A model generated the notes under the pieces. It saw nothing but the letters and a program-made list of their open reading frames with translations. It was not told the DNA's origin and did no database searches. A program made the position numbers and the translations under genes. From assembly GCA_009691915.1 (NCBI GenBank), contig SIAD01000013.1, forward strand, positions 1-60,911: DNA of 60,911 nt, in the 5' to 3' direction. Below, piece after piece: positions 1 through 60,911 of the stretch; the first letter of the stretch is position 1; every line of letters begins with the position of its first letter. This stretch comes from Phycisphaerales bacterium (GTDB taxonomy: Bacteria > Planctomycetota > Phycisphaerae > Phycisphaerales > SM1A02).

Positions 1-1920
1 CGAAGCCACAAGCGGCTCCTCCGGATCCCGCAGGCCGATCGACACTTCCTTCGGACCCACCTGGCGCGTGTCCAGCCGCTGCGCTGCGAGCCAGACCGAC
101 TCATCGTTCTCGAGGGTCGCATGCATGGGGATCTGTTTGATCACCGCGCTCACATCGTCGACCTTGAGGTTCTTGGTCGACGAGTCCTTGACCGCCACCT
201 TCCACGAGAAGCGTACGCCCTCTCCCTCGGCGGCGATCTCGGCGACGAGCGCCTTCGCGTCGCCGGAACCGGTGAACACCTTTGACCCTTCAAACACAAA
301 CCCCTTCACGGTCGACACGCTGCCCGGAGCCCACACAACCTTTCGCACTGGAACACCCTTCGCGATCGGCCATGTGCCGGCCCCGTTCCAATCACCGCTC
401 TGGGAGCGCGCAGGTTTGGGAAGTTCGACGATCAGCCACGCCGTCGCAGATACTGGCCCAACATTGACTGTCGCGACAACTGGTGCCGTGGCGGAAGATG
501 CGTCTGGAGCCACCGTGGGCTCGTGTGCCTCAGCCGCGTGGAAACTCTGTCCAGACGCCGCGCCCGGACCGGGTGCAGTCACCTCGGCGGGCGCGACGGT
601 CGGCTGCGTTTTCCTTTTGAGCAACTCGATCTCGGAATATTGCTGCGCAATCAAGTCATCCTTCGCCGCAAGATTTGTCTCGGCCTGGGCGAGTTGACCC
701 TTGAGGTCATTCAGTTGAGCGGTGGCGGTATCGGCTCTCGCCTCCGCGGCATCGCGCTGCCGTTCCATCGTCTTTGCGTCACTTTCCGGGGCTGTGCCTG
801 ATGGCGCGGTCGCTCCCTGCTGGGCCGCGCCGGGTGCCCCCGCCGCCTTCATCCACAATGCGAAGAAGGTGACTGTCGTCACGAGGAACAGCGCCGCCAC
901 GGCAACCGCCACCATCATCGCGATCCGCTCGCGTCCATCGCGCGACGAGCTCTGCTCCACGTAGTCGATCCCAGTCTCAACCGTCGGATCGACCGCGATC
1001 GGCGCCCTCTTCTCGCGCGTCCCAGACGCTTTGGTCACCGCGGGCTTCACCGGCGCTGGCCGCGCAATCTGTGGCGGTGTCGCGCCCGCAAGAGCTCCGC
1101 GGTCATCGCCAAGATCGCGCGTCGATTCCGCCCGCCCGGTCCTCGCCATGTCGATGAACTTGCCGGTGTGTGTGCAGGGCGCGCGAAGACACAGGTCGAT
1201 GGTGTTCATGGAACTCGCCCGCGCTGCAGCGGCAGCCTCCGTGCCATCGACGCAGAACCGCCATGTGCAGCGCAGTCCCGCGACCGGTTGCATGAAGTAC
1301 GAGGTGAAAGTCACGCGCCACCGCCACTCGGCAGGAAGCAAGAGCATCGCCTCCTGAATGAGTGCGAGCGCATCCACTCCATCGGGATAGACGACCGAAC
1401 ATGGTCGTGATGGATCGAGCAGCGCGGCGTTGGCGATCACTCCGGCCCACCCAGCATCGCCTCCGGCACCCTCCCAAGTTGAGCATCGGACGGAGCCCAT
1501 CTCGTGTCCTGCTGGGAGCCGCCTCTCGTGGTCGATCACCCTCGGCTCGCCGATCCACCGCGACTCCATCACGCCGTGCTGTCCGATGAGCCACGCCGGT
1601 CCTGCACTGACCAGTTCGCTCGCATGAAGCAAGAGGTGATGAGCAATCTTATTGCTGCGACCTGTGTGATCGGGCGCCGTGCGCCCGACCGCCGAGAGGA
1701 CATGCCGATCGAGTCCGGCGGCGGCGACGATCCAGTGGGACCACGCCGTCGGGCATTCGGAGACTTCCGCTCCCTCCTGCGGTGGCTTGTACCCCGAGAG
1801 CGCCTCGAGCCGAGGAATGAATGGTGCCGGGAATCCTGCAGTCATCCCGACGGTGCAAAATCCGCTCGTCTGGGGACGAAGACCGCGCGGGGCCGAGGTG
1901 TAGTAGAGCTCGTGGGCCAT
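1..1920 (-). CDS. GAP1-like N-terminal domain protein with one membrane span (3' end cut by window edge)
   Basis: An open frame of 640 codons runs off the left edge, so the C-terminus is missing. It starts with MAHELYYTSAPRGLRPQTSG, which resembles the N-terminus of GTPase-associated protein 1 (GAP1-N type), a family coded beside double-GTPases in predicted bacterial conflict systems. Residues about 1-255 form that soluble region. A basic/proline linker follows, then one membrane span (about 333-356, MMVAVAVAALFLVTTVTFFA), a coiled coil (about 380-440) and a distal domain I do not recognise. The start is supported by AAGGAG at 1935-1940, which overlaps the end of the upstream GTPase gene; the genes are 11 bp apart and surely co-transcribed. 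Seen: frame, start, span and coiled coil. Family knowledge: GAP1 partners a GTPase. Inferred: it anchors or reads out the GTPase at the membrane. An internal ATG at 1149 could give a membrane-only product, but the frame is continuous. Confidence 0.8.
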   Translation of the reverse strand, partial: MAHELYYTSAPRGLRPQTSGFCTVGMTAGFPAPFIPRLEALSGYKPPQEGAEVSECPTAWSHWIVAAAGLDRHVLSAVGRTAPDHTGRSNKIAHHLLLHASELVSAGPAWLIGQHGVMESRWIGEPRVIDHERRLPAGHEMGSVRCSTWEGAGGDAGWAGVIANAALLDPSRPCSVVYPDGVDALALIQEAMLLLPAEWRWRVTFTSYFMQPVAGLRCTWRFCVDGTEAAAAARASSMNTIDLCLRAPCTHTGKFIDMARTGRAESTRDLGDDRGALAGATPPQIARPAPVKPAVTKASGTREKRAPIAVDPTVETGIDYVEQSSSRDGRERIAMMVAVAVAALFLVTTVTFFALWMKAAGAPGAAQQGATAPSGTAPESDAKTMERQRDAAEARADTATAQLNDLKGQLAQAETNLAAKDDLIAQQYSEIELLKRKTQPTVAPAEVTAPGPGAASGQSFHAAEAHEPTVAPDASSATAPVVATVNVGPVSATAWLIVELPKPARSQSGDWNGAGTWPIAKGVPVRKVVWAPGSVSTVKGFVFEGSKVFTGSGDAKALVAEIAAEGEGVRFSWKVAVKDSSTKNLKVDDVSAVIKQIPMHATLENDESVWLAAQRLDTRQVGPKEVSIGLRDPEEPLVAS

Positions 1921-1931
1921 GGCTATCTGTG

Positions 1932-3221
1932 TCACTCCTTCGCGGAGTTCTCCACGGAGTCGCGGCTTCGCGTCGATCCGATGATCTTCCCCCATCGCGA
2001 GAATTCGTACACGAACGGCACTGTCACCCACCATGGCCTGATCTGCCCAGCCTCGATCTTCATCATGCCCGATGACTGCTCCACCCGTGGAGAGCCGCCC
2101 GTCGCGCTCACCGGAACATAGAGCACACGCTCCGCGATGTCGTTGACCGCGGAGACAAACTCCGGCACGGTCTCCATGAGGAGCGCCTCTATGCGCTCAC
2201 TCACATGCTCTACGCGGTCCTTATCGATTCGCCCGAGCACGCATCCGTCTGCGCGCGGATCGCTCGTGTAAGGGTCGGTGCGGATGTCTTCGCGTGGCAA
2301 CAGTGATGCCCAGATATCGCTCTTGCTGACAACCACGGTGAGCGACTGGGTCAGCTTCGCGCCAGCGGGCATCCCGCTGTGGCGACGGATGCGCGAGGCG
2401 ACCTCCAAGAGGACTGTGTCCTGCCGAAACAGGCGAGACTGCGACTGAATCTGTGGATCATTGCTCGCCCCTCTCAGTTTCGCTCTGAATCGGACATCCT
2501 GAGAAGGGTCGAAGACGAACATCACATTCTTCGACTGCCCGAGATGCTGCGTCGTCGGCGAAAGTGCACTCTCCGATCCCGGCATAAAGTGTTCCCCGGC
2601 GTTGTCGTAGAGGCAGAGAAGTTCGGTGAGCTGGTTCGCGCCGCGGGCATTCACATGTTGCTTCGTCGGGCGGATAGTGAACAGGTAGGGCTGAGGCAGC
2701 AGCGTGACTCGGCCGGGCTCAAACTGGACGCTGTCGTAGCGCGATCCTTCCAGCTGGGTCTTTTCGAGATACACGAGCCTGTGTGGATCGTCCTGAAGGA
2801 AGAGTTGCTGCTCCTGTTCGGTGATGGCCCGGTTGCCGACCGGATCCGCGTCGGAGACTGCCAGCGCAAAACTTCTGGCCATCGCCTGCCTCAGGTGCCA
2901 GATGCTCGAGGTCAAAAAGTAACTCTTGCCGCAGCCCGGTGTCCCGACAATAGAAATGATCCGGGACACATGCTCTAGGATTACCGGGGCGATCGAGAGG
3001 TGGCAGTTCGGGCATGCGAGGTCGCGGCAAGGAGATCCGCGGCGGTCGAGGGCTTCGCCCGATGGCGCATACCTCGTGGGGAGGAACCGCGCGGGCGCAT
3101 CGTCACCGACGATCGGATCGCCCAATAGATCGGGGTCGGTTGCTACCCAGAGGACATCCTCCGCCAGAAACTTGTGCCAGCAGTGTGGGCATTGGATTTT
3201 TGGCAGGAGTCTGCGACGCAC
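1932..3221 (-). CDS. Zinc-ribbon, double-GTPase-type P-loop GTPase
   Basis: A protein of about 429 residues. The N-terminus carries a treble-clef or zinc-ribbon pattern (CPHC near residues 12-15, then C66, C71 and C74 in CRDLACPNC). The P-loop GTPGCGKS lies at about 94-101, a G3-like DNAG at about 207-210 after a hydrophobic strand (LLCLYDNAGE), and a G4-like SKSD at about 300-303. This arrangement fits the DO-GTPase2-like families described beside GAP1 proteins. There is no membrane segment, so it is probably cytosolic or recruited by the membrane-anchored GAP1-like protein 11 bp downstream. GTG at 3221 is preferred because GAGGAG sits five bases upstream; a TTG at 3224 is also in frame. The gene is divergent from the vWA gene. 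Likely role: a nucleotide-dependent switch in a signalling or conflict module; the substrate and trigger are unknown. Confidence 0.82.
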   Translation of the reverse strand: MRRRLLPKIQCPHCWHKFLAEDVLWVATDPDLLGDPIVGDDAPARFLPTRYAPSGEALDRRGSPCRDLACPNCHLSIAPVILEHVSRIISIVGTPGCGKSYFLTSSIWHLRQAMARSFALAVSDADPVGNRAITEQEQQLFLQDDPHRLVYLEKTQLEGSRYDSVQFEPGRVTLLPQPYLFTIRPTKQHVNARGANQLTELLCLYDNAGEHFMPGSESALSPTTQHLGQSKNVMFVFDPSQDVRFRAKLRGASNDPQIQSQSRLFRQDTVLLEVASRIRRHSGMPAGAKLTQSLTVVVSKSDIWASLLPREDIRTDPYTSDPRADGCVLGRIDKDRVEHVSERIEALLMETVPEFVSAVNDIAERVLYVPVSATGGSPRVEQSSGMMKIEAGQIRPWWVTVPFVYEFSRWGKIIGSTRSRDSVENSAKE

Positions 3222-3274
3222 CAAGTCTCCTCAATGGGGCCTCACGAATCTGGTGACACCGCGGTCATTTCCCG

Positions 3275-3289
3275 CGTACAACTAGTACG
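3275..3289. promoter_or_regulatory. Palindrome in the divergent GTPase/vWA promoter region
   Basis: A perfect 5-bp inverted repeat, CGTAC-aacta-GTACG, lies in the roughly 100-bp gap between the divergent GTPase and vWA genes. It could be an operator, but arms this short also occur by chance and no clear -35/-10 pair was recognised. Confidence 0.25.
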
Positions 3290-3320
3290 AACTCATCCGC
3301 CTGAAGGATAGTCGATTGGC

Positions 3321-4370
3321 ATGGAAACCCCCCCGGTGACGGCTGTTGGCGAGACCTCGGAGACTTGCACTCGCAGGTTTCGCGATCGTTCACTTCCCGC
3401 CATCGCACTCGCACTCCTTGTGATGCTCCTCTTCGCCTTCTGGGCGATGGTCGACGCTGATCCGATTCTCGAACCTGGTAGGGCGAATGTCGGCGGCGCC
3501 GGTGGCATCCCCAGCGGAAGCGAATCATCGGGTGATGGCTCCGGGGCCGCAGCTGCGGGATCCGGGACTGGAGTTGCCTCGCTCGACCCGGACGAGAAAC
3601 CCCTCGGCGATGCTGACACCATCAACAACCAGGCGCAGGAGATCGCCAGCGGAAACGATGCGCCCGAGACGGTTCGAGTGCTTCCGAGAATTGGATTTAC
3701 ACCACCGGAAGATCAGCCGGTCAAGGCGCCGCCGATTGCGCCGATCGCCGCCGCACCTGGGGGCCAGGGGCGCGGTGGTTCGCCGGGGCGTTCTGGAGGA
3801 TCCGGGACCTCGTTCATGGGAATCGAGACGAACGCCCAGCGCGTCTGCTATGTCCTTGATTTCTCGGGGAGCATGTTTGGCATGGGTGGGAATTATCCAA
3901 AGATGGATCACCTGATGCTCGAACTGAAGAAGAGCATCAACCGACTTGAGGGCGACCACTCCTTCTACATCATCTTCTTTGATGACCAGCCACTGCCGAT
4001 GGGTGGTACCGCGATGCAGCTGGCCACCAGTCAGAACAAGTCCCGCTGGTTCGCGTGGGCTGATACCGAGAGCGGTGGACCGAGCTCGCGCGGTGGAACC
4101 GATCCGAGCGACGCGATGGCCATTGCGCTTCGAGACATTCGGCCCGACTCGATCTTCCTCCTGAGCGACGGGATGTTCGACAGCGGCCGCGTGTTCGGTG
4201 TGCTCGGCGCTCTCAACGCCGATCATCGAGTGCAGGTCAACACGATTGGCTTCCACGACCGGGGCAACGAAGCTGAGATGCGAAGGATCGCCTCCGAAAA
4301 CCGCGGCGAGTACCGGTATGTCGCGCCGCGCATTTTGACCCCCCCCGCTCCACCCGCGGCAATCCCTTAG
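3321..4370 (+). CDS. Membrane-anchored von Willebrand factor A domain protein
   Basis: A 349-residue protein with a short basic N-terminus, one membrane span (about 26-43), a long Gly/Ser/Pro-rich linker (about 50-165) and a C-terminal vWA domain. The MIDAS metal site is complete: DFSGS at 180-184, the Thr of GGTDP near 260 and the Asp of LSDG near 283. The linker lets the vWA domain reach away from the membrane. It is divergent from the GTPase/GAP1-like operon, and the three genes probably form one functional unit, since vWA proteins recur in such GTPase systems. The stop overlaps the stop of the convergent xylA gene by a few bases. A general planctomycete vWA surface protein unrelated to the GTPase remains possible. 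Confidence 0.85.
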   Translation: METPPVTAVGETSETCTRRFRDRSLPAIALALLVMLLFAFWAMVDADPILEPGRANVGGAGGIPSGSESSGDGSGAAAAGSGTGVASLDPDEKPLGDADTINNQAQEIASGNDAPETVRVLPRIGFTPPEDQPVKAPPIAPIAAAPGGQGRGGSPGRSGGSGTSFMGIETNAQRVCYVLDFSGSMFGMGGNYPKMDHLMLELKKSINRLEGDHSFYIIFFDDQPLPMGGTAMQLATSQNKSRWFAWADTESGGPSSRGGTDPSDAMAIALRDIRPDSIFLLSDGMFDSGRVFGVLGALNADHRVQVNTIGFHDRGNEAEMRRIASENRGEYRYVAPRILTPPAPPAAIP

Positions 4371-5719
4371 CGGGCGCGCAGCTCCTTGGCGATCAGGTCA
4401 TTGATGATTGCCTCGAGCATTTCCTGACGGCCGGAGGATGGTGGCTTGTCGTGGCACTTCTGCGCCTCGAGAGCGCACTGAGCAAGCGTGGTGGCGCCTT
4501 CTAGGATTTTCTTCCCCAGCGCTGTCGACCATGAGTCGTAACGCGTTCGTCGGAACGAGTCGATCCTGCCGTCGGCGCGGATTCGTGCCGCAATTCGCAG
4601 GCCGAGCGCGAACGCGTCCATCCCTGCGGCATGTGCGTGAAAGAGATCCGCTGCCTGGTAGCTCTCACGCCGCCGTTTGGCATCGAAGTTGAGTCCGCCG
4701 TTTGAGAACCCGCCGCGATCCAGCACCGCCAGCATGACCTGCGTCGTGAGATAAATGTCCGTCGGAAATCGATCGGTGTCCCAGCCGAGTCCTGGCGTCC
4801 CCATGTTGGCGTCGATCGACCCCAGTGCATTCGCCGCCGATGCGATGGCGAGTTCTTGTTCCATCGAGTGACCAGCGAGCGTCGCATGATTGGTCTCGAT
4901 GTTCAGTGAGTAGACGCCCAAGAGCCCGAACTCCCGGAGGAAGTTGAGTGTCGCCTCGGCGTCGCTGTCATATTGGTGAGTCGTCGGCTCGTGGGGTTTG
5001 GGTTCGATCATGAGCGCACCGGTGAATCCGATCGTGCGCGCGTGATCGGCGACCATGTGGAGGAACCGCGCCAGTTGCTCGCGCTCGCGCGCCATGTCGG
5101 TGTTGAGAAGTGTTGTGTAACCCTCCCGTCCGCCCCAGAGGACATACCCCGATCCGCCAAGTTCCCTCGTGACTTCGAGTGCCTTGCGGACCTGTGCGCA
5201 AGCGTGAAGGAACGAGTCAATCGACGGCCCAGTCGCGGCGCCGTGCATGTACCGGGGATGGGAGAAGAGATTCGCGGTTCCCCAGAGCAGCTCGACGCCA
5301 TGCGACTTCTGGAGTTGCGCTGCGTGGCGCACGACTTCATCTAGATTCCGTTCGGACTCCTTGATGGTCGCCCCAGCTGGCGCGAGGTCACGATCGTGGA
5401 AACACCACCGACCGATCTGGCACTTTGAGAGAAACTCGAAGAAGGCTTCGAGCCGTCGCAATGCGTTGTCGACGCGCTCGCTTCCATCATCCCAAGGAGT
5501 CTCCGCAGTCGGCGCACCGAAAGGATCCGCGAGACCGTTGCGCATCGTGTGCCAGTAACACGCCGCGAAGCGCAGGTGATCGCGCATCGGCTTTCCCTCG
5601 ACACAGTGCTCAGCGTCGTAGTGCCGGAAGCTGAGCGCATTGTGCGAGTCGGGCCCCTCGTACACGAGTCTCGAAACCGCCGCGAAGTGCTCCTTCGATA
5701 TGCCTGTGCCGCCTGACAT
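4367..5719 (-). CDS. xylA: Xylose isomerase
   Basis: A 450-residue protein of usual family length. It converts D-xylose to D-xylulose (and glucose to fructose) in the cytoplasm using two divalent metals. Family signatures are YVLWGGREGY, the metal-binding segment IEPKPHEPTTHQYD, NIETNHATLAGH and GSIDAN. The start gives the expected short N-terminal arm before FRHYD. No xylulokinase or pentose transporter is adjacent. Instead it follows a polytopic membrane gene by 9 bp on the same strand, so it may be co-transcribed with that gene. It converges on the vWA gene with overlapping stops. Confidence 0.96.
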   Translation of the reverse strand: MSGGTGISKEHFAAVSRLVYEGPDSHNALSFRHYDAEHCVEGKPMRDHLRFAACYWHTMRNGLADPFGAPTAETPWDDGSERVDNALRRLEAFFEFLSKCQIGRWCFHDRDLAPAGATIKESERNLDEVVRHAAQLQKSHGVELLWGTANLFSHPRYMHGAATGPSIDSFLHACAQVRKALEVTRELGGSGYVLWGGREGYTTLLNTDMAREREQLARFLHMVADHARTIGFTGALMIEPKPHEPTTHQYDSDAEATLNFLREFGLLGVYSLNIETNHATLAGHSMEQELAIASAANALGSIDANMGTPGLGWDTDRFPTDIYLTTQVMLAVLDRGGFSNGGLNFDAKRRRESYQAADLFHAHAAGMDAFALGLRIAARIRADGRIDSFRRTRYDSWSTALGKKILEGATTLAQCALEAQKCHDKPPSSGRQEMLEAIINDLIAKELRAR

Positions 5720-5728
5720 GCCGCGAGT

Positions 5729-6511
5729 CTATGACTTGGTTTCGAGAGACCCTGTGGGTCTGCGGCTCGATCTGCGCGCCTTGAGCGTGGGCGACGCGAC
5801 GAGCACCAGCGGCGCAAACGCGACGAACCACCACGCGCCCGCAGGGATACCGGTGTCGTCGTGATATGACATCCCGTAGAACGCGAAGGCGGCGAGCATG
5901 GAGAGTGTGGCCATCGCGAATCCCGGACCAGGGCAGAACGCGCGGCACAGTTGCGCGAGGATTCCGAAGGTTGCGCACAGCAGCGCCAGCGCGGTGGCCG
6001 CGAGCGCGACCTTCATCGATCCGCTCGACGCGAGTATCGCCGCCATCGCCGTGCAGGCGAGCGCGAAGACGAACCCGGTCCAACGCGCGGCGTGTCGTGA
6101 TGGCTCGATGAGCAGCGCTGCCCCGACCGCGACTGCGATCCCGGCGCCCAGCCGTTGCGCCATGGACTCGTGGGCGGGCATGGTGAGAACGAAGAGCGCA
6201 AGGATTGGAGTTGCGCACAGCGTGATGATGTCGACGCGCCCGGACGGCAGTTCGCTGGCGCCGATCACTCCCCCGATCCCGGCGATTGTCGCGCATACAA
6301 CGAGCCAGTTCCACCGCTCCTCGAGATCGAACAGTTGCAAACCCTCGCTCATCCAGAGTGACACAATGACCGTGATCGCAACTGCGAGCGCCGCAGTCCA
6401 CGACGGCCGTCGCTCCTGCGCCTCGACAGACCATCCATCGCGCGGGCACAGCAGCAGACAAATCCCAAGTGCCGAGGGAAGCGCGATCGCTTCGAGCAGC
6501 ATGGGAATCAT
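5729..6511 (-). CDS. Polytopic membrane protein of unknown function
   Basis: About 260 residues with seven to eight hydrophobic helices and short polar loops, ending in a basic tail (LKARRSSRRPTG). I do not recognise a family. ATG at 6511 (MIPMLLEAIALP) is preferred over an upstream in-frame ATG at 6544 because GGGGGAG lies about eight bases before it and because it puts the first helix at the N-terminus. It lies between a YceI gene and xylA on the same strand, 9 bp from xylA. The context gives no clear role. Confidence 0.75.
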   Translation of the reverse strand: MIPMLLEAIALPSALGICLLLCPRDGWSVEAQERRPSWTAALAVAITVIVSLWMSEGLQLFDLEERWNWLVVCATIAGIGGVIGASELPSGRVDIITLCATPILALFVLTMPAHESMAQRLGAGIAVAVGAALLIEPSRHAARWTGFVFALACTAMAAILASSGSMKVALAATALALLCATFGILAQLCRAFCPGPGFAMATLSMLAAFAFYGMSYHDDTGIPAGAWWFVAFAPLVLVASPTLKARRSSRRPTGSLETKS

Positions 6512-6554
6512 CGCGCGCTCCCCCGTTCTTTCATGCTGCCCCAAAGTGACACGG

Positions 6555-7244
6555 TCACTTCGCCGTGTCCGGAGCTGCTGGTTTCGATACTCCTTCCATC
6601 GCGACGATCACGCGAGTCGCATTGGCGACAGCCCCCTTCTCAACTCCATAGTGGACTCCAAAATCTGATCGGTTGATCATGAACTCTGCCTCGAAGCCTG
6701 CTCGAGCTCCCATTCCCAAGTCAGCGACCCCAAGGCATGCGACCGGGACCGTCATGCTCTTGTTGACGCCGCGGATCGTGAGGTCGCCGGTCACTTCGAA
6801 TCTCCCGTCACCGAGTGACTTTGACGAGACACTCTTGAACGACATCGTCGGAAACTCCTTGACATTGAAAAAGTCTGGGCTCTTGAGGTGCTGGTCGAGC
6901 TTCGCGTTGTTGCTGTCGACACTCGTCGTGTCAATGGTCACATCGATGGCGATCGACGAGTCGGCGGTGTAGTTCACGGTCCCGCTGAGATTGTTGAACA
7001 ACCCCCAGAACGCACCGGCGCCCATGTGCTGGACGCGAAAGATCGCCATCGAATGGGTGTCGTCGATGGTGTACGAGACCGCAGCAGCTCGTGTCGTGGA
7101 AGCCGCGGCGGCGGGAGGAGTGGCTTGTGCTTTCTCCGACCCCGACTGTGCCGCAGAGAATCCGGCGAACAGGGCGAGTGCGCACATGATCGCAGCGGAC
7201 ACGATGGCGGGTCTTGAATAGTGACACGATTCATTCGATGGCAT
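6555..7244 (-). CDS. YceI family periplasmic lipid-binding-like protein
   Basis: A 229-residue protein with a signal peptide (hydrophobic core about 12-28, ending FSAAQ) followed by a YceI beta-barrel: YTIDDTHSMAIFRVQHMGAG at the start, then FPTMSFKS and DLTIRGVNKSMTVPV, all typical of the family. YceI proteins bind isoprenoid-type lipids in the periplasm. The start is supported by AAGGA eight bases upstream. Downstream on the same strand are a membrane protein and xylA. The ligand cannot be told from the sequence. Confidence 0.93.
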   Translation of the reverse strand: MPSNESCHYSRPAIVSAAIMCALALFAGFSAAQSGSEKAQATPPAAAASTTRAAAVSYTIDDTHSMAIFRVQHMGAGAFWGLFNNLSGTVNYTADSSIAIDVTIDTTSVDSNNAKLDQHLKSPDFFNVKEFPTMSFKSVSSKSLGDGRFEVTGDLTIRGVNKSMTVPVACLGVADLGMGARAGFEAEFMINRSDFGVHYGVEKGAVANATRVIVAMEGVSKPAAPDTAK

Positions 7245-7304
7245 CGAGTGGTTCCTTGAGAGTGACTCTGCGCTGCCATCGGCGCGCCACGCGACGGTGC
7301 CGGA

Positions 7305-7505
7305 TCAGCGTTGCCGAGCGTACTCCGCGAATTCCACGAGTGCAGCGTGTGCGCGAGGTACAAGGATCGACTCGGAATCGACTTCGATGCGAAGGATGTC
7401 CGCAAGCCACTGCGCGTAGGCAAGTGATCTCTGGGACTCGTTGCAGTGCTGCGACCACTCTCGTCCACCGATGGAAGGATCTGTCGATTGTTTGTGCTCA
7501 ACCAT
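7305..7505 (-). CDS. Small hypothetical protein
   Basis: A 66-codon frame starting MVEHKQSTDPSIGG. The start at 7505 is supported by GGGAGG seven bases upstream; a longer in-frame start at 7526 lacks this. The product is acidic and helical near the end (AHAALVEFAEYARQR), without signal peptide or membrane segment. It sits between parB and the YceI gene on the same strand. No family recognised; evidence for coding is the ribosome site and frame only. Confidence 0.5.
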   Translation of the reverse strand: MVEHKQSTDPSIGGREWSQHCNESQRSLAYAQWLADILRIEVDSESILVPRAHAALVEFAEYARQR

Positions 7506-7632
7506 GAATGTGCCTCCCTGGCACACACCTCTTCGATCTGAACGCGACGCGACTTCAACGCAAACTTGGCGAATGCTCGATCGAGCTGTGATGGACTACT
7601 AGAGTCCTATAACCCCCAACGATCCATTAGCC

Positions 7633-8712
7633 CTAGTAGGCGAGGTTGTTCGGGTCGAACCCAACCCGACTGAGCAATCCATCGAACTGATCCAAACTAT
7701 AGAAGTCGATTGTCAGTTTACCGCTGCCAAGCTTCTTTCCCCTCGTGAGTTGCACTCGGGTCCCGAGGTGGGCACCAAGGCGCTTCTCAAGATCTGTGAT
7801 CTGGGCCGAGGCGCGCCGAAGCGGTTTGGCTGAAGTCTGCGCCGCCAGCGTTGAGACACCCTTCAATCGCTGAACCTCTCGTTCTACTTGCCTGACTGAC
7901 CACTCGTCGTGAAGCGCGCGTTCGGCAACGGCTCGACGGGCCTGGTGATCGTCGATGGACAGGAGTGCCTTTGCGTGGCCTTGAGACAAACGACCCTCGC
8001 GGACGCAACCGGATACGAATGGATCAAGATCTCCCAATCTAAGGAGGTTTGCGACCGATGCGCGGTCGAGACCGACTCTATCGGCGGCTTGTTGCTGAGT
8101 CCAAGAGAACTCCAAAATTAGCCTCTTCAAGGCATCTGAGCGCTCAATCGGATTGAGATCCTCGCGTTGAATGTTCTCGACCAGAGCCAGGACACCGCTG
8201 GACTTCTCGTCGACCAGTCTGATGATCGCAGGGATTCTCACCTTGCCAAGCTTCTCAAACGCGCGCATCCTCCGTTCGCCGGCGATCAACTCATAGATCA
8301 TTGTTCCACGGGGAACACTGAGCCTTCGAACAACGATCGGTTGGAGCAAACCATTCTGTGTGATCGAGTCTGCAAGTCCTTGCAGGGTGCGATCATCGAA
8401 CCTCTCTCTGGGTTGCCTTGAATTGCGAGCGATCTGGATGATCGGTAGCTCAATGGAACCACCATTTCCCTCAGTGATTGCCTCCATCGTCGGTTCCGCG
8501 CTCGGAGGTCTTGATGTCGGAACTGCCGCGGCCGTTCTGCCTGGCGCACCGGTCTTCACTGGCGACCCCACGGTCGTTGCCGCTAGCGCCACGGCATTCG
8601 CCATGGGAAGCGGGGCGGCGGGGATCAGAGACCCCAGCCCTCGACCAAGCCTGGAAGTTGCCGCGCGTGCGCCGCCGCTCACCTTGACCGATTCCATCGG
8701 TGTTTCTGCCAT
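7633..8712 (-). CDS. parB: Chromosome partitioning protein ParB (orphan, no parA nearby)
   Basis: A 359-residue protein, longer than typical ParB because of an Ala/Pro-rich insert (about 31-85) between the N-terminal RLGRGLGSLI element and the core domain. The CTP-binding motifs GERRMR (about 145-150) and ENIQRE (about 179-184) are present, followed by the parS-reading helix-turn-helix (WTQQQAADRVGLDRASVANLLRL) and a C-terminal dimerisation region. ParB clamps load at parS and organise origin segregation. It normally follows parA, but no parA lies in this window. AAAGGA nine bases before ATG supports the start. Confidence 0.96.
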   Translation of the reverse strand: MAETPMESVKVSGGARAATSRLGRGLGSLIPAAPLPMANAVALAATTVGSPVKTGAPGRTAAAVPTSRPPSAEPTMEAITEGNGGSIELPIIQIARNSRQPRERFDDRTLQGLADSITQNGLLQPIVVRRLSVPRGTMIYELIAGERRMRAFEKLGKVRIPAIIRLVDEKSSGVLALVENIQREDLNPIERSDALKRLILEFSWTQQQAADRVGLDRASVANLLRLGDLDPFVSGCVREGRLSQGHAKALLSIDDHQARRAVAERALHDEWSVRQVEREVQRLKGVSTLAAQTSAKPLRRASAQITDLEKRLGAHLGTRVQLTRGKKLGSGKLTIDFYSLDQFDGLLSRVGFDPNNLAY

Positions 8713-8755
8713 TTTCTGAATCCTTTCAGTTGGTTTGGATTTATTGACTAGGGCA

Positions 8756-8775
8756 TGATGATATCGCCATCATCA
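8756..8775. promoter_or_regulatory. Inverted repeat between parB and the STAS gene
   Basis: A perfect 7-bp inverted repeat, TGATGAT-atcgcc-ATCATCA, lies 44 bp upstream of the parB start and 64 bp upstream of the divergent STAS gene. It could be an operator or a leader hairpin. Confidence 0.3.
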
Positions 8776-8839
8776 CCAGGATAAAAACTCCATCGGAAAT
8801 GCCTTGCACTTATCGGACTCTCAACGCTACGATCCGCTC

Positions 8840-9175
8840 GTGACTTCCCCTCCAATTCTTCGGGTAGAGCGCACTGGGACAAGGCTTGACCTCACGATCA
8901 CGACGCCGAGTGTGATGACCGGTGAAGCGCTTCAACTGCGAACCGAAGCCGCGGCGATCCTAGAGTCATCGCTCGATTCGATCGAATCGGTTCATCTTGA
9001 TGTCAGCGCCATCCAACTCATGAGCAGTAGGGGGTTCGAGACGCTTGTCCTTCTTCACTCAGCGTGTCGTGATCGAAACATCACACTCACCTGTTCGAAG
9101 CAGACTGAAATGTTCCGTCAACTCATGGAGCGGATGGGATTCGCGAAGTTGTTCGAACCGACCCCGGGCGCATAA
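8840..9175 (+). CDS. STAS domain protein (anti-sigma factor antagonist-like)
   Basis: About 111 residues forming a single STAS domain. The conserved strand-loop-helix has HLDVSAIQLMSSRGFETLVLL, where the Ser residues in the loop match the phosphorylatable site of SpoIIAA-like antagonists. GTG at 8840 gives a natural N-terminus; a TTG at 8804 is also in frame. No anti-sigma kinase is adjacent, so its partner is elsewhere. It is divergent from parB and convergent with the beta-CASP gene. Confidence 0.8.
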   Translation: MTSPPILRVERTGTRLDLTITTPSVMTGEALQLRTEAAAILESSLDSIESVHLDVSAIQLMSSRGFETLVLLHSACRDRNITLTCSKQTEMFRQLMERMGFAKLFEPTPGA

Positions 9176-9185
9176 GACGCGTCAC

Positions 9186-10670
9186 TCAGGCGACAGCGAT
9201 AGAGTCGCCGACCATCGGCGACTCCACGCGAGGTGCCCCAGCCGCGCTCAGTTCCTGCGCGAATGCCGCACGCGCTTCCAGCGATCCATGGGTAATCGCG
9301 ACGCACGCGGGCATGCCAGGCATCCTGCGCACCCACTCTAAAAGATCTGCGGCATCGCCGTGACCCGACAGGCCCTCGATTCTCTCCACCTTCGCCCGCA
9401 CCTCCAGCACGGCGCCATCGATCTCGACCTTTGTCGCACCGCGCAACAGCCCGTCGCCAAGCAGTCCTTCTGGTTGGTGACCGACAAAGAGAATGCGTGT
9501 GTCTGGTCGATCGATTGCCAACTTCATGTGCCTGAGGATCGGTCCGGCGTCACAGAACCCGGAACCAGCGAGGATCACGCACCCCGAACGCACACGGTCG
9601 AGCGACTCTGATTCCTTTCTCGACATCAGTGTGTGAAGCTGTGGGAAGTGGAGTGGATTCTGACCGCGCATGCATGCCCGGCGGACTTCCGGCTCCAGGA
9701 GATGTGGATGCCGTGCGTACAGCTCACTCGCCCGCGCACCCATCGCAGAGTCGAGGTAGACGGGCAGGTCGCCCAGCACACCATCGTGGGACGCTTGCGC
9801 GATCATGAACAGCACTGACTGCGCACGACCCAGCGCGAAGACCGGCACGAGTACACGCTCGCCGCGCTCGCGTGCCGAAGTGAGTGTCGACTCCAACGAC
9901 TGTAGCTGCCCAGTCCTGGGGAAGCGGCGCGCACCGTTGGTTGATTCCATGATGAGGAGATCCGGAGTTCGCTCGGGCCACTGATGTGGCGCGAGCAGTG
10001 GGTTGGAAATCGGGCCAATATCCCCGGAAAACAGCAGATGAATCGGCGAGCCGCCACTGGATCGCTCGATCCGCAGCTCCACGCTCGCCGCGCCGATCAC
10101 ATGAGACGCGTGAAGGAATCTCATCTCGACTCCATCTGCGACCGGCTCCCACTCCATGAACGGCAGCGCACGAAGCGCCTTGCGAATCCTGTCGGCGTCG
10201 CGGTGAAAGAACAACACGGGCGGTGCCTGCACGAGACCGGGATGCGGCATCGCGAGCGCAAGAGGTTCGACGACGCGCGCCACAGGCTGCCTCCCTGCGC
10301 GCGCTTCCTCGACACGCAGCTGCTGGAGCGACGCTGAACTGATGAGCACGCGCGGCAGGAGCTCGGCCGTTGGCTCCGTTGCAAAGATCGGTCCCGCGAA
10401 GCCTAGCCGCGGAAGCATTCCAAGTCGCCCACAGTGATCAACATGCGCGTGGGTCACGATGACTGCGTCGACCGAGGCGAACTCAACATCAGGGGCCTCG
10501 GCATTGCGCATCTCCTGCTGAGAGGTCCCCTGGAACATCCCGAAGTCAACGAGCAGTCTGGTGCGCGGCGCGATGACCTCGTAACAGGATCCGGTGACCT
10601 CACCCGCCGCGCCGTGGATCCTCACTTCTACCGTCGAACTTCCGAGCGTCATCGCGTGCGGGTGTACCAT
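9186..10670 (-). CDS. Beta-CASP metallo-beta-lactamase fold ribonuclease-like protein
   Basis: About 494 residues. The metallo-beta-lactamase motif VTHAHVDHCG supplies HxHxDH; downstream come FSGDIG and, after an inserted beta-CASP domain, SGHGDAADLL and ITHG, matching motifs A-C of the CPSF/KseA-like RNA-processing group. It probably cleaves RNA in the cytoplasm. ATG at 10670 or 10652 both work, and longer frames run into the divergent cupredoxin gene, so they are unlikely. The gap to that gene is 9 to 27 bp, which means their promoters overlap coding sequence. Confidence 0.92.
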   Translation of the reverse strand: MVHPHAMTLGSSTVEVRIHGAAGEVTGSCYEVIAPRTRLLVDFGMFQGTSQQEMRNAEAPDVEFASVDAVIVTHAHVDHCGRLGMLPRLGFAGPIFATEPTAELLPRVLISSASLQQLRVEEARAGRQPVARVVEPLALAMPHPGLVQAPPVLFFHRDADRIRKALRALPFMEWEPVADGVEMRFLHASHVIGAASVELRIERSSGGSPIHLLFSGDIGPISNPLLAPHQWPERTPDLLIMESTNGARRFPRTGQLQSLESTLTSARERGERVLVPVFALGRAQSVLFMIAQASHDGVLGDLPVYLDSAMGARASELYARHPHLLEPEVRRACMRGQNPLHFPQLHTLMSRKESESLDRVRSGCVILAGSGFCDAGPILRHMKLAIDRPDTRILFVGHQPEGLLGDGLLRGATKVEIDGAVLEVRAKVERIEGLSGHGDAADLLEWVRRMPGMPACVAITHGSLEARAAFAQELSAAGAPRVESPMVGDSIAVA

Positions 10671-10679
10671 CGCGCACCG

Positions 10680-11513
10680 ATGTGTGCCGCTGCGACGCTC
10701 TATATTGCGTTCTGCACCACGATCGGGGGAGCAACTGCAGGAGACACCGTATGCCCGGGGCTCGATGCGCAGCACGCCACTGTCGCAGAGCGGCGCGCGG
10801 CACTCGACGAGTGCGCGAAAGCAGCGGGAAAGACTCCGCTGGATTATCTCCTCGCCGAGGTCGCCTCGTTGACCCCAAGGGATCCACGGACCTCGCAGTT
10901 CGGGATGCTCGTGGAGGGCTGGCCCATCGAAGAACTTGCGGCCCACACCACACACCTGCTTGCGGTGGCTACGAGCGAACAAGGTGCCAACGATGCGTCA
11001 CGCATCGTCGCGATCCGCGCGCTCTTGGCACTTCCGCCGGATCGTCGGCCGCCCGAGGCGACCAGATTTGAACCGCTCGTCATTGAAATGTCCGCAGTTC
11101 CTTCGCGGATGACCTATGACAAGAAGGAGTTCAGCGCCGCGCCGGGTCAGGTCGTTCGCATCAAGTTCCACAACGCCGACGCGCTCGAACACAACCTCCT
11201 CATCGTCGCGCCGGGGGCGATGGCCGAGATGGGCGTGGCGGGGGACAGGATGGGCCAGACTGCCGACGGCAAGCTCAAGGAGTTTGTTCCGGATTCACCA
11301 AAGGTCCTTGCTGTCATGGGGATTGTCGCCCCGGGGGCTTCACAAGACTTCTGGTTTATCGCACCTTCGAAGCCGGGAACCTATCCATATGTATGCACCT
11401 ACCCACAGCACTGGCGAATGATGAACGGCAAGTTGAAAGTCGTACAGCCGGCAGGGGCACCCACGACGGTGCACACTACGACGCCAGCGATTCCGGCGAC
11501 TGACCCTCGCTGA
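10680..11513 (+). CDS. Exported cupredoxin (azurin/auracyanin-like) with N-terminal extension
   Basis: About 277 residues with an N-terminal signal peptide (CAAATLYIAFCTTIGGATA) and a C-terminal blue-copper domain. The type 1 copper ligands are visible: His in ALEHNLLIV, then Cys, His and Met in YVCTYPQHWRMM. The middle region (about 40-130) is a helical extension I do not recognise. It should carry electrons in the periplasm. ATG at 10680 gives a signal peptide without positive residues; in-frame GTGs at 10656 and 10662 would add a basic n-region and are possible, but would bring it within a few bases of the divergent gene. Confidence 0.88.
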   Translation: MCAAATLYIAFCTTIGGATAGDTVCPGLDAQHATVAERRAALDECAKAAGKTPLDYLLAEVASLTPRDPRTSQFGMLVEGWPIEELAAHTTHLLAVATSEQGANDASRIVAIRALLALPPDRRPPEATRFEPLVIEMSAVPSRMTYDKKEFSAAPGQVVRIKFHNADALEHNLLIVAPGAMAEMGVAGDRMGQTADGKLKEFVPDSPKVLAVMGIVAPGASQDFWFIAPSKPGTYPYVCTYPQHWRMMNGKLKVVQPAGAPTTVHTTTPAIPATDPR

Positions 11514-11635
11514 CTGGCGCGCAACTCGCGGATCGGCACTCGGCCGCGTGGTAACCTGCCAAATCCGAGATCCGCATGAAACCACAAGCTGCCCCATATT
11601 CCGCTCCCGCACACCACCCAGCCAAGGTCGCCGCG

Positions 11636-12967
11636 ATGAATGCGACCGCCGCCACGCTATTGAAGGCGATCGAAGCCAAGACCGCCAACATTGCGATCGT
11701 TGGGCTCGGCTATGTCGGACTCCCACTTGTCCGTGCGATCCGCGACAGCGGGTACCCGGTCATCGGATTCGATGTAGATCTGCGGAAGATCGATGCGCTC
11801 AATAAGGGAGAGCGCTACATCCTTCATCTCGGCGACGACTTCTTCAGCACGCTCAAGGCGGATTCCAAGTTCACTCCGACAAGCGATCCGAAGGACCTCG
11901 CCAAGGCGGACCTTGTGATTCTCTGCGTTCCGACGCCCCTCGGCCTCCACCATGAGCCCGACCTCTCATATGTGTTCGAGTCGACGAAGACCGCCGCCAG
12001 CGCGTTGCGCAAGGGGCAGCTCATCGTCCTTGAGTCGACGACTTACCCCGGCACGACGCGCGACGAGATGATGCCGATCCTAGAGACACGAGGGCTTCGC
12101 TGCGGCGAGGATTACTTCCTGGCGTACAGCCCCGAACGCGAGGATCCGGGAAGCATGGGCCGCTCGGCGCAGCACATTCCCAAGCTCGTCGGCGGCGTCG
12201 ACGATGTGTCAACTGACCTCGCCATGGCGTTCTACTCGCGTGTCGTCAAGGAGGCGCATCGAGTCTCCTCCGCCGAGGTGGCAGAGTGCGCGAAGCTTCT
12301 CGAGAACATCTACCGCGCCGTCAACATCGCGCTCGTAAACGAGATGAAGACCGTGCTCACCGAGATGAACATCGATGTCTGGGAGGTGATCGCCGCCGCG
12401 AGCACCAAACCATTCGGCTTCCAGGCGTTCTATCCGGGGCCCGGGCTCGGCGGCCACTGCATCCCCATCGATCCCTATTACCTCACCTGGAAGGCGCGCG
12501 AGGTCGGGCGCACCACCCGCTTCATCGAACTCGCTGGTGAGGTCAATACCGCGATGCCGCACTATGTCATCGAACGGACAGTTCACGCGCTCAACAGCCA
12601 TTGCAAGAGCCTCAAGGACTCCAAGGTCCTCGTAATCGGCATCGCCTACAAGAAGAACATCGATGACCCACGCGAGAGTCCCTCGGCGGAAATCATCGAG
12701 CTTCTGCGCGACCGAGGCGTGGATGTCTCCTATCACGATCCTCACCTGCCGGTATTCCCGGCGATGCGCAAGTACCGCGTCAGCCTCAAGTCGGTCCCGC
12801 TCACGCAGGCGACGCTTGCAGCGTCCGACTGCGTACTTATCCTCACCGACCACGATGCTGTCGACTACTCAGCGATCGCCAAGCATGCGAAGCTCGTCGT
12901 CGACACACGAAACGCGATGGCGCGTGTGCCAACCGACGCGACCAAGTGCGAGATTGTGAAGTCATGA
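11636..12967 (+). CDS. Nucleotide-sugar dehydrogenase (UDP-N-acetylglucosamine 6-dehydrogenase type)
   Basis: About 443 residues. It oxidises a UDP-sugar at C6 to the uronic acid with two NAD. An NAD-binding motif, VGLGYVGLPL, lies near the N-terminus; the central domain has the catalytic cysteine in GPGLGGHCIPIDPYYLTW, the form seen in WbpA-type UDP-GlcNAc dehydrogenases rather than UDP-glucose enzymes. ATG at 11636 gives the usual short lead to the Rossmann fold; an in-frame ATG at 11576 adds 20 residues. The product would feed polysaccharide or O-antigen synthesis, though no glycosyltransferase is near. Its stop overlaps the next start (ATGA). Confidence 0.93.
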   Translation: MNATAATLLKAIEAKTANIAIVGLGYVGLPLVRAIRDSGYPVIGFDVDLRKIDALNKGERYILHLGDDFFSTLKADSKFTPTSDPKDLAKADLVILCVPTPLGLHHEPDLSYVFESTKTAASALRKGQLIVLESTTYPGTTRDEMMPILETRGLRCGEDYFLAYSPEREDPGSMGRSAQHIPKLVGGVDDVSTDLAMAFYSRVVKEAHRVSSAEVAECAKLLENIYRAVNIALVNEMKTVLTEMNIDVWEVIAAASTKPFGFQAFYPGPGLGGHCIPIDPYYLTWKAREVGRTTRFIELAGEVNTAMPHYVIERTVHALNSHCKSLKDSKVLVIGIAYKKNIDDPRESPSAEIIELLRDRGVDVSYHDPHLPVFPAMRKYRVSLKSVPLTQATLAASDCVLILTDHDAVDYSAIAKHAKLVVDTRNAMARVPTDATKCEIVKS

Positions 12968-13200
12968 CACGGGCCTACCGAGCCGCTGTCGGGACGCGTG
13001 TCCATCTCGTCGCGATCACGCTCGTCACCATGGCGCTCGTCGCCGCACCTGCGCTCGGTCAGGACTCACCGAACGCCCCGCGCCAACCCGCTGTGCGCAA
13101 CTTCCCCTCCGCGTGGGTGGGATACACCGCGATGTTCTTCGTCGTTTCGCTGGTGGTGGCAGTGAGTCTCTATCCGTCGAAGCGCGGCCATCAGGAATGA
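12964..13200 (+). CDS. Small membrane protein in an ATGA-coupled cascade
   Basis: 78 residues with a signal peptide or first span (about 13-32, ending ALGQ) and a second span (about 52-72, YTAMFFVVSLVVAVSLYPSK). It starts in the ATGA overlap with the dehydrogenase stop. No family recognised. It is the first of three small exported proteins that are translationally coupled. Confidence 0.75.
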   Translation: MTRAYRAAVGTRVHLVAITLVTMALVAAPALGQDSPNAPRQPAVRNFPSAWVGYTAMFFVVSLVVAVSLYPSKRGHQE

Positions 13201-13508
13201 CCTCGAGTACCACGAGACGGATCATCGCGCTGGCGGGGATCAATGCCTCGCTGGTAGCTGCCGTCGTGATCGTGGCACTATCCCGCGATGCCGACGGACA
13301 GGCTGGCGTGGCATCTGTCGGACGCGCGACCTACTCAATGGCCGGTGGGAACATCGACGGCACGGACATGGGAGTTCTGCACATCGTGGACGAGACTCAT
13401 CAGGAGATGGCGAGTGTGATGTGGAACGACAAGCAGCGCACGCTGACGCCAATCGGATTCCGAAACCTGGCAGCGGATAGTGCGGGAGCGGGGCGACTTC
13501 GTCCATGA
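13197..13508 (+). CDS. Small exported protein, paralogue of the next gene
   Basis: 103 residues starting MTSSTTRRIIALAGINASLV, with a signal anchor and an extracytoplasmic part. It starts in an ATGA overlap with the previous gene. The region from about residue 45 on (GVLHIVDETHQEMASVMWNDKQRTLTPIGFRNLAAD) resembles the matching part of the next protein (ESIYVLDNRTEMLLIYTVES), suggesting a small beta-rich repeat unit. Function unknown. Confidence 0.72.
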   Translation: MTSSTTRRIIALAGINASLVAAVVIVALSRDADGQAGVASVGRATYSMAGGNIDGTDMGVLHIVDETHQEMASVMWNDKQRTLTPIGFRNLAADSAGAGRLRP

Positions 13509-13837
13509 GACAACACCTGACGCACCGCCGCATCGAGTGGAGCCTCGCGACAAGCGCGTGTGTGTTGGCTGCGGCACTCGTAATGCTGGTGCTACCACCC
13601 GTCGATCAACGGGCGCTCGCGGGCGACTCAATCGTCCCTGCTTCCAATGGAATCGGAGTCATGACACTTCCCAATGGATCCGGCCCGAGCGCTCGCCCAT
13701 CGGAGAGCATCTATGTGCTCGACAACCGCACAGAAATGCTCCTGATCTACACGGTCGAGTCGGCTGGCGCGTCCCGGTCTGTAGCGCTTCGCTACTCCGA
13801 GAGTCTGCCGGCACTATTCAAGGCCGGTCGCCGCTGA
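13505..13837 (+). CDS. Small exported protein, paralogue of the previous gene
   Basis: 110 residues with an N-terminal signal anchor (about 13-33, SLATSACVLAAALVMLVLPP). The exported part carries SIYVLDNRTEMLLIYTVES, which aligns by eye with its upstream neighbour. It starts in an ATGA overlap with that gene and ends 3 bp before deoC, so the dehydrogenase, three small proteins and deoC look like one transcript. Function unknown. Confidence 0.72.
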   Translation: MRQHLTHRRIEWSLATSACVLAAALVMLVLPPVDQRALAGDSIVPASNGIGVMTLPNGSGPSARPSESIYVLDNRTEMLLIYTVESAGASRSVALRYSESLPALFKAGRR

Positions 13838-13840
13838 CCG

Positions 13841-14815
13841 ATGCGCGAACGGCCCGTAGACACAGTCACAGCTACGGCGCGCGCAACGCGGTTTACGAAG
13901 CGATCCATCAAGAGTTCGGCGAAGCGGACTGGACTTCGGCTCGCTCTCTCGATGATCGACCTCACGACGCTGGAGGGGAAAGACTCGCCTGAGAAGGTTC
14001 GGTCGCTGTGCGCCAAGGCCGTGAGGCCGAGCGAAATCGCGTTCAGCGAGCCAGTACCGACCGTAGCCGCCGTCTGTGTCTACCCCGCTCTCGTCGAAGT
14101 GGCCAAGGCTGCGCTCGCCGGCTCGCGTGTGCGTGTTGCGTCGGTGGCGACCGGATTCCCGAGCGGCCAGTACCCGCTGGAGACACGGCTCGAGGAGTGC
14201 GCGCGGGCCGTTGCGGCGGGTGCTGATGAGATTGACATGGTCATTTCACGGGGCCTTCTACTGGCGGGCAGGCTCGACGATGTTCGGCGCGAGATCCGGG
14301 AGACCCGTCGTGCCTGCGCCGACGCCGCCACCGCGCGAGGCACGGGCGAAGTGCATCTCAAGATCATCCTCGAGACCGGCGAGCTCGGAACGCTCGAGGC
14401 CGTGCGCCGCGTGAGCGACCTTGCCATCGACGCCGCTGTGAGCGTCCCCGGAGTTGCACCGCCTCGTGACGGCGAGGTGTTCATCAAGACTTCGACGGGA
14501 AAGGTTCAGCCAGCTGCCACGATGCCGGTCACCCTCATCATGCTCGAAGCGATCCGCGACCACTTTCTTGCCTCGGGCGTACGGATCGGGATGAAACCGG
14601 CGGGGGGGATCCGCGCTGCCAAGAGCGCGCTCGCGTATCTCGTGATGGTCAAGGAAACTCTCGGTGATGAGTGGCTCACACCATCGCTCTTCCGATTCGG
14701 TGCCTCGACGCTCGCTAACGATCTCATCCGACAGTTGATCCGGCTGGAGATGCCCCGCGCCTCCGCGGTGGACGGAGCGGTTCGCTACGCCGCCAGTTAC
14801 GACACATCTGAGTAA
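13841..14815 (+). CDS. deoC: Deoxyribose-phosphate aldolase
   Basis: A 324-residue cytosolic class I aldolase that splits 2-deoxyribose 5-phosphate into acetaldehyde and glyceraldehyde 3-phosphate. Key motifs are VCVYP, ATGFPSGQ, ADEIDMV, the Schiff-base lysine in FIKTSTGK, and MKPAGGIR with the second active-site lysine. The N-terminus is about 40 residues longer than a minimal enzyme; an ATG at 13952 (MIDLTTLEGK) is possible but then the usual first helix is short. The gene is tightly packed behind three small exported genes. An ALDH pair able to use acetaldehyde lies about 3.4 kb away on the other strand. Confidence 0.95.
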   Translation: MRERPVDTVTATARATRFTKRSIKSSAKRTGLRLALSMIDLTTLEGKDSPEKVRSLCAKAVRPSEIAFSEPVPTVAAVCVYPALVEVAKAALAGSRVRVASVATGFPSGQYPLETRLEECARAVAAGADEIDMVISRGLLLAGRLDDVRREIRETRRACADAATARGTGEVHLKIILETGELGTLEAVRRVSDLAIDAAVSVPGVAPPRDGEVFIKTSTGKVQPAATMPVTLIMLEAIRDHFLASGVRIGMKPAGGIRAAKSALAYLVMVKETLGDEWLTPSLFRFGASTLANDLIRQLIRLEMPRASAVDGAVRYAASYDTSE

Positions 14816-14827
14816 CGCACGGGAACT

Positions 14828-15238
14828 TCAGGCTCCCCGACGGGGAAGACCTGACCGCTGAACGGGACCCTTCTTCGGGAACTTCACATGGTCTATCCGT
14901 TCATAGGCTCGTTCGACATCGTTGATCGCCGCGCGGACCCGCCGCCATGGCGCGAAGATCGCGTCCAGTTCCAACTCCTTGGTGTGCTCGAGAACACTGG
15001 TCTGGGGAATCTTGACTGATGGTCCCGAAAGAGCCTTCGTCGCGTCTTCTAGTTCGCGCAGCATCCGCTCCAGGTCCGCGCGCGCACCGGCCAGGCGCAG
15101 CGATGCCGGGCGATCCTGTGGCGCGGCGTCCCGGCGCTGCCATGAACTCGCTCGCGACGACTCGCCCGAACGGGACGAGCTGCCCTTTCTGAAGCCGCCT
15201 CGAGACGATCCCCCTTGTGGTCTGAAGGAGCTGGTCAT
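14828..15238 (-). CDS. Hypothetical protein with RG/S-rich basic N-terminus
   Basis: 136 residues. The first 45 are low-complexity and rich in Ser, Arg and Gly (SSRGGFRKGSSSRSG), of the kind that binds nucleic acids. The rest is helical (LRLAGARADLERMLRELED; AAINDVERAYERI) and ends with another basic tail. Its start overlaps the stop of the upstream membrane gene (ATGA), so the pair is coupled. No family recognised. Confidence 0.62.
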   Translation of the reverse strand: MTSSFRPQGGSSRGGFRKGSSSRSGESSRASSWQRRDAAPQDRPASLRLAGARADLERMLRELEDATKALSGPSVKIPQTSVLEHTKELELDAIFAPWRRVRAAINDVERAYERIDHVKFPKKGPVQRSGLPRRGA

Positions 15239-16083
15239 TTGACCGATGGTAGCCCCGACGCTCGTGACTCGGCGACATCAAAGGTCGCCGCCAGAAGGCC
15301 GAAGAACGCAGGAATGCCGCGGGTAAAGAGCCCGACCACGAGCCCGATCGTCACGCCACGCAGGAACTCCCATGCGGCGACGAGCGATATCCTGGTGAGC
15401 GCCCCATCGCGCCCCTTGGTGATCCGCCATGATCGCCCAAGTGCGCTCGAGAGTCCCTGGCCAGCGAGCCGAGGATCGAGCAGCGCAACGCCCGTGAAGA
15501 GAAGGCGACACTGGAAGTAGAGACTCGCGACGAGGAATGGAACACCGATGGCAATCACTGTCAAAGTGACGGCAGAACTCGCCTGCTCGGCGTCCTCACT
15601 TGCGAGCGCTATGGTCACACCAATGGCCGCTCCAGCGATGAGGGCGCACACGATCCAGAGCACGAGTGGAACTATGGCGAGCAGCGCAAGAATCGCCAGA
15701 AACACCGCGAAGCTTCCGGGACGGCGGTAGGCCGCCCAGAGATCGCTCGGACATGGAGGATCCCCACGCACTTCCCGTAACGCAACAAGCGTCGCCCCAT
15801 AGCACAGTGGAACGGCGAGCACTGCGACCCATACAGACTGCGCGGCGAGCACAATCGCCTGTGTCGTCATCTGGGTCCACAGTTCGTCGAGTGCTGGAGA
15901 CTGCCCGAGCGGGCTCAGTCCGTCTGCGGCTAGCGTTCCGAGCGACCACCCAAGCGGTGCAATCGCACTTCCCGCCGCGGCCGCACCTGCGGCTATCAGC
16001 GACCCGCTCGGCGAACCGATCGTCTGTCGCGCGCGCTGCTCAACCTCACGGCTGAACGACAACTGGATTGGTGGCTTGTCCAT
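15235..16083 (-). CDS. Polytopic membrane protein, relative of the gene upstream
   Basis: About 282 residues with six or so membrane helices. It shares the segment SWRITKGR near the C-terminus with SWRITRGN of the upstream gene, and both have a similar helix order, so they are distant paralogues. The start is uncertain: ATG at 16083 (MDKPPIQLSF) overlaps the upstream gene by 38 bp, and one at 16104 by 59 bp. Such paired proteins resemble membrane domains of the glycerophosphodiesterase-associated type, but I cannot assign a function. Confidence 0.75.
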   Translation of the reverse strand: MDKPPIQLSFSREVEQRARQTIGSPSGSLIAAGAAAAGSAIAPLGWSLGTLAADGLSPLGQSPALDELWTQMTTQAIVLAAQSVWVAVLAVPLCYGATLVALREVRGDPPCPSDLWAAYRRPGSFAVFLAILALLAIVPLVLWIVCALIAGAAIGVTIALASEDAEQASSAVTLTVIAIGVPFLVASLYFQCRLLFTGVALLDPRLAGQGLSSALGRSWRITKGRDGALTRISLVAAWEFLRGVTIGLVVGLFTRGIPAFFGLLAATFDVAESRASGLPSVK

Positions 16084-16894
16084 CCTGCGCAAGGAGTTGG
16101 TCATACGCGGTGGCCAGGATGACCACGGTCAGAGGCGCGCCGAAGAACACGACGGGCAGGACGCAGCAGCATACCGACGCCCACATGACAACCGAGACTG
16201 TGATGATCAGTCCCAGGAGCGAGAGGGCGTTCCCACGAGTGATTCGCCAACTCGTTTCGACGCTCTCAATGATCCCCGGCGCTCCGAGCTTCGAGTCGCA
16301 CACTACCGCGAGCGAGAACACTGTTCTCAACTGGATCCACCATGACACGATGACGCATGCCAGCAGCCATCCGAGGCCGCCAACCAATGCCAGACGCGAG
16401 TAGTCGTCGAAGTCAGTCCACTGCACCCCGTCCTTGAATCGCTCGGTTCCGACACCGAACACCACGATCGCGATCAGAACGGCAAAGCCTAGGATCATGG
16501 GAACGAACTGCGCGATCACGACGAGTAGATAGATTCCAAGCACTCTGGGGAACCGCCGAAACCCTTGGAGGATGTCAGAGAACTCGACCTCCTTGGTGCG
16601 CACCGCGCGAATCACAACCCAGAACACACCGACACAGAGCGGAATCACCACGAAGATCGCGTAGAGCAAGGCAACGCATCCGAGAATGCCTCCGAGGGAT
16701 CCGAGGGCAGCGGCCATTTCAGCCGATTCTGGTTTCTCCTTCTGCAGGACATTTGCTATCACCTGGACCATCTGTGCTCCCCACATTGGCATAATGGCTA
16801 GGAGGTAGATCACACTGAGTCCTGTGAGTTTCAGCCAGTTCGCCCTGTAGGTTTCCCAGCTCGCACCCCACGCATTCGTGAACGAATAGCCCAT
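16046..16894 (-). CDS. Polytopic membrane protein with SWRITRGN motif
   Basis: 282 residues. It begins with an amphipathic stretch (MGYSFTNAWGASWETYRANW) and has about six membrane helices. The segment SVETSWRITRGNALSLLGL near residue 225 recurs in integral membrane proteins that form dimeric or hetero-oligomeric assemblies, and in the downstream paralogue. Function unknown. The downstream overlapping arrangement (16046-16083) implies co-expression. Confidence 0.78.
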   Translation of the reverse strand: MGYSFTNAWGASWETYRANWLKLTGLSVIYLLAIMPMWGAQMVQVIANVLQKEKPESAEMAAALGSLGGILGCVALLYAIFVVIPLCVGVFWVVIRAVRTKEVEFSDILQGFRRFPRVLGIYLLVVIAQFVPMILGFAVLIAIVVFGVGTERFKDGVQWTDFDDYSRLALVGGLGWLLACVIVSWWIQLRTVFSLAVVCDSKLGAPGIIESVETSWRITRGNALSLLGLIITVSVVMWASVCCCVLPVVFFGAPLTVVILATAYDQLLAQDGQATNPVVVQP

Positions 16895-16936
16895 AGATCA
16901 AGTTCCTTTCAAAGACGGTACGCCTAGAGGCGCATG

Positions 16937-17713
16937 CTACGGCTGCTTGGTGCGGGCCTCGCACGGGTCCATCCTGCCGGCCCACTCGATGCCTGCGCGC
17001 AGATGGTCACGGAAGAGCGGCTCGGAGAATGACTCGTCGGTGTGGCCGCCTGCCGTGTACCAGCAGCGACCCTTGTCCATGTCGCGCCACCAGATGCATG
17101 GGTGATCGCCGTTCATACCGCCGCCGCTGAAGCTCGACTCGTCGAGCGTTGCCAGGACATGAATCCCATCGACACTCCGGGGATTCCGATTGAATCGATA
17201 CCACTCGTCGACCCGGGGCCACCGCGGTGGCAGAATTGCCGTCGACTCGTGGGAGGAATCCTCGATGATTATAGTCGCTGGCTGAATGGGCGGGTGACCA
17301 GCGAATTGCCCCCCGATCATGTGCGAGTACCACGGCCAGGTGTGCTCCGTATCGCTGGCGGCGTGGATTCCGGCAAAGCCTCCACCCGACTCGATGAAGT
17401 TGGAGAACGCCGACTGTTGCTCATCATTGAGGACATCGCCGGTCGTCGAGAGAAAAACAACTACCCGGTAGCGGGCGAGTCGGTCTGGGGTGAACACTGA
17501 GGCGTCCTCGGTGGCATCAACTTCTGCGCAGTCTGATAGAAGTTCTCGGACGCACCGGATCCCTGTTGGGATGGATTGATGTCTGAATCCGACTGTTTTC
17601 GAAAATATCAAGACTCTAGTGTTTGGACTATCAATGGAACATCCTGAGGATATGGCAACGATCGCTACCAAAGCCGACACTATCGCGTGTGTTCTAGACA
17701 TTTCGCTTATCAT
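16937..17713 (-). CDS. ThuA-like domain lipoprotein
   Basis: 258 residues. The N-terminus is a lipoprotein signal (VAIVAISSGC, lipobox Cys about 25). The body is a ThuA-like fold related to class I glutamine amidotransferases: VLIFSKTVGFRHQSIPTGI, VVVFLSTTGDVLN, GGGFAGIHAASDTEHTWPWY and WYTAGGHTDESF. Planctomycetes use such domains widely near sugar metabolism, with unproven chemistry. AGGA seven bases before the ATG supports the start. The candidate RNA gene lies directly upstream on the same strand and ends with a terminator before it. Confidence 0.9.
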   Translation of the reverse strand: MISEMSRTHAIVSALVAIVAISSGCSIDSPNTRVLIFSKTVGFRHQSIPTGIRCVRELLSDCAEVDATEDASVFTPDRLARYRVVVFLSTTGDVLNDEQQSAFSNFIESGGGFAGIHAASDTEHTWPWYSHMIGGQFAGHPPIQPATIIIEDSSHESTAILPPRWPRVDEWYRFNRNPRSVDGIHVLATLDESSFSGGGMNGDHPCIWWRDMDKGRCWYTAGGHTDESFSEPLFRDHLRAGIEWAGRMDPCEARTKQP

Positions 17714-17767
17714 GGTGACATCCTACATGATCGTGTTCGACGACGATATGGCAGTTTTCGGCGAACT

Positions 17768-17805
17768 TAACAGAAAAGCACCGCGTCCATCTCTGAACGC
17801 GGTGC
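17768..17805 (-). terminator. Intrinsic terminator of the candidate RNA
   Basis: On the minus strand a perfect 9-bp stem (GCACCGCGT / ACGCGGTGC) with a 10-nt loop is followed by TTTTCTGTT. It lies 55 bp upstream of the ThuA start, so it ends an upstream transcript rather than the ThuA message. Confidence 0.75.
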
Positions 17806-18050
17806 CAAATCCCCAATACTCCCTGTTGGCGCAGTGCGCCGATATCCTTTTCCCTGAACCCTGTCCAGCCTTTCCTTCCCTCCATCCCTCGATCGTCCGA
17901 GCCAACCGGGGCTCCGGGGACCACCCGCCCAGCCCCTTGGCACGCTCCGACGATCTGCATGGCCTCCAACGACAGGGTTTGACTCTGTCCAAGCTCAAGA
18001 ACGAAGTGGGTTTCCCCGTTCCTTGGGCATTCGTTTGTGTTTCTTGGCGC
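17768..18050 (-). ncRNA. Candidate structured RNA of about 280 nt
   Basis: This stretch lacks a convincing protein but has nested complementary segments on the minus strand. AACCCTGTC (17971-17979) pairs with GACAGGGTT (17857-17865). Inside it, GATCGTC (17949-17955) pairs with GACGATC (17891-17897), then GCCAA with TTGGC, then GGGGCT with AGCCCC at the tip. A 5' hairpin (GAACG/CGTTC, 17999-18021) and GGCGCA/TGCGCC (about 17830-17840) are also present. It ends in an intrinsic terminator. A long closed stem, an open middle and an apical stem recall 6S RNA, but no diagnostic motif of 6S, RNase P RNA, tmRNA or SRP RNA was found. The 5' end is a guess. Confidence 0.5.
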
Positions 18051-18189
18051 ACTCTCGTCTGCCGAACGGGGCGCCTCTTGGGTTCTCGAACACCAAGACA
18101 ATCGATTACGACCGGTCGAGATGCAAGCCAATCCGTGGGTATTTCCTGGATTCTTCGCGCGCCGTGGCAAAGGTAGCTCTGGCAGTGAC

Positions 18190-19068
18190 CTACACGCCGA
18201 CCGTATGCCAGACGGTCTTCACCTCGGTGACCGCAGCGAAGGCTCGCGGCCCAGTCCAGGGGTCTGTCGCCAAGTAGTCGGCGTCGGCGCCGATGATCCG
18301 AACCCGCTTGAGGTTTTCGGCAACACCCAACTGGAGTGTTTTCGCGCTCGCTCCTTTGATGTCCGCGACAACCGCATCAATGTCTCGATGGGCCGCGATT
18401 GGGCCGACCAGTTCCTCTGCAGATCCAGTGAGGATGTTGAGCACCCCTGGTGGGATGTCTGAACTCGGGGCGCACTCCGCGACGATCAGCGCGGGGACGG
18501 GATTGCTCCCGCTGGCGAGTCCCACGACCGCTGATCCAGAGGCAAGCGCGGGAAGCGAGAGCGAGAGGAACCCAAGCAGCGACGGTGACTCGGGCGCGAC
18601 GACTGCGACGACTCCCACTCCTTCGATCTGAGAGAAACAATGGAACGGCCCCGCGACCGGGTTGCGCCCGCCGATGACGCACTCAAGTTTGTCAGACCAC
18701 CCGGCGAACGACACGGTGCGGTCGATTGCCATTTCGACTTCGCTTCGTGCCGCCGACTTCGTGACGCCACCTGTCACGCGCACAGCGTCAATGAGATCCC
18801 CGCGGCGGCCGTCCATGATCTCGGCGAGCCGGTAGAGAATCTGCCCGCGGAGGTAGCCGCTCGACGAGGCCCACCGATCCTGCGCTGCACGGGCGGCCTC
18901 GACCGCATCTCGGAGATCCTTGCGCGACGCCTGCGCGGCGTACGCGAGTGCCGCGCCGGAGTCATGACGCGAGTCCCGCACCGGCATCACGCGCCCCGAC
19001 TCGCTGCGCGGGTACGCGCCACCGATGAAGAGTTTCCAGGTTTTTGTGATCGGTGTGTGTTGGCTCAT
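18190..19068 (-). CDS. Short, catalytically empty aldehyde dehydrogenase homologue (ALDH16 C-terminal domain-like)
   Basis: 292 residues, about 60% of a normal ALDH. It aligns with the ALDH N-terminal and coenzyme region (WKLFIGGAYPRSESGR; AVEAARAAQDRW; GVVAVVAPESPSLLGFL; IPPGVLNILTGSAEEL) but ends before the catalytic half: there is no ELGG glutamate and no GQxC cysteine, and the PWNF asparagine is replaced. The end, EVKTVWHTVGV, looks like a strand for dimer exchange. ALDH16 proteins carry exactly such an inactive, shortened second ALDH domain, so this is best read as that domain coded separately. ATG at 19068 is preferred because longer frames read through the upstream ALDH. The gap to that gene is 19 bp. 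Confidence 0.85.
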   Translation of the reverse strand: MSQHTPITKTWKLFIGGAYPRSESGRVMPVRDSRHDSGAALAYAAQASRKDLRDAVEAARAAQDRWASSSGYLRGQILYRLAEIMDGRRGDLIDAVRVTGGVTKSAARSEVEMAIDRTVSFAGWSDKLECVIGGRNPVAGPFHCFSQIEGVGVVAVVAPESPSLLGFLSLSLPALASGSAVVGLASGSNPVPALIVAECAPSSDIPPGVLNILTGSAEELVGPIAAHRDIDAVVADIKGASAKTLQLGVAENLKRVRIIGADADYLATDPWTGPRAFAAVTEVKTVWHTVGV

Positions 19069-19087
19069 GTCGTGCCAGTCGTGCCTG

Positions 19088-20539
19088 TCACGCGAGATAC
19101 GCCGCAAGCCCGGATCGCCCGCCTTCGCGTCCAAACCCGCTCTCGCGGTAGCCGCCAAACGGCGCGGATGGATCGAACTGATTGAATGTGTTGCACCAGA
19201 TGACACCGGCCTTGATCTGCCGGGCGATCTCGAACGCCTTCGAGCCGCGGCTCGTCCACACGCCCGCGCTGAGACCGTATGCCGTGTTGTTCGCACGCGC
19301 GACCGCCTCATCGGGAGTCCTAAACGACATCACTGCTAGGACAGGCCCGAATATCTCTTCGCGGGCGATCGTGTGTGCGGGCTGGACACCGGTGAAGAAA
19401 CAGGGACGGCACCAGTAGCCCTTCGGCGGCAGTGCCTGGCCGGGCTCGTCGTTGTGGCAGGCTCCCTCATCGGAGCCGATCTTGATGAACCTGCGAATCC
19501 GTGCCAGCTGCGTCGCGCTGTTGATCGCACCGACATCTGTGTTCTTGTCCAACGGATTTCCGATGCGCAGGCTCCGCATTCGAAGGCGGAGCTTGGCGAT
19601 CACCTCGTCCATGACCGACTCCTCGACGAGAAGACGGCTGCCTGCGCAGCAGACCTGTCCTTGGTTGCACCAGATTGCCCCGACAATCCCCTCGACCGCC
19701 TGGTCAATCGCAGCATCGGCAAAGATGATGTTCGGGCTCTTTCCCCCGAGCTCCAGCGTGAGGCGCTTTCTCGTCCCTGCAGCGGCGGTGGCGATCATCC
19801 GACCGACTTCAGTCGATCCCGTGAACGCGATCTTGTCGATCCCCGGGTGCTCGACGATGCGACGGCCAGTCTCTCCTGCGCCCGTCACGATGTTGACGAC
19901 GCCCGCTGGCAGATCGATCTCCTGGATGATCTCGGCAAGGCGCAGCGCCGTGAGCGGAGTCGTCTCCGCGGGCTTGAGGACAACGGTGTTCCCGCAGGCA
20001 AGTGCGGGAGCGATCTTCCACGCCGCCATCAGCAGTGGGAAGTTCCAGGGGATCACCTGACCACAGACTCCGATTCCCTGTGGCTCGCCGCCATCAGGCG
20101 CGGGGTGCGCCCACTTGAGCTTGTCGCACCAGCCCGCGTGATGAAAAAAGTGGGCGGCGGCGAGTGGAACATCCTCGTCGCGCGTCTCGCGGATCGGTTT
20201 GCCGTTGTCAAGCGTCTCGAGAACCGCGAGTTCGCGCGCTCGCTCCTGGATCCTGCGCGCAATCCTGTAGAGGTATTTTGCGCGCTCAAGTGGCGGCGTC
20301 TTGCGCCAGGTCTTGAGCGCCTTGCGCGCGCTCGAAACCGCAAGGTTGATGTCCTCAGCATCCGCTTCGGCGACACGCGCGAGCGGCTCTTCTGTCGCGG
20401 GATTGATGGTCTCGAACCACTTGCGCGAGTGCGCTGCTCGGAACTCGCCGCCGATGAAGAGCCCGTACTCGGGCTTGATCTCCACCTTCGTCGACTCGGG
20501 GGCCGGCGCGTACTCCCACACCGTGCTCGGATCAGTCAT
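19088..20539 (-). CDS. NAD(P)-dependent aldehyde dehydrogenase
   Basis: 483 residues, the usual ALDH length, cytosolic. It oxidises an aldehyde to its acid. Active-site elements are present: PWNFP (Asn about 166), ELGGK (Glu about 263) and GQVCCAG (nucleophile Cys about 297), plus EEIFGPVL and PFGGYRESGFGRE. It is followed 19 bp later by an inactive ALDH-like protein, matching the two halves of ALDH16. Acetaldehyde from the nearby deoC is a plausible substrate, but that is inference. Confidence 0.95.
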   Translation of the reverse strand: MTDPSTVWEYAPAPESTKVEIKPEYGLFIGGEFRAAHSRKWFETINPATEEPLARVAEADAEDINLAVSSARKALKTWRKTPPLERAKYLYRIARRIQERARELAVLETLDNGKPIRETRDEDVPLAAAHFFHHAGWCDKLKWAHPAPDGGEPQGIGVCGQVIPWNFPLLMAAWKIAPALACGNTVVLKPAETTPLTALRLAEIIQEIDLPAGVVNIVTGAGETGRRIVEHPGIDKIAFTGSTEVGRMIATAAAGTRKRLTLELGGKSPNIIFADAAIDQAVEGIVGAIWCNQGQVCCAGSRLLVEESVMDEVIAKLRLRMRSLRIGNPLDKNTDVGAINSATQLARIRRFIKIGSDEGACHNDEPGQALPPKGYWCRPCFFTGVQPAHTIAREEIFGPVLAVMSFRTPDEAVARANNTAYGLSAGVWTSRGSKAFEIARQIKAGVIWCNTFNQFDPSAPFGGYRESGFGREGGRSGLAAYLA

Positions 20540-20599
20540 GGGGAGCAGTATCGCATGATGAGTCTCCGAATGCTGGACTGGGTGCGCTACCCTTGAGCC

Positions 20600-21289
20600 A
20601 TGCCCGGCCAGGTCCTTGCGATCGATATCGGCGGAACCAATGTCAAGGTGCGGGTTGAGGGGGATCCGGAGAAGCGGTCATTCCCTTCGGGGCCGACACT
20701 CACACCACAGCAGATGGTCGAAGGAGTGGTTGCGATCGCGAGCAGTTGGACTTTTGACCGGATCTCCATCGGCCTGCCGGCACCAATTGTGAAAAACCAG
20801 CCGGCGCGCGACCCTGCCAATCTTGGGCCCGGGTGGATGGACTTCGACTATGACGACGGCTTCTCGGCCAAGGTCAAGCTCGTCAATGATGCGGCGATGC
20901 AGGCGGTCGGCTCCTATGACGGAGGGCGAATGCTCTTCCTCGGGCTCGGCACAGGCCTCGGTTCGTGCCTCATCGTCCAGCATGTGATCGTCCCGACCGA
21001 ACTCGCACACATGCCGTTCAAGAAGGGGAGGTCCTTCGAGCAGTTCGTTGGTGTGAAGGCACTCAAGAAGCACGGCAAACGGCAGTGGACAAGGGATGTG
21101 CATGAGGTCATCGAAGTTCTATCCGGCGCGCTGATCCCCGACTATGTCGTCATCGGCGGAGGAAACGCCGCGCGACTGAAATCGCTTCCTGAGAACTGCC
21201 GTCTCGGAAGCAATGCCAACGCCTTCGTTGGTGGGTTCCGTCTGTGGACCCCCGAGTGGGCTGCGTCAATTCCGGTCTACGACCACTGA
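20600..21289 (+). CDS. ROK-family sugar kinase, polyphosphate glucokinase-like
   Basis: 229 residues. The phosphate-binding motif AIDIGGTNVKV opens the protein, followed by GLPAP, the catalytic-type segment LVNDAAMQA and GLGTGLGS; VVIGGGNA ends the second lobe. The compact length, with no zinc motif, resembles polyphosphate-dependent glucokinases more than ATP-glucokinase. It would make glucose 6-phosphate in the cytoplasm. It is divergent from the ALDH gene and lies 12-18 bp before a sugar porin gene, with which it may be co-transcribed. Confidence 0.85.
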   Translation: MPGQVLAIDIGGTNVKVRVEGDPEKRSFPSGPTLTPQQMVEGVVAIASSWTFDRISIGLPAPIVKNQPARDPANLGPGWMDFDYDDGFSAKVKLVNDAAMQAVGSYDGGRMLFLGLGTGLGSCLIVQHVIVPTELAHMPFKKGRSFEQFVGVKALKKHGKRQWTRDVHEVIEVLSGALIPDYVVIGGGNAARLKSLPENCRLGSNANAFVGGFRLWTPEWAASIPVYDH

Positions 21290-21307
21290 CCCTGCTACGC
21301 TGTGGGA

Positions 21308-22690
21308 ATGATCGCAACAGTTGTCGCTGTGCAGATCGTCATTGGTGCGACGCTCGCACAGTCACCCAACAATCCAGGACAGAGCCTGCAGCTTCAGCCA
21401 GCAAGTCAGTGGCTCACCCACGACCTTGACCTCACGCGCAGCTTCGCGGGGATGGATCTCATGAAGTCAACTCAGGCGCTCTTCGGAACTCAGAAGCCGA
21501 CGAAGGAGTACAACTTCTTCGACCCTCGGCCTAACGCGATTCCGTGGGGACCGGTCAATGGTCTGCTCCCGGATCCGTGTGGTTCGTTGTTCTCACCGAT
21601 CCGAAACCTTGAGGTGGCATCGCAGGAGCAACTGGGAATTCGCTGGGATATTTACAATGTCACCGTGTATCAGATGACGTCGAGTTCGCTCACCGACGAT
21701 CCGCGGGACGAGGGGGCGAATCGTTTCAATCTCCGCGCCGATCTGAAACTCTGGGACCTCGGCGGCGGAGCGATGGGACGGTTCACAGCGCAGATGCGAC
21801 AGAGCAACGCCTTTCCACAATCGATCGAGGTGGGATCGGCTATCGGAACCGACATCGTGCTCGACAGCAACTACACGGGACTGCTGGGCACGCGACTCGT
21901 GCGTGTTCGTTACGAACAGGGGATCCTCGACAACCATGTGATGGGATTCGTCGGAAAGATCAATGCCAACGACTACCTGCTCAACAACCCATTCGCCGGC
22001 GACGAGACCACACAGTTCATGGCCTCGATCTTCGACGGCAGTGATGCAACGCAGTCTGGATTCAATGGGTACATGCTGGGTACCGGTGCGATGGTTGTGC
22101 CGTTCGAGGGGTTCTATGGGAACTTTGTGGTGACCAACCCATCAACGGCTGGATACCGTGGGCTTGGCACCGATGGGCTCGGATCGGGACTGTGGTGGTT
22201 TGGCACAGAGGTTGGGGCGATCACAAACTTCTTCGGTGACGAAAAAGCCCCCGGCAAGTACAGCGTCGGATTCAACACGACGAACGCTGCCTACACCTCG
22301 ACCGACCTTGCCACGGCGGCTACCGGTAACGGCTATTGGGTGATGGCGACTGAGTATCTGACGCAGGACATCGGTGTCTGGACGCAGTTCACCTACTGCG
22401 ACCCCAATGTCGCGCTCTACAAGACCGAGTTCACCGTCGGCATGTCCATGGACAATTGCTTCGGCCGCAAGCGGGACGGGTTCGGCGTCGCGTGGGGATA
22501 CACAACTGCGCCGCAGGAAACGCTCGGGGTCCAGACGGTGACCGAGCTTTACTACAGGGTTCAGCTGACTGACTCGATCCAGATCACTCCGGACATACAA
22601 GTCATCACGAACCCCACCGATCCGCTCGCTGGAACTAGCCAGGGCTACAGTGTCTTCGTCTTCGGGATCCGTGCGCTCGTTCACTTCTGA
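21308..22690 (+). CDS. OprB-like carbohydrate-selective porin
   Basis: About 460 residues with a signal peptide (IATVVAVQIVIGATLAQ) and a beta-barrel body of alternating strands ending in an aromatic residue (FVFGIRALVHF), as outer-membrane porins do. The pattern GAYLLGTGAMVVPF-like loops and GVAWGYTTAPQETLGVQTVTELYYRVQLTDSI match the OprB family. It should pass sugars through the outer membrane, which fits the kinase just upstream. A GTG at 21302 is an alternative start. It converges on lgt with a 10-bp overlap. Confidence 0.88.
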   Translation: MIATVVAVQIVIGATLAQSPNNPGQSLQLQPASQWLTHDLDLTRSFAGMDLMKSTQALFGTQKPTKEYNFFDPRPNAIPWGPVNGLLPDPCGSLFSPIRNLEVASQEQLGIRWDIYNVTVYQMTSSSLTDDPRDEGANRFNLRADLKLWDLGGGAMGRFTAQMRQSNAFPQSIEVGSAIGTDIVLDSNYTGLLGTRLVRVRYEQGILDNHVMGFVGKINANDYLLNNPFAGDETTQFMASIFDGSDATQSGFNGYMLGTGAMVVPFEGFYGNFVVTNPSTAGYRGLGTDGLGSGLWWFGTEVGAITNFFGDEKAPGKYSVGFNTTNAAYTSTDLATAATGNGYWVMATEYLTQDIGVWTQFTYCDPNVALYKTEFTVGMSMDNCFGRKRDGFGVAWGYTTAPQETLGVQTVTELYYRVQLTDSIQITPDIQVITNPTDPLAGTSQGYSVFVFGIRALVHF

Positions 22691-23667
22691 GGAATGAGGC
22701 CGCCCATGCGCGCGGCTGGCCGTCGCGTGGCCCAGACCGCGAGTGCCGCACCGACGGCGACCATCGACAGCGATAGCGCCATCGGAAGCGTGGCTGGTCC
22801 GACCATCATGACACCATCGTCCGGCTGGCGGAACTGCTCACTCCCCAAGCGTAGTGCGCCGTAGACGATGAGGAATGTCGCGGCGATCATCCCGGGCTTG
22901 CGCGGACGGAGCCAGATGAGCGCCATCGCAGTCAGGAGCAGAGGGCCATCGGTGAAGGCTTGAATGAAGTTGTTCGGGTAGTACGCGGTGAGCAGTGGTT
23001 CGAGTTTGCTGAGGACATCCGCGCGGTTGAGGTAGGCAGCGTTGTAGACCGCATCTGGTAGCGGAAGTCGTGGATCGACGAGCCACTCAAACGGTGCGAG
23101 TGCGGCGGCAGGAAAAGTTGGTTCGAGGACTTCCGCGGGGTACTTGACGCTCCACCATGGTGCGCTCGCCTGCATGGTGGTTGGCAGGGGCCGGCCTGGA
23201 AGCTCGCCGTTGACCCAGTTAGCCAGCCGTCCCAAGCAAAGCCCGGCGGGAGAGGCGAACGCTATGCAGTCAATCATGTGGAGGGTTGGCACGCCGATGC
23301 TGCGCGCGAAGATCGCCCCTGCGACGACGGTGCCGATGATTCCTCCGTGGCTCGACATGCCGCCCCGGTGAATGTCGAGGAGTCCCCACCAGGGGAAGTC
23401 TGCGTGGAATGTTGCGAAGAGTTGGGGTTCGTAGAAGAGGACATGTCCAAGGCGACCACCGATGATGACCCCGGCGATGCTGTAGGTCATGAGGTCGGCG
23501 ACCTGAGTCGTTGAGAGTGCGATGCGACCGGCGCGCGCGAGGGTGCGCAGGATCAGCCACGCCACCAGAAACCCGACGGCGTACGACAGCCCGTACCAGC
23601 GGACACCAAGGCCATTGCCGAACTCGAGGGCGAATGGATCGATGGTGTGGACGAGTGATGCGAGCAC
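22681..23667 (-). CDS. lgt: Prolipoprotein diacylglyceryl transferase
   Basis: About 328 residues, integral inner-membrane enzyme that adds diacylglycerol to the lipobox cysteine of prolipoproteins. Family motifs are RWYGLSYAVGF, GGRLGHVLFYEP, GGMSSHGGIIG, GRLANWVNGELPGRP and a C-terminal region PNNFIQAFTDG in place of the usual LYEALLEG. GTG at 23667 is chosen because longer frames enter the divergent trpD gene; the start-to-start gap is 22 bp. It is somewhat longer than the E. coli enzyme, with an insert around the region APWWSVKYPAEVLEPTF. Confidence 0.95.
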   Translation of the reverse strand: MLASLVHTIDPFALEFGNGLGVRWYGLSYAVGFLVAWLILRTLARAGRIALSTTQVADLMTYSIAGVIIGGRLGHVLFYEPQLFATFHADFPWWGLLDIHRGGMSSHGGIIGTVVAGAIFARSIGVPTLHMIDCIAFASPAGLCLGRLANWVNGELPGRPLPTTMQASAPWWSVKYPAEVLEPTFPAAALAPFEWLVDPRLPLPDAVYNAAYLNRADVLSKLEPLLTAYYPNNFIQAFTDGPLLLTAMALIWLRPRKPGMIAATFLIVYGALRLGSEQFRQPDDGVMMVGPATLPMALSLSMVAVGAALAVWATRRPAARMGGLIPQK

Positions 23668-23689
23668 CTGCGTAGCATCCCAATTTGCG

Positions 23690-24787
23690 ATGGGATTGCA
23701 ACCGGAACAAGTTGGGCCGAGCGAGTTCGCGCGCCCCGAGCACGCGGGCGATCTCACTCCGTTCATCAAGCTCCTATTGCGCGGACGGACTCTGACATTT
23801 GACCAGGCCCGCAGCGCGTTCGGAGAGATCATGACGGGGTCGTCGCACCATGCGGAACTGGGGGCGTTTCTCGCGCTGCTCGCGCAAAGGCTTCCGACGG
23901 TCGATGAGTTGGCTGGCGCTGCCACGGTGATGAGGGACTTTGCCCAGCGGCTGTCGACCAGCATTGATCCAGCGCGCATCCTCGATACCGCCGGGACTGG
24001 CGGCGCCCCAAAGACATTCAATGTCTCGACGCTGGCGGCGGTGATCGCGGCCGCCGGGGGCATTCATGTCGCCAAGCACGGCAACCGATCGCGCACGGGG
24101 CGTGGGTCGGCTGAAGTGCTGGAGGCTCTTGGCGTCAGTATCGATGCGTCTGCCGCGGTGCAGCGGAAATGCCTGGAGGAGGCGAAGGTCGCCTTCTGTT
24201 TTGCGCCTATCCATCACCCAGCCGCGCGCCATGCGATGCCTGTGCGAAAGACCCTTGGATTCCCGACGATTTTCAATCTGCTTGGTCCGCTCACCAATCC
24301 GGCCCGAGCGCGGCGGCAGGCGATCGGCGTGTATGACCGCTCGTATGTCCTGCTGATCGCCAATGTGCTACGGGAGCTTGGCGCGGTTCGCGCGCTCGTC
24401 TACCACGGGCTCGACGGTTTGGATGAGATGACAACGGGTGCGTCAACGCTGGTGGCTGAGGTCGTCAGCGACGCGCAGGGGGGGCAGGTGCGACAGTACG
24501 AGACGACGCCGGAGGAACTCGGCATCGTGCGAACCAATCCGATGTCCATCAGCCCATCGACGCTGGCTGATGCCGCCGATCTGTTCATCGCGGTGCTGGA
24601 GTCGCGGGCCCATATCTGCGCGCGCGATATGGCACTCGCCAATGCGGCGGCGGCACTGGTGGCGGGTGGAGCGGCAGAGAATCTCCGAGATGGCGTCGCG
24701 ACGGCCAGACGGCTGATCGAGTCGGGGGCGGCGAAGGAGCGGCTCGCGGAACTAGTACGGGTGTCGAACAGCGAGTGCACACAATGA
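23690..24787 (+). CDS. trpD: Anthranilate phosphoribosyltransferase
   Basis: 365 residues. It transfers phosphoribose to anthranilate in tryptophan synthesis. Family motifs: DTAGTGGAPKTFNVST (phosphoribosyl pyrophosphate site), KHGNRSRTGRGSAEVLEALGV, FAPIHHPA and FNLLGPLTNP. ATG at 23690 (MGLQPEQ) gives an N-terminus slightly longer than usual; longer frames overlap lgt and are not credible. No other trp gene is adjacent, so the pathway is dispersed. Its stop overlaps the next start (ATGA). Confidence 0.95.
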   Translation: MGLQPEQVGPSEFARPEHAGDLTPFIKLLLRGRTLTFDQARSAFGEIMTGSSHHAELGAFLALLAQRLPTVDELAGAATVMRDFAQRLSTSIDPARILDTAGTGGAPKTFNVSTLAAVIAAAGGIHVAKHGNRSRTGRGSAEVLEALGVSIDASAAVQRKCLEEAKVAFCFAPIHHPAARHAMPVRKTLGFPTIFNLLGPLTNPARARRQAIGVYDRSYVLLIANVLRELGAVRALVYHGLDGLDEMTTGASTLVAEVVSDAQGGQVRQYETTPEELGIVRTNPMSISPSTLADAADLFIAVLESRAHICARDMALANAAAALVAGGAAENLRDGVATARRLIESGAAKERLAELVRVSNSECTQ

Positions 24788-25572
24788 CTGCTCAGGACTG
24801 GCTTGATTTCGCGACGCGCTACGGCACGCCCGTCCTGGGGTCCCTCCTTGTCCTTGTCATCGCCTACTTCGCGGCGAAATGGATAAAGAGGCTCGTCCTC
24901 ACCGCTTGCACGAGGGGCGCTGCCGACCCGACCGTCGGAAGATTTCTCGGCAAGCTCGTTGGGTTGGTGATCGTCCTCATCGCGCTCTCCATTGTGTTCA
25001 ATAAGTTTGGCTTTGAAACGGCAAGTTTCTCGGTGCTCCTGGGCGCCGTCGGCCTGGCCATCGGTCTGGCCTTCCAGGGGACTCTGTCGAACTTCGCGTC
25101 GGGACTCATGCTCATGATCTTTCGGCCCTACAAGATCGGCGACACGATCATCGCCGCCGGGCAGACGGGTACGGTCTTCGAGATCGATCTCTTCTCCACG
25201 ACACTTGACTCGGTCGACAATCGGCGGATCTTCATCCCCAACAGCTCGATCTTCGGCTCGGTCATCACCAATATCAGCTACCACGAGAAGCGGCGCGTTG
25301 ACATTGTGGTGGTTGTGGCGCACAGCGCCGATGTTGATGCGACCCGTGCAGCACTCGCACACGCAGCCGGAAGGGCCGCACCAAGACTCCCGGATCCGTC
25401 CGAGATTGTGCTCCACGAACTCGGCACGGCTGGTGTCTCGTGGCAAGTGCAGGTCTGGACATCCAGTGCCAACTACATCGTGGTCCGTCAGAGTGTGCTG
25501 CGCGAAACCAAGATGGCCCTCGATGCCGCGGGGATTGCGTTCGCGCTCCCTCCGGGTGTAGTCGCCAGGTGA
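24784..25572 (+). CDS. mscS: MscS-family small-conductance mechanosensitive channel
   Basis: 262 residues, inner membrane. Two or three helices come first; the pore helix VLLGAVGLAIGLAFQGTLSNFASGLML has the Gly/Ala packing and GLAFQ of MscS, followed by the beta domain (FRPYKIGDTI, IPNSSIFGSVITN). It opens on membrane stretch to release solutes. ATG at 24784 overlaps the trpD stop and is preferred over a GTG at 24775. Shorter than E. coli MscS by about 25 residues. Confidence 0.94.
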   Translation: MTAQDWLDFATRYGTPVLGSLLVLVIAYFAAKWIKRLVLTACTRGAADPTVGRFLGKLVGLVIVLIALSIVFNKFGFETASFSVLLGAVGLAIGLAFQGTLSNFASGLMLMIFRPYKIGDTIIAAGQTGTVFEIDLFSTTLDSVDNRRIFIPNSSIFGSVITNISYHEKRRVDIVVVVAHSADVDATRAALAHAAGRAAPRLPDPSEIVLHELGTAGVSWQVQVWTSSANYIVVRQSVLRETKMALDAAGIAFALPPGVVAR

Positions 25573-25593
25573 TGGGTCACCGCTTAGGGATCA

Positions 25594-27036
25594 TCAGGGT
25601 CCGATCCACGACCCGTTGACTTGCCGGTAGCGGGGGACTCGCGCGATGTTTGTTCCTGCGTTGGTCCGGCTCCAGATGGTCGTACCAGCCGAGTTCACTT
25701 CAAAGATGTTCCCTGAGTTAGTAAGCGTCACGATCGTCGTGTTGTCGAGCGTCCGAAACGCGCCACACTGAGTCTGTCCTCCGTAGAACTGCCCTGGCGA
25801 CCCGCACGCCCATGATGGGTTCGTCGGGGCAAACGCCGCACCCGCGTCGATGGGGTAGTTGCCCGCGGCGTCGCGCACTGGGGTGACTTCCATCACCGTC
25901 GAGTAGTCGCTGGCGGCCCCGGGACGGTCCCCGTTGTTGAAGGCGAGGATGTTGCCGGCGCCGGGAAGGCCGTCACGGATCCAGGTCGCGCTGTGGACGA
26001 CATCGAATTTCTTGTCGGACACCGTTCCACGGTCGTAGTTGGCTGCATTCCCCCAGCGATAGATGAGATCGCCTCCCTTGCCTCGCGCGCCGCCGCTGTG
26101 TGTTGCGGATTGTGCCGTGGTTGTCGAGTGGTCAATCACGAATATTTCATTCAGGGTGCGCGAACTCATGACGATCTCGTCCCTTGTCGGGTTGTAGTCG
26201 ATGGAGTTCATGTGGACCCAATCGCCACCGCTCGGAGCGATCGTCCCAAGATTGATGTCGACAAGTTCGGGATGCTGCGCTACGACGCCGTAGTTCGCCC
26301 CCGAGGCATTCGCGTCCTGAACGAGGTGATCCCAGAGATTCCAACGCCAGACGATGGTGAATGTTGACGCGCCAGTAGGTTGGATCTCAAGCACCGATTC
26401 CGACCAGATTGCACCGGTGAGATTGAGCCGACCGGCGGCAGTTCCCTGGGCCTGCGTGTGCCCCTCCCAAACGATGCAGAGGATGTTGCCGTTGGGCATG
26501 GGGCGGATGTCGTGGTGCTGCTGGTAGGCGCTGGTCGAAACGATGAGATCGTTGGAGATCGCCCCCAGCGGGTTGAACACCTGGATGCGCCCACCGCGGG
26601 CCGCCCCCGGATACGCACCACCCACATGGATCGTGGGACGGACCATTGACCCATCGGCCCGCAGATATCCGACACTCGCGCCACCTGCGGCGCCGGTCCA
26701 GGTATTGACGACCGCGTTCGTTGTTGCGTCGTAGGCGGTAGTCACTGTGCCGTTGGTCGTCGTGATGAGGTACCACTCCGGGTCTGGCGCGGGACATGCA
26801 CCCCAGGCACCCAGGATCGCCGAGAGGTCAGCGCCCGAAGTCGTTCCATCACCGGTGATATCGCCGCCAGGACCGTCCCAGTTGGAAAGTATCTGCCCGA
26901 GGTCGCTTCCGTCGACGACAAGATCGCCGGTGAGATCGGCAGGGCAGTCGCCGTGAGCGACTGCAACCACCGCCATGAATGCGGCGGCACTGCTGATGGT
27001 GACAGCAACTGGACTTGTGACTGGGCGACGCGCCAT
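25594..27036 (-). CDS. Secreted arylsulfotransferase-like protein with N-terminal dockerin-type repeats
   Basis: About 480 residues. After a signal peptide (ISSAAAFMAVVAVAHG) come two calcium-loop repeats, DLTGDLVVDGSDLGQILSNW and DITGDGTTSGADLSAILGAW, then an arylsulfotransferase (ASST) domain with QHHDIRPMPNGNIL, WVHMNSIDYNP, SSRTLNEIFVIDH and DLIYRWGN. ASST enzymes transfer sulfate between phenols without PAPS; whether this one is active is not shown. The dockerin-like pair is usual at the ends of planctomycete secreted proteins but here precedes the enzyme domain. ATG at 27036 gives a good n-region (MARR); an upstream start at 27078 is possible. Confidence 0.88.
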   Translation of the reverse strand: MARRPVTSPVAVTISSAAAFMAVVAVAHGDCPADLTGDLVVDGSDLGQILSNWDGPGGDITGDGTTSGADLSAILGAWGACPAPDPEWYLITTTNGTVTTAYDATTNAVVNTWTGAAGGASVGYLRADGSMVRPTIHVGGAYPGAARGGRIQVFNPLGAISNDLIVSTSAYQQHHDIRPMPNGNILCIVWEGHTQAQGTAAGRLNLTGAIWSESVLEIQPTGASTFTIVWRWNLWDHLVQDANASGANYGVVAQHPELVDINLGTIAPSGGDWVHMNSIDYNPTRDEIVMSSRTLNEIFVIDHSTTTAQSATHSGGARGKGGDLIYRWGNAANYDRGTVSDKKFDVVHSATWIRDGLPGAGNILAFNNGDRPGAASDYSTVMEVTPVRDAAGNYPIDAGAAFAPTNPSWACGSPGQFYGGQTQCGAFRTLDNTTIVTLTNSGNIFEVNSAGTTIWSRTNAGTNIARVPRYRQVNGSWIGP

Positions 27037-27133
27037 GCATTGCAGTTTGCCACACAACAGCGTCGCAGGGACGCACATCTAGAAAAATGGGCTGTTTTTT
27101 TGGCCCGCCGTGGCAACTTCATAGCGTCAGCCA

Positions 27134-30088
27134 ATGCCGCGCAGGACGAGCGGTGCTCCACCGAGGCGCTGCGCGTTCCTTCCATGGATTGCGGGTGCAC
27201 TGGTCGCCGGATCCGCTGCATGCTCGATGTGCGGTGGCCGTGACCTTGAGGAGCTGGACGATCTGCGCCAGTGCGCAGTGGGCCTCGCCATCGCCGCTCT
27301 CACGACGCACTTCGTGGCGCTCGTGTGGCGGCGGTGGTCGTTTGTAGCGGGGGCATTGCTGATTGTCGGAGCCTTTGGGACAGGGGCCGCGCGGGTCGCG
27401 TGGAGTGACTTCGAGTGGGCGTCGCGTCTTTCTCAGCTCACGCTCAATTCGGACTCGCCCAGACGACTGGTGCGTGTGACCGGCACGGTCATCTCGACGC
27501 CGCGCGCTGATGAGGCCGCTTGGCGCGCCGAACTGGCCGCGGCGGACGCACTCACCGAGGATGCACTCGCCGAGTTCATTCGTGATGAACCATCAGTTCG
27601 CTTCACCCTTGCGATCGATTCGATCGATCCACCGCCCACCCCATCGACCCGGGGGCAGTGCTGCGTCAGCGTCGCCATCGCCGGAGTTGAGTCGGCATGT
27701 CTCCCTGGGGATCGCATCTCTGTACTCGGATGGCTCCGGCCACTCAGCGTCGCCAGAAACCCGGGCGGGTTTGATGCGCCAACCTGGGGAAGATCGCGCG
27801 GGATCGTCGGCTCTCTGTCGGTAGAGTCGCCGCGGGTTGTCGTGCGCCTGACCTCCCCCGCCGACTCGCTCGATGGCTGGCTCTCCCGATGGCGCGGGAT
27901 GGTCAACGCGACTCTCGTCGGCGTGCTCGATCCACACGCTCCGCCGGATGTTCGCGCACTCGTCGCGGCCTCGACAACTGGCGCGTCGTGGCACGGACTC
28001 CGCGCAGTATCGCGCCCGTTCGCGGCTGCTGGTGTGCAGCATCTGGTGGCCATCTCTGGTTTCAACTTCGCGATTCTCGCTGCGGCTCTCATCTGGCTGA
28101 TTGGATGCGTCACTGGGTCGCGCGTGGTGCTTGGATGTGCCCTCGCCGCGCTCGCCATTCTCTTCGTCGCATCGATTGAACCGGAGGTCTCGTCGGTTCG
28201 CGCAGCGATTATGGGGGCAACATGTGCACTCGCACTCTCGAGTGGCAGATCTGTCCGGCTGGCGATGGTGCTCGCCACGGCCGCGATCGCCGTCACGCTT
28301 CTTGATCCGCTCGCTCCGACTCAGCCTGGATTTCAACTGAGCTTCGGTGCGGTGGTTGGACTTTGGCTGGGCGCGGCACCGATCGGGCGCGTCTTCCTCC
28401 TGACGATTCGTGGCCACCGGCTTCTGGCGGGATTAATGCGACGGTCCTGCGCGCCTGTGGGAAGCGCTGTCGCCGCGTGGCTGGCGACAACACCAATCGT
28501 GCTCCTGCACTTCGGAGCGTGCTCGCTGTTGTGCATTCCATGCACACTCATCCTCACTGCCCCCTTCGGCGCGATGGTCGTCACGGCAAATGGGTCACTC
28601 GCGCTTGCCAGCGTCGCGGAGCATCCGGCGCGCGCACTCGGATGGGTCGCCACCATGAACGCGCGAGTGATCCTCGGCATCGTCCGCTTCGCCGCGCGAA
28701 TGCCTGGTGCTCTCCCCCCAGCGAGAGCGGTGACTGCGGTCGAAGACGATGGCTTGTGGCTGGTTCGTGTCGACATGATCGATGTGGGTGATGGCTCCTG
28801 CTACCTCGTTCGCTCGCGCAATGGTGCCGCGCTCTTCGATGCAGGCAGCCTCGGATCTGCTAACGCCGGAAGTTCGATCGTTGTGCCGGCTCTTCGCGCC
28901 CTCGGTGTAACGCGGTTGGACTGGATCGCGGTCTCCCACCCAAACACTGATCACTTCAACGCTGTCCCTGAGGCCGTCGAGGCGTTCTCTGTACGCCGCG
29001 TCCTAGTAACTGAGCAGTTTCTTGAATATGCCGACCATGGCGGGCGTGTCGCCGCCGCACTCATTCGGGCGGTCACGGATCGGGGAGCCAAGATCGAACC
29101 AATCGGACGCGGCGACATGCTTCGCTCTGGTGAACTCGTCTGGGACATTCTTCATCCCGTTCGTCAGACCCGCTACGACGACAGCAACGACGGCAGTCTG
29201 GTCATCCGAGTCTCGTCGGGTGGATTTGTGCTGCTCTTGACCGGCGACTCATCACGCGAAGCTTGTCGGGCGGTGCTCGCCGAGCCGGAACGGGCGTCCC
29301 TAACGGGGGTCTCGTTGATGGAACTTCCTCATCACGGCAGCTTCCGCCCTGAAGCGGCGGCCCTCGTCGAACGGGTGGCTAGCCCGATCATTCTTCAGTC
29401 GACCGGCCAGCGGCGTATCGCGCGCGACAAGTGGAGCGTACTTCTTGCGGACGCGTGCCGACTCGTTTCTGCGCGCGACCGCGCCTGCTGTGTCGAGTGG
29501 CGCGAGACGGGAGAGGTCAGGGTTGGAAGGTGGACCGGTGCGGACTACGCCTGGACCGCGACGACTGTCTCAGCTCTGCCCGTCGGGAGCGATGAGGATC
29601 GCCCGCCTGAGAATCACCGTGTCGCCCACCGGGCCACCGCTAGCTTCGTCGATTTCGATCTCGAGCCTCCCAGCCCCGATAGGCACCATGATCGTTCTGT
29701 GTGGCGTTGTGGCCGAGAGTGGAAGTCGAACGATGTCTTCGCCGCTCTGTCGGATGATGAGTGCGCAGTTGCCCCACCTTGTCAGCGACGAAGCGAGGGC
29801 GATGTCGGCGCTGAGGATGGTGAAGCCTTGGGGGATTTCGTAGACGAGCCGTTCAGGCCCCCTGACCTCGATGGTCGCGGCAGAGAGCGGCACATTGCGC
29901 ACCCCAACACTCGGCGGCGGGTAGTTGGCGCGCGGCAGCGCCGGAGTGGTTGGCGCTGCAACCGTGGGAGTCAGCGACGAGAGCGGGTGGACGCGGTATG
30001 GAGTCTGCTCGATGCCAACGACTTCCTCTGCCAGCAAAGGAAGCGTTGCGGTCACCAACGAAAAATCCGCCCCCGAGAGGATAAATGA
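27134..30088 (+). CDS. comEC: ComEC/Rec2 DNA-uptake protein with long antisense 3' tail
   Basis: 984 codons. The N-terminal membrane part carries the competence domain (SGFNFAILAAALIWLIG; PGFQLSFGAVVGLWLG) and the C-terminal part a metallo-beta-lactamase domain (IDVGDGSCYLVRSRNGAALFDAG; VSHPNTDHFNAVPE; LLTGDSS; ELPHHGS). It moves single-stranded DNA across the inner membrane. The recognisable protein ends near residue 812. The remaining about 172 codons (29570-30088) are antisense to the next gene, highly charged and unlike ComEC, so the natural stop seems to have been lost or a frameshift lies nearby. It is convergent with the moxR operon. Confidence 0.92.
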   Translation: MPRRTSGAPPRRCAFLPWIAGALVAGSAACSMCGGRDLEELDDLRQCAVGLAIAALTTHFVALVWRRWSFVAGALLIVGAFGTGAARVAWSDFEWASRLSQLTLNSDSPRRLVRVTGTVISTPRADEAAWRAELAAADALTEDALAEFIRDEPSVRFTLAIDSIDPPPTPSTRGQCCVSVAIAGVESACLPGDRISVLGWLRPLSVARNPGGFDAPTWGRSRGIVGSLSVESPRVVVRLTSPADSLDGWLSRWRGMVNATLVGVLDPHAPPDVRALVAASTTGASWHGLRAVSRPFAAAGVQHLVAISGFNFAILAAALIWLIGCVTGSRVVLGCALAALAILFVASIEPEVSSVRAAIMGATCALALSSGRSVRLAMVLATAAIAVTLLDPLAPTQPGFQLSFGAVVGLWLGAAPIGRVFLLTIRGHRLLAGLMRRSCAPVGSAVAAWLATTPIVLLHFGACSLLCIPCTLILTAPFGAMVVTANGSLALASVAEHPARALGWVATMNARVILGIVRFAARMPGALPPARAVTAVEDDGLWLVRVDMIDVGDGSCYLVRSRNGAALFDAGSLGSANAGSSIVVPALRALGVTRLDWIAVSHPNTDHFNAVPEAVEAFSVRRVLVTEQFLEYADHGGRVAAALIRAVTDRGAKIEPIGRGDMLRSGELVWDILHPVRQTRYDDSNDGSLVIRVSSGGFVLLLTGDSSREACRAVLAEPERASLTGVSLMELPHHGSFRPEAAALVERVASPIILQSTGQRRIARDKWSVLLADACRLVSARDRACCVEWRETGEVRVGRWTGADYAWTATTVSALPVGSDEDRPPENHRVAHRATASFVDFDLEPPSPDRHHDRSVWRCGREWKSNDVFAALSDDECAVAPPCQRRSEGDVGAEDGEALGDFVDEPFRPPDLDGRGRERHIAHPNTRRRVVGARQRRSGWRCNRGSQRRERVDAVWSLLDANDFLCQQRKRCGHQRKIRPREDK

Positions 30089-30745
30089 ACCGCCCGGGCC
30101 GCCCTCGATCGACGCCCCGTCAATGACCGATCCATCCGCGATCCATACGCGCACCGCACTTCGCGAGGCGACTTTCGAGACCAGCCAGATCGCCGACACC
30201 CTGCTGAGCGGGATCTCTTGTGCCATCCCACCGACATCGATGTTCAATGTGTCGCCAAATGACTCCACAAATCCCTCAACCACATCCCCGTTTCGCAGGA
30301 TGATGCGGTCCGAGGTTGCGCTGCCGACCATCGTGCTCGTGGGCTCGAAATGGATTTCCGAAATCTGTTCGATAGCAACATCGACCAGCCCGAGCCCAGG
30401 GTGCTTCCACCTAACAAGGCTCTTGGTGTCCTTCTCGATGAATCCGACGAACCCACCCGCGAGAACCTGACCATCAGCCAGATGGAGTGACGCGAATGGT
30501 GAAACCGTGACCGACGAATCGTCCCCGACACGCCGCAGGGCAAGCGCCCCACCGAGAGCGTCGCCTCCGTCGAGCGTCCGAAGCACCCCCTGGTCATCCT
30601 GTGTGGCGACTACCCATGACCCTTTCGGCGTGAGTGCTTCCCACGCGATGGATGATTGCTCGGCGGTCGCTGGGGTGTTGGCGATGGTCACCGTTGCCAC
30701 CAAGACCATTGCGGAACGCGAGAGCACTCGTAGCACGGTGTACAT
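29570..30745 (-). CDS. Exported protein, last gene of the moxR operon
   Basis: 391 residues with a signal peptide (VLVATVTIANTPATA). The middle is beta-rich and repeats a pattern around RIILRNGDVVEGFVESFGD and VRVWIADGSVIDGASIEG, like domains that carry short SH3-like strands. The C-terminal part (ERLVYEIPQGFTILSADIAL; GRLEIEIDEASGGPVGD) resembles a carbohydrate-binding NPCBM-type sandwich. It lies 3 bp after the squalene cyclase-like gene, and its 3' half is antisense to the comEC tail. Function unknown. Confidence 0.8.
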   Translation of the reverse strand: MYTVLRVLSRSAMVLVATVTIANTPATAEQSSIAWEALTPKGSWVVATQDDQGVLRTLDGGDALGGALALRRVGDDSSVTVSPFASLHLADGQVLAGGFVGFIEKDTKSLVRWKHPGLGLVDVAIEQISEIHFEPTSTMVGSATSDRIILRNGDVVEGFVESFGDTLNIDVGGMAQEIPLSRVSAIWLVSKVASRSAVRVWIADGSVIDGASIEGGPGGSFILSGADFSLVTATLPLLAEEVVGIEQTPYRVHPLSSLTPTVAAPTTPALPRANYPPPSVGVRNVPLSAATIEVRGPERLVYEIPQGFTILSADIALASSLTRWGNCALIIRQSGEDIVRLPLSATTPHRTIMVPIGAGRLEIEIDEASGGPVGDTVILRRAILIAPDGQS

Positions 30746-30748
30746 CGC

Positions 30749-31810
30749 CTACCGCTGGAAGATCGGGAGATACCGGTTTGGCATCTGGAGAACGATGAGA
30801 GACATCGCGGTCGCGTACGCATTCCCCGCCTGATGGTCGATCCACGATCCATCATCGGTCTGCGTGGCAAGCAGTTCAGCTCTGGCCCGCGCAAACCATT
30901 GTGACCACCAGTCGCCACCGGCGAGGTACATCGCCTGTGTTGTGTAGTACTGGCCGTAGTAATAGTGAGCCTGCATCTGCGGACCTCCACCCGCAACAAT
31001 GGCATTCGTCTTGAGATAATCAAGGCCGCGAATGATGGAGTCGTCCTCATAGACGCCTGCGTAGAAGAGGCTTGCCACACCGGCGGCGGTCCGGGGCCAC
31101 GCGCTGGTGCCTGGCTGACGCATGTAACGAAAGCCGCCATCCGGGTTCTGGCAGTCCCGCACATAGCGAACAGCCCGGTCAATCGTGTCCTTTGGGATCT
31201 TGATCCCGGCATTTCGAGCGCTCCGCAGCGCCATCACCTCGCAGATGGTGACCGAAACATCTGCGTCGTAGGGGACGGGGTTGTAGCGCCATCCTCCCTC
31301 GTCGTTCTGACTATTGAGGATCAGGTCGACGGCGCGCACAAGCGCATCGCGGACGCGCGTGTCTTGTGGATTCATCCCATAGACCTCGCCCAGGAAGAGA
31401 GTGGCAAACCCGTGGCCATACATGGGACCGGTCGTTCCGTCGGCTGCCAGCAGCCCGCTCTCAGACTTGTTGGCAAGAATGAAGTCCAGTGCCTTGGACA
31501 CTTGTTCGCCATACTTCCCCCGTCCAGGGACATTGCCGTCAGCCATGAACGCGATCCCACAGAGCGCCGCGATCCCGACATGCCGTCCGTAGCGCCCGCG
31601 CCCGAATGATCCGTCGCCATTCTGACTTGCCGCGAGATATGCAAGACCATGTTCGACCGCCTCGGTGAGTTCGGGAGTGATCTCACCCGCGGCTGGTTTG
31701 TTTTCGGCGCCGACACCCAGCGCCGGCGGTTTTGGCTTCGCTTCGGGCTTTGGGATCGGTGCTTGAGAGAACGCCGACGCAATAATGATGGCTACGGTCG
31801 CCGCAATCAT
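30749..31810 (-). CDS. Exported prenyltransferase/squalene-cyclase-repeat protein
   Basis: About 353 residues. A signal peptide (MIAATVAIIIASAFSQA) precedes alpha-alpha toroid repeats with the QW-type signature: SQNGDGSFGRGRYG, SQNDEGGWRYNP, CQNPDGGFRYMRQ and TQTDDGSWIDH. No DXDD acid motif of squalene-hopene cyclase is seen, and the protein is too short for that enzyme, so it is probably a non-enzymatic or protease-inhibitor-like toroid as found in planctomycete envelopes. ATG at 31810 overlaps the upstream stop (ATGA); longer frames enter that gene. Confidence 0.88.
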   Translation of the reverse strand: MIAATVAIIIASAFSQAPIPKPEAKPKPPALGVGAENKPAAGEITPELTEAVEHGLAYLAASQNGDGSFGRGRYGRHVGIAALCGIAFMADGNVPGRGKYGEQVSKALDFILANKSESGLLAADGTTGPMYGHGFATLFLGEVYGMNPQDTRVRDALVRAVDLILNSQNDEGGWRYNPVPYDADVSVTICEVMALRSARNAGIKIPKDTIDRAVRYVRDCQNPDGGFRYMRQPGTSAWPRTAAGVASLFYAGVYEDDSIIRGLDYLKTNAIVAGGGPQMQAHYYYGQYYTTQAMYLAGGDWWSQWFARARAELLATQTDDGSWIDHQAGNAYATAMSLIVLQMPNRYLPIFQR

Positions 31811-32556
31811 CGCTTGGACTCCTGGGCGATCCGTCTGTAGTACGCCTCGGTCCATCGCCGGTAGACAGATGACATCTTCTCGCGCACTCCCTGCCTCAGA
31901 ATCTCGCGCATGCGTGGTGGGAGTTTCCCCCACTCTTCTTCGGTCTCCTCGATGATCCCACCCTCGACGCTGGCGTCGGTGGGTGGTGCCTCTCCCGGTC
32001 GATCTGGGTTGTTGCCTGCCTGCTGTTCATCGCCTGGCTTCTCTCCCTTTAGCCGCTCCGCCTGCGCACGATTGTTCGCTTCGCGACGGCGCTGCTCCTC
32101 ACTCGATCCAGCCTTGTCCGACCCTGACTTCCCGCCGTCCTTGGGTTCACCCTGAGATGATCCGCTCGACTTGGAGTCTGCTGACGCTGATGCCTGCTGC
32201 TGTCGCTGCTGTTGTTGCGCGGCGTCAATCAGCGCGTCGAGACGGGTGATCACATCCTCCTGGATGCGCTGGACTGCGGTTCCGGAGTCACGATCGCGGA
32301 GAAGTGTGGCACTCCGTTGCATCGAAGTGATGGCTGCGATGAACGCATTCTGGGCCTCGCTCGCAGACAGCGAGCGAGTGAGCTCTTCCCGCTGCGCGCG
32401 GGCACTCTCCTCATGGGCCTTCGTTGAGTCGGCCCCACCGATGCCCAGGAGATCGTCAAGAGATCGCTCTTTTTCCGCGGCCTTGGGGCCATCCTGGGCA
32501 GCGGCAACCGAGCCCCACAGTGAAATGATGATCGTCATGATCGCGCGCGTGGTCAT
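31807..32556 (-). CDS. Exported coiled-coil, low-complexity protein of the moxR operon
   Basis: 249 residues with a signal peptide (IMTIIISLWGSVAAAQ), a helical region with a poly-Gln run (QQQQRQQQ), then a Ser/Gly/Lys/Glu-rich disordered stretch and a C-terminal helical segment (LPPRMREILRQGVREKMSSVYRRWTEAYYRRIA), the only conserved-looking part. It is coupled by ATGA overlaps to both neighbours. Function unknown; probably works with the DUF4175-like protein just upstream. Confidence 0.82.
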   Translation of the reverse strand: MTTRAIMTIIISLWGSVAAAQDGPKAAEKERSLDDLLGIGGADSTKAHEESARAQREELTRSLSASEAQNAFIAAITSMQRSATLLRDRDSGTAVQRIQEDVITRLDALIDAAQQQQRQQQASASADSKSSGSSQGEPKDGGKSGSDKAGSSEEQRRREANNRAQAERLKGEKPGDEQQAGNNPDRPGEAPPTDASVEGGIIEETEEEWGKLPPRMREILRQGVREKMSSVYRRWTEAYYRRIAQESKR

Positions 32557-35500
32557 GGACTCTCCGGCTCGTCTGGAACTATGTCGGGCTTGATGATCAC
32601 CGGAACATCTTGTCCGGCACGGCCGCGCATCTGTCGCTCGACCGTTTCGCGCAGCGCGTCGGCAAGTCTGGCCACGCTGTCCTGCCGCGTCGCAAGTGCC
32701 TCCAGTGCACCAGCGGGAGTGGAGCCGGCGGCCACGCGCTTGGTTCTGTCATAGATCGTCTGCTGAAGGGAACGAAGCACCTTTAGTTCAGCCAGAGGTG
32801 GAATCAGCGGCTCCTCCTGACCACCACCACCGCCACCGGCTCCTTGACTCCCACGACCACCAGAATCAGGATCTGAAAATGGATCGTCCTTCTTGCGACT
32901 GGCTTGGGATAGTGCCGAGGCGAGTCCACGAAGCGTCTCGAGAACCTCTCGCTCCATCTCGATAGTTCCCTCGGTCGGGGGGCCACCACGAAGGTCTGTC
33001 GCCGCTAGTCCTGCTGCGTCCATCGCGAGCGAGGACGCTTCCATGAAAGTTGGGGACTTCTTCACATCCTCCGATCCATCGGCGATCGCGCCGATCTCGC
33101 TTCGAATCTCTTCCTCCGAGACCCCGAGTCGCCTCGCCTCGACAAGGGTCCTCCGGTCCGATCCGGCGTCGACGAGCGCAATGGACGCGATCACGACCCC
33201 TTCCTGTCGGTCGCAGAGCGTCTTGTACTTCTCGGCGAGCTCTCGTTGACGCTCCTGCCGTTCGATTTCCTCGGTCCGGCGTTCCTGCTCGCGCGCCGCC
33301 GATAGTGCTTCCCTCAAGAGTCCTGTCGAGCGCACCAGTGCCTCGTGGCCAGGTTCGACCTTCGCGGGACTTGTTAGGAACGCGGCTGCTGCCCTCCCCT
33401 CCGCTTCAGCCCCTCGTTCCACAAGTCGAACCACTCGCTGCGCCTGGGGACCTGCCGCGCGCGCCTCATCGGCGACTCCTGAGGCGTTTCGTGATACTCG
33501 TGCCGCCTGTGTTCCGACTCCTGGGGCTGCGATCGCTACTTCGGTGCCATCAGCAGTCAGCAGCGACAGTCCAAGCCCCTCGACACTCTCGGCTTCGCGC
33601 ACGAGAGCCTCGATCGCCTCGGCTATGCCAGCGAGCCTTCGCTTGAGTGCCTGTGTCTTCGACTTCTCGTCATCGGCAAGGTCCTTGATCATCTTTTTGA
33701 CCGTCTCCATCGCGGCTGATGATGCCTGCCGTGCGTCGTCGAGTCTGTTCTCTCTTGTCGCTTGCTCTGCCTGCTCGATGCGCGGCGAGAGAGCCTCTCG
33801 TTCTCCCCGATCAGCCGCCTGTTTGAGAATTGCCGCGCGCTCAGGATCAACTCTCGCTACTTCCGCAGCCCGATCCCTCAGCTGCTCAAGTGTGTCCTGT
33901 GCGGTGTGGGCCGCCTGTTGTGTGGTCTCGGCGGCGCGATCAAGTGCGGCGGCTTCATCGTCGGTTAGGTCCTGTCGGGCGCGGCCGATCGTCCTGGCTG
34001 CTGCTCGTGTGCGCTCGTCGTCGGCGCGGGTGATCGCATCCCCAACCCGCTCGAGTGAGCGGGTCGCAGCGAAGGCTTCCTTGTCGCGGTCCAGCAGTGC
34101 TGCGAGATCGTCGAGTTCACTGCGCACATCCATCTGCGCGGCACGGGCAGCCTCCATCGCCATGTCTTGAGTCGCGTCGCCAGCGCTTGCCTGCACATCC
34201 GCGGCCTCCTGAAGGGCGTTGCGCGCGATTGCGCTGCGCGCCCCGGCTTCGTCGAGGATGTCGCTGGCCGCCGACAGGAGACTGCGCATGGCGTCGTCAT
34301 CGACATGATTACGCTCAGCTCGGCCTTCCAGCGCACCGACTGACTTGCGCAGCGCCTCAATCCTCTCGCTGATCTCCGACTGGGGCCTCAGTTGCGCCGC
34401 TGGGGCATCTGCTCGCTCCATCAGTGCGCGTTCCCGGTCATCGATCCTTATTGCGCCCTGACGGATCGCGGCGAGAGCGTTGCGAGTCTCTTCGTCGAAC
34501 TGCGCCTGATTGAGGATGCGGATCCGTCGCGGCGACGATCGTGTCGGCTCGTGGGTGACCCCCGCTGCCGAGAAGCGATCACTTGCGACACAGGTGATCT
34601 CAAACACATCGCCCGGCGAGGCGCCAGCCAGAGCGAGGTTGAGCTCCACGCTCTCTTCGACCTTCGGTTGGCCGCCAGCACCGACTCGCACCAACTCCTT
34701 CTTCCAGTCGGAGCCTCGTGTTGCCTCGATGTGAAACTCGTCGAGGCCAACATCGTCGCGCCCCTCGGCCCGCAACTGGATTTGGGCCGACGGAAGAACA
34801 GTCTCGTCACTTGATGGTTCGATCATCGTCGCCTCAGGAGCCCCGTCAGCAACGACATCGATGGTCACCTTGATGTCATCGACATTGTGGACGCCGTGAG
34901 GGTCGACGAGTCGGATCGCCATTGATCGGGAGAGATCAGCCACCCATGACACGATCCACACGCCATCACGGACTGATGCCGTTAGTGTTGGTGGTTGACC
35001 TCCAGCCGCCGTTGGTGTCCCCGACCACGCGAATGTCTGTTCAAGCCATTGGGAAAGTTCCGCCGACCCTAACGCGGGGATTCCTAAGTGAGGAGAAGTT
35101 GCAAGCGAGAGCTCGACCATTGATCCCTCGAGCACCGGAACCGGGATCCGTCCTCGACCATGTGTCGCCTTCCCAAGATCGAACGACTCGGGGGTGTGTG
35201 ATGAGGCGTACGGCGGCGGTGTGATGCTGGCCCTCACACCGGTCACTTCGGGTGCGTCCACAAATGTGATCGTCTGGCGTGAAGTCGCCATGTCGCGTGT
35301 GAGAAATAGGAACTCAACCGAATCCGCGGTTGGGTCCATCAATCGTTCAAAGCGAGTCTCGCCCTGATGGATCATGGGAGTCTCTTCCCATGGTCCCGTC
35401 TGGCCATCTTTCGAATTGCGCAGGCGAACCCACACTGGTTCTGTTGCTGGGTCCCCTCGGTATAAGTCTGCCTTGAGCGGGAGCGAAGTCTGCCTGGGAT

Positions 35501-36050
35501 GGTGCGTGGCGAATGTGGTGCTTCTGACACTCGTTCGTGCTGGCCACTCAGCCACCACCCACGGTGCGCCAATTCGAAGGAGACCGATGGTGGCAAGGTG
35601 GGGGGTGATCACGGAATACACAACCCACACGGCGAGTACCAACGCCAATGCGGTCGCCTCACGCTTGGCTGTGCGGGTCGTGACGAGTCCGGCGATCGCT
35701 GATGCTGACACAATCTGTGTGGCCTGAGTGGCGACTGCGCTGGCCAGCGGGTGGGTGCGCATCGATGGGTCGCTTGCGAACTCGATGCCGGAGGCGAGCC
35801 GCCCCTGTGCTGCTGGGGTCGATCGCTCAAGAGACAGGGCGAGGGCCACGGTCGTGTCGTGACGAGCGAGAGCTGGCGCGATCCACCGCCGCCAGAGCCA
35901 CGCGCAAAGCCAACACATTCCAGCAAACATCACCCAACGGATTGCTTCGGGGAACCGGATCAACCCATCCAACACGATGCAGGCTGAGAGTCCCAGAACC
36001 GCGACGCGAACAGCGACGACCACCGCCTCGACGATGCGTAACCGACGCAT
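32553..36050 (-). CDS. Large DUF4175-like membrane protein with long coiled coil
   Basis: 1165 residues. Two membrane helices (about 8-30 and 36-54) and a third (about 135-156) open the protein; then beta domains (about 170-500) with Ig-like features (EVTGVRASITPPPYAS; APEATMIEPSSDETVLPSAQIQLRAEGRDDVGLDEF); then a very long Ala/Glu/Arg-rich coiled coil (about 530-1050) and a C-terminal Gly-rich stretch with a final helix. This layout matches DUF4175/TIGR02302-type proteins of Alphaproteobacteria and planctomycetes. It probably spans the periplasm. It is coupled to the downstream gene by ATGA and lies 66 bp from the upstream vWA gene. Confidence 0.88.
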   Translation of the reverse strand: MRRLRIVEAVVVAVRVAVLGLSACIVLDGLIRFPEAIRWVMFAGMCWLCAWLWRRWIAPALARHDTTVALALSLERSTPAAQGRLASGIEFASDPSMRTHPLASAVATQATQIVSASAIAGLVTTRTAKREATALALVLAVWVVYSVITPHLATIGLLRIGAPWVVAEWPARTSVRSTTFATHHPRQTSLPLKADLYRGDPATEPVWVRLRNSKDGQTGPWEETPMIHQGETRFERLMDPTADSVEFLFLTRDMATSRQTITFVDAPEVTGVRASITPPPYASSHTPESFDLGKATHGRGRIPVPVLEGSMVELSLATSPHLGIPALGSAELSQWLEQTFAWSGTPTAAGGQPPTLTASVRDGVWIVSWVADLSRSMAIRLVDPHGVHNVDDIKVTIDVVADGAPEATMIEPSSDETVLPSAQIQLRAEGRDDVGLDEFHIEATRGSDWKKELVRVGAGGQPKVEESVELNLALAGASPGDVFEITCVASDRFSAAGVTHEPTRSSPRRIRILNQAQFDEETRNALAAIRQGAIRIDDRERALMERADAPAAQLRPQSEISERIEALRKSVGALEGRAERNHVDDDAMRSLLSAASDILDEAGARSAIARNALQEAADVQASAGDATQDMAMEAARAAQMDVRSELDDLAALLDRDKEAFAATRSLERVGDAITRADDERTRAAARTIGRARQDLTDDEAAALDRAAETTQQAAHTAQDTLEQLRDRAAEVARVDPERAAILKQAADRGEREALSPRIEQAEQATRENRLDDARQASSAAMETVKKMIKDLADDEKSKTQALKRRLAGIAEAIEALVREAESVEGLGLSLLTADGTEVAIAAPGVGTQAARVSRNASGVADEARAAGPQAQRVVRLVERGAEAEGRAAAAFLTSPAKVEPGHEALVRSTGLLREALSAAREQERRTEEIERQERQRELAEKYKTLCDRQEGVVIASIALVDAGSDRRTLVEARRLGVSEEEIRSEIGAIADGSEDVKKSPTFMEASSLAMDAAGLAATDLRGGPPTEGTIEMEREVLETLRGLASALSQASRKKDDPFSDPDSGGRGSQGAGGGGGGQEEPLIPPLAELKVLRSLQQTIYDRTKRVAAGSTPAGALEALATRQDSVARLADALRETVERQMRGRAGQDVPVIIKPDIVPDEPESP

Positions 36051-36116
36051 CCGCGTGCTGACTGCCGCAAACTCAGATGGAAGGTCTCGTTTCAGGGCAC
36101 TTTCTCGCTCGAAATC

Positions 36117-38405
36117 CTACGCCAGGCGCAGCCATCGGCGGCCTATCCATTCGGCAAGAAGGAGTGCCAACACCACGGTGAGGGCCGCAGGACTGTTCCA
36201 GATCGGGTCGATGATCGCCTGTTCCTTGGTCAGTGATCGCCTAGGAAGGAGATCGAGCAGACGGCGAAGATCTCCAGGGGCGACTACCGCGCCACCTGTT
36301 CTCAGGGCTAGTTCCGCCAGTTGTGCATGGTCCGTCTCTGGAGTGAGGAGTTCCGCGTCGCTACGAACTACCGTCACCACCTGCTCCAGCACCCCTGTCC
36401 GAGGCGAGTCGACCCTGATGCGCCAGGCGCCAGCAGCAAGGGGTGTCCACCCGTTGACCCACTGACCACCGTCGCGAATGAGTTGTGTTGTCTCGCCTGA
36501 TGCACCCTGTCCCGCATCGATCGGGTCCGCGCGTACCTCCAGCGGCGCATCACCGGCGACATCGCCAGCCTTTGTCTCCTGAACCTCGACTCGGATCATT
36601 GCGGGCACGCCGACTTCGGGCTGCCGTGGTTCCACGATGAGTTGAAATGGCTTGTCATCGCGCTGAACTGATCCGCGAGAGAGATAGCGGATGAACTGAA
36701 TCCAGAACCGCTCCTGATAGGTCTCGCCGATACCGTGCCGCCATCGCCAGGTTTCGTCTGTTCCAACATAGAGGACAACACCCGCGCCATATCTCATCGT
36801 GACCGCCAGTGGATACGCCTGTGAGCTTGAGAGTGGCCGGGCCACTGCCAAGACCTCGGACGCTGGCTTGAGTGAGTCAACCTCTATGCGCTGTGCCCAC
36901 TCAAGACCTGCGTGTCCTCCGGTCTCGGTGAGCGCATCGGGCCATCGCTCCCTCGGTGTTTCTCCGAGTTGTAGCACTCCACTGCGCTGGGCCCCCGGAG
37001 TTGGTTCGATGATCACTACCTCGTCAAACCGTTCGGGGACACCCCTTAGGGGCAACAGGTCCTCAAGCTCGGTCGAGCGCCACGACCCTGGAGTCGACCT
37101 CTCACCGGCAATCCACAGGAGCCCCGCTCCTCGATCGCTGACTGATGATGCAATGTTGGCGATCTGTGTCTGAGAAAGGCTCCCTGATGGCACATCACCA
37201 AGGATGAACAAGTCGAACTCGGCGAACTCGTCGGCGGTCTGAGGAAGTCTCTCCAGCGGCGCGTTCCCTTCCTGGGCGAAGTCGCGATCTGCAGACAGAA
37301 GCATCACAGAACTCTCCAGAGATGGCTCACGGACGAGCAGGTTCTTGAGGTAGCGGTACTCCCAGCGCGGATATCCCTCGATGTAAAGGACCCTGAGTGG
37401 ACGATCAATGAAGTCGATCTCGATCGTCTGCTCATCATTGGCCTTCACAAGATCGTCCCCTGATCCGTGGACCCTCACAATCCACCGCGTCTGGCCGGCC
37501 TCCTCGTGCGCGCCGGTAAGAACAGCCTCAGCGTGGCGAGAAGTGAATTTGTCTGGGGTCAACTCCACCGAGTCGATGATCCTCAGCGTCTCCGCATCGA
37601 CTAGTTCGATCTGCACCGGAGATCCGGGTGTACCCCCGGCACACTCGACCCGCACGACGACTGGAACTTGATCGCGCACAAAGGCTCGTTGTGGAGCGTC
37701 CGCTTCGGCGACTGAGAGGTCGGTCATCGCCACTGCGGATCCCAATGCGACGGTGAAGACTGGGATCGCGCGCGCCGAGATCGCGCGAAGTGTGTGTTGG
37801 TCCATTGGCCGTGCCGTCCTGCCGTCCGAGACGACAACGATGGCACTGGCAGGGCGTCCGGCGAGTCTTCGAAGTGCGGTCTCGATCGGGATGGTCAGGT
37901 CTGTTGACCATCCATCGGGAGGTGGTAGCTCCGACGGATTGAGGTCGAAGGCTGACGCGTGGAATCCGAGCCAGATGATCTCCTTTGACTCGTCGATGGT
38001 GCGCCAGACGGGATCCTGAAGTACCTGACGCACCACGCTGTCGCGCTCTGAGTACTCGCCCGACGCTTCCTTGGTGTCGGCGATCGTCATGCTTCTGCTC
38101 CGATCAACCAGAACCGCAACGAAGTCGGGATCGCTCTCGACGATAGGAAGGCGCAGGAGTGGACCAGCGGCCAGTGCTGCCATAAGTGTGATCAGTACAG
38201 CACGCACAACCCCGAGCGCCACGCGGGATGCACCACGACCCATCAGCGAGCGGTAACTCCACCATCCGATGGCCACCGCCGCCACCATGATCAGGAACCA
38301 CGCCCAACTAGCCATTGGGTGCTGCCATGAGAATTCGACTCCCTGCGCTCCAGATGGAATCGCCTCCAAGCCAAGGAACCATCGCGCGAATCCTGACGAT
38401 GTCAT
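36117..38405 (-). CDS. Membrane vWA protein with glutamine-amidotransferase-like domain
   Basis: 762 residues. Helices at about 32-49 and 66-84 are followed by a vWA domain with DRSRS at 101-105 (MIDAS), then beta domains and a class I glutamine amidotransferase-like region (LRVLYIEGYPRWEYRYLKNLL; FDLFILGDVPSG; AGLLWIAGE) lacking an obvious catalytic Cys-His pair. A final helix is near 738-755. Proteins of this plan occur with MoxR in planctomycetes. Its start overlaps the upstream stop (ATGA). Confidence 0.88.
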   Translation of the reverse strand: MTSSGFARWFLGLEAIPSGAQGVEFSWQHPMASWAWFLIMVAAVAIGWWSYRSLMGRGASRVALGVVRAVLITLMAALAAGPLLRLPIVESDPDFVAVLVDRSRSMTIADTKEASGEYSERDSVVRQVLQDPVWRTIDESKEIIWLGFHASAFDLNPSELPPPDGWSTDLTIPIETALRRLAGRPASAIVVVSDGRTARPMDQHTLRAISARAIPVFTVALGSAVAMTDLSVAEADAPQRAFVRDQVPVVVRVECAGGTPGSPVQIELVDAETLRIIDSVELTPDKFTSRHAEAVLTGAHEEAGQTRWIVRVHGSGDDLVKANDEQTIEIDFIDRPLRVLYIEGYPRWEYRYLKNLLVREPSLESSVMLLSADRDFAQEGNAPLERLPQTADEFAEFDLFILGDVPSGSLSQTQIANIASSVSDRGAGLLWIAGERSTPGSWRSTELEDLLPLRGVPERFDEVVIIEPTPGAQRSGVLQLGETPRERWPDALTETGGHAGLEWAQRIEVDSLKPASEVLAVARPLSSSQAYPLAVTMRYGAGVVLYVGTDETWRWRHGIGETYQERFWIQFIRYLSRGSVQRDDKPFQLIVEPRQPEVGVPAMIRVEVQETKAGDVAGDAPLEVRADPIDAGQGASGETTQLIRDGGQWVNGWTPLAAGAWRIRVDSPRTGVLEQVVTVVRSDAELLTPETDHAQLAELALRTGGAVVAPGDLRRLLDLLPRRSLTKEQAIIDPIWNSPAALTVVLALLLAEWIGRRWLRLA

Positions 38406-40573
38406 CGTGGCCTTTCTAAGGCGCGCACCACGCTCGATCCGGTTGAGGCCAGTCTTGCCACCAGTGCTTCGCCGACGAGAAGCGCGATGACCACAATGAA
38501 TGCTGCCGTCGCCAGTGATTGACCATCGAGTGCGGGGGCGATCGGTATCTGTGGACCAGATGAGACACTACGGTCCGCCACCGTTGCTGAATTCGCGAGG
38601 CTTCCGGTGGTGATGGTCACGCTGCTTCCGGGAAAATGTGCCGCGAGATCATCGTGGGGAGTTGTCTGGATGCTTGCGGCATCCACACTGATGTTGGCGA
38701 CAACCCACCCAACACCATGCCCAGCCGCGTCGCGGGCTTCATAGACCCCAGCCATCATGATCGGGTGTGCGAGCGTCCCGGTGGGGTCAAGTGACACCGA
38801 GCGCACCTCATTCACATCAACCCTGGCATCAGCCAGCGCGATGACAATGGACTCTGCGTGTTTGGGTGGGTGTTGGATCTGCTGAGCACCAACACCGATC
38901 TCTCCCCCTCGCGCAACGCTGGCGACAGCTTGCCTCACGAGTTCCTGTAACAGCGGAACCATGAGGGGCTTCGCGGGAAGGTTTGTCCATTCCAGGTCGA
39001 TCGCTGAGGCCACAAAGAGAAGTGACCCGCGCGCCTGCTCGAGTGTTGCTTCCACAATGAACGGTGACCCATCCTCGAGGCTCAACACGGGTTGTCCTCT
39101 ACCGGCGGGAATTGTGACGGCGAACCAACGCTCAACAAGTACCGGCTGAGTCAGCTCTGGCAACTCTGCGGCGATTTGGCTCAGGTGTCGTGGTGGTTGC
39201 TTCGTCAACGCTATGCCAATAGCGGTGTCTGCGGATCGTGCCTCTCGCGCAATGGTCCATCCGAGATTGAATGCGCCGACCATCCCATCCGACCAGGTTG
39301 AGTTTGATGCCTCTGACCATGGAACCACTATCACGACAAGCCCCCCATCTACCGCGCGCGCTACAACCTCCCACGCCCTGGCGTCGAGAAGATCAGGTCG
39401 CGTAATGATGGATGCGTCGAACTTGACAAGCCGTGCTGCATCAACGGTCGCTGGGTCGATGGACTCGATTTCGATGCCAACTGTGTCTGTTGGGCGCAGC
39501 GCCCGATCAATCCATGTTGACGCGACGCTGCCAAGCGATGCCGCCAAGCTCTGCTCGCGGTCGATGACGCAGACTCGAATGACCGGGGTTCCCATCACGA
39601 CCGCAAACCGAGCGTTGTCTGCCTGTTGGGCGTCCCGCTCGGTAATCGAAGCGCGCACAGGAAGATCGGCTGTTTGACTCCGGGACACTTGAACAAAGAT
39701 CTCGGTGGCTGCCTCGGACTGCCCCAGACTCCACTCAACCCGACTTGTTGTTCTTGAGTCACCAGCGGAGGTTTCGAGGAGTGTTGTTGTTGGTGGTAGC
39801 TGGCCGCCTTCACGCCTGAGTGTGATCCTCATTGGCACCAGATCTCGCGATGTGTTGGGTCCACGCGCGACCGCCTCAAGTGATGTCAGTTGCACATTCG
39901 GCGCGTCGCTTGTCTCTGGAGACGAGAGAGTGATCGTCGCCTTGCTCGCCACAGACACCAGTGTTCCTCCGTCCGCGAAAGTTCCTCGGCGGAATGCGCT
40001 GATGATGCACGGAGATCTGTCTGGTGTCATCACTGTTGCGAGTGCGGCGGGGATCATTGAGGGCTCGTGGGCGGCTGTGAGTCCGCTGACCGCCACGCGC
40101 GCAGCTCGAAGGTCGGTTGATGGTGGCCAGACCAGGGGCCGCGCACCTGCTGCCAGGACGATCCCGACCGAATCCCCGGGTTTGAGTGAGTCGATGGCTT
40201 CGAGCGCCAGGGTCTGACTTGTTTCAAACGACTCGGTGTCGTCGATGGTCGCCTGTTGGGCCACACCGTCGTCGAGAACGATCACTAGTTCGTGCTGTGT
40301 CGCGCCTCCGGGCATCGAGGCTCTCTCGTCTGATTGAAAGAGAGGTCCCGCTACCGCAAGGCCTGTGGCGGCGACAATGAGGCACCGAAGCGCAAGGAGC
40401 GCCAGGCGCTGGAGTCTCTGCCGCTGCGAGGTCCTCTTGATTGCTTCGCGGAGGAGTTCCATGGCTGCCCACTCCACCGGTCGTTGGCGCCGTCTAAAGA
40501 ACAGGTGGATTGTGATCGGCAGCGCCACCGCGAGGACTCCGGCGAGTGCTATTGTGGGAGAGGCGATGATCAT
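38402..40573 (-). CDS. BatA-like (aerotolerance regulator N-terminal) membrane protein
   Basis: 723 residues. The N-terminal BatA-type domain has a first helix and PITIHLFFRRRQRPVEWAAMELLREAIKRTSQRQRLQ, then a second helix; the middle is a degenerate vWA domain (ELVIVLDDGVAQQ, without a clean DxSxS), followed by beta domains and a C-terminal helix (about 690-712). Together with MoxR and DUF58 genes this is the Bat-type module thought to assemble or protect envelope complexes. Overlaps both neighbours by four bases. Confidence 0.9.
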   Translation of the reverse strand: MIIASPTIALAGVLAVALPITIHLFFRRRQRPVEWAAMELLREAIKRTSQRQRLQRLALLALRCLIVAATGLAVAGPLFQSDERASMPGGATQHELVIVLDDGVAQQATIDDTESFETSQTLALEAIDSLKPGDSVGIVLAAGARPLVWPPSTDLRAARVAVSGLTAAHEPSMIPAALATVMTPDRSPCIISAFRRGTFADGGTLVSVASKATITLSSPETSDAPNVQLTSLEAVARGPNTSRDLVPMRITLRREGGQLPPTTTLLETSAGDSRTTSRVEWSLGQSEAATEIFVQVSRSQTADLPVRASITERDAQQADNARFAVVMGTPVIRVCVIDREQSLAASLGSVASTWIDRALRPTDTVGIEIESIDPATVDAARLVKFDASIITRPDLLDARAWEVVARAVDGGLVVIVVPWSEASNSTWSDGMVGAFNLGWTIAREARSADTAIGIALTKQPPRHLSQIAAELPELTQPVLVERWFAVTIPAGRGQPVLSLEDGSPFIVEATLEQARGSLLFVASAIDLEWTNLPAKPLMVPLLQELVRQAVASVARGGEIGVGAQQIQHPPKHAESIVIALADARVDVNEVRSVSLDPTGTLAHPIMMAGVYEARDAAGHGVGWVVANISVDAASIQTTPHDDLAAHFPGSSVTITTGSLANSATVADRSVSSGPQIPIAPALDGQSLATAAFIVVIALLVGEALVARLASTGSSVVRALERPR

Positions 40574-41550
40574 CGAACCGATCTCCGTCGGTCGAAGGCC
40601 TCGCGGCGTGCTAGCAACGCCGCTAGTACCGGCCCCACCGACTTGTGGGTATCGAACACTGCCGAGTCGAAGGTGAACCCCCGTGCCAGTCTGTTCAGGG
40701 CCTGGAGATGTTGTTCCATGGTGGCGCGGTATGCGTCTCGTATGGTTCGTGCATCAATCGACAGAATTCCCTCCCCTTCGAGCCCCTCGAATGGGGCTTC
40801 GATGTCCATCCCAAAATCGATCTCCTCGTGGTCGAGGACCACACCAAGAATCGCGTCGTTGCCGCGGTGTCGCAGGCGGGCTAGGGCTCCGCGAATCTGA
40901 TCCAGTGGCGACAGGAAGTCCGAGAGGATCACAAAGAGTGTTCGGTCGTGGTTCTGGCTCAGTGCCTGATCGGCGACCTTGGTCCAGTTCACAACACCGC
41001 GCATCGGCTCTGTTGACAGGCAGCGAACAACTGATCGCCAGTGATCTTGGGAACTAGACCGGCGCACACCAACACGAATTCCGTCGCCGAACACTCCAAC
41101 ACCGACTCGGTCACGCTGGGATAGTGCTAGGAACGAGAGCGCCGCCGCGATTGCTGTTGCGTGGTCAAACTTGGTCCAGCGGTTCGTACCCTGTTGTGCT
41201 TTCGTCCCTCCCCATCCGGTCTTTGTCAGGAGTGTCCCGTACTGCATCGATGCCGACCCGTCGACGAGGATGGCGAGATTGAGATTCGTCTCCTGCTGGT
41301 ATTGCTTGATATAGAGCTTGTCGCTTCGCGCGAAGACCTTCCAGTCGAGGTGGCGCACGCCGTCACCAGAGGTGTACTGGCGATGGGACGCGAATTCGAC
41401 AGCTGCCCCCTGTCGTGGAGAGATGTGGTGGCCGTTCATCGCCCCCTCCGCCACCATCTTCGCCCTCAGCTCAAAGCTTGCAAGCTGCGCGAGCGTCTCG
41501 GGCGCCAGGTACTGCTCGGCGCGCAGGGGCGTGGTTGCTCCATCGCCCAT
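40570..41550 (-). CDS. DUF58 domain protein (MoxR partner)
   Basis: 326 residues, cytosolic. The DUF58 signature is EFASHRQYTSGDGVRHLDWKVFARSDKLYIKQYQQETN, followed by a vWA-like part with LAILVDGSASMQYG (MIDAS DGSAS). DUF58 proteins work with MoxR ATPases in metal insertion or assembly of membrane complexes. It follows moxR by 3 bp and overlaps the BatA-like gene. Confidence 0.93.
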   Translation of the reverse strand: MGDGATTPLRAEQYLAPETLAQLASFELRAKMVAEGAMNGHHISPRQGAAVEFASHRQYTSGDGVRHLDWKVFARSDKLYIKQYQQETNLNLAILVDGSASMQYGTLLTKTGWGGTKAQQGTNRWTKFDHATAIAAALSFLALSQRDRVGVGVFGDGIRVGVRRSSSQDHWRSVVRCLSTEPMRGVVNWTKVADQALSQNHDRTLFVILSDFLSPLDQIRGALARLRHRGNDAILGVVLDHEEIDFGMDIEAPFEGLEGEGILSIDARTIRDAYRATMEQHLQALNRLARGFTFDSAVFDTHKSVGPVLAALLARREAFDRRRSVR

Positions 41551-41553
41551 GGA

Positions 41554-42579
41554 TCATGCCGCGGCGTCGATCGAAATAGACTTGAGAAGATCGCCGACGA
41601 CCTGATCGGTGTTGATGCCATCTGCCTGTGCGTTGAAATTCAGCATTATCCGGTGGCGCATGACCGGCAGCACCACCGCGTGTAGATGATGTGGCATCAC
41701 ATGTCGTTCGCCGGCGAGCAGGGCCTTGGCCTTGGCTGCAAGCACCAGGAACTGCCCCGCCCGCGGGCCTGCGCCCCAAGAGACATAGTCGCGGATGAAC
41801 TTTGGCGAGCCGTCACTAATCCGCGTGGCCCGCACCAGACGCAGCGCGTACTGCACCATGTGATCCGCGATCGGCACATCACGCACAATCCTCTGAATCG
41901 CAAGGCACTCGGCCGCACCAATGACGGCGGTTGGTGTGCGACTCTGGGTTCCGGTTGTCCGCTTGACGATCTCCATCTCCTGGGCCTCGCTTGGGTAACT
42001 GATTCGCACCAGGAACATGAACCGATCTAGTTGCGCCTCGGGTAGCGGATATGTCCCCTCCTGTTCGATTGGGTTCTGTGTGGCAAGAACAAAGAATGGT
42101 TTTGGTAGCGCGTGCGTGTATCCCCCTGCGGTGACCTGTCCCTCTTGCATCGCCTCCAGGAGCGCTGCCTGTGTCTTCGGCGGCGTACGGTTGATCTCAT
42201 CCGCGAGGATCACATTGGAGAATATTGGTCCCTTCACAAAGTGCAGGGCGCGGTTACCGGTCTGCTTGTCTTCCTGAATCACCTCACTTCCGGTGACATC
42301 GCTCGGCATGAGATCTGGTGTGAATTGAATCCTCGAGAAGCCAAGAGAAAGTGTCTGTGCGACCGTCGAGATGATGAGTGTCTTGGCAAGCCCAGGAACG
42401 CCTTCAAGCAGTGTGTGACCCCCACAGAACATGGAGAGCAGAATCTGCTCAACCACCGCTTCCTGCCCGACAATAGTGGTGTCGAGCTCGTGGCGGATCG
42501 CCGCGGCGGCATCCTGAACCGCTGTGGCTGCAACAAGTGAATCTTTGCTGTGGAGACGGTTGATCAGTGCGCTGGACAT
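41554..42579 (-). CDS. MoxR-family AAA+ ATPase
   Basis: 341 residues. Walker A is GVPGLAKT (about 60-67), Walker B VILADEINRTPPKTQAALLEAMQE, followed by the sensor segment LATQNPIEQEGTYPLPEAQLDRF and a C-terminal lid. MoxR acts as a chaperone-like ATPase with vWA proteins. It is the first gene of an eight-gene operon ending at 29570 and is divergent from mutM across 36 bp. Confidence 0.95.
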   Translation of the reverse strand: MSSALINRLHSKDSLVAATAVQDAAAAIRHELDTTIVGQEAVVEQILLSMFCGGHTLLEGVPGLAKTLIISTVAQTLSLGFSRIQFTPDLMPSDVTGSEVIQEDKQTGNRALHFVKGPIFSNVILADEINRTPPKTQAALLEAMQEGQVTAGGYTHALPKPFFVLATQNPIEQEGTYPLPEAQLDRFMFLVRISYPSEAQEMEIVKRTTGTQSRTPTAVIGAAECLAIQRIVRDVPIADHMVQYALRLVRATRISDGSPKFIRDYVSWGAGPRAGQFLVLAAKAKALLAGERHVMPHHLHAVVLPVMRHRIMLNFNAQADGINTDQVVGDLLKSISIDAAA

Positions 42580-42601
42580 GGGGTGGGGGCCTCAAGTTGA
42601 G

Positions 42602-42607
42602 TATAAG
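42602..42607 (+). promoter_or_regulatory. -10-like element close to the mutM start
   Basis: TATAAG lies only 8 bp before the first of two ATGs (42612 and 42616) and no Shine-Dalgarno is present. If used, the transcript would begin at or next to the start codon (leaderless). No convincing -35 box is seen. Confidence 0.3.
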
Positions 42608-42615
42608 GCGCATGC

Positions 42616-43467
42616 ATGCCGGAACTCCCCGAAGTTGAGAGCATCAGGCTCGCGTTGCTGCCGCACCTTGTCGGATCCGTGATTCGACTGGTATCGCTGG
42701 CGCGGCGCGACATTGTCCGTGGGGTGGCATCACGAGATGCACTCCTTGACGGACAGAGAATCGTGTCCTTGATTCGACATGGAAAGCAGCTTGCGATCGT
42801 GTCGTCGTCTGGACGGCTCGTCATTGTCCGATTTGGAATGACCGGGCAGCTCCTGCTCGCGCGCGATGCTGCGGCCTGCCGCGGCCACGCCCATGTCCAT
42901 GTCGTATGGCGGGTCGATCGCGCGCATAAGAAGCCGCAGTTCCTGTTATTCAGGGATCCTCGACGGTTTGGGGGTTTGTACACGCTGCGAGACGCAAAGG
43001 CTCATGATCGCGAGTGGAGCACCCTGGGCCCCGATGCGATCAGCATCACTGGTAATGAGATCGTTCAGCGCACCCTGAGGTGTCGTGTCGGTGTCAAGGC
43101 TTTTCTCCTCAATCAACGACACATCGCGGGGGTTGGAAACATCTACGCCGACGAGGCTCTCTTTCGCGCCGGGATTCACCCGAGACGCCGCTGCGAGACG
43201 CTTGATCGGGCGGCATTGGTCCGACTCGCTGCAGCGATTCGTCGCGTCCTCAAAGCATCCATTGACGCGGGTGGTTCAACTCTCAGAGATCACCGACTGC
43301 CCGATGGAACCTCCGGATCTTTCGTTGATCGACACCAGGTCTACGGCCGCGCAGGTCATCCCTGCCTCGTCTGTGGGGCAACCATCCACACAGCGGTCAT
43401 CGCCGGAAGAACCACATGTTTCTGCTTGAACTGTCAGCCCAGACGCGGTTTCGGCACTGTCGTATAA
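42616..43467 (+). CDS. mutM: Formamidopyrimidine-DNA glycosylase
   Basis: 283 residues. It removes oxidised purines from DNA and nicks the backbone. The invariant start PELPEVE supplies the catalytic Pro and Glu; the lysine loop is near GKQL, and the helix-two-turn-helix HIAGVGNIYADEALF is followed by a zinc finger with CLVC and CFCLNC. The ATG at 42616 is fixed because the initiator must precede Pro. It lies beside the dnaA region and is divergent from moxR. Confidence 0.96.
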   Translation: MPELPEVESIRLALLPHLVGSVIRLVSLARRDIVRGVASRDALLDGQRIVSLIRHGKQLAIVSSSGRLVIVRFGMTGQLLLARDAAACRGHAHVHVVWRVDRAHKKPQFLLFRDPRRFGGLYTLRDAKAHDREWSTLGPDAISITGNEIVQRTLRCRVGVKAFLLNQRHIAGVGNIYADEALFRAGIHPRRRCETLDRAALVRLAAAIRRVLKASIDAGGSTLRDHRLPDGTSGSFVDRHQVYGRAGHPCLVCGATIHTAVIAGRTTCFCLNCQPRRGFGTVV

Positions 43468-43744
43468 GACTGGGCCTCACCAGACTGAAAAGTACCTAAT
43501 CATCATCGTTATGGTGTTTGTCAATTGTGGGCACCGCCATTAACACAGACACAACACACTAGCCAACAGTGACTTACAACCAACGCCAGTTTCTAGACTC
43601 CTGTCAATTGATCGTCGAAACGCGACATCGCAAGTGTGTGTTAGAAGACCAACAGATTACCAGTCAGTTGATTGGTCGCTCATACTGAGACACACAAGGC
43701 AGCGGACGGCAACAGATGACCACTTGTTCACACAACACACACCA
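43468..43744. other. Intergenic region between mutM and dnaA, candidate oriC
   Basis: A 277-bp gap that is visibly AT-richer than its surroundings and lies at the 3' side of dnaA. It has one DnaA-box-like site (TTGTTCACA, 43724-43732), a repeated CACAACACAC word (about 43550 and 43731) and several CA/TG-rich words, but no cluster of perfect TTATCCACA boxes. It also must hold the transcription ends of both convergent genes; no clear terminator hairpin was seen. Origin function is only suggested by position. Confidence 0.3.
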
Positions 43745-45136
43745 TCATTCGACAGAATGGTTTCTAGCGAACGACCCCTCAATCCGTTCAACGGCTTGTG
43801 ACACATCCGGGTCTGATTCTCGACGAGACCCAATCGTGCGGACGGCGTGCAGCACCGTGGTGTGATCGCGCCCACCAAAGTACCCACCAATCTCCTCCAA
43901 GCTGTAGCGCGTGTACTTCCTGGCCAGCCACATGCACACTTGCCTGGGTAGAGCGATCGACTTGTGCCGCCGCTTTGAGAGAAGGTCAGAGAGCTTGATG
44001 TCGTAGTACGCGGTTACCGCATCGATGATCACCTGAATCGTCGGCTGGTTTGAGCGCTTCAGGCCAGCGATCTCATCGGTCAGGGCAGCCTTGGCGCTGT
44101 CGAGTGTGATCTCTAGGCAATGGGCCATCGCGTAGCCGCGCACCTTGGAGAGTGCCCCCTCGAGGTCACGGATGTTCGAGTCGATCTTTGCGGCGATGTA
44201 GGCGGGTACTTCATCCGGAATTGTCAGGTTGAGGAGATTGGCCTTCGTCCTGAGGATCGATATCCGAGTTTCAAAGCACGGACGATCGACCCGTGTCACA
44301 AGCCCAGAATTGAATCGACTGACCAGACGCTCTTCAAGATCTGGGATCTCGTTGGGAGAAGCATCAGACGAGAGGACGATCTGCTTCCCACTCTGGTACA
44401 GAGCGTTGAAAGTGTGGAAGAACTCCTCCTGAGTCTGATCTCGCTTCGACAGGAAGTGAACATCATCGATAACAAGAAGGTCGACCGTGCGGAAGCGATG
44501 TCGGAACTCCCGCATCCGCCCCAACTTCACACTCTCCAGAAAGAGCTCCATAAAGGTGTGACACGAGAGGTACGCCACCCGCGACGAAGGCGATCGGCGG
44601 ATCACACCTTGGGAGATCGCCTGCAGTAGGTGAGTCTTGCCCAGCCCAACACCACCATGAACAAAGAATGGGTTGTATGCGCGTCCCAGATTCATGCTGA
44701 CGGCGACCGCCGCCGCATGCGCAAGCCTGTTGCCTGGACCCACAACAAAGGAGTCGAAGGTGTAGTCCGGCGAGAGCACTAGTTGTTCCTCAAACTCCGC
44801 CGGAATATGGACACGAACCGTTCCGCTCTGGTTTCGCTCGGTGGTTGTCAATGTGTCGCTCTCACCGACAAACTGCACCGCCAGCAACTGTCCCGTGACG
44901 GCCTGGGCTGCCTCAGTGAACTGCGGCGAGCAACTTCGCTGGAGATACTGGCGACGGATTGGTTCGGTGACAAGCAGTTTGAGCACACCCGTATCGACAC
45001 CGATCGGTTCGATGTCGTCGAACCAGTGGCGGCAAACCTCAGGATGATTCTTCCTGAGGAATCCATTGATCTGACCCTTCAGGTCGTCATGGGAAGCGTT
45101 CAAGCTTCGTGTCATACTGGTCATCGCGGCGCACAT
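43745..45136 (-). CDS. dnaA: Chromosomal replication initiator DnaA
   Basis: 463 residues. It binds DnaA boxes and opens oriC. Domain I is at the N-terminus, a short domain II follows, the AAA+ domain starts near 115 (YTFDSFVVGPGNRLAHAAA) with Walker A GGVGLGKT (161-168) and Walker B LLVIDDVHFL (about 220-229), and domain IV ends with the DNA-reading signature GGRDHTTVLHAVRTI. Three in-frame ATGs lie within the first eight codons; none has a Shine-Dalgarno site. It lies 56 bp after an RNase Z-like gene on the same strand; dnaN and recF do not follow. Confidence 0.97.
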   Translation of the reverse strand: MCAAMTSMTRSLNASHDDLKGQINGFLRKNHPEVCRHWFDDIEPIGVDTGVLKLLVTEPIRRQYLQRSCSPQFTEAAQAVTGQLLAVQFVGESDTLTTTERNQSGTVRVHIPAEFEEQLVLSPDYTFDSFVVGPGNRLAHAAAVAVSMNLGRAYNPFFVHGGVGLGKTHLLQAISQGVIRRSPSSRVAYLSCHTFMELFLESVKLGRMREFRHRFRTVDLLVIDDVHFLSKRDQTQEEFFHTFNALYQSGKQIVLSSDASPNEIPDLEERLVSRFNSGLVTRVDRPCFETRISILRTKANLLNLTIPDEVPAYIAAKIDSNIRDLEGALSKVRGYAMAHCLEITLDSAKAALTDEIAGLKRSNQPTIQVIIDAVTAYYDIKLSDLLSKRRHKSIALPRQVCMWLARKYTRYSLEEIGGYFGGRDHTTVLHAVRTIGSRRESDPDVSQAVERIEGSFARNHSVE

Positions 45137-45192
45137 AGGGAGTAGGGGGAGCCAACTCTAGAACGCGCAGCCTACGCAGTCAATCACCACGA

Positions 45193-46140
45193 TCAATCTT
45201 GTTCAATTGTCTCACTTGGTGCGATCTCGGGCGGCTCAACAATCTGTTCCGCCGCCGTCTGCTGTTCGAGTCGCGCACGATTCGTGCGGAAGTCCATCAG
45301 CATGTGAACGCTCGACGCACGATCCCCCGCAACCTCATCAATTCTCTGTCTCGCAAACGACAACATTGTGCGCCGAGAGGCATGCACCACCACGACATCA
45401 CGAGCCTTCCACTGCGCAAGGAGAGGACAAAGATCCTCAACATGGATATGTTTACCAGTCTTGGCGCGGTCTCTATGCTCGCCATCAAAGAATGTGCACT
45501 CAACAATCACAATCTTGGCGTCTGTGAAGTCGGAGTGATAGAGGAATGGCGCCAGCTCGGTGTCACCGGTGTACGCAACAATCGGGATGTCGATCGATCG
45601 TGTCACATCGGTGCCGGCGAGTCTCAGGTCTCGGATCCGGTCCTGGGGGAGCTCGGAGTACTCATCACGCAACTTGTTGCGTCGCTCGAAGAGCGCATAC
45701 GCAAGGCTTGGTATGGTGTGGCTAGATTGGTGAGCCCTAAGGAAGAGGTTCGGACGGACTTCAATCACATCACCCGGGTTCAAACCAACAATCTCATATG
45801 GTGTCTCCTGCCGCTCAATGTCGCCCCAAGACTTCAACATCGCACGGAGCGGATCAGCCATGGGAGCTGGGCAATAACACTTCCCAACCGGCAGTTTCTG
45901 GAAGAATCTCTGGCTGAAGTAGTAAGGAAGTCCCGCCACATGATCCATATGGGTGTGGGATAGAGCGACAACGCCCGCAGAAAGGACAGGTCTTGGGCAA
46001 AGTCCTATATCAAAGACAATGTCCAGTTCTGGAATCCCAACAGCCGTCTGCTCCCCCGCCACAGAGATCCCTTGGACCCGATATGGCGGCAAGTAAAGAA
46101 AGCCGATCTGTCCCTCACGGGCGGGTTGTCTCGGGATCAT
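45193..46140 (-). CDS. RNase Z-like metallo-beta-lactamase protein
   Basis: About 315 residues. The metal motif LSHTHMDHVAGLPYYF (HxHxDH) is followed by HQSSHTIPSLAYALFERR, which resembles the PxKxRN-type/His region of ElaC, then YTGDTE, and a terminal HASRRT. RNase Z trims the 3' end of tRNA precursors; other members of this group are phosphodiesterases. ATG at 46140 is preferred because the longer frame (to 46242) adds a non-family N-terminus. It lies 56 bp before dnaA. Confidence 0.85.
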   Translation of the reverse strand: MIPRQPAREGQIGFLYLPPYRVQGISVAGEQTAVGIPELDIVFDIGLCPRPVLSAGVVALSHTHMDHVAGLPYYFSQRFFQKLPVGKCYCPAPMADPLRAMLKSWGDIERQETPYEIVGLNPGDVIEVRPNLFLRAHQSSHTIPSLAYALFERRNKLRDEYSELPQDRIRDLRLAGTDVTRSIDIPIVAYTGDTELAPFLYHSDFTDAKIVIVECTFFDGEHRDRAKTGKHIHVEDLCPLLAQWKARDVVVVHASRRTMLSFARQRIDEVAGDRASSVHMLMDFRTNRARLEQQTAAEQIVEPPEIAPSETIEQD

Positions 46141-46273
46141 TGCGGGGGTTCGATTTCGACTCAGGAGCTGGTGAAAACTCGATAATAGCAGCAGTGGGTT
46201 GGCCAAAAAGATCGAATGATACTTGCGTTGGCGAGGCCACAACCGATCTTAGATTCTTGAGGAACACCGACTG

Positions 46274-46603
46274 ATGTCCGACCACCACTCCAACAGCTCT
46301 TCAGCGAAGCTCCGAAGCCAGTACTTCGATGACCCCGAAATCCAGGAGATTGTCGTCGCGTTCGTCGCCGAGATGCCATCTAGGATCGAGCAAGCCAATC
46401 GAGCCTTCATGCGGGGGGATCTCCTGCGACTCCACTTCTGGGCCCACCAACTCAAGGGTGGCGCCAGCGGGTACGGGTTCCCGGAGATCTCGCGGCGCGC
46501 AGCCGAACTTGAGTGCGCGATCCTGGAGAAGCGAAGCCTGGACGAAGTGTTTCAGGCGCTCCTTAGTGTCACCGAACTGTGCGAGCGAGCCTCGGCAACC
46601 TAG
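46274..46603 (+). CDS. HPt (histidine phosphotransfer) domain protein
   Basis: 109 residues, a single HPt four-helix bundle. The phosphorylated histidine is H58 in WAHQLKGGASGYG. Such proteins pass phosphate between response regulators. It starts 15 bp before the REC-GGDEF gene that is probably its partner; no histidine kinase lies nearby, so the donor must be elsewhere. Confidence 0.92.
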   Translation: MSDHHSNSSSAKLRSQYFDDPEIQEIVVAFVAEMPSRIEQANRAFMRGDLLRLHFWAHQLKGGASGYGFPEISRRAAELECAILEKRSLDEVFQALLSVTELCERASAT

Positions 46604-46618
46604 ACAGAAACGACACCG

Positions 46619-47536
46619 ATGTCAGACTTGGAACTCCCCCGCCTCCTCGCAATCGACGACTCGGAGTTGATTCATAGGCTCCTGCGCTTGCGTCTGCAGC
46701 ATGAGCGATTCGAGATGACCTTCGCCTTCAGCGGCAAAGAGGGGCTGAGGATGGCTGAGGCATCCAAACCAGATGTCATTCTTCTCGATCTCGACATGCC
46801 AGAGATGACAGGGTTCGATGTTCTTTCAGAACTCAAGTCACACACAGAGACTCAGGACATAGCAGTCATCATCGTCAGCGCGTCCTCGGAAGTCGAGAAC
46901 AAGGTTCGGGCATTCGACCTCGGCGCGACCGACTTCGTCTCCAAGCCCTTCGATATCGTTGAGCTCAAGGCACGCCTGCGCTCAGCCATGCGCGTCCAAC
47001 ACCTCATCAAGATTCTCGCGCAGAAGGCGCAGATCGATGGACTCAGTGGGCTCTGGAACCACACCTACTACGAAAAGCGAATGGCTGGCGAGTTCGCGGA
47101 GGCGATTCGCTACAACAAGCCACTCTCACTGATCGTCGCCGACCTCGACAACTTCAAGAAGACCAACGACCAGTACGGCCATCTCTTCGGAGATCTTGTC
47201 ATTGAGCGGTTCTCAAACATCCTCACCAGCGGCCGCCTCAGTGACATTGCGTGTCGCTACGGCGGCGAGGAGTTCACGGTGATCCTGCCGCAAACAACAG
47301 GAACCGAGTCCATTGAGGTGGCTGAGCGCTATCGCCAGCAGCTAGCGGCGTGCATCTGGACCGACTACCCCGGCCTTGTAGTGACCGCAAGCTTTGGGGT
47401 GAGTGACATTGAAACGATGGAAGGACCAAAGACACCCGAGACACTCTTCTCCTCGTCCGATCGGGCGATGTATACCGCCAAGACCAACGGTAGGAACAGG
47501 GTAGAGATCTCAACGACACAACCAGCCGTACGCTAG
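46619..47536 (+). CDS. Response-regulator diguanylate cyclase (REC-GGDEF)
   Basis: 305 residues. The receiver domain has the acidic pair D13/D14, phospho-acceptor D57 in LLDLDMPE, S88 and K109; the GGDEF domain has the intact active site GGEEF at 215-219 and an inhibitory site RLSD at 206-209, five residues before it. It therefore should make c-di-GMP from GTP when phosphorylated and be product-inhibited. It lies 15 bp after the HPt gene and 4 bp before recO. A PilZ receptor gene lies 2 kb on. Confidence 0.96.
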   Translation: MSDLELPRLLAIDDSELIHRLLRLRLQHERFEMTFAFSGKEGLRMAEASKPDVILLDLDMPEMTGFDVLSELKSHTETQDIAVIIVSASSEVENKVRAFDLGATDFVSKPFDIVELKARLRSAMRVQHLIKILAQKAQIDGLSGLWNHTYYEKRMAGEFAEAIRYNKPLSLIVADLDNFKKTNDQYGHLFGDLVIERFSNILTSGRLSDIACRYGGEEFTVILPQTTGTESIEVAERYRQQLAACIWTDYPGLVVTASFGVSDIETMEGPKTPETLFSSSDRAMYTAKTNGRNRVEISTTQPAVR

Positions 47537-47540
47537 GCCG

Positions 47541-48281
47541 ATGCCCAGTCGCGAAGAGGAGGGGATCTGCATCAGGCATTGGGATTACTCAGAGACGAGC
47601 CAGACTGTCGGGTTGTTTTCTCGCACACTCGGCTCGATCAGGGCGATCGCCAAGGGAAGTCGTCGTGAACGAAGTGGATTTTCTGGCGGGGTAGATCTCC
47701 TGACACGGGGAACCGCGACGCTGGTCACCCGGCCTGGATCTGACCTATCCACATTGATGTCATGGGATCTCATTGAGAGTTTTCCACACCTTCGAAAGGG
47801 ATTGCGGCCCAACCAGATGGCTCACTACTGCGCCGACCTTGTGGGAAGGTTCTTCCAATTGCACGACCCACACACGCGGGTCTATGACGGGCTATGTGAG
47901 ACGCTCCGCAGTCTCGGCGCAGACTCTGATCGGGTTGATGACCTGATGCTCCTTAGATTCCAGTGGCTCGTCCTTACCGAGTCTGGGTACCAACCAGTCC
48001 TGGGAAACATGGATGATGGGCATGATCATGTGCACTTCGAGCCCCGCGAGGGAGGGGCACTTGTTGGTCGTGAGACAACAACCTCATGGAAGGTTCGACG
48101 GAGCACAATGTGGTTCCTTATCGCGTTCACCAACGACGCGTTGCAGGCGCAGCAGGATCCAGATCACGAAACAGTGGTCAGGTCCAATCGACTTCTCGCG
48201 GCGTATTCCAGGGAGATTCTTGGCGATGAACCATTCACAATGCGGGCGTTGTTTGGCGAGCTGGCAACCCGCGCGCACTAG
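47541..48281 (+). CDS. recO: DNA repair protein RecO
   Basis: 246 residues. RecO helps load RecA at single-strand gaps. The N-terminal OB-fold is visible (GICIRHWDYSETSQTVGLFSRTLGSIRAIAKGSRR), followed by the helical domain (GLRPNQMAHYCADLVGRFFQ; DDLMLLRFQWLVLTESGYQPVL). The C-terminal zinc-finger cysteines seen in many RecO proteins are absent. It starts 4 bp after the diguanylate cyclase gene and is probably on the same transcript. Confidence 0.92.
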   Translation: MPSREEEGICIRHWDYSETSQTVGLFSRTLGSIRAIAKGSRRERSGFSGGVDLLTRGTATLVTRPGSDLSTLMSWDLIESFPHLRKGLRPNQMAHYCADLVGRFFQLHDPHTRVYDGLCETLRSLGADSDRVDDLMLLRFQWLVLTESGYQPVLGNMDDGHDHVHFEPREGGALVGRETTTSWKVRRSTMWFLIAFTNDALQAQQDPDHETVVRSNRLLAAYSREILGDEPFTMRALFGELATRAH

Positions 48282-48303
48282 GCGCCGCTCCTAGGATGGT
48301 CGC

Positions 48304-49545
48304 GTGACAATCCAGTACCGCTCCGCGAAACTAGAAAATGGGCTCGAACTGCACGCAGAGTGCGATCCTGACGCCGAGAGCGCCGCGGTCGGGATTTTCG
48401 TCCGAACCGGTGCACGCGACGAGCCAAAGGGGCTGATGGGTGTGAGCCACTTTCTCGAGCACATGATGTTCAAAGGGTCGGCCACACACAACGCCCACGA
48501 GATCAACGAAGCCTTCGACCAGATCGGCGCGCGAAACAACGCCTTTACATCTCACGAGTTGACCGCGTATCACGCCCATGTCCTGCCGGAGCATTTCACC
48601 AAGGCGACCACACTTGTCTTTGACCTGCTGAGGCCGGCACTGCGTCAGGAGGACTTCGACTCGGAGCGCGGCGTCATTCTTGAAGAGATCGCCATGTACG
48701 ACGACAACCCAGCCTGGGTTGCCTATGAGCGCGCTAACGACGCCTTCTACAAGGGACATCCACTGGGAGTCCGTGTGCTTGGTACCCCAGAATCAATCAA
48801 CGCCATGACGAAGTCGAGCATGCGTGAGTACTTCACAAAGCGGTACTCCCCAGACAATTCGTTGCTTGTCGCCGCGGGCCGGGTTGACTTCGATGCGCTG
48901 GTCGAACAGGCGCGGTTGGAGTCTCAGTGTTGGAAGCGTTCTGTTGTGTCTCGTGAGCACCCAACATGGGCACCACACACAACATCATTGACGGTTCCAC
49001 AAGAGAAGGCGACCCGCGCCTACACAGTGCTTCTCTGGCCCTCGTGTCCAGTGAGAGATCCTCGCCGGTACGCGGCGGTCGTGTGCTCACAGATCCTCGG
49101 GGACAGCGATGGGTCGCGCCTGTACTGGGCGCTAGTCGAGCCAGGCATCGCGGTCGATGCATCGACTGGATACAGCGGTCGCGACGGAGTCGGCGAGATT
49201 GCAGGATCAGTTGTGTGTTCCACCGAAGACATGGTCAGGGCAGAGGAGATCTTCGTGCGCGAGTGCCACCTCCTTCGTGACTCGCTAACCGAGGATGATC
49301 TTGTGCGTGCGCGCCGAAAGATCGCCACTGGGGTCGCGATGGCTGGTGAGAGTTCAACAGGAAGGATGCAGCGGCTAGGCGCAGTAATGGCGTCGACAGC
49401 GGAATACACAACCCTGGAGGAGGAACTCGCCAGAGTCAATGCTCTCTCGATCGACGACTTGCGCGGTTACCTGACAGACTTCCCATTCGAGCCGATGACG
49501 ATAGTTCGAGTGGTGCCAACAAGTACCCAGACGCTGCCGGCCTAA
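48304..49545 (+). CDS. M16 family zinc peptidase (active type)
   Basis: 413 residues. The inverted zinc motif HFLEH (H49, E52, H53) sits in VSHFLEHMMFKGSA, and the distal glutamate is in RGVILEEIAMYDDNPAWVAYE. This is the processing-peptidase subgroup (PqqL/YmxG type) of one-half M16 units, which need a partner or dimer. GTG at 48304 is the start. A second M16 gene without the zinc motif lies 9 kb away. Converges on the PilZ gene with a 4-bp overlap. Confidence 0.95.
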   Translation: MTIQYRSAKLENGLELHAECDPDAESAAVGIFVRTGARDEPKGLMGVSHFLEHMMFKGSATHNAHEINEAFDQIGARNNAFTSHELTAYHAHVLPEHFTKATTLVFDLLRPALRQEDFDSERGVILEEIAMYDDNPAWVAYERANDAFYKGHPLGVRVLGTPESINAMTKSSMREYFTKRYSPDNSLLVAAGRVDFDALVEQARLESQCWKRSVVSREHPTWAPHTTSLTVPQEKATRAYTVLLWPSCPVRDPRRYAAVVCSQILGDSDGSRLYWALVEPGIAVDASTGYSGRDGVGEIAGSVVCSTEDMVRAEEIFVRECHLLRDSLTEDDLVRARRKIATGVAMAGESSTGRMQRLGAVMASTAEYTTLEEELARVNALSIDDLRGYLTDFPFEPMTIVRVVPTSTQTLPA

Positions 49546-49907
49546 ATGAGCCGAAGCCCCGCCTCCCAGTGGGTGATCCGTCCGCAGTCGTCGCGAAAGG
49601 CTCGGCACCACGACACGATGCATGGACGGTCAAAGGCCATCGATCCAACAGTAAAGTTCGCCCGTCCGGTGAGTCCCTCTGCGATCACCAGCTCCGAGCG
49701 CATGCGCAGCCCATTCTCGCTGAGATCCAGGCCGTCGTAGGTTGTGGTGTGCTCTGGATCGTGATGCCATCGGATCTCGACTTGACACGCCACAGGATTT
49801 CGGCAGCCACCACGACGCTCCTCTGCCAGTGCCTGCTCGGCAGCACGGCGCATTGCGGATCGGATCGAGTTTGTGAGATTGGCACTTCGGAGATTCAGAT
49901 CATTCAT
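49542..49907 (-). CDS. PilZ domain protein (c-di-GMP receptor)
   Basis: 121 residues. The two c-di-GMP motifs are present: RGGCR (R32-R36, RxxxR) and DLSENG (61-66, DxSxxG). The N-terminal 30 residues are helical. It should bind c-di-GMP and act through contact with another protein. It converges on the M16 gene; the REC-GGDEF cyclase gene lies 2 kb upstream. Confidence 0.9.
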   Translation of the reverse strand: MNDLNLRSANLTNSIRSAMRRAAEQALAEERRGGCRNPVACQVEIRWHHDPEHTTTYDGLDLSENGLRMRSELVIAEGLTGRANFTVGSMAFDRPCIVSWCRAFRDDCGRITHWEAGLRLI

Positions 49908-50028
49908 CGCAGGTCCCTCCCATCAGGATTTCTCATAGCCCAAACCATCCAATCCCGCTCCGTGATTGCAAGGACGGAACTCTGATTTTAGGCTTCTGTC
50001 CCGACGGGTTCGATAATTAGTAAGGTGG

Positions 50029-51060
50029 TCAACCGGTGGCACGCTGGTCAAGCCGTACCGCCTGGTCATCAGCGTGGTAGCTGCTGCGCACCAGCGGCCC
50101 GCTCTCACAGACGCGGAATCCCCTCGCGAGCGCCTCAGCCTTGTACATGGCGAAGGTGTCGGGATGAACCCAGCGGTCGATGGGGAGATGGTTCCTCGTG
50201 GGCTGCAGGTACTGCCCGATGGTCAACACATCCGCCTTCGAGGCCTTCTGGATGTCATCCATTGCCTCGAGCACCTCGGAGTCGCGCTCACCGATCCCGG
50301 CCATGAGCCCGGTCTTGGTGACGAGACCATGGGCGCGGAACGCAGCGAGCACATCGAGCGTCCGCTGGTATCTCGCCTGCGGACGAACCGCCGGATGCAT
50401 CCGACGCACAGTCTCAAGGTTGTGACTGATGATCTCGGGCCGAGCGTCGCAGACGACCTTCACAGCGCCCATATCGCCACAGAAGTCCCCAACGAGGACC
50501 TCGACGCTCATCGTTGGGCATGCCTCATGGACTCTGTGGATCGTCTCGGCCCAGATCGCAGCACCCCCATCCGGTAGCTCGTCTCGGTTTACGCTCGTGA
50601 TGACGACATGCTTTAGTCCAAGGAGCGCGAGGCTCTGTGCAACCCGTCGAGGCTCATCTAGATCAAGCGTCGGCGGTCGACCCGTCTTCACATTGCAGAA
50701 TCCGCAGGAGCGAGTGCAAGTGTCGCCGAGAATCATGATTGTCGCGGTCCCACGGTTCCAACACTCCCCCAAGTTCGGGCAATTGGCCTCCTGGCAGACG
50801 GTGTGAAGCCGGTGTTCGTCAATGATCGCTTTGAGCTTGAGGTATCCCTCGCCACCAGGCATTCGCGCGCGAATCCACTCCGGCTTGCGGCGGTCGCTGA
50901 GGTGGTGAATGCCACCGCCCCCAGGCCCAGAGTTGTCGAGGATCATTTCACTGAGGCTGAACGCCCCGACCCCGACGCTGCGCGCGGTATCCCCACCCAG
51001 CGGACGGGGATGGCGCGCGAGTGTGCGCTCGACCGCGCTCGAGGATCTCTCGTCGTTCAC
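50029..51060 (-). CDS. lipA: Lipoyl synthase
   Basis: 343 residues. A radical-SAM enzyme that inserts two sulfurs into octanoyl-carrier domains. The N-terminal auxiliary cluster motif CQEANCPNLGEC and the SAM cluster motif CTRSCGFC are both present, as is KTGLMAGIGE. The first 45 residues are a variable lead not needed for the fold; a start at the Met of MILDNSGP is possible. No lipB or lipoate ligase lies nearby. Confidence 0.97.
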   Translation of the reverse strand: MNDERSSSAVERTLARHPRPLGGDTARSVGVGAFSLSEMILDNSGPGGGGIHHLSDRRKPEWIRARMPGGEGYLKLKAIIDEHRLHTVCQEANCPNLGECWNRGTATIMILGDTCTRSCGFCNVKTGRPPTLDLDEPRRVAQSLALLGLKHVVITSVNRDELPDGGAAIWAETIHRVHEACPTMSVEVLVGDFCGDMGAVKVVCDARPEIISHNLETVRRMHPAVRPQARYQRTLDVLAAFRAHGLVTKTGLMAGIGERDSEVLEAMDDIQKASKADVLTIGQYLQPTRNHLPIDRWVHPDTFAMYKAEALARGFRVCESGPLVRSSYHADDQAVRLDQRATG

Positions 51061-51069
51061 AGCGCGATT

Positions 51070-51786
51070 CTAGTGGCTGGTTGGTTGGGAACGAACCGAC
51101 TTTGGCGCGACAAAGAACCGATCAGGCCGTAACACAACACGAGTGGCTGGGTCGGTCGAGATGACCATGGTCTCTCCCTCGGGAACAAACTCACCGAGTG
51201 TGAAGGCAACACCATCGATGCCGCCCGTCTTGACACCCTCGTCAGCAGTCCAGTTCCATCGGCCATCCTCGCACGCGCCGCCTCGCCATATGCGCATGCG
51301 TCCATCGGCAACAAAGATAACGCGGTCGGCCTTGAATTGTTCGTCGTGGGTGGCATCCGTGTCGACGGTCCACAGCCCAAACAGATCACGGGCAGCCTGA
51401 TCGACCGGGATGGCCTTTCTCACTCCGCCGAGCCGCGCCGACTTGGCGCTCGCGCCAGCGCGCTGCGGCATCGAGGTCTTGTGTGAAGGAGTAGCCGATC
51501 CTTCACCATTCGATGAACCAGCACCGGGCGGAGTTGCCGTGGCCGCAATGTGTGGATCGTCTGTCGTCGCATCTGCACGCGAGCGTTGTGAGGACGATCC
51601 AGTGCGTGTCAAGTCTGGCTCGAAGCCCGGCACGACCATGTCATCATCATTGACGAAGACACGATCACCAGCCACTTCGGTCGGACTTGTTGGGGCCAGG
51701 TCTGGAGTCACCGCGGGCTGGTTGGAACAAGCACCCATAACGAGCAGGCACATGACAGCCGACATGTAGCGAAGCTGGAGAATCAT
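51070..51786 (-). CDS. Hypothetical lipoprotein
   Basis: 238 residues with a lipoprotein signal ending VMGAC (Cys about 20), a long Ser/Thr/Pro-rich linker (to about 125), and a C-terminal beta-rich domain (LFGLWTVDTDATHDEQFKADR; VIFVADGRMRIWRGGACEDGRWNW; MVISTDPATRVVLRPDRF) typical of small envelope domains of the lipocalin-like type. It lies 9 bp before lipA on the same strand and 4 bp after the M48 gene. Function unknown. Confidence 0.78.
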   Translation of the reverse strand: MILQLRYMSAVMCLLVMGACSNQPAVTPDLAPTSPTEVAGDRVFVNDDDMVVPGFEPDLTRTGSSSQRSRADATTDDPHIAATATPPGAGSSNGEGSATPSHKTSMPQRAGASAKSARLGGVRKAIPVDQAARDLFGLWTVDTDATHDEQFKADRVIFVADGRMRIWRGGACEDGRWNWTADEGVKTGGIDGVAFTLGEFVPEGETMVISTDPATRVVLRPDRFFVAPKSVRSQPTSH

Positions 51787-51790
51787 GGCT

Positions 51791-53617
51791 CTACTGTACG
51801 AGCGCGGGGGGAAGGGGAACCGCGAGCCGTTCGGAGAGTGCGCGAAGGAGCAGGTACTCCGACTGCTTCATCGACGAGTCATGACTGACAACGACGAGTG
51901 CTGCACGCAGGAGGGTTCCAGCTGCTCCTGGACGCAGCGCCTCAAGAAGCCGAAGATCATCCGCGATCGAGTCGAGAGTTCGCTCATTGCTGGCCGGAAG
52001 GGACGCCATGGGCAGCCCAGCCTCGGTGAGGCCTGCCGCGAGTGCGGTCTCAGCAACACTCTCATCCTCGGTACCCAGAAGCGCGAGAATTCCCAGCGTC
52101 CGCTGCACCGCGCGAGCGACCGAACTCAGTGAAGCACTTCGACGCGCTTGTACTCCGCGACCCACATCGAGGGCCAGCTCGACACGAGCACGCAGAATCT
52201 CCGTAACAACCCACTCAAACAGATCGATCCGTCCATCAAGCTTGAGAACTTCGGCCAGAAGCGCGCGAGATGCAACATAGGAACTTCGGCTCTGTGTCCG
52301 GAGTGTTGCGCTGGCAATCTCAACAAGTCCAAGCCGCTGGCGGCTCGGCGTCTTTGGAGCATCTGAGAGCGTCTCGTCGATCAGACGCCGGATCGCTTCA
52401 TCACGCGAGGCGATTAGCGAGAGTTGGTCCGTTCGCTTAGCTGGATCGTCGCTCAGCAGCGTTGCCATGATGAGCGCCCACGCCCCATTCACATCATGAG
52501 CGAGATCAACCTTCGACTTCGGTGCGTTGGCGAGATCAGCACGCGCGTGCGAGATACTGTCGGGGTTGATGGCACCGATTCCAGCAATCGATGCCACAAG
52601 GTTGAGCTGGATCGACGCATCGCGCGAAGCATCGAGAGGCGCAGCTGCCAGCGTCGGATCGGCCGCCGCGGTCGCCTTCGAGAGAACCCCGCCAGCCATC
52701 ACCCGGATCCGGTTGATTCGTTCGTCAAGCGGGGGGTGGGAGGCGAAGAGCGAACGGACCCCCTCGGAGAAGAGCATGTGGTTGAACTGACTCGCCTCGG
52801 GATTCACCATCTGGATCCCGGACTCACGCGCGATCTTTGCGAGCGCGCCGCCGATACCCACCGGATTGCGGGTGTACTGGACCGCGCTCGCATCGGCGAG
52901 AAACTCCCGCTGCCGACTGATCGCCGCCTGCATCAGTCGAGCGAAGAAGGTACCGATGGCTCCAAGGACCATGAAGGCGACGCCGACCAAGAGGATTCCG
53001 CCCGCCCCCTTCGAGGAGCGCCCCGAACGGGACAAACTCCCTCCCCGCAGCAGGAAGTACCCGATGTACCCGAGTGCCATGAGCGCAAAGATCGCGGAGA
53101 TCGCCCGCATGTTGATCTTCATGTCGCCATGGAAGATGTGGCTGAACTCGTGCGCCATCACTCCCTGAAGTTCATCGCGAGACAAGTGCTCGATCGCCCC
53201 CCGCGAGACTCCAATGACCGCGTTATGAGGGCCAGTACCCGCGGCGAAGGCGTTGATGGATGGCTCATCGAGGAGATACACGGTCGGGATCGGCATCCCG
53301 CTGGCTATCGCCATCTCCTCGACGACATTGAGCACCTTTCGCTCGTCGGCAACGGCAGTGTGTGGAGGAATCGGTACACCACCAAGCGCCAGCGCGACCT
53401 TGGCCCCATCCGAGCCGATAGTGAGACTCTTGAAGAGGAACGGCCCACCGATGATGATCAAACTGATCCCTATGGCCAGTGGAATCGAGTTGGGAATCAC
53501 CATCGCCATCAATACAGTTACACAGGCTGTGATCCCAAGCGCCCCAAAGAGGAACAACGCGACAAGCCACCCGGTCCGTGTGCGTGCCCTCTCTTGATGG
53601 TCGAAGAAACTAGCCAT
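51791..53617 (-). CDS. M48 family membrane zinc peptidase (HtpX-like)
   Basis: 608 residues. Two helices open the protein; the catalytic motif HEFSH lies in LQGVMAHEFSHIFHGDMKIN, and the downstream helix has EFLADASAVQYTRNP with the third zinc ligand Glu. The C-terminal 300 residues are a helical extension beyond HtpX length. It degrades damaged membrane proteins in related systems. The lemA gene lies 11 bp upstream, a common pairing. Confidence 0.93.
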   Translation of the reverse strand: MASFFDHQERARTRTGWLVALFLFGALGITACVTVLMAMVIPNSIPLAIGISLIIIGGPFLFKSLTIGSDGAKVALALGGVPIPPHTAVADERKVLNVVEEMAIASGMPIPTVYLLDEPSINAFAAGTGPHNAVIGVSRGAIEHLSRDELQGVMAHEFSHIFHGDMKINMRAISAIFALMALGYIGYFLLRGGSLSRSGRSSKGAGGILLVGVAFMVLGAIGTFFARLMQAAISRQREFLADASAVQYTRNPVGIGGALAKIARESGIQMVNPEASQFNHMLFSEGVRSLFASHPPLDERINRIRVMAGGVLSKATAAADPTLAAAPLDASRDASIQLNLVASIAGIGAINPDSISHARADLANAPKSKVDLAHDVNGAWALIMATLLSDDPAKRTDQLSLIASRDEAIRRLIDETLSDAPKTPSRQRLGLVEIASATLRTQSRSSYVASRALLAEVLKLDGRIDLFEWVVTEILRARVELALDVGRGVQARRSASLSSVARAVQRTLGILALLGTEDESVAETALAAGLTEAGLPMASLPASNERTLDSIADDLRLLEALRPGAAGTLLRAALVVVSHDSSMKQSEYLLLRALSERLAVPLPPALVQ

Positions 53618-53628
53618 CGTCCCGCGGG

Positions 53629-54237
53629 TTAGAACTTGACCTCTGGCAGCACGCGGTCGGCATCGTCCGCCTCAAAGAGCTGAAGCTCAATGAAGCCAAG
53701 AATGCCTGCCGCGAGATTCGAGGGGAAGACAGCGATGCTCGTATTGAATGTCATCACCGAGTCGTTGTACGCCTGCCTGGCAAAGGCGATCCTGTTCTCG
53801 GTCGATACCAGTTCCTCCTGCAGTGCCAGCACAGTCACGCTTGCCTTGAGATCGGGATACTTCTCGATCGAGACCATGAGGCGCGACAGCAACTGGTCGA
53901 TCGACCCACTGGCTCCCGCGATCGCTCTGATGACAGCCGCGTCCCGTGGTGAGGCTCGTAGCGCCGAGAGCCCAGACAACGCGCTTGCCCGTGCCGTGAC
54001 GACCGCGTTGAGCGTCTCTCGCTCATGCGTCATGTATCCCTTGACCGCCTCGACGAGATTGGGAATGAGGTCGCACCGGCGCTTCAGTTGGACATCGATC
54101 TGGCTGAAGCTGTTTTCTGCCCGGATGCGCCGCCTCACAAGCGAGTTGTAGACCACGATCACCCACAGCCCAGGGATCAGGAACACCAGCACGACAGCCA
54201 CAATCACATAGAACACGCGCAGAGAATAGGCGGGCAC
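53629..54237 (-). CDS. lemA: LemA family protein
   Basis: 202 residues. One N-terminal membrane helix (VFYVIVAVVLVFLIPGLWVIVVYN) is followed by the long helical bundle with the family signature YNSLVRRRIRAENSFSQIDVQLKRRCDLIPNLVEAVKGY. LemA is usually coded beside an M48 peptidase, as here. Role unclear; it likely sits on the inner membrane with the bundle in the periplasm or cytoplasm. Confidence 0.94.
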   Translation of the reverse strand: MPAYSLRVFYVIVAVVLVFLIPGLWVIVVYNSLVRRRIRAENSFSQIDVQLKRRCDLIPNLVEAVKGYMTHERETLNAVVTARASALSGLSALRASPRDAAVIRAIAGASGSIDQLLSRLMVSIEKYPDLKASVTVLALQEELVSTENRIAFARQAYNDSVMTFNTSIAVFPSNLAAGILGFIELQLFEADDADRVLPEVKF

Positions 54238-54251
54238 TACCCTTGGAGTCG

Positions 54252-55628
54252 GTGACTACGACGCCAGACGCAATCAACACACCTGCGGTCCTGGAGCGCA
54301 CGCTCGAGCGGCTAGGATTTGGCACACCGACGCCAGTGCAGGCTGCAATGCGTGTCGCGGCGCTGGCGGGCCGTGATGTACTCGCCCTGGCACCGACAGG
54401 GACGGGAAAGACGCTCGCGTTCGGGGTGCCGACCCTCGCCCGTCTGATCAACACCCCACCAAAGTCCAGGAAGGGTCCCCGCGGTGTGCAGTTCATCGAT
54501 CCTTACGACCGCCTGCGCGCGCTGGTCATCTCCCCGACCCGCGAACTCGCGCAACAGGTAGCGAAAGATCTCGCGGCGGCCGCGCAGGGGAGCGTGCTGC
54601 GGGTCGCTGTTGTCTTCGGAAAGAGTCAGGCTCCGCCCCAACGGGAGGCGATCCGCAACGGCCCCGATGTTCTTGTGGGGACGCCGGGTCGGCTGCGAGA
54701 GTTCATCGACGATGGATCACTCAGCCTCGCCGGAATCAGGATTGTCGTCATTGATGAGGCGGATCGCCTTGCTGACATGGGGTTCCTCCCACAGGTCGAG
54801 CGGATTCTTGAGGGAGTCCCTACGCCCCGGCAGGTGATCTGCGCCAGCGCGACCCTCCCTCCTTCAGTCGAGTCAACTGTCCTCGCGCTGATGCGTGATC
54901 CAGTCAGGGTTGAGATCGGCCAGCGGAATGCCCCCGCGCGTGCCTCGAACTTCCGCTACTCGGTCGCCGAGGCGGACAAGGTCGCGCTGCTGCTGACACT
55001 AGTCAAGGGGGGAAAGATGGATGGGGTCGCCGTCTATGTCAGGACTCGTCGTCGCGCGGGATGGGTCGCGACCGCACTAACGCGCCACGGCGTTGTTGTG
55101 GCGCTCCTCCACGGAGGGAGGTCGCAACGATGTCGCGATCAGGCGCTGGCAACCTTCGCCCAGGGGACGGCTCAGGCACTTGTTGCCACCGATGTTGCGG
55201 CACGGGGTCTCCATGTTCCGCGGATCAAGACGGTCGTCAACTATGACGTTCCACTAATGCCCGAAGACTTCGTGCATCGGGTCGGGCGAGCGGGGCACAG
55301 CGGCGGCGCCGCAGAGAGCTTCACATTCGTCGACTCATTTGAGGCTGATGAGTGGCGGAGAGTCCGGGACCTTGTCCCCGATGAGCCTTTCGAGCGGGAA
55401 CTTCCCGACATCAGTGCCTTCGCGAGACGCACACCGAATCGTGGCGGTCGCACAGGAGACGCTGGTCCGCCGAATCGTCCTGAACCGAAGGCGCGGAAGC
55501 GACCACCCGGGCTGGGAGATCTCTGGCGTGCCAAGAAGGCGAAGAGGGAGCGGTCGGCACCGCTGACCAAGGGTGCGAAGCCTGGAGGTGGAGTTCGCAA
55601 GCCAGGGGCGTCGCGTGGGTCCCACTAG
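54252..55628 (+). CDS. DEAD-box RNA helicase
   Basis: About 458 residues. All core motifs are visible: Q motif region GFGTPTPVQ, Walker A APTGTGKT, PTRELA, VIDEADRL (DEAD), SATLPP (SAT), RTRRRAGW, TDVAARGL and HRVGRAGHSG. The C-terminal tail (about 395-458) is basic and low-complexity (GGRTGDAGPPNRPEPKARKR), typical of RNA binding. It unwinds RNA in ribosome assembly or decay. GTG at 54252 is chosen; a TTG at 54243 is also in frame. It is divergent from lemA. Confidence 0.94.
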   Translation: MTTTPDAINTPAVLERTLERLGFGTPTPVQAAMRVAALAGRDVLALAPTGTGKTLAFGVPTLARLINTPPKSRKGPRGVQFIDPYDRLRALVISPTRELAQQVAKDLAAAAQGSVLRVAVVFGKSQAPPQREAIRNGPDVLVGTPGRLREFIDDGSLSLAGIRIVVIDEADRLADMGFLPQVERILEGVPTPRQVICASATLPPSVESTVLALMRDPVRVEIGQRNAPARASNFRYSVAEADKVALLLTLVKGGKMDGVAVYVRTRRRAGWVATALTRHGVVVALLHGGRSQRCRDQALATFAQGTAQALVATDVAARGLHVPRIKTVVNYDVPLMPEDFVHRVGRAGHSGGAAESFTFVDSFEADEWRRVRDLVPDEPFERELPDISAFARRTPNRGGRTGDAGPPNRPEPKARKRPPGLGDLWRAKKAKRERSAPLTKGAKPGGGVRKPGASRGSH

Positions 55629-56262
55629 GAGTGCTTCGCGGATCGCTCTGCGTTTGGTTGCGGCGTGTGCCCTGGCACTGGCATCGATCATGGTCGCGGG
55701 GTGGGTCGCACTCGCCTACCCGAGCGACACAAGGCCTCTTGGTACTCGTCTCGTCGTCCGCGAGTCGACCCATGCGTGGATCGTCGCGAGCGCATCCGCA
55801 GTAGGGATCACCTGGCATCTGGCAGAGTCAGCCCGGCCGCTCACAGTCCCCATCAAGGATGTTGAGTCGCTCCCGATCGACTGGGATGACCCGGGCGACG
55901 ATGGTTGGAAGCTGCTATCTCGAAGGCACTCCCGCACCGGAATCCTGCTGATTGGGTGGCCAGCCCCATGGATCGGATGGCGGTTCGGTACCGAGGATCC
56001 ATCGGCACTCTTTCCACCGGCGCCGGAAGTATCCGACGAAAGCGCGGTTCTTCAGGATGCGTGCCGGCGGGTTCTCCTCGGAGAGGGGCAGGCAGTGATC
56101 GCCCCCAAGGCAGCCCTCAGGATCGCACCATGGTTCGTCCTCTTCGCGGTGTTCTGGTACGCCGTCATCGAACTCATCATGAGGCGGGGAGGATCGGCAG
56201 GACGAAGTACACAAACAGGTACATCCCCAGCGCCAGAAGCCCCATCGCAAAGGTCGACTTGA
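55615..56262 (+). CDS. Hypothetical membrane protein
   Basis: About 215 residues. A helix near the N-terminus (ALRLVAACALALASIMVAGWVALAY) and one near the C-terminus (IAPWFVLFAVFWYAVIELIM) flank an extracytoplasmic domain (about 45-175) rich in Trp. GTG at 55615 overlaps the helicase stop by 14 bp; a longer start at 55573 would overlap by 56 bp. The 3' end runs 86 bp antisense into the next gene. No family recognised. Confidence 0.7.
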   Translation: MGPTRSASRIALRLVAACALALASIMVAGWVALAYPSDTRPLGTRLVVRESTHAWIVASASAVGITWHLAESARPLTVPIKDVESLPIDWDDPGDDGWKLLSRRHSRTGILLIGWPAPWIGWRFGTEDPSALFPPAPEVSDESAVLQDACRRVLLGEGQAVIAPKAALRIAPWFVLFAVFWYAVIELIMRRGGSAGRSTQTGTSPAPEAPSQRST

Positions 56263-56428
56263 TGGTGAAGAGTCCAGTCCGGGACCAGAATCCAGCGAGC
56301 GTCGCGTCGTGGGTGGCCCGGTAGACCACGGCGATTCCGAAGACGAGGGGGGCCACCAGGACCCAATAGTACACCCCGAACATTCCGCAGGGCTCAAGGA
56401 ATGGGATGTAGGCGACCAAGGTGGTCAC
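56177..56428 (-). CDS. Small membrane protein
   Basis: 83 residues with two or three helices (FGVYYWVLVAPLVFGIAVVY; IKSTFAMGLLALGMYLFVYFVLPIL). The last helix is Met/Leu-rich and the loop has a short basic segment (YRATHDATLAGFWSRTG). It starts 4 bp inside the stop of the upstream membrane gene, so the two are coupled. Function unknown. Confidence 0.7.
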   Translation of the reverse strand: MTTLVAYIPFLEPCGMFGVYYWVLVAPLVFGIAVVYRATHDATLAGFWSRTGLFTIKSTFAMGLLALGMYLFVYFVLPILPAS

Positions 56429-56907
56429 TCTTCACGCTCCGAACCCTCGAGCGGGCGACGCTTCAGGGCATCGAGGATCACCACAATGTTCATGAGACCA
56501 GCCAGCGCGCAGTAGAGGGTGCCGATCTCGTTCATTGGGGTCACACTCTTGAAGGTGCTCACCTTTGGGGGGGCGTCGCGTGACATGAACGGAGGAGGCG
56601 AATCGACCAGTTCGCCAATCCGGCCAGTCTTGAGAAGTGACGAGTTCACCCAGTCTGCACCAAAGGCGATTGGGCCGACCCCAGCCTGCGCATAGAACCA
56701 GAGCGCATCTTCACGGCGATCGACACAATCAACTCCGCCCACGAATATCCCACCCAGGAAGAGGCCGACGACGCCGGTCATGGCATACACCCCTCGGCGA
56801 CGATGACCTAGCAGGATCTGGCCCATTCCCGGGAAAATCCAGCCCACAAACGTCGCCCTCCAATTCAGCGGTTCGTCCAGATTGGATGCGTCGGCGTGGG
56901 CCACAGT
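56425..56907 (-). CDS. Small membrane protein with GxGQ/LGHRRRG motif (DUF6677-like)
   Basis: About 160 residues. It carries WIFPGMGQILLGHRRRGVYAMTGVVGLFLGG, a TM2-like arrangement of a helix, an RRRG turn and a second helix found in planctomycete proteins of the DUF6677 type; a third helix is near the C-terminus (IGTLYCALAGLMNIVVILDALKRR). GTG at 56907 has GAGG just upstream; an ATG at 56961 is the alternative and would overlap the start codon of the opposite gene. Function unknown. Confidence 0.75.
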   Translation of the reverse strand, partial: TVAHADASNLDEPLNWRATFVGWIFPGMGQILLGHRRRGVYAMTGVVGLFLGGIFVGGVDCVDRREDALWFYAQAGVGPIAFGADWVNSSLLKTGRIGELVDSPPPFMSRDAPPKVSTFKSVTPMNEIGTLYCALAGLMNIVVILDALKRRPLEGSEREE

Positions 56908-56959
56908 GTCCTCGACGCGCGGAAGGCTACAGTACGCTCGCAGCACTGAGGAGCGTCCC

Positions 56960-57367
56960 ATGACATCAAACTCCACACCGAAGAACCCGCGCGATCCACA
57001 TCGGTCCAAACCCGACTCGGTCATCGATCGGCGCCTCGGGATCGATCGGCGCGATATTGAACCGGCCAGTCCTACGAACCTCGAGCGAAGACGCGGCCCC
57101 GGCCGTCGCCTCACCGACTTTGTGAAGTCGGCAGAGGAAGGGGAGATGTCGCGCGAGCAGTACACCTTCCTGCTGGCCATCGATGCGTTCAAGCGGGTCA
57201 ACCACAAGACCTTTCCCAGCTGGACCGATGTCCTTGAGGTCGTCCGTAAGTTGGGATACCGCAAGACCATGCCGTCAGAACTCAATCTTGGTGGTCAAAC
57301 CAACGATTGGACCGAGAAGGCTGACGCCATCAGCGGGGTCAACAAACCAGCCGCCGAACCCGATTGA
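56960..57367 (+). CDS. Hypothetical basic protein
   Basis: 135 residues. The first 50 are basic and charged (IDRRLGIDRRDIEPASP; ERRRGPGRRLTDFV), followed by a compact helical part (MSREQYTFLLAIDAFKRVNHKTFPSWTDVLEVVRKLGYRKT) resembling a small winged-helix or regulator domain. GAGGAG seven bases upstream supports the ATG, which lies inside a CATG that also gives an ATG on the other strand. It could be a DNA-binding protein; not recognised. Confidence 0.75.
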   Translation: MTSNSTPKNPRDPHRSKPDSVIDRRLGIDRRDIEPASPTNLERRRGPGRRLTDFVKSAEEGEMSREQYTFLLAIDAFKRVNHKTFPSWTDVLEVVRKLGYRKTMPSELNLGGQTNDWTEKADAISGVNKPAAEPD

Positions 57368-57410
57368 GGGGGGTCATGAGGAGCCATGGGCGGTGGCGAC
57401 CCAGGGGCGC

Positions 57411-57677
57411 CTAACTATTTTTCTTGAAGTAATCGGAGTTGATGGCGATGTACTTGTGCCACTCGGCCGGGAGATCGTCTTTGGGGAAGATCGCTTGCAC
57501 GGGACACTCGTCGACGCAGAGTCCGCAATCGATGCATGTGTCGGGATCGATGTACAGCTGCTGCGCGGGTCCATGACCGTCAGCACTCTTCGTCGGATGG
57601 ATGCAATCGACCGGGCAGACATCGACGCATGAAGCGTCCTTCGTCCCAATGCACGGCTCGGCAATGATGTGAGGCAT
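57411..57677 (-). CDS. fdxA: Seven-iron ferredoxin
   Basis: 88 residues. The cysteine pattern C9, C17, C21 and C25, then C48, C51, C54 and C58, matches FdxA proteins with one [3Fe-4S] and one [4Fe-4S] cluster. It is an electron carrier. The C-terminus is short and Lys-rich. It lies downstream of the mini-gene on the same strand but is separated from it by a terminator, so it has its own promoter. Confidence 0.95.
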   Translation of the reverse strand: MPHIIAEPCIGTKDASCVDVCPVDCIHPTKSADGHGPAQQLYIDPDTCIDCGLCVDECPVQAIFPKDDLPAEWHKYIAINSDYFKKNS

Positions 57678-57714
57678 GGATGCAGGGATCCTAACAATTC
57701 AGCGGGAAATATGC

Positions 57715-57754
57715 CCCAAAAGCACCGAAAGCCGGCACTCGGCCGGCTTTCGGT
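57715..57754 (-). terminator. Intrinsic terminator of the lysine-rich mini-gene
   Basis: A perfect 13-bp stem (ACCGAAAGCCGGC / GCCGGCTTTCGGT) with a 5-nt loop is followed on the minus strand by GCTTTTGG. It lies 24 bp downstream of the mini-gene stop and before fdxA, so it ends a short message. Confidence 0.85.
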
Positions 57755-57778
57755 ACACAATCATTCAGTCACTCAGAC

Positions 57779-57832
57779 TCAGCGGCCCTTCTTGGCCTTC
57801 TTGGCCTTCTTAGCGGCCTTCTTCTTTGCCAT
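57779..57832 (-). CDS. 17-residue lysine/alanine-rich mini-protein
   Basis: A frame of 17 codons reads MAKKKAAKKAKKAKKGR. It has an AAGGAAG ribosome site seven bases before ATG and a strong terminator 24 bp after the stop, giving a message of roughly 150-250 nt that codes for nothing else. The KAAKKAKKAKK repeat resembles the tail of histone H1-like and small nucleic-acid-binding proteins; at net charge about +10 it must bind polyanions such as DNA or rRNA. Codons vary (AAG with GCC/GCT), as in real coding sequence. It could be a very short ribosome-associated protein. No homologue is known to me. Confidence 0.65.
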   Translation of the reverse strand: MAKKKAAKKAKKAKKGR

Positions 57833-57876
57833 AGTGTGGCTTCCTTTGGTTACGCTTGTGCGTCGGAGTGAGTGTT

Positions 57877-57895
57877 CGCCTGCGTAACGTAGGCG
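57877..57895. promoter_or_regulatory. Palindrome in the leader of the mini-gene
   Basis: CGCCTGCGTAACGTAGGCG has arms CGCCT/AGGCG around a nearly symmetric centre. It lies 45 bp upstream of the mini-gene start and 56 bp before the divergent dapB start. It could be an operator, or a leader hairpin in the mini-gene message. Confidence 0.35.
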
Positions 57896-57950
57896 GCACT
57901 CGTGAACATTCGATTCTGTTATCGACTGTTCGTGAGCAGGACTTGAGTAC

Positions 57951-58688
57951 ATGATTCCCGAAGACCCCCCATCTTGTCAAGTAGGTGAGGCAAAACTTTT
58001 TCTCAACGGGGCCTCCGGACGGATGGGTCAACGCATCAATGAGGTCGTGCAAGCCATGTCCGGGGGCGTCACGATCGTCGCGCGACGCGACAAGGGTGAT
58101 GCATCATGCAGCGAAGTAGTCTCGGCGAGCGTCGTAGTCGACTTCTCATGTGATGAGGGGGCGCGAGAGGCTCTGGCCATCGCTGTGAAGGCCAATTGCG
58201 CGCTGCTGGTTGGCACGACGGGGCTTAGTGAGGGCACCAAGACCACCCTCCGCGACGCATCCACCCAGATTCCGGTCCTTGTCGCGCCCAACACATCGGT
58301 CGGGATTGCCGTGATGCGTGCGCTCGTCTCTGAGGCCTCAGCACTCCTTGGCGATGAGTACACGGCAGTCATCAGCGAGACCCACCACACCAGGAAGCTG
58401 GACAAGCCATCTGGGACGGCGCTCCTCTTGGCGGAGGCGATCGACCAGGAGTCCGCTACGCCGATCGATCGATCCCGCATCGAGTCCAGGCGGGAGGGGG
58501 ATGTGATCGGTGACCATGAGGTGCGATTTGTCGGTGGGAATGAGGAGCTTTCCATCCGCCACCATGCGGTCCACCGCGACCTGTTCGCGACCGGGGCTGT
58601 ACGGCTGGCATGCTGGATCGGTCGGCAGAAACCGGGGCTTTACGGTCTCGATGACTGGTTAGAGTCCACCCGTAGGCGCGCGCAATGA
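57951..58688 (+). CDS. dapB: 4-hydroxy-tetrahydrodipicolinate reductase
   Basis: 245 residues. It reduces the cyclic precursor of diaminopimelate and lysine with NAD(P)H. GASGRMG is the coenzyme site, VGTTGLSEG and APNTSVGI follow, and ETHHTRKLDKPSGTA holds the catalytic His-His and Lys. The start is uncertain by a few codons; the fold begins near AKLFLNGASG. Its stop overlaps the next gene by ATGA. It is divergent from the mini-gene. Confidence 0.96.
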   Translation: MIPEDPPSCQVGEAKLFLNGASGRMGQRINEVVQAMSGGVTIVARRDKGDASCSEVVSASVVVDFSCDEGAREALAIAVKANCALLVGTTGLSEGTKTTLRDASTQIPVLVAPNTSVGIAVMRALVSEASALLGDEYTAVISETHHTRKLDKPSGTALLLAEAIDQESATPIDRSRIESRREGDVIGDHEVRFVGGNEELSIRHHAVHRDLFATGAVRLACWIGRQKPGLYGLDDWLESTRRRAQ

Positions 58689-59932
58689 GGCAGCAACCGA
58701 TCAAAGTCATGACCGTGGGGGGAGGGATGCGGGTCGCGGTCGAGCCTGTCGATAGTTCTCAAGTGGCATCGATCATCTGGATGATCCCTGCAGGGAGTGC
58801 TGGGGATCCTGTCGGCGACCTCGGTGCCGGCGAAGCAACGGTCCTCCACGACACAATCATGCGTGGTGCAGGCGAATACACCAGCCGCGAGTTCAGCGAC
58901 GCACTCGACCGGCTCGGTGTGCAACGAGCGACCTCGGTCTCCGGCTACCACATAACGCTCTCCGCAGCGTGCCTTGCAGAGTCGCTCGAGGAGACACTGC
59001 GCCTGCTCGCGCTGGTCGTCACACAGCCCCGCCTCGAAGAGGACGCGCTCGATGCTTCGCGCGAGCTCGCTCTCCAGAGCCTTCGCTCGGTGAAGGACGA
59101 CGCGCACTCGTATGTCATGATCAAGGCGGCCGAGATTGCCCTGCCCAAGCCATTCAACCTCAGCGGTATGGGGACTGAGGCGGGGCTCAGCTCACTTACG
59201 ACATCAAGCATTCACGCAGCGTGGATGCGACGGGCGCGTCCCCAAGGAAGCATCCTCGGCATCGCTGGGAAGGTCGACCCAGCAATGATCAAGGATGTCC
59301 TCGAGGCGAGCCTCGAAGAATGGCGCGGGGCATCGATCGAGCCGACAGAACAAGCTCCGCCCATCCGCGGATCTGTCCACGAACACTTGGCGACCGCGCA
59401 GACGAACATGACCATGGTGTTTGACGCACCGAAGGAAACAGATCCGACACGGCTGGATCACCAGCTCGTGGTGCGTGTTCTGGGGGGAGGCGGCATGTCG
59501 AACCGCATGTTCACGGAGGTCCGAGAGAAACGGGGACTGTGCTACTCGGTCGGGATGGCGTACAGCGCAGGGCGCGACCGGGGTGTTATGCAGGCGTATG
59601 CGGGGAGTACTCACGAGAAGGCTGGACTGACGCTCGCTTGCATCCGCGAGGAAATGGCAAAGATGGCCCAAGGAATGACCAAGGAGGAGTTCGACCGGGG
59701 AGTCATCGGTATGAAGAGTGGCATTGTCATGAACGGCGAGAGCACGCACGCGCGGGCGGGTGCGCTCGCGGGCGACCTATTCAGGCGTGGCGGCGTGAGG
59801 AGCCTCGATGAGATCGCCGCCGCCGTCGATGCGCTCTCGCTGAAGGCGGTGAATGAGCAGGCGGCCATCTCGTTTGCCCCGGAGGCGCTCTTGAAGTCGA
59901 GCCTTGCGGTCGTGGGACCAGTGCCGCTTTAG
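58685..59932 (+). CDS. M16 peptidase homologue lacking the zinc motif
   Basis: 415 residues with the two-lobed M16 half-unit, but the place of HxxEH reads ATVLHDTIMRGAGEY, so zinc cannot be bound in the usual way. The C-terminal lobe keeps the GGGMSNRMFTEVREKRGLCYSVG segment that contacts substrate. M16 enzymes often work as an active and an inactive subunit; the active-type gene at 48304 is the obvious partner in this window. It is coupled to dapB by ATGA, which links it to cell-wall precursor synthesis only by position. Confidence 0.9.
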   Translation: MRQQPIKVMTVGGGMRVAVEPVDSSQVASIIWMIPAGSAGDPVGDLGAGEATVLHDTIMRGAGEYTSREFSDALDRLGVQRATSVSGYHITLSAACLAESLEETLRLLALVVTQPRLEEDALDASRELALQSLRSVKDDAHSYVMIKAAEIALPKPFNLSGMGTEAGLSSLTTSSIHAAWMRRARPQGSILGIAGKVDPAMIKDVLEASLEEWRGASIEPTEQAPPIRGSVHEHLATAQTNMTMVFDAPKETDPTRLDHQLVVRVLGGGGMSNRMFTEVREKRGLCYSVGMAYSAGRDRGVMQAYAGSTHEKAGLTLACIREEMAKMAQGMTKEEFDRGVIGMKSGIVMNGESTHARAGALAGDLFRRGGVRSLDEIAAAVDALSLKAVNEQAAISFAPEALLKSSLAVVGPVPL

Positions 59933-59967
59933 GGCGGGGCGTTGTAACGCGTCCCTATACTCGGTTC

Positions 59968-60234
59968 ATGCCTGGCAAGCCCGCGACATTCGAAGCCGTT
60001 CCGATGAAGCCAGGCGCGCGAATCCGCGTGACGCAGCAGGTTCCGACCCCCGAGGGCGCTTGGACGACTTCTGTAGAGGGGACAGTCCAGCGCTGGCGCC
60101 AGACGATGACCGGGGCGTGGTTCGCCCACTCCAAAGACGATCACTTCTGGCTCGACAGGGTGGAACTGAAACTTGACGATGGTGAGTTGACCGTCCTCAA
60201 CCTCGATCAGTATTCGCGGGTCGAAGAGCTCTAG
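59968..60234 (+). CDS. Small hypothetical protein
   Basis: 88 residues, a compact beta-rich domain (GARIRVTQQVPTPEGAWTTSVEGTVQRWRQTMTGAWFAHSKDDHFWLDRVELKLDDGEL) like small SH3-type folds; no signal peptide. It starts 35 bp after the M16 homologue on the same strand. No family assigned. Confidence 0.75.
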   Translation: MPGKPATFEAVPMKPGARIRVTQQVPTPEGAWTTSVEGTVQRWRQTMTGAWFAHSKDDHFWLDRVELKLDDGELTVLNLDQYSRVEEL

Positions 60235-60262
60235 TCGAATCTTTCTCGCCGACGCTGGTGCC

Positions 60263-60911
60263 TCAGGGATCTTGTCCGGCGGTTCTCTGGGGCGACGCCG
60301 CGGGCCGACCCTTGGCGTTCACATCGGCGGGGGCGTTTGGAGTGCCTGGTGTCGGGGGCGCCACCGGGCTTGGCGAGACCGCGATCGGCATCGGATTGGC
60401 TTCCATCGGGATCGGCACATGTTTCCAAGGGACGCTGACGAGTGAGACATCCATGGTCGCCGTTCCACGGCGGACGGAGAGCAGGACACAGTCGCCTGGC
60501 TTGAGCGCGGCGATTCGCTTTCGGATCGCCGCCGGATTCGCCTTGGGATCTCCGTCGATGGCGGTAATGAGATCATAATCCTCGATGCCTGTTGTGTATC
60601 CGGGGCCATCCTTGAGAACAGAGACAACGATCGAGCAGTCATCAAAGGCAATGCCCGACATCTGCTTGCGAAGTGCCTTGCCTGGCGACTCAAAACGGAC
60701 GCCGATCATTGCGGCTGGGTGGTCCTTGGGTTGAGGAACAGGAATTGTCTGTAGGACCACGCCCGAGGAACTGACGATTTCGATTGCGGAGTCAGTTCGC
60801 CGCAGATGCTCCTTCGCGACACGCTGACCGTCGATGGAAACGCGGTACTCCTCACCGGCGAACTCGACATCGAAGCGTGGAGTCTTTGGCGCTGCAGGTT
60901 CGGGTGCAGGC
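60263..60911 (-). CDS. PDZ domain protein (5' end cut by window edge)
   Basis: The frame is open to the right edge, so only about 215 C-terminal codons are seen. A beta-rich region (FDVEFAGEEYRVSIDGQRV) is followed by a PDZ domain: AAMIGVRFESPGK, SIVVSVLKDGPGYTTGIEDYDLITAIDGDPKANPAAIRKRIAALKPGDCVLLSVRRG. The end is a Pro/Ala-rich tail. PDZ domains in this form occur in envelope proteases and in adaptor proteins; the missing N-terminus would decide. Confidence 0.85.
   Translation of the reverse strand, partial: PAPEPAAPKTPRFDVEFAGEEYRVSIDGQRVAKEHLRRTDSAIEIVSSSGVVLQTIPVPQPKDHPAAMIGVRFESPGKALRKQMSGIAFDDCSIVVSVLKDGPGYTTGIEDYDLITAIDGDPKANPAAIRKRIAALKPGDCVLLSVRRGTATMDVSLVSVPWKHVPIPMEANPMPIAVSPSPVAPPTPGTPNAPADVNAKGRPAASPQRTAGQDP

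Follow-up and report, generated by a model that had tools for sequence, protein, structure and literature searches.

The question raised by this locus is what occupies the gap of 476 bp (17714-18189) between a ThuA gene (PF06283, 16937-17713) and an ALDH gene (PF00171, 18190-19311), both assigned with Pfam and both on the minus strand of the window, i.e. the whole stretch of 60,911 nucleotides that was analysed. A sequence-only reading had reported this gap, whose limits are borne out, and had placed in it a structured RNA gene with a terminator of its own and no assigned family. That claim is supported by conservation across a genus, compensatory changes on several helices, occurrence in at least three gene neighbourhoods and an upstream TTGCA. 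It is close to certain that a non-coding RNA gene lies in the gap, at about 17774-18090 of the minus strand.

The predicted transcript (17774-18090, minus strand) ends at the terminator U-tract. In 14 of 17 loci TTGCA precedes the AGAGG core by 47-49 nt; in the window it lies at 18122-18126 and, with a 17-nt spacer and a second hexamer read by eye (GATTGT, 18098-18103), makes up a putative promoter (18098-18126, minus strand). Since a standard sigma-70 scan found no promoter at the window locus, we infer the RNA start near 18090 from promoter spacing. RNA lengths given below (323 nt for the window RNA) are counted from 18096, which is 18 nt before the core. The segment originally proposed, 17768-18050, is about 40 nt short at its 5′ boundary, and leaves outside it the most conserved block, AGAGGCGCCCCG (18067-18078, minus strand).

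BLASTN searching of 61 relatives with the gap sequence gave matches in 16 of the 19 genomes of the genus, the source genome included, while outside the genus there were only matches of 23 and 28 nt in two genomes of the order. All 16 genus loci found by BLAST contain the core exactly, but as the first 16 RNAs were cut out by means of the exact core and GGGGAT[TC], the conservation of both strings is partly by construction; locus L078 carries AGAGGTGCCCCG instead. A model of the 5′ domain built from 16 sequences (R1) added two genomes: G001 (E 1.6e-4), where reading of the locus revealed a complete homologue, and G007 (E 2.6e-4), where locus L079 retains part of the 5′ core, as well as the GGA tract and the location ahead of tRNA-Ile, but lacks UUGGGGAU. 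A model of the 3′ domain (R2), from which, as from alignment A4, four group B sequences (L010, L011, L012 and L015) were left out, recovered these four at E 3.9e-9 to 4.6e-8 and found all 17 complete copies, one per genome. Homologues are thus present in 18 of the 19 genus genomes, 17 of them complete and one diverged. In the genus genome G004 the model searches found no convincing homologue of the RNA, though CsrA is present.

R1 and R2 were each run against 400 genomes of the order, 19 of which belong to the genus, and no convincing copy was found outside the genus. Weak matches were seen in 12 genomes with R1 (E 0.004-0.09) and in seven with R2 (E 2.9e-4 to 0.018), these being E-values per genome, for which chance matches are expected. 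By eye, with not every locus read in the orientation of its match, none of the weak loci outside the genus has both a GGA tract and the core. L052 and L136 (both G007) and L132 (G004) resemble coding sequence and were not accepted as homologues. A further weak R1 match in G007 (L135, C215:3786-3866, E 0.002) has GAGAATCCAAGGCC and an upstream TTGCA, and stands directly before tRNA-Met; it is possibly a short paralogue of the 5′ domain, or a chance match. A pattern scan of named genomes returned 16 records. One of them, from Rhizobium (L028), is taken as a chance match and two go under “uncultured bacterium”; the remaining 13 are MAGs whose labels read Planctomycetota, Planctomycetia, Planctomycetaceae, Phycisphaerae, Phycisphaerales or Singulisphaera sp. 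MAG names such as Baikal-deep hint at lakes. The repeat pattern TGGAGGGTAGGAAA occurs in one of 151 family genomes (G001 of the genus) and is too strict to be useful. As far as these searches extend, the RNA gene is confined to one genus of Planctomycetota.

The genes around the RNA change from locus to locus, within the limits set by some loci being cut by contig ends. Within 1.5 kb upstream, one protein is common to eight loci (ALDH by Pfam in the two tested). Downstream, ThuA is found in L001 and L002 only, and another protein, with no Pfam match in the one tested, is common to eleven loci. In group C (L013, L014, L016, L078 and L079) the RNA is followed by tRNA-Ile and a common downstream protein, a lactate/malate dehydrogenase by Pfam in L016, and four of these loci share an upstream protein (CNNM/CBS by Pfam in L016). 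With at least three such neighbourhoods, the RNA is an independent gene.

Sequence comparison points to two long-range helices in the 5′ domain, crossing each other in a pseudoknot-like arrangement (all strands on the minus strand of the window). S2 pairs CCCCGTTC (18064-18071) with GAACGGGG (18014-18021), and S1 pairs GGCG (18072-18075) with CGCC (18046-18049). In the alignment, 98.3% of cells are paired for S2 (CCCCGNNN and its complement, with strands 42 nt apart in the window), and three of its eight pairs are changed on both sides. S1 likewise has 98.3% of cells paired, but it hardly varies and none of its pairs is changed on both sides, so that this helix is consistent with the alignment rather than proven. 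Sliding controls for S1 and S2 together reach 66.1% paired at most, and none of 500 shuffles reaches the observed percentage paired or covariation score, the covariation scores being inflated by the relatedness of the sequences. Counted by two-sided pairs, however, 120 of the 500 shuffles do as well as the alignment, and counted by pair types 106 do, because few columns vary. For the strand CCCCGUUC two partners are available, GAACGGGG (98.3% of cells) and, for part of the strand, a local GACG (93.3%); both pairings are kept. As the local alternative also has one two-sided pair, a switch between the two is possible. A helix closing the 5′ leader (CCAA) with UUGG was considered and rejected for lack of covariation, its 3′ side being almost without variation. 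In group C RNAs the middle domain differs.

Downstream of this domain lies the hairpin P3 (17907-17937, minus strand), recognised by pattern and covariation and carrying the motif YU-RGG-CGAR-loop-YUCG-G-AR. It corresponds to the inner stem with a GC-rich tip described in the sequence-only reading, which is real and kept in 13 of 17 RNAs: by pattern, ten RNAs have two copies, L001, L002 and L009 have a single one, and L013, L014, L016 and L078 have none. Six of its nine pairs are changed on both sides and 92.9% are paired, in an alignment (A3; 22 distinct rows) that pools the two hairpin copies per RNA and includes only RNAs fitting the pattern. Then follow, all on the minus strand, a GGA-rich purine tract evident in the sequence listing (GGGATGGAGGGAAGGAAAGG.., 17842-17888), the hairpin P5 (GGCGC..GCGCC, 17828-17840), the aligned motif AUUGGGGAUU (17808-17817), which contains a GGA, and the intrinsic terminator (17774-17806). 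UUGGGGAU is present in all 17 complete sequences and absent from L079. The terminator, found both by a terminator scan and by covariation, was correctly recognised beforehand; it is a 13-pair hairpin (17777-17806) followed by T’s. Among 13 sequences, P5 has three of five pairs changed on both sides with 100% of cells paired, and the terminator stem seven of 11 with 88.5% of cells paired, one pair failing in seven of the 13; together they are 92.2% paired with 10 of 16 pairs changed on both sides. In the P3 and P5/terminator tests none of 500 shuffles reaches the observed percentage paired or covariation score. Across the homologues, compensatory changes support the 5′ long-range helix, P3, a 3′ hairpin (P5) and the terminator.

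Two further structural claims fared less well. The proposed outer helix (18023-18033 with 17806-17816) is not conserved and its 3′ side is nearly invariant; at the five positions tested, the last five, the numbers paired in the 16 sequences of alignment A1, which leaves out L078 and L079, are 5, 5, 4, 4, 4, 4, 4, 3, 3, 2, 3, 3, 4, 4, 3 and 1. The segment as first reported does fold better than 200 of 200 shuffles (z -3.94), but most of this surplus is due to the terminator: once the terminator is removed and the segment is lengthened on its 5′ side (17808-18091), z comes to -1.56, with 13 of 200 shuffles folding equally well. Single-sequence folding without the terminator is weak evidence, and the comparison of sequences is stronger.

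An Rfam search of the window gave no family match at cut-off for the RNA, and we regard it as a well-supported RNA family that goes unmatched in Rfam 15. RNase P is accounted for by the sole RF00010 match in the source genome (250.5 bits), on another contig. No tmRNA or SRP RNA was found in the window at the Rfam cut-off or in the 17 loci up to E 10, nor any tmRNA by ARAGORN in 13 loci. When the RNA of L006 was searched alone against 4227 Rfam families, the best match was RsmY, of the CsrA-binding clan (E 0.013, 19.2 bits against a cut-off of 57). This sub-threshold resemblance is seen in four of the 17 loci, all closely related members of group A (L003, L005, L006 and L007; E 0.3-3.7), with a best score of 21.7 bits (L003) where 57 are needed; it leans on the terminator, and the reverse strand also gives a weak RsmY match. 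The window RNA matches no RsmY/CsrB-type family among the Rfam models. In group B, the 3′ ends of L010 and L012 match the BjrC68 sRNA family about as well as the RsmY cases.

The RNAs are rich in GGA. The 17 that were counted (L079 was left out) carry 14-31 GGA in 323-464 nt, compared with E. coli CsrB (22 GGA, 369 nt) and CsrC (14 GGA, 246 nt). Relative to dinucleotide shuffles, GGA is among the top five over-represented of the 64 triplets in 15 of the 17, ranking second in CsrB and fifth in CsrC, but this excess does not count 17 times, given the relatedness of the RNAs and the repeats within the tract. The exceptions are L009, with no excess (rank 21, z 0.5), and L078, with little (rank 8, z 1.3). 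RNase P RNA of the source genome (z -1.0) and the 6S candidates of four relatives (z -0.3 to 1.8) show no GGA excess. Of 15 named contig stretches, each 5-8 kb long, 13 have their GGA-richest 350 nt overlapping the RNA; the two stretches without overlap (L030 and L032) end inside the RNA. GGA is also contained in the conserved UUGGGGAU and in the GGGGA with which S2 ends. UCC is infrequent, at 1-7 per RNA. Elsewhere in the window, a minus-strand stretch inside a 1165-aa frame (32837-33364) is as GGA-dense, with 19 against 18 per 323 nt.

By partition function, GGA shows less pairing than an average base does in each of the 17 RNAs. In minimum-energy folds, 120 of the 374 GGA in these RNAs are fully unpaired and 23 lie in hairpin loops; for the window RNA, two of 17 are unpaired and none is in a hairpin loop. 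The corresponding folds of CsrB have 16 of 22 GGA unpaired and nine in hairpin loops, and those of CsrC seven and four of 14.

A potential partner for such sites is encoded in the genus. One divergent CsrA-family gene (E 9.6e-15 to 1.4e-13) is found in 18 of the 19 genus genomes, and none in G017; of 42 genomes from outside the genus, 33 have at least two such matches. Canonical CsrA (E 1e-21 or better) is found in 14 of 18 genomes from other genera of the family; the divergent type also scores in most other genomes of the order, where no homologue of the RNA was seen. In the five genus CsrA proteins that were read, the MLVITRR start and VHR are kept, which we take to be the RNA-binding parts of CsrA, and one genus CsrA aligns with solved CsrA/RsmE chains (best E 5.9e-8). 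FliW (PF02623) was found in none of the 19 genus genomes, but in 57 of the 61 genomes of the order sample, the four without it being three of the genus and G023. In the genomes that were read, the divergent CsrA gene adjoins a frame that is presumably NifU-like, and one canonical gene precedes another, presumably flagellin-like.

According to the review PMC7652899, CsrB carries 22 GGA, CsrA sites are favoured in hairpin loops or single strands, and FliW is a protein antagonist of CsrA in other bacteria. On the strength of the GGA excess, the retention of a divergent CsrA and the missing FliW, we propose, at just short of an even chance, that the RNA is a CsrA-sequestering sRNA of the CsrB/RsmY kind, with a mechanism that we infer as follows. 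Many GGA sites would be provided by the purine tract ahead of P5, by the conserved GGGGAU preceding the terminator and by the GGGGA with which S2 ends; these would bind several CsrA dimers, drawing CsrA off mRNAs, and the RNA would be shielded at its two ends by the folded 5′ domain and the terminator. As FliW is an antagonist of CsrA in other bacteria, the RNA might stand in for this protein, which is present in most of the order and lacking in the genus. Also in favour of a sponge are the overlap of the GGA-richest contig segments with the RNA, the lower pairing of GGA by partition function, the scarcity of UCC and RsmY as best match of the L006 RNA. Counted against a sponge are the few GGA that are unpaired or in hairpin loops in minimum-energy folds, relative to CsrB and CsrC, the missing or small GGA excess in L009 and L078, the equally GGA-dense coding stretch in the window, the divergent CsrA type in other genomes of the order that show no RNA homologue, the RsmY resemblance being sub-threshold and accompanied by BjrC68 matches, the P3 motif and 5′ domain, which have no role in a plain sponge, and G004, which has CsrA without a detected RNA.

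The conserved parts of the RNA suggest another reading, somewhat unlikely in our view, in which it acts in trans: the partners of the 5′ domain, P3 and UUGGGGAU would be mRNAs, bound at C-rich sites like AUCCCCAA, or some protein different from CsrA, and the GGA tract would serve as a spacer. The 5′ core and UUGGGGAU are indeed the most conserved parts while the length of the GGA tract varies, and the two kept pairings of CCCCGUUC would suit a switch, but this reading leaves the CsrB/CsrC-like GGA excess unexplained. The purine-rich sequence also admits two improbable readings. GGAGG, which occurs 1-8 times per RNA, could pass for Shine-Dalgarno sequences and capture 30S subunits or factors that bind the anti-SD, making the RNA a ribosome decoy; however, GGA is far commoner than GGAGG, and some repeats (GGAUGGAUGGGAAGGAA) do not contain GGAGG. 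Marginally less probable again is a G-quadruplex scaffold, in which GG tracts with loops of 1-4 nt would form two-tier quadruplexes as a binding platform. Each of the 17 RNAs has at least one (GGN1-4)3GG run, but with dinucleotide counts fixed, depletion is on average strongest for GGG among the triplets and enrichment strongest for GGA, and two-tier RNA quadruplexes are weak.

Two readings of the whole gene find even less support. The 6S-like shape suggested earlier does not hold up: the conserved helices form a 5′ pseudoknot-like domain and hairpins, with a purine-rich tract, rather than a closed rod with a central bubble, and RF00013 (SsrS) has no match up to E 10 in the source genome, the control matching in eight of 14 named genomes. 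That the RNA is a diverged 6S RNA binding RNA polymerase is thus very improbable, its length of 323-464 nt and the unconserved outer helix also arguing against it. In the order sample, 6S candidates were found in 27 of 61 genomes but in none of the three from the genus, which would suit a diverged 6S RNA; however, nine of the 13 other family members are also without a match, the exceptions being G062, G063, G080 and G091. Of the 27 candidates, 22 are 158-196 nt long and seven score above the Rfam cut-off; the other 20 score below it. The 6S model may fit this order badly, and 6S RNA may have been missed rather than be absent in the genus. Least credible of all is an mRNA leader or small-protein gene. 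The competing frames, as stated in the sequence-only reading, have no protein-like composition: those of 158, 109, 58 and 185 aa match relatives in short or interrupted pieces only, the best uninterrupted match being 28 aa at 75% in L002; the flanking proteins, by comparison, have 62-70% identity over their length in relatives. A frame beginning MRK.. is open mid-RNA in L014 and L016, with many third-position differences between the two by eye, which could speak for a protein, but the stretch lies within a long stem and has, also by eye, single-base length differences in L079. With the window frames unconserved and the RNA ending in its own terminator, a coding function for the region was rejected.

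Returning to the CsrA-sequestering reading, its wider form is that such an RNA arose independently in Planctomycetota, where a genus without the canonical CsrA-FliW pair would control its divergent CsrA by a GGA sponge of 320-460 nt with a pseudoknot-like 5′ domain; we hold this more tentatively than the sponge itself. Literature searches found no title on this RNA, and, judged by titles, no description of a CsrA-sequestering RNA in Planctomycetota. If the RNA binds CsrA, sponge RNAs evolved more than once, and if the wider form is true, an RNA would have replaced a protein as CsrA antagonist. PMC7652899 reports that the presence of fliW correlates negatively with that of the BarA-UvrY genes, the drivers of Csr sRNAs, and an RNA binding CsrA here would be a further case of this kind. 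Whatever its function, it is a well-supported RNA family of uncultured planctomycetes.

Among known systems, 6S RNA (SsrS, RF00013) is similarly a single-copy, stand-alone non-coding RNA gene, but it is a closed rod of 160-200 nt with a large central bubble, whereas the genus RNA is about twice as long, has no such rod and does not match the model. FliW (PF02623) would share with it the proposed role of CsrA antagonist, but is a protein and was not found in the genus. The closest comparison is with CsrB, CsrC, RsmY and RsmZ (Rfam clan CL00106). Unlike these, the genus RNA has no match at cut-off, has its GGA chiefly within a purine tract and seldom in hairpin loops, has a conserved pseudoknot-like 5′ domain and the P3 motif, and belongs to a different phylum; it is like them in its length, in the number and excess of GGA, in having its own terminator and in the presence of a CsrA gene in the genome.
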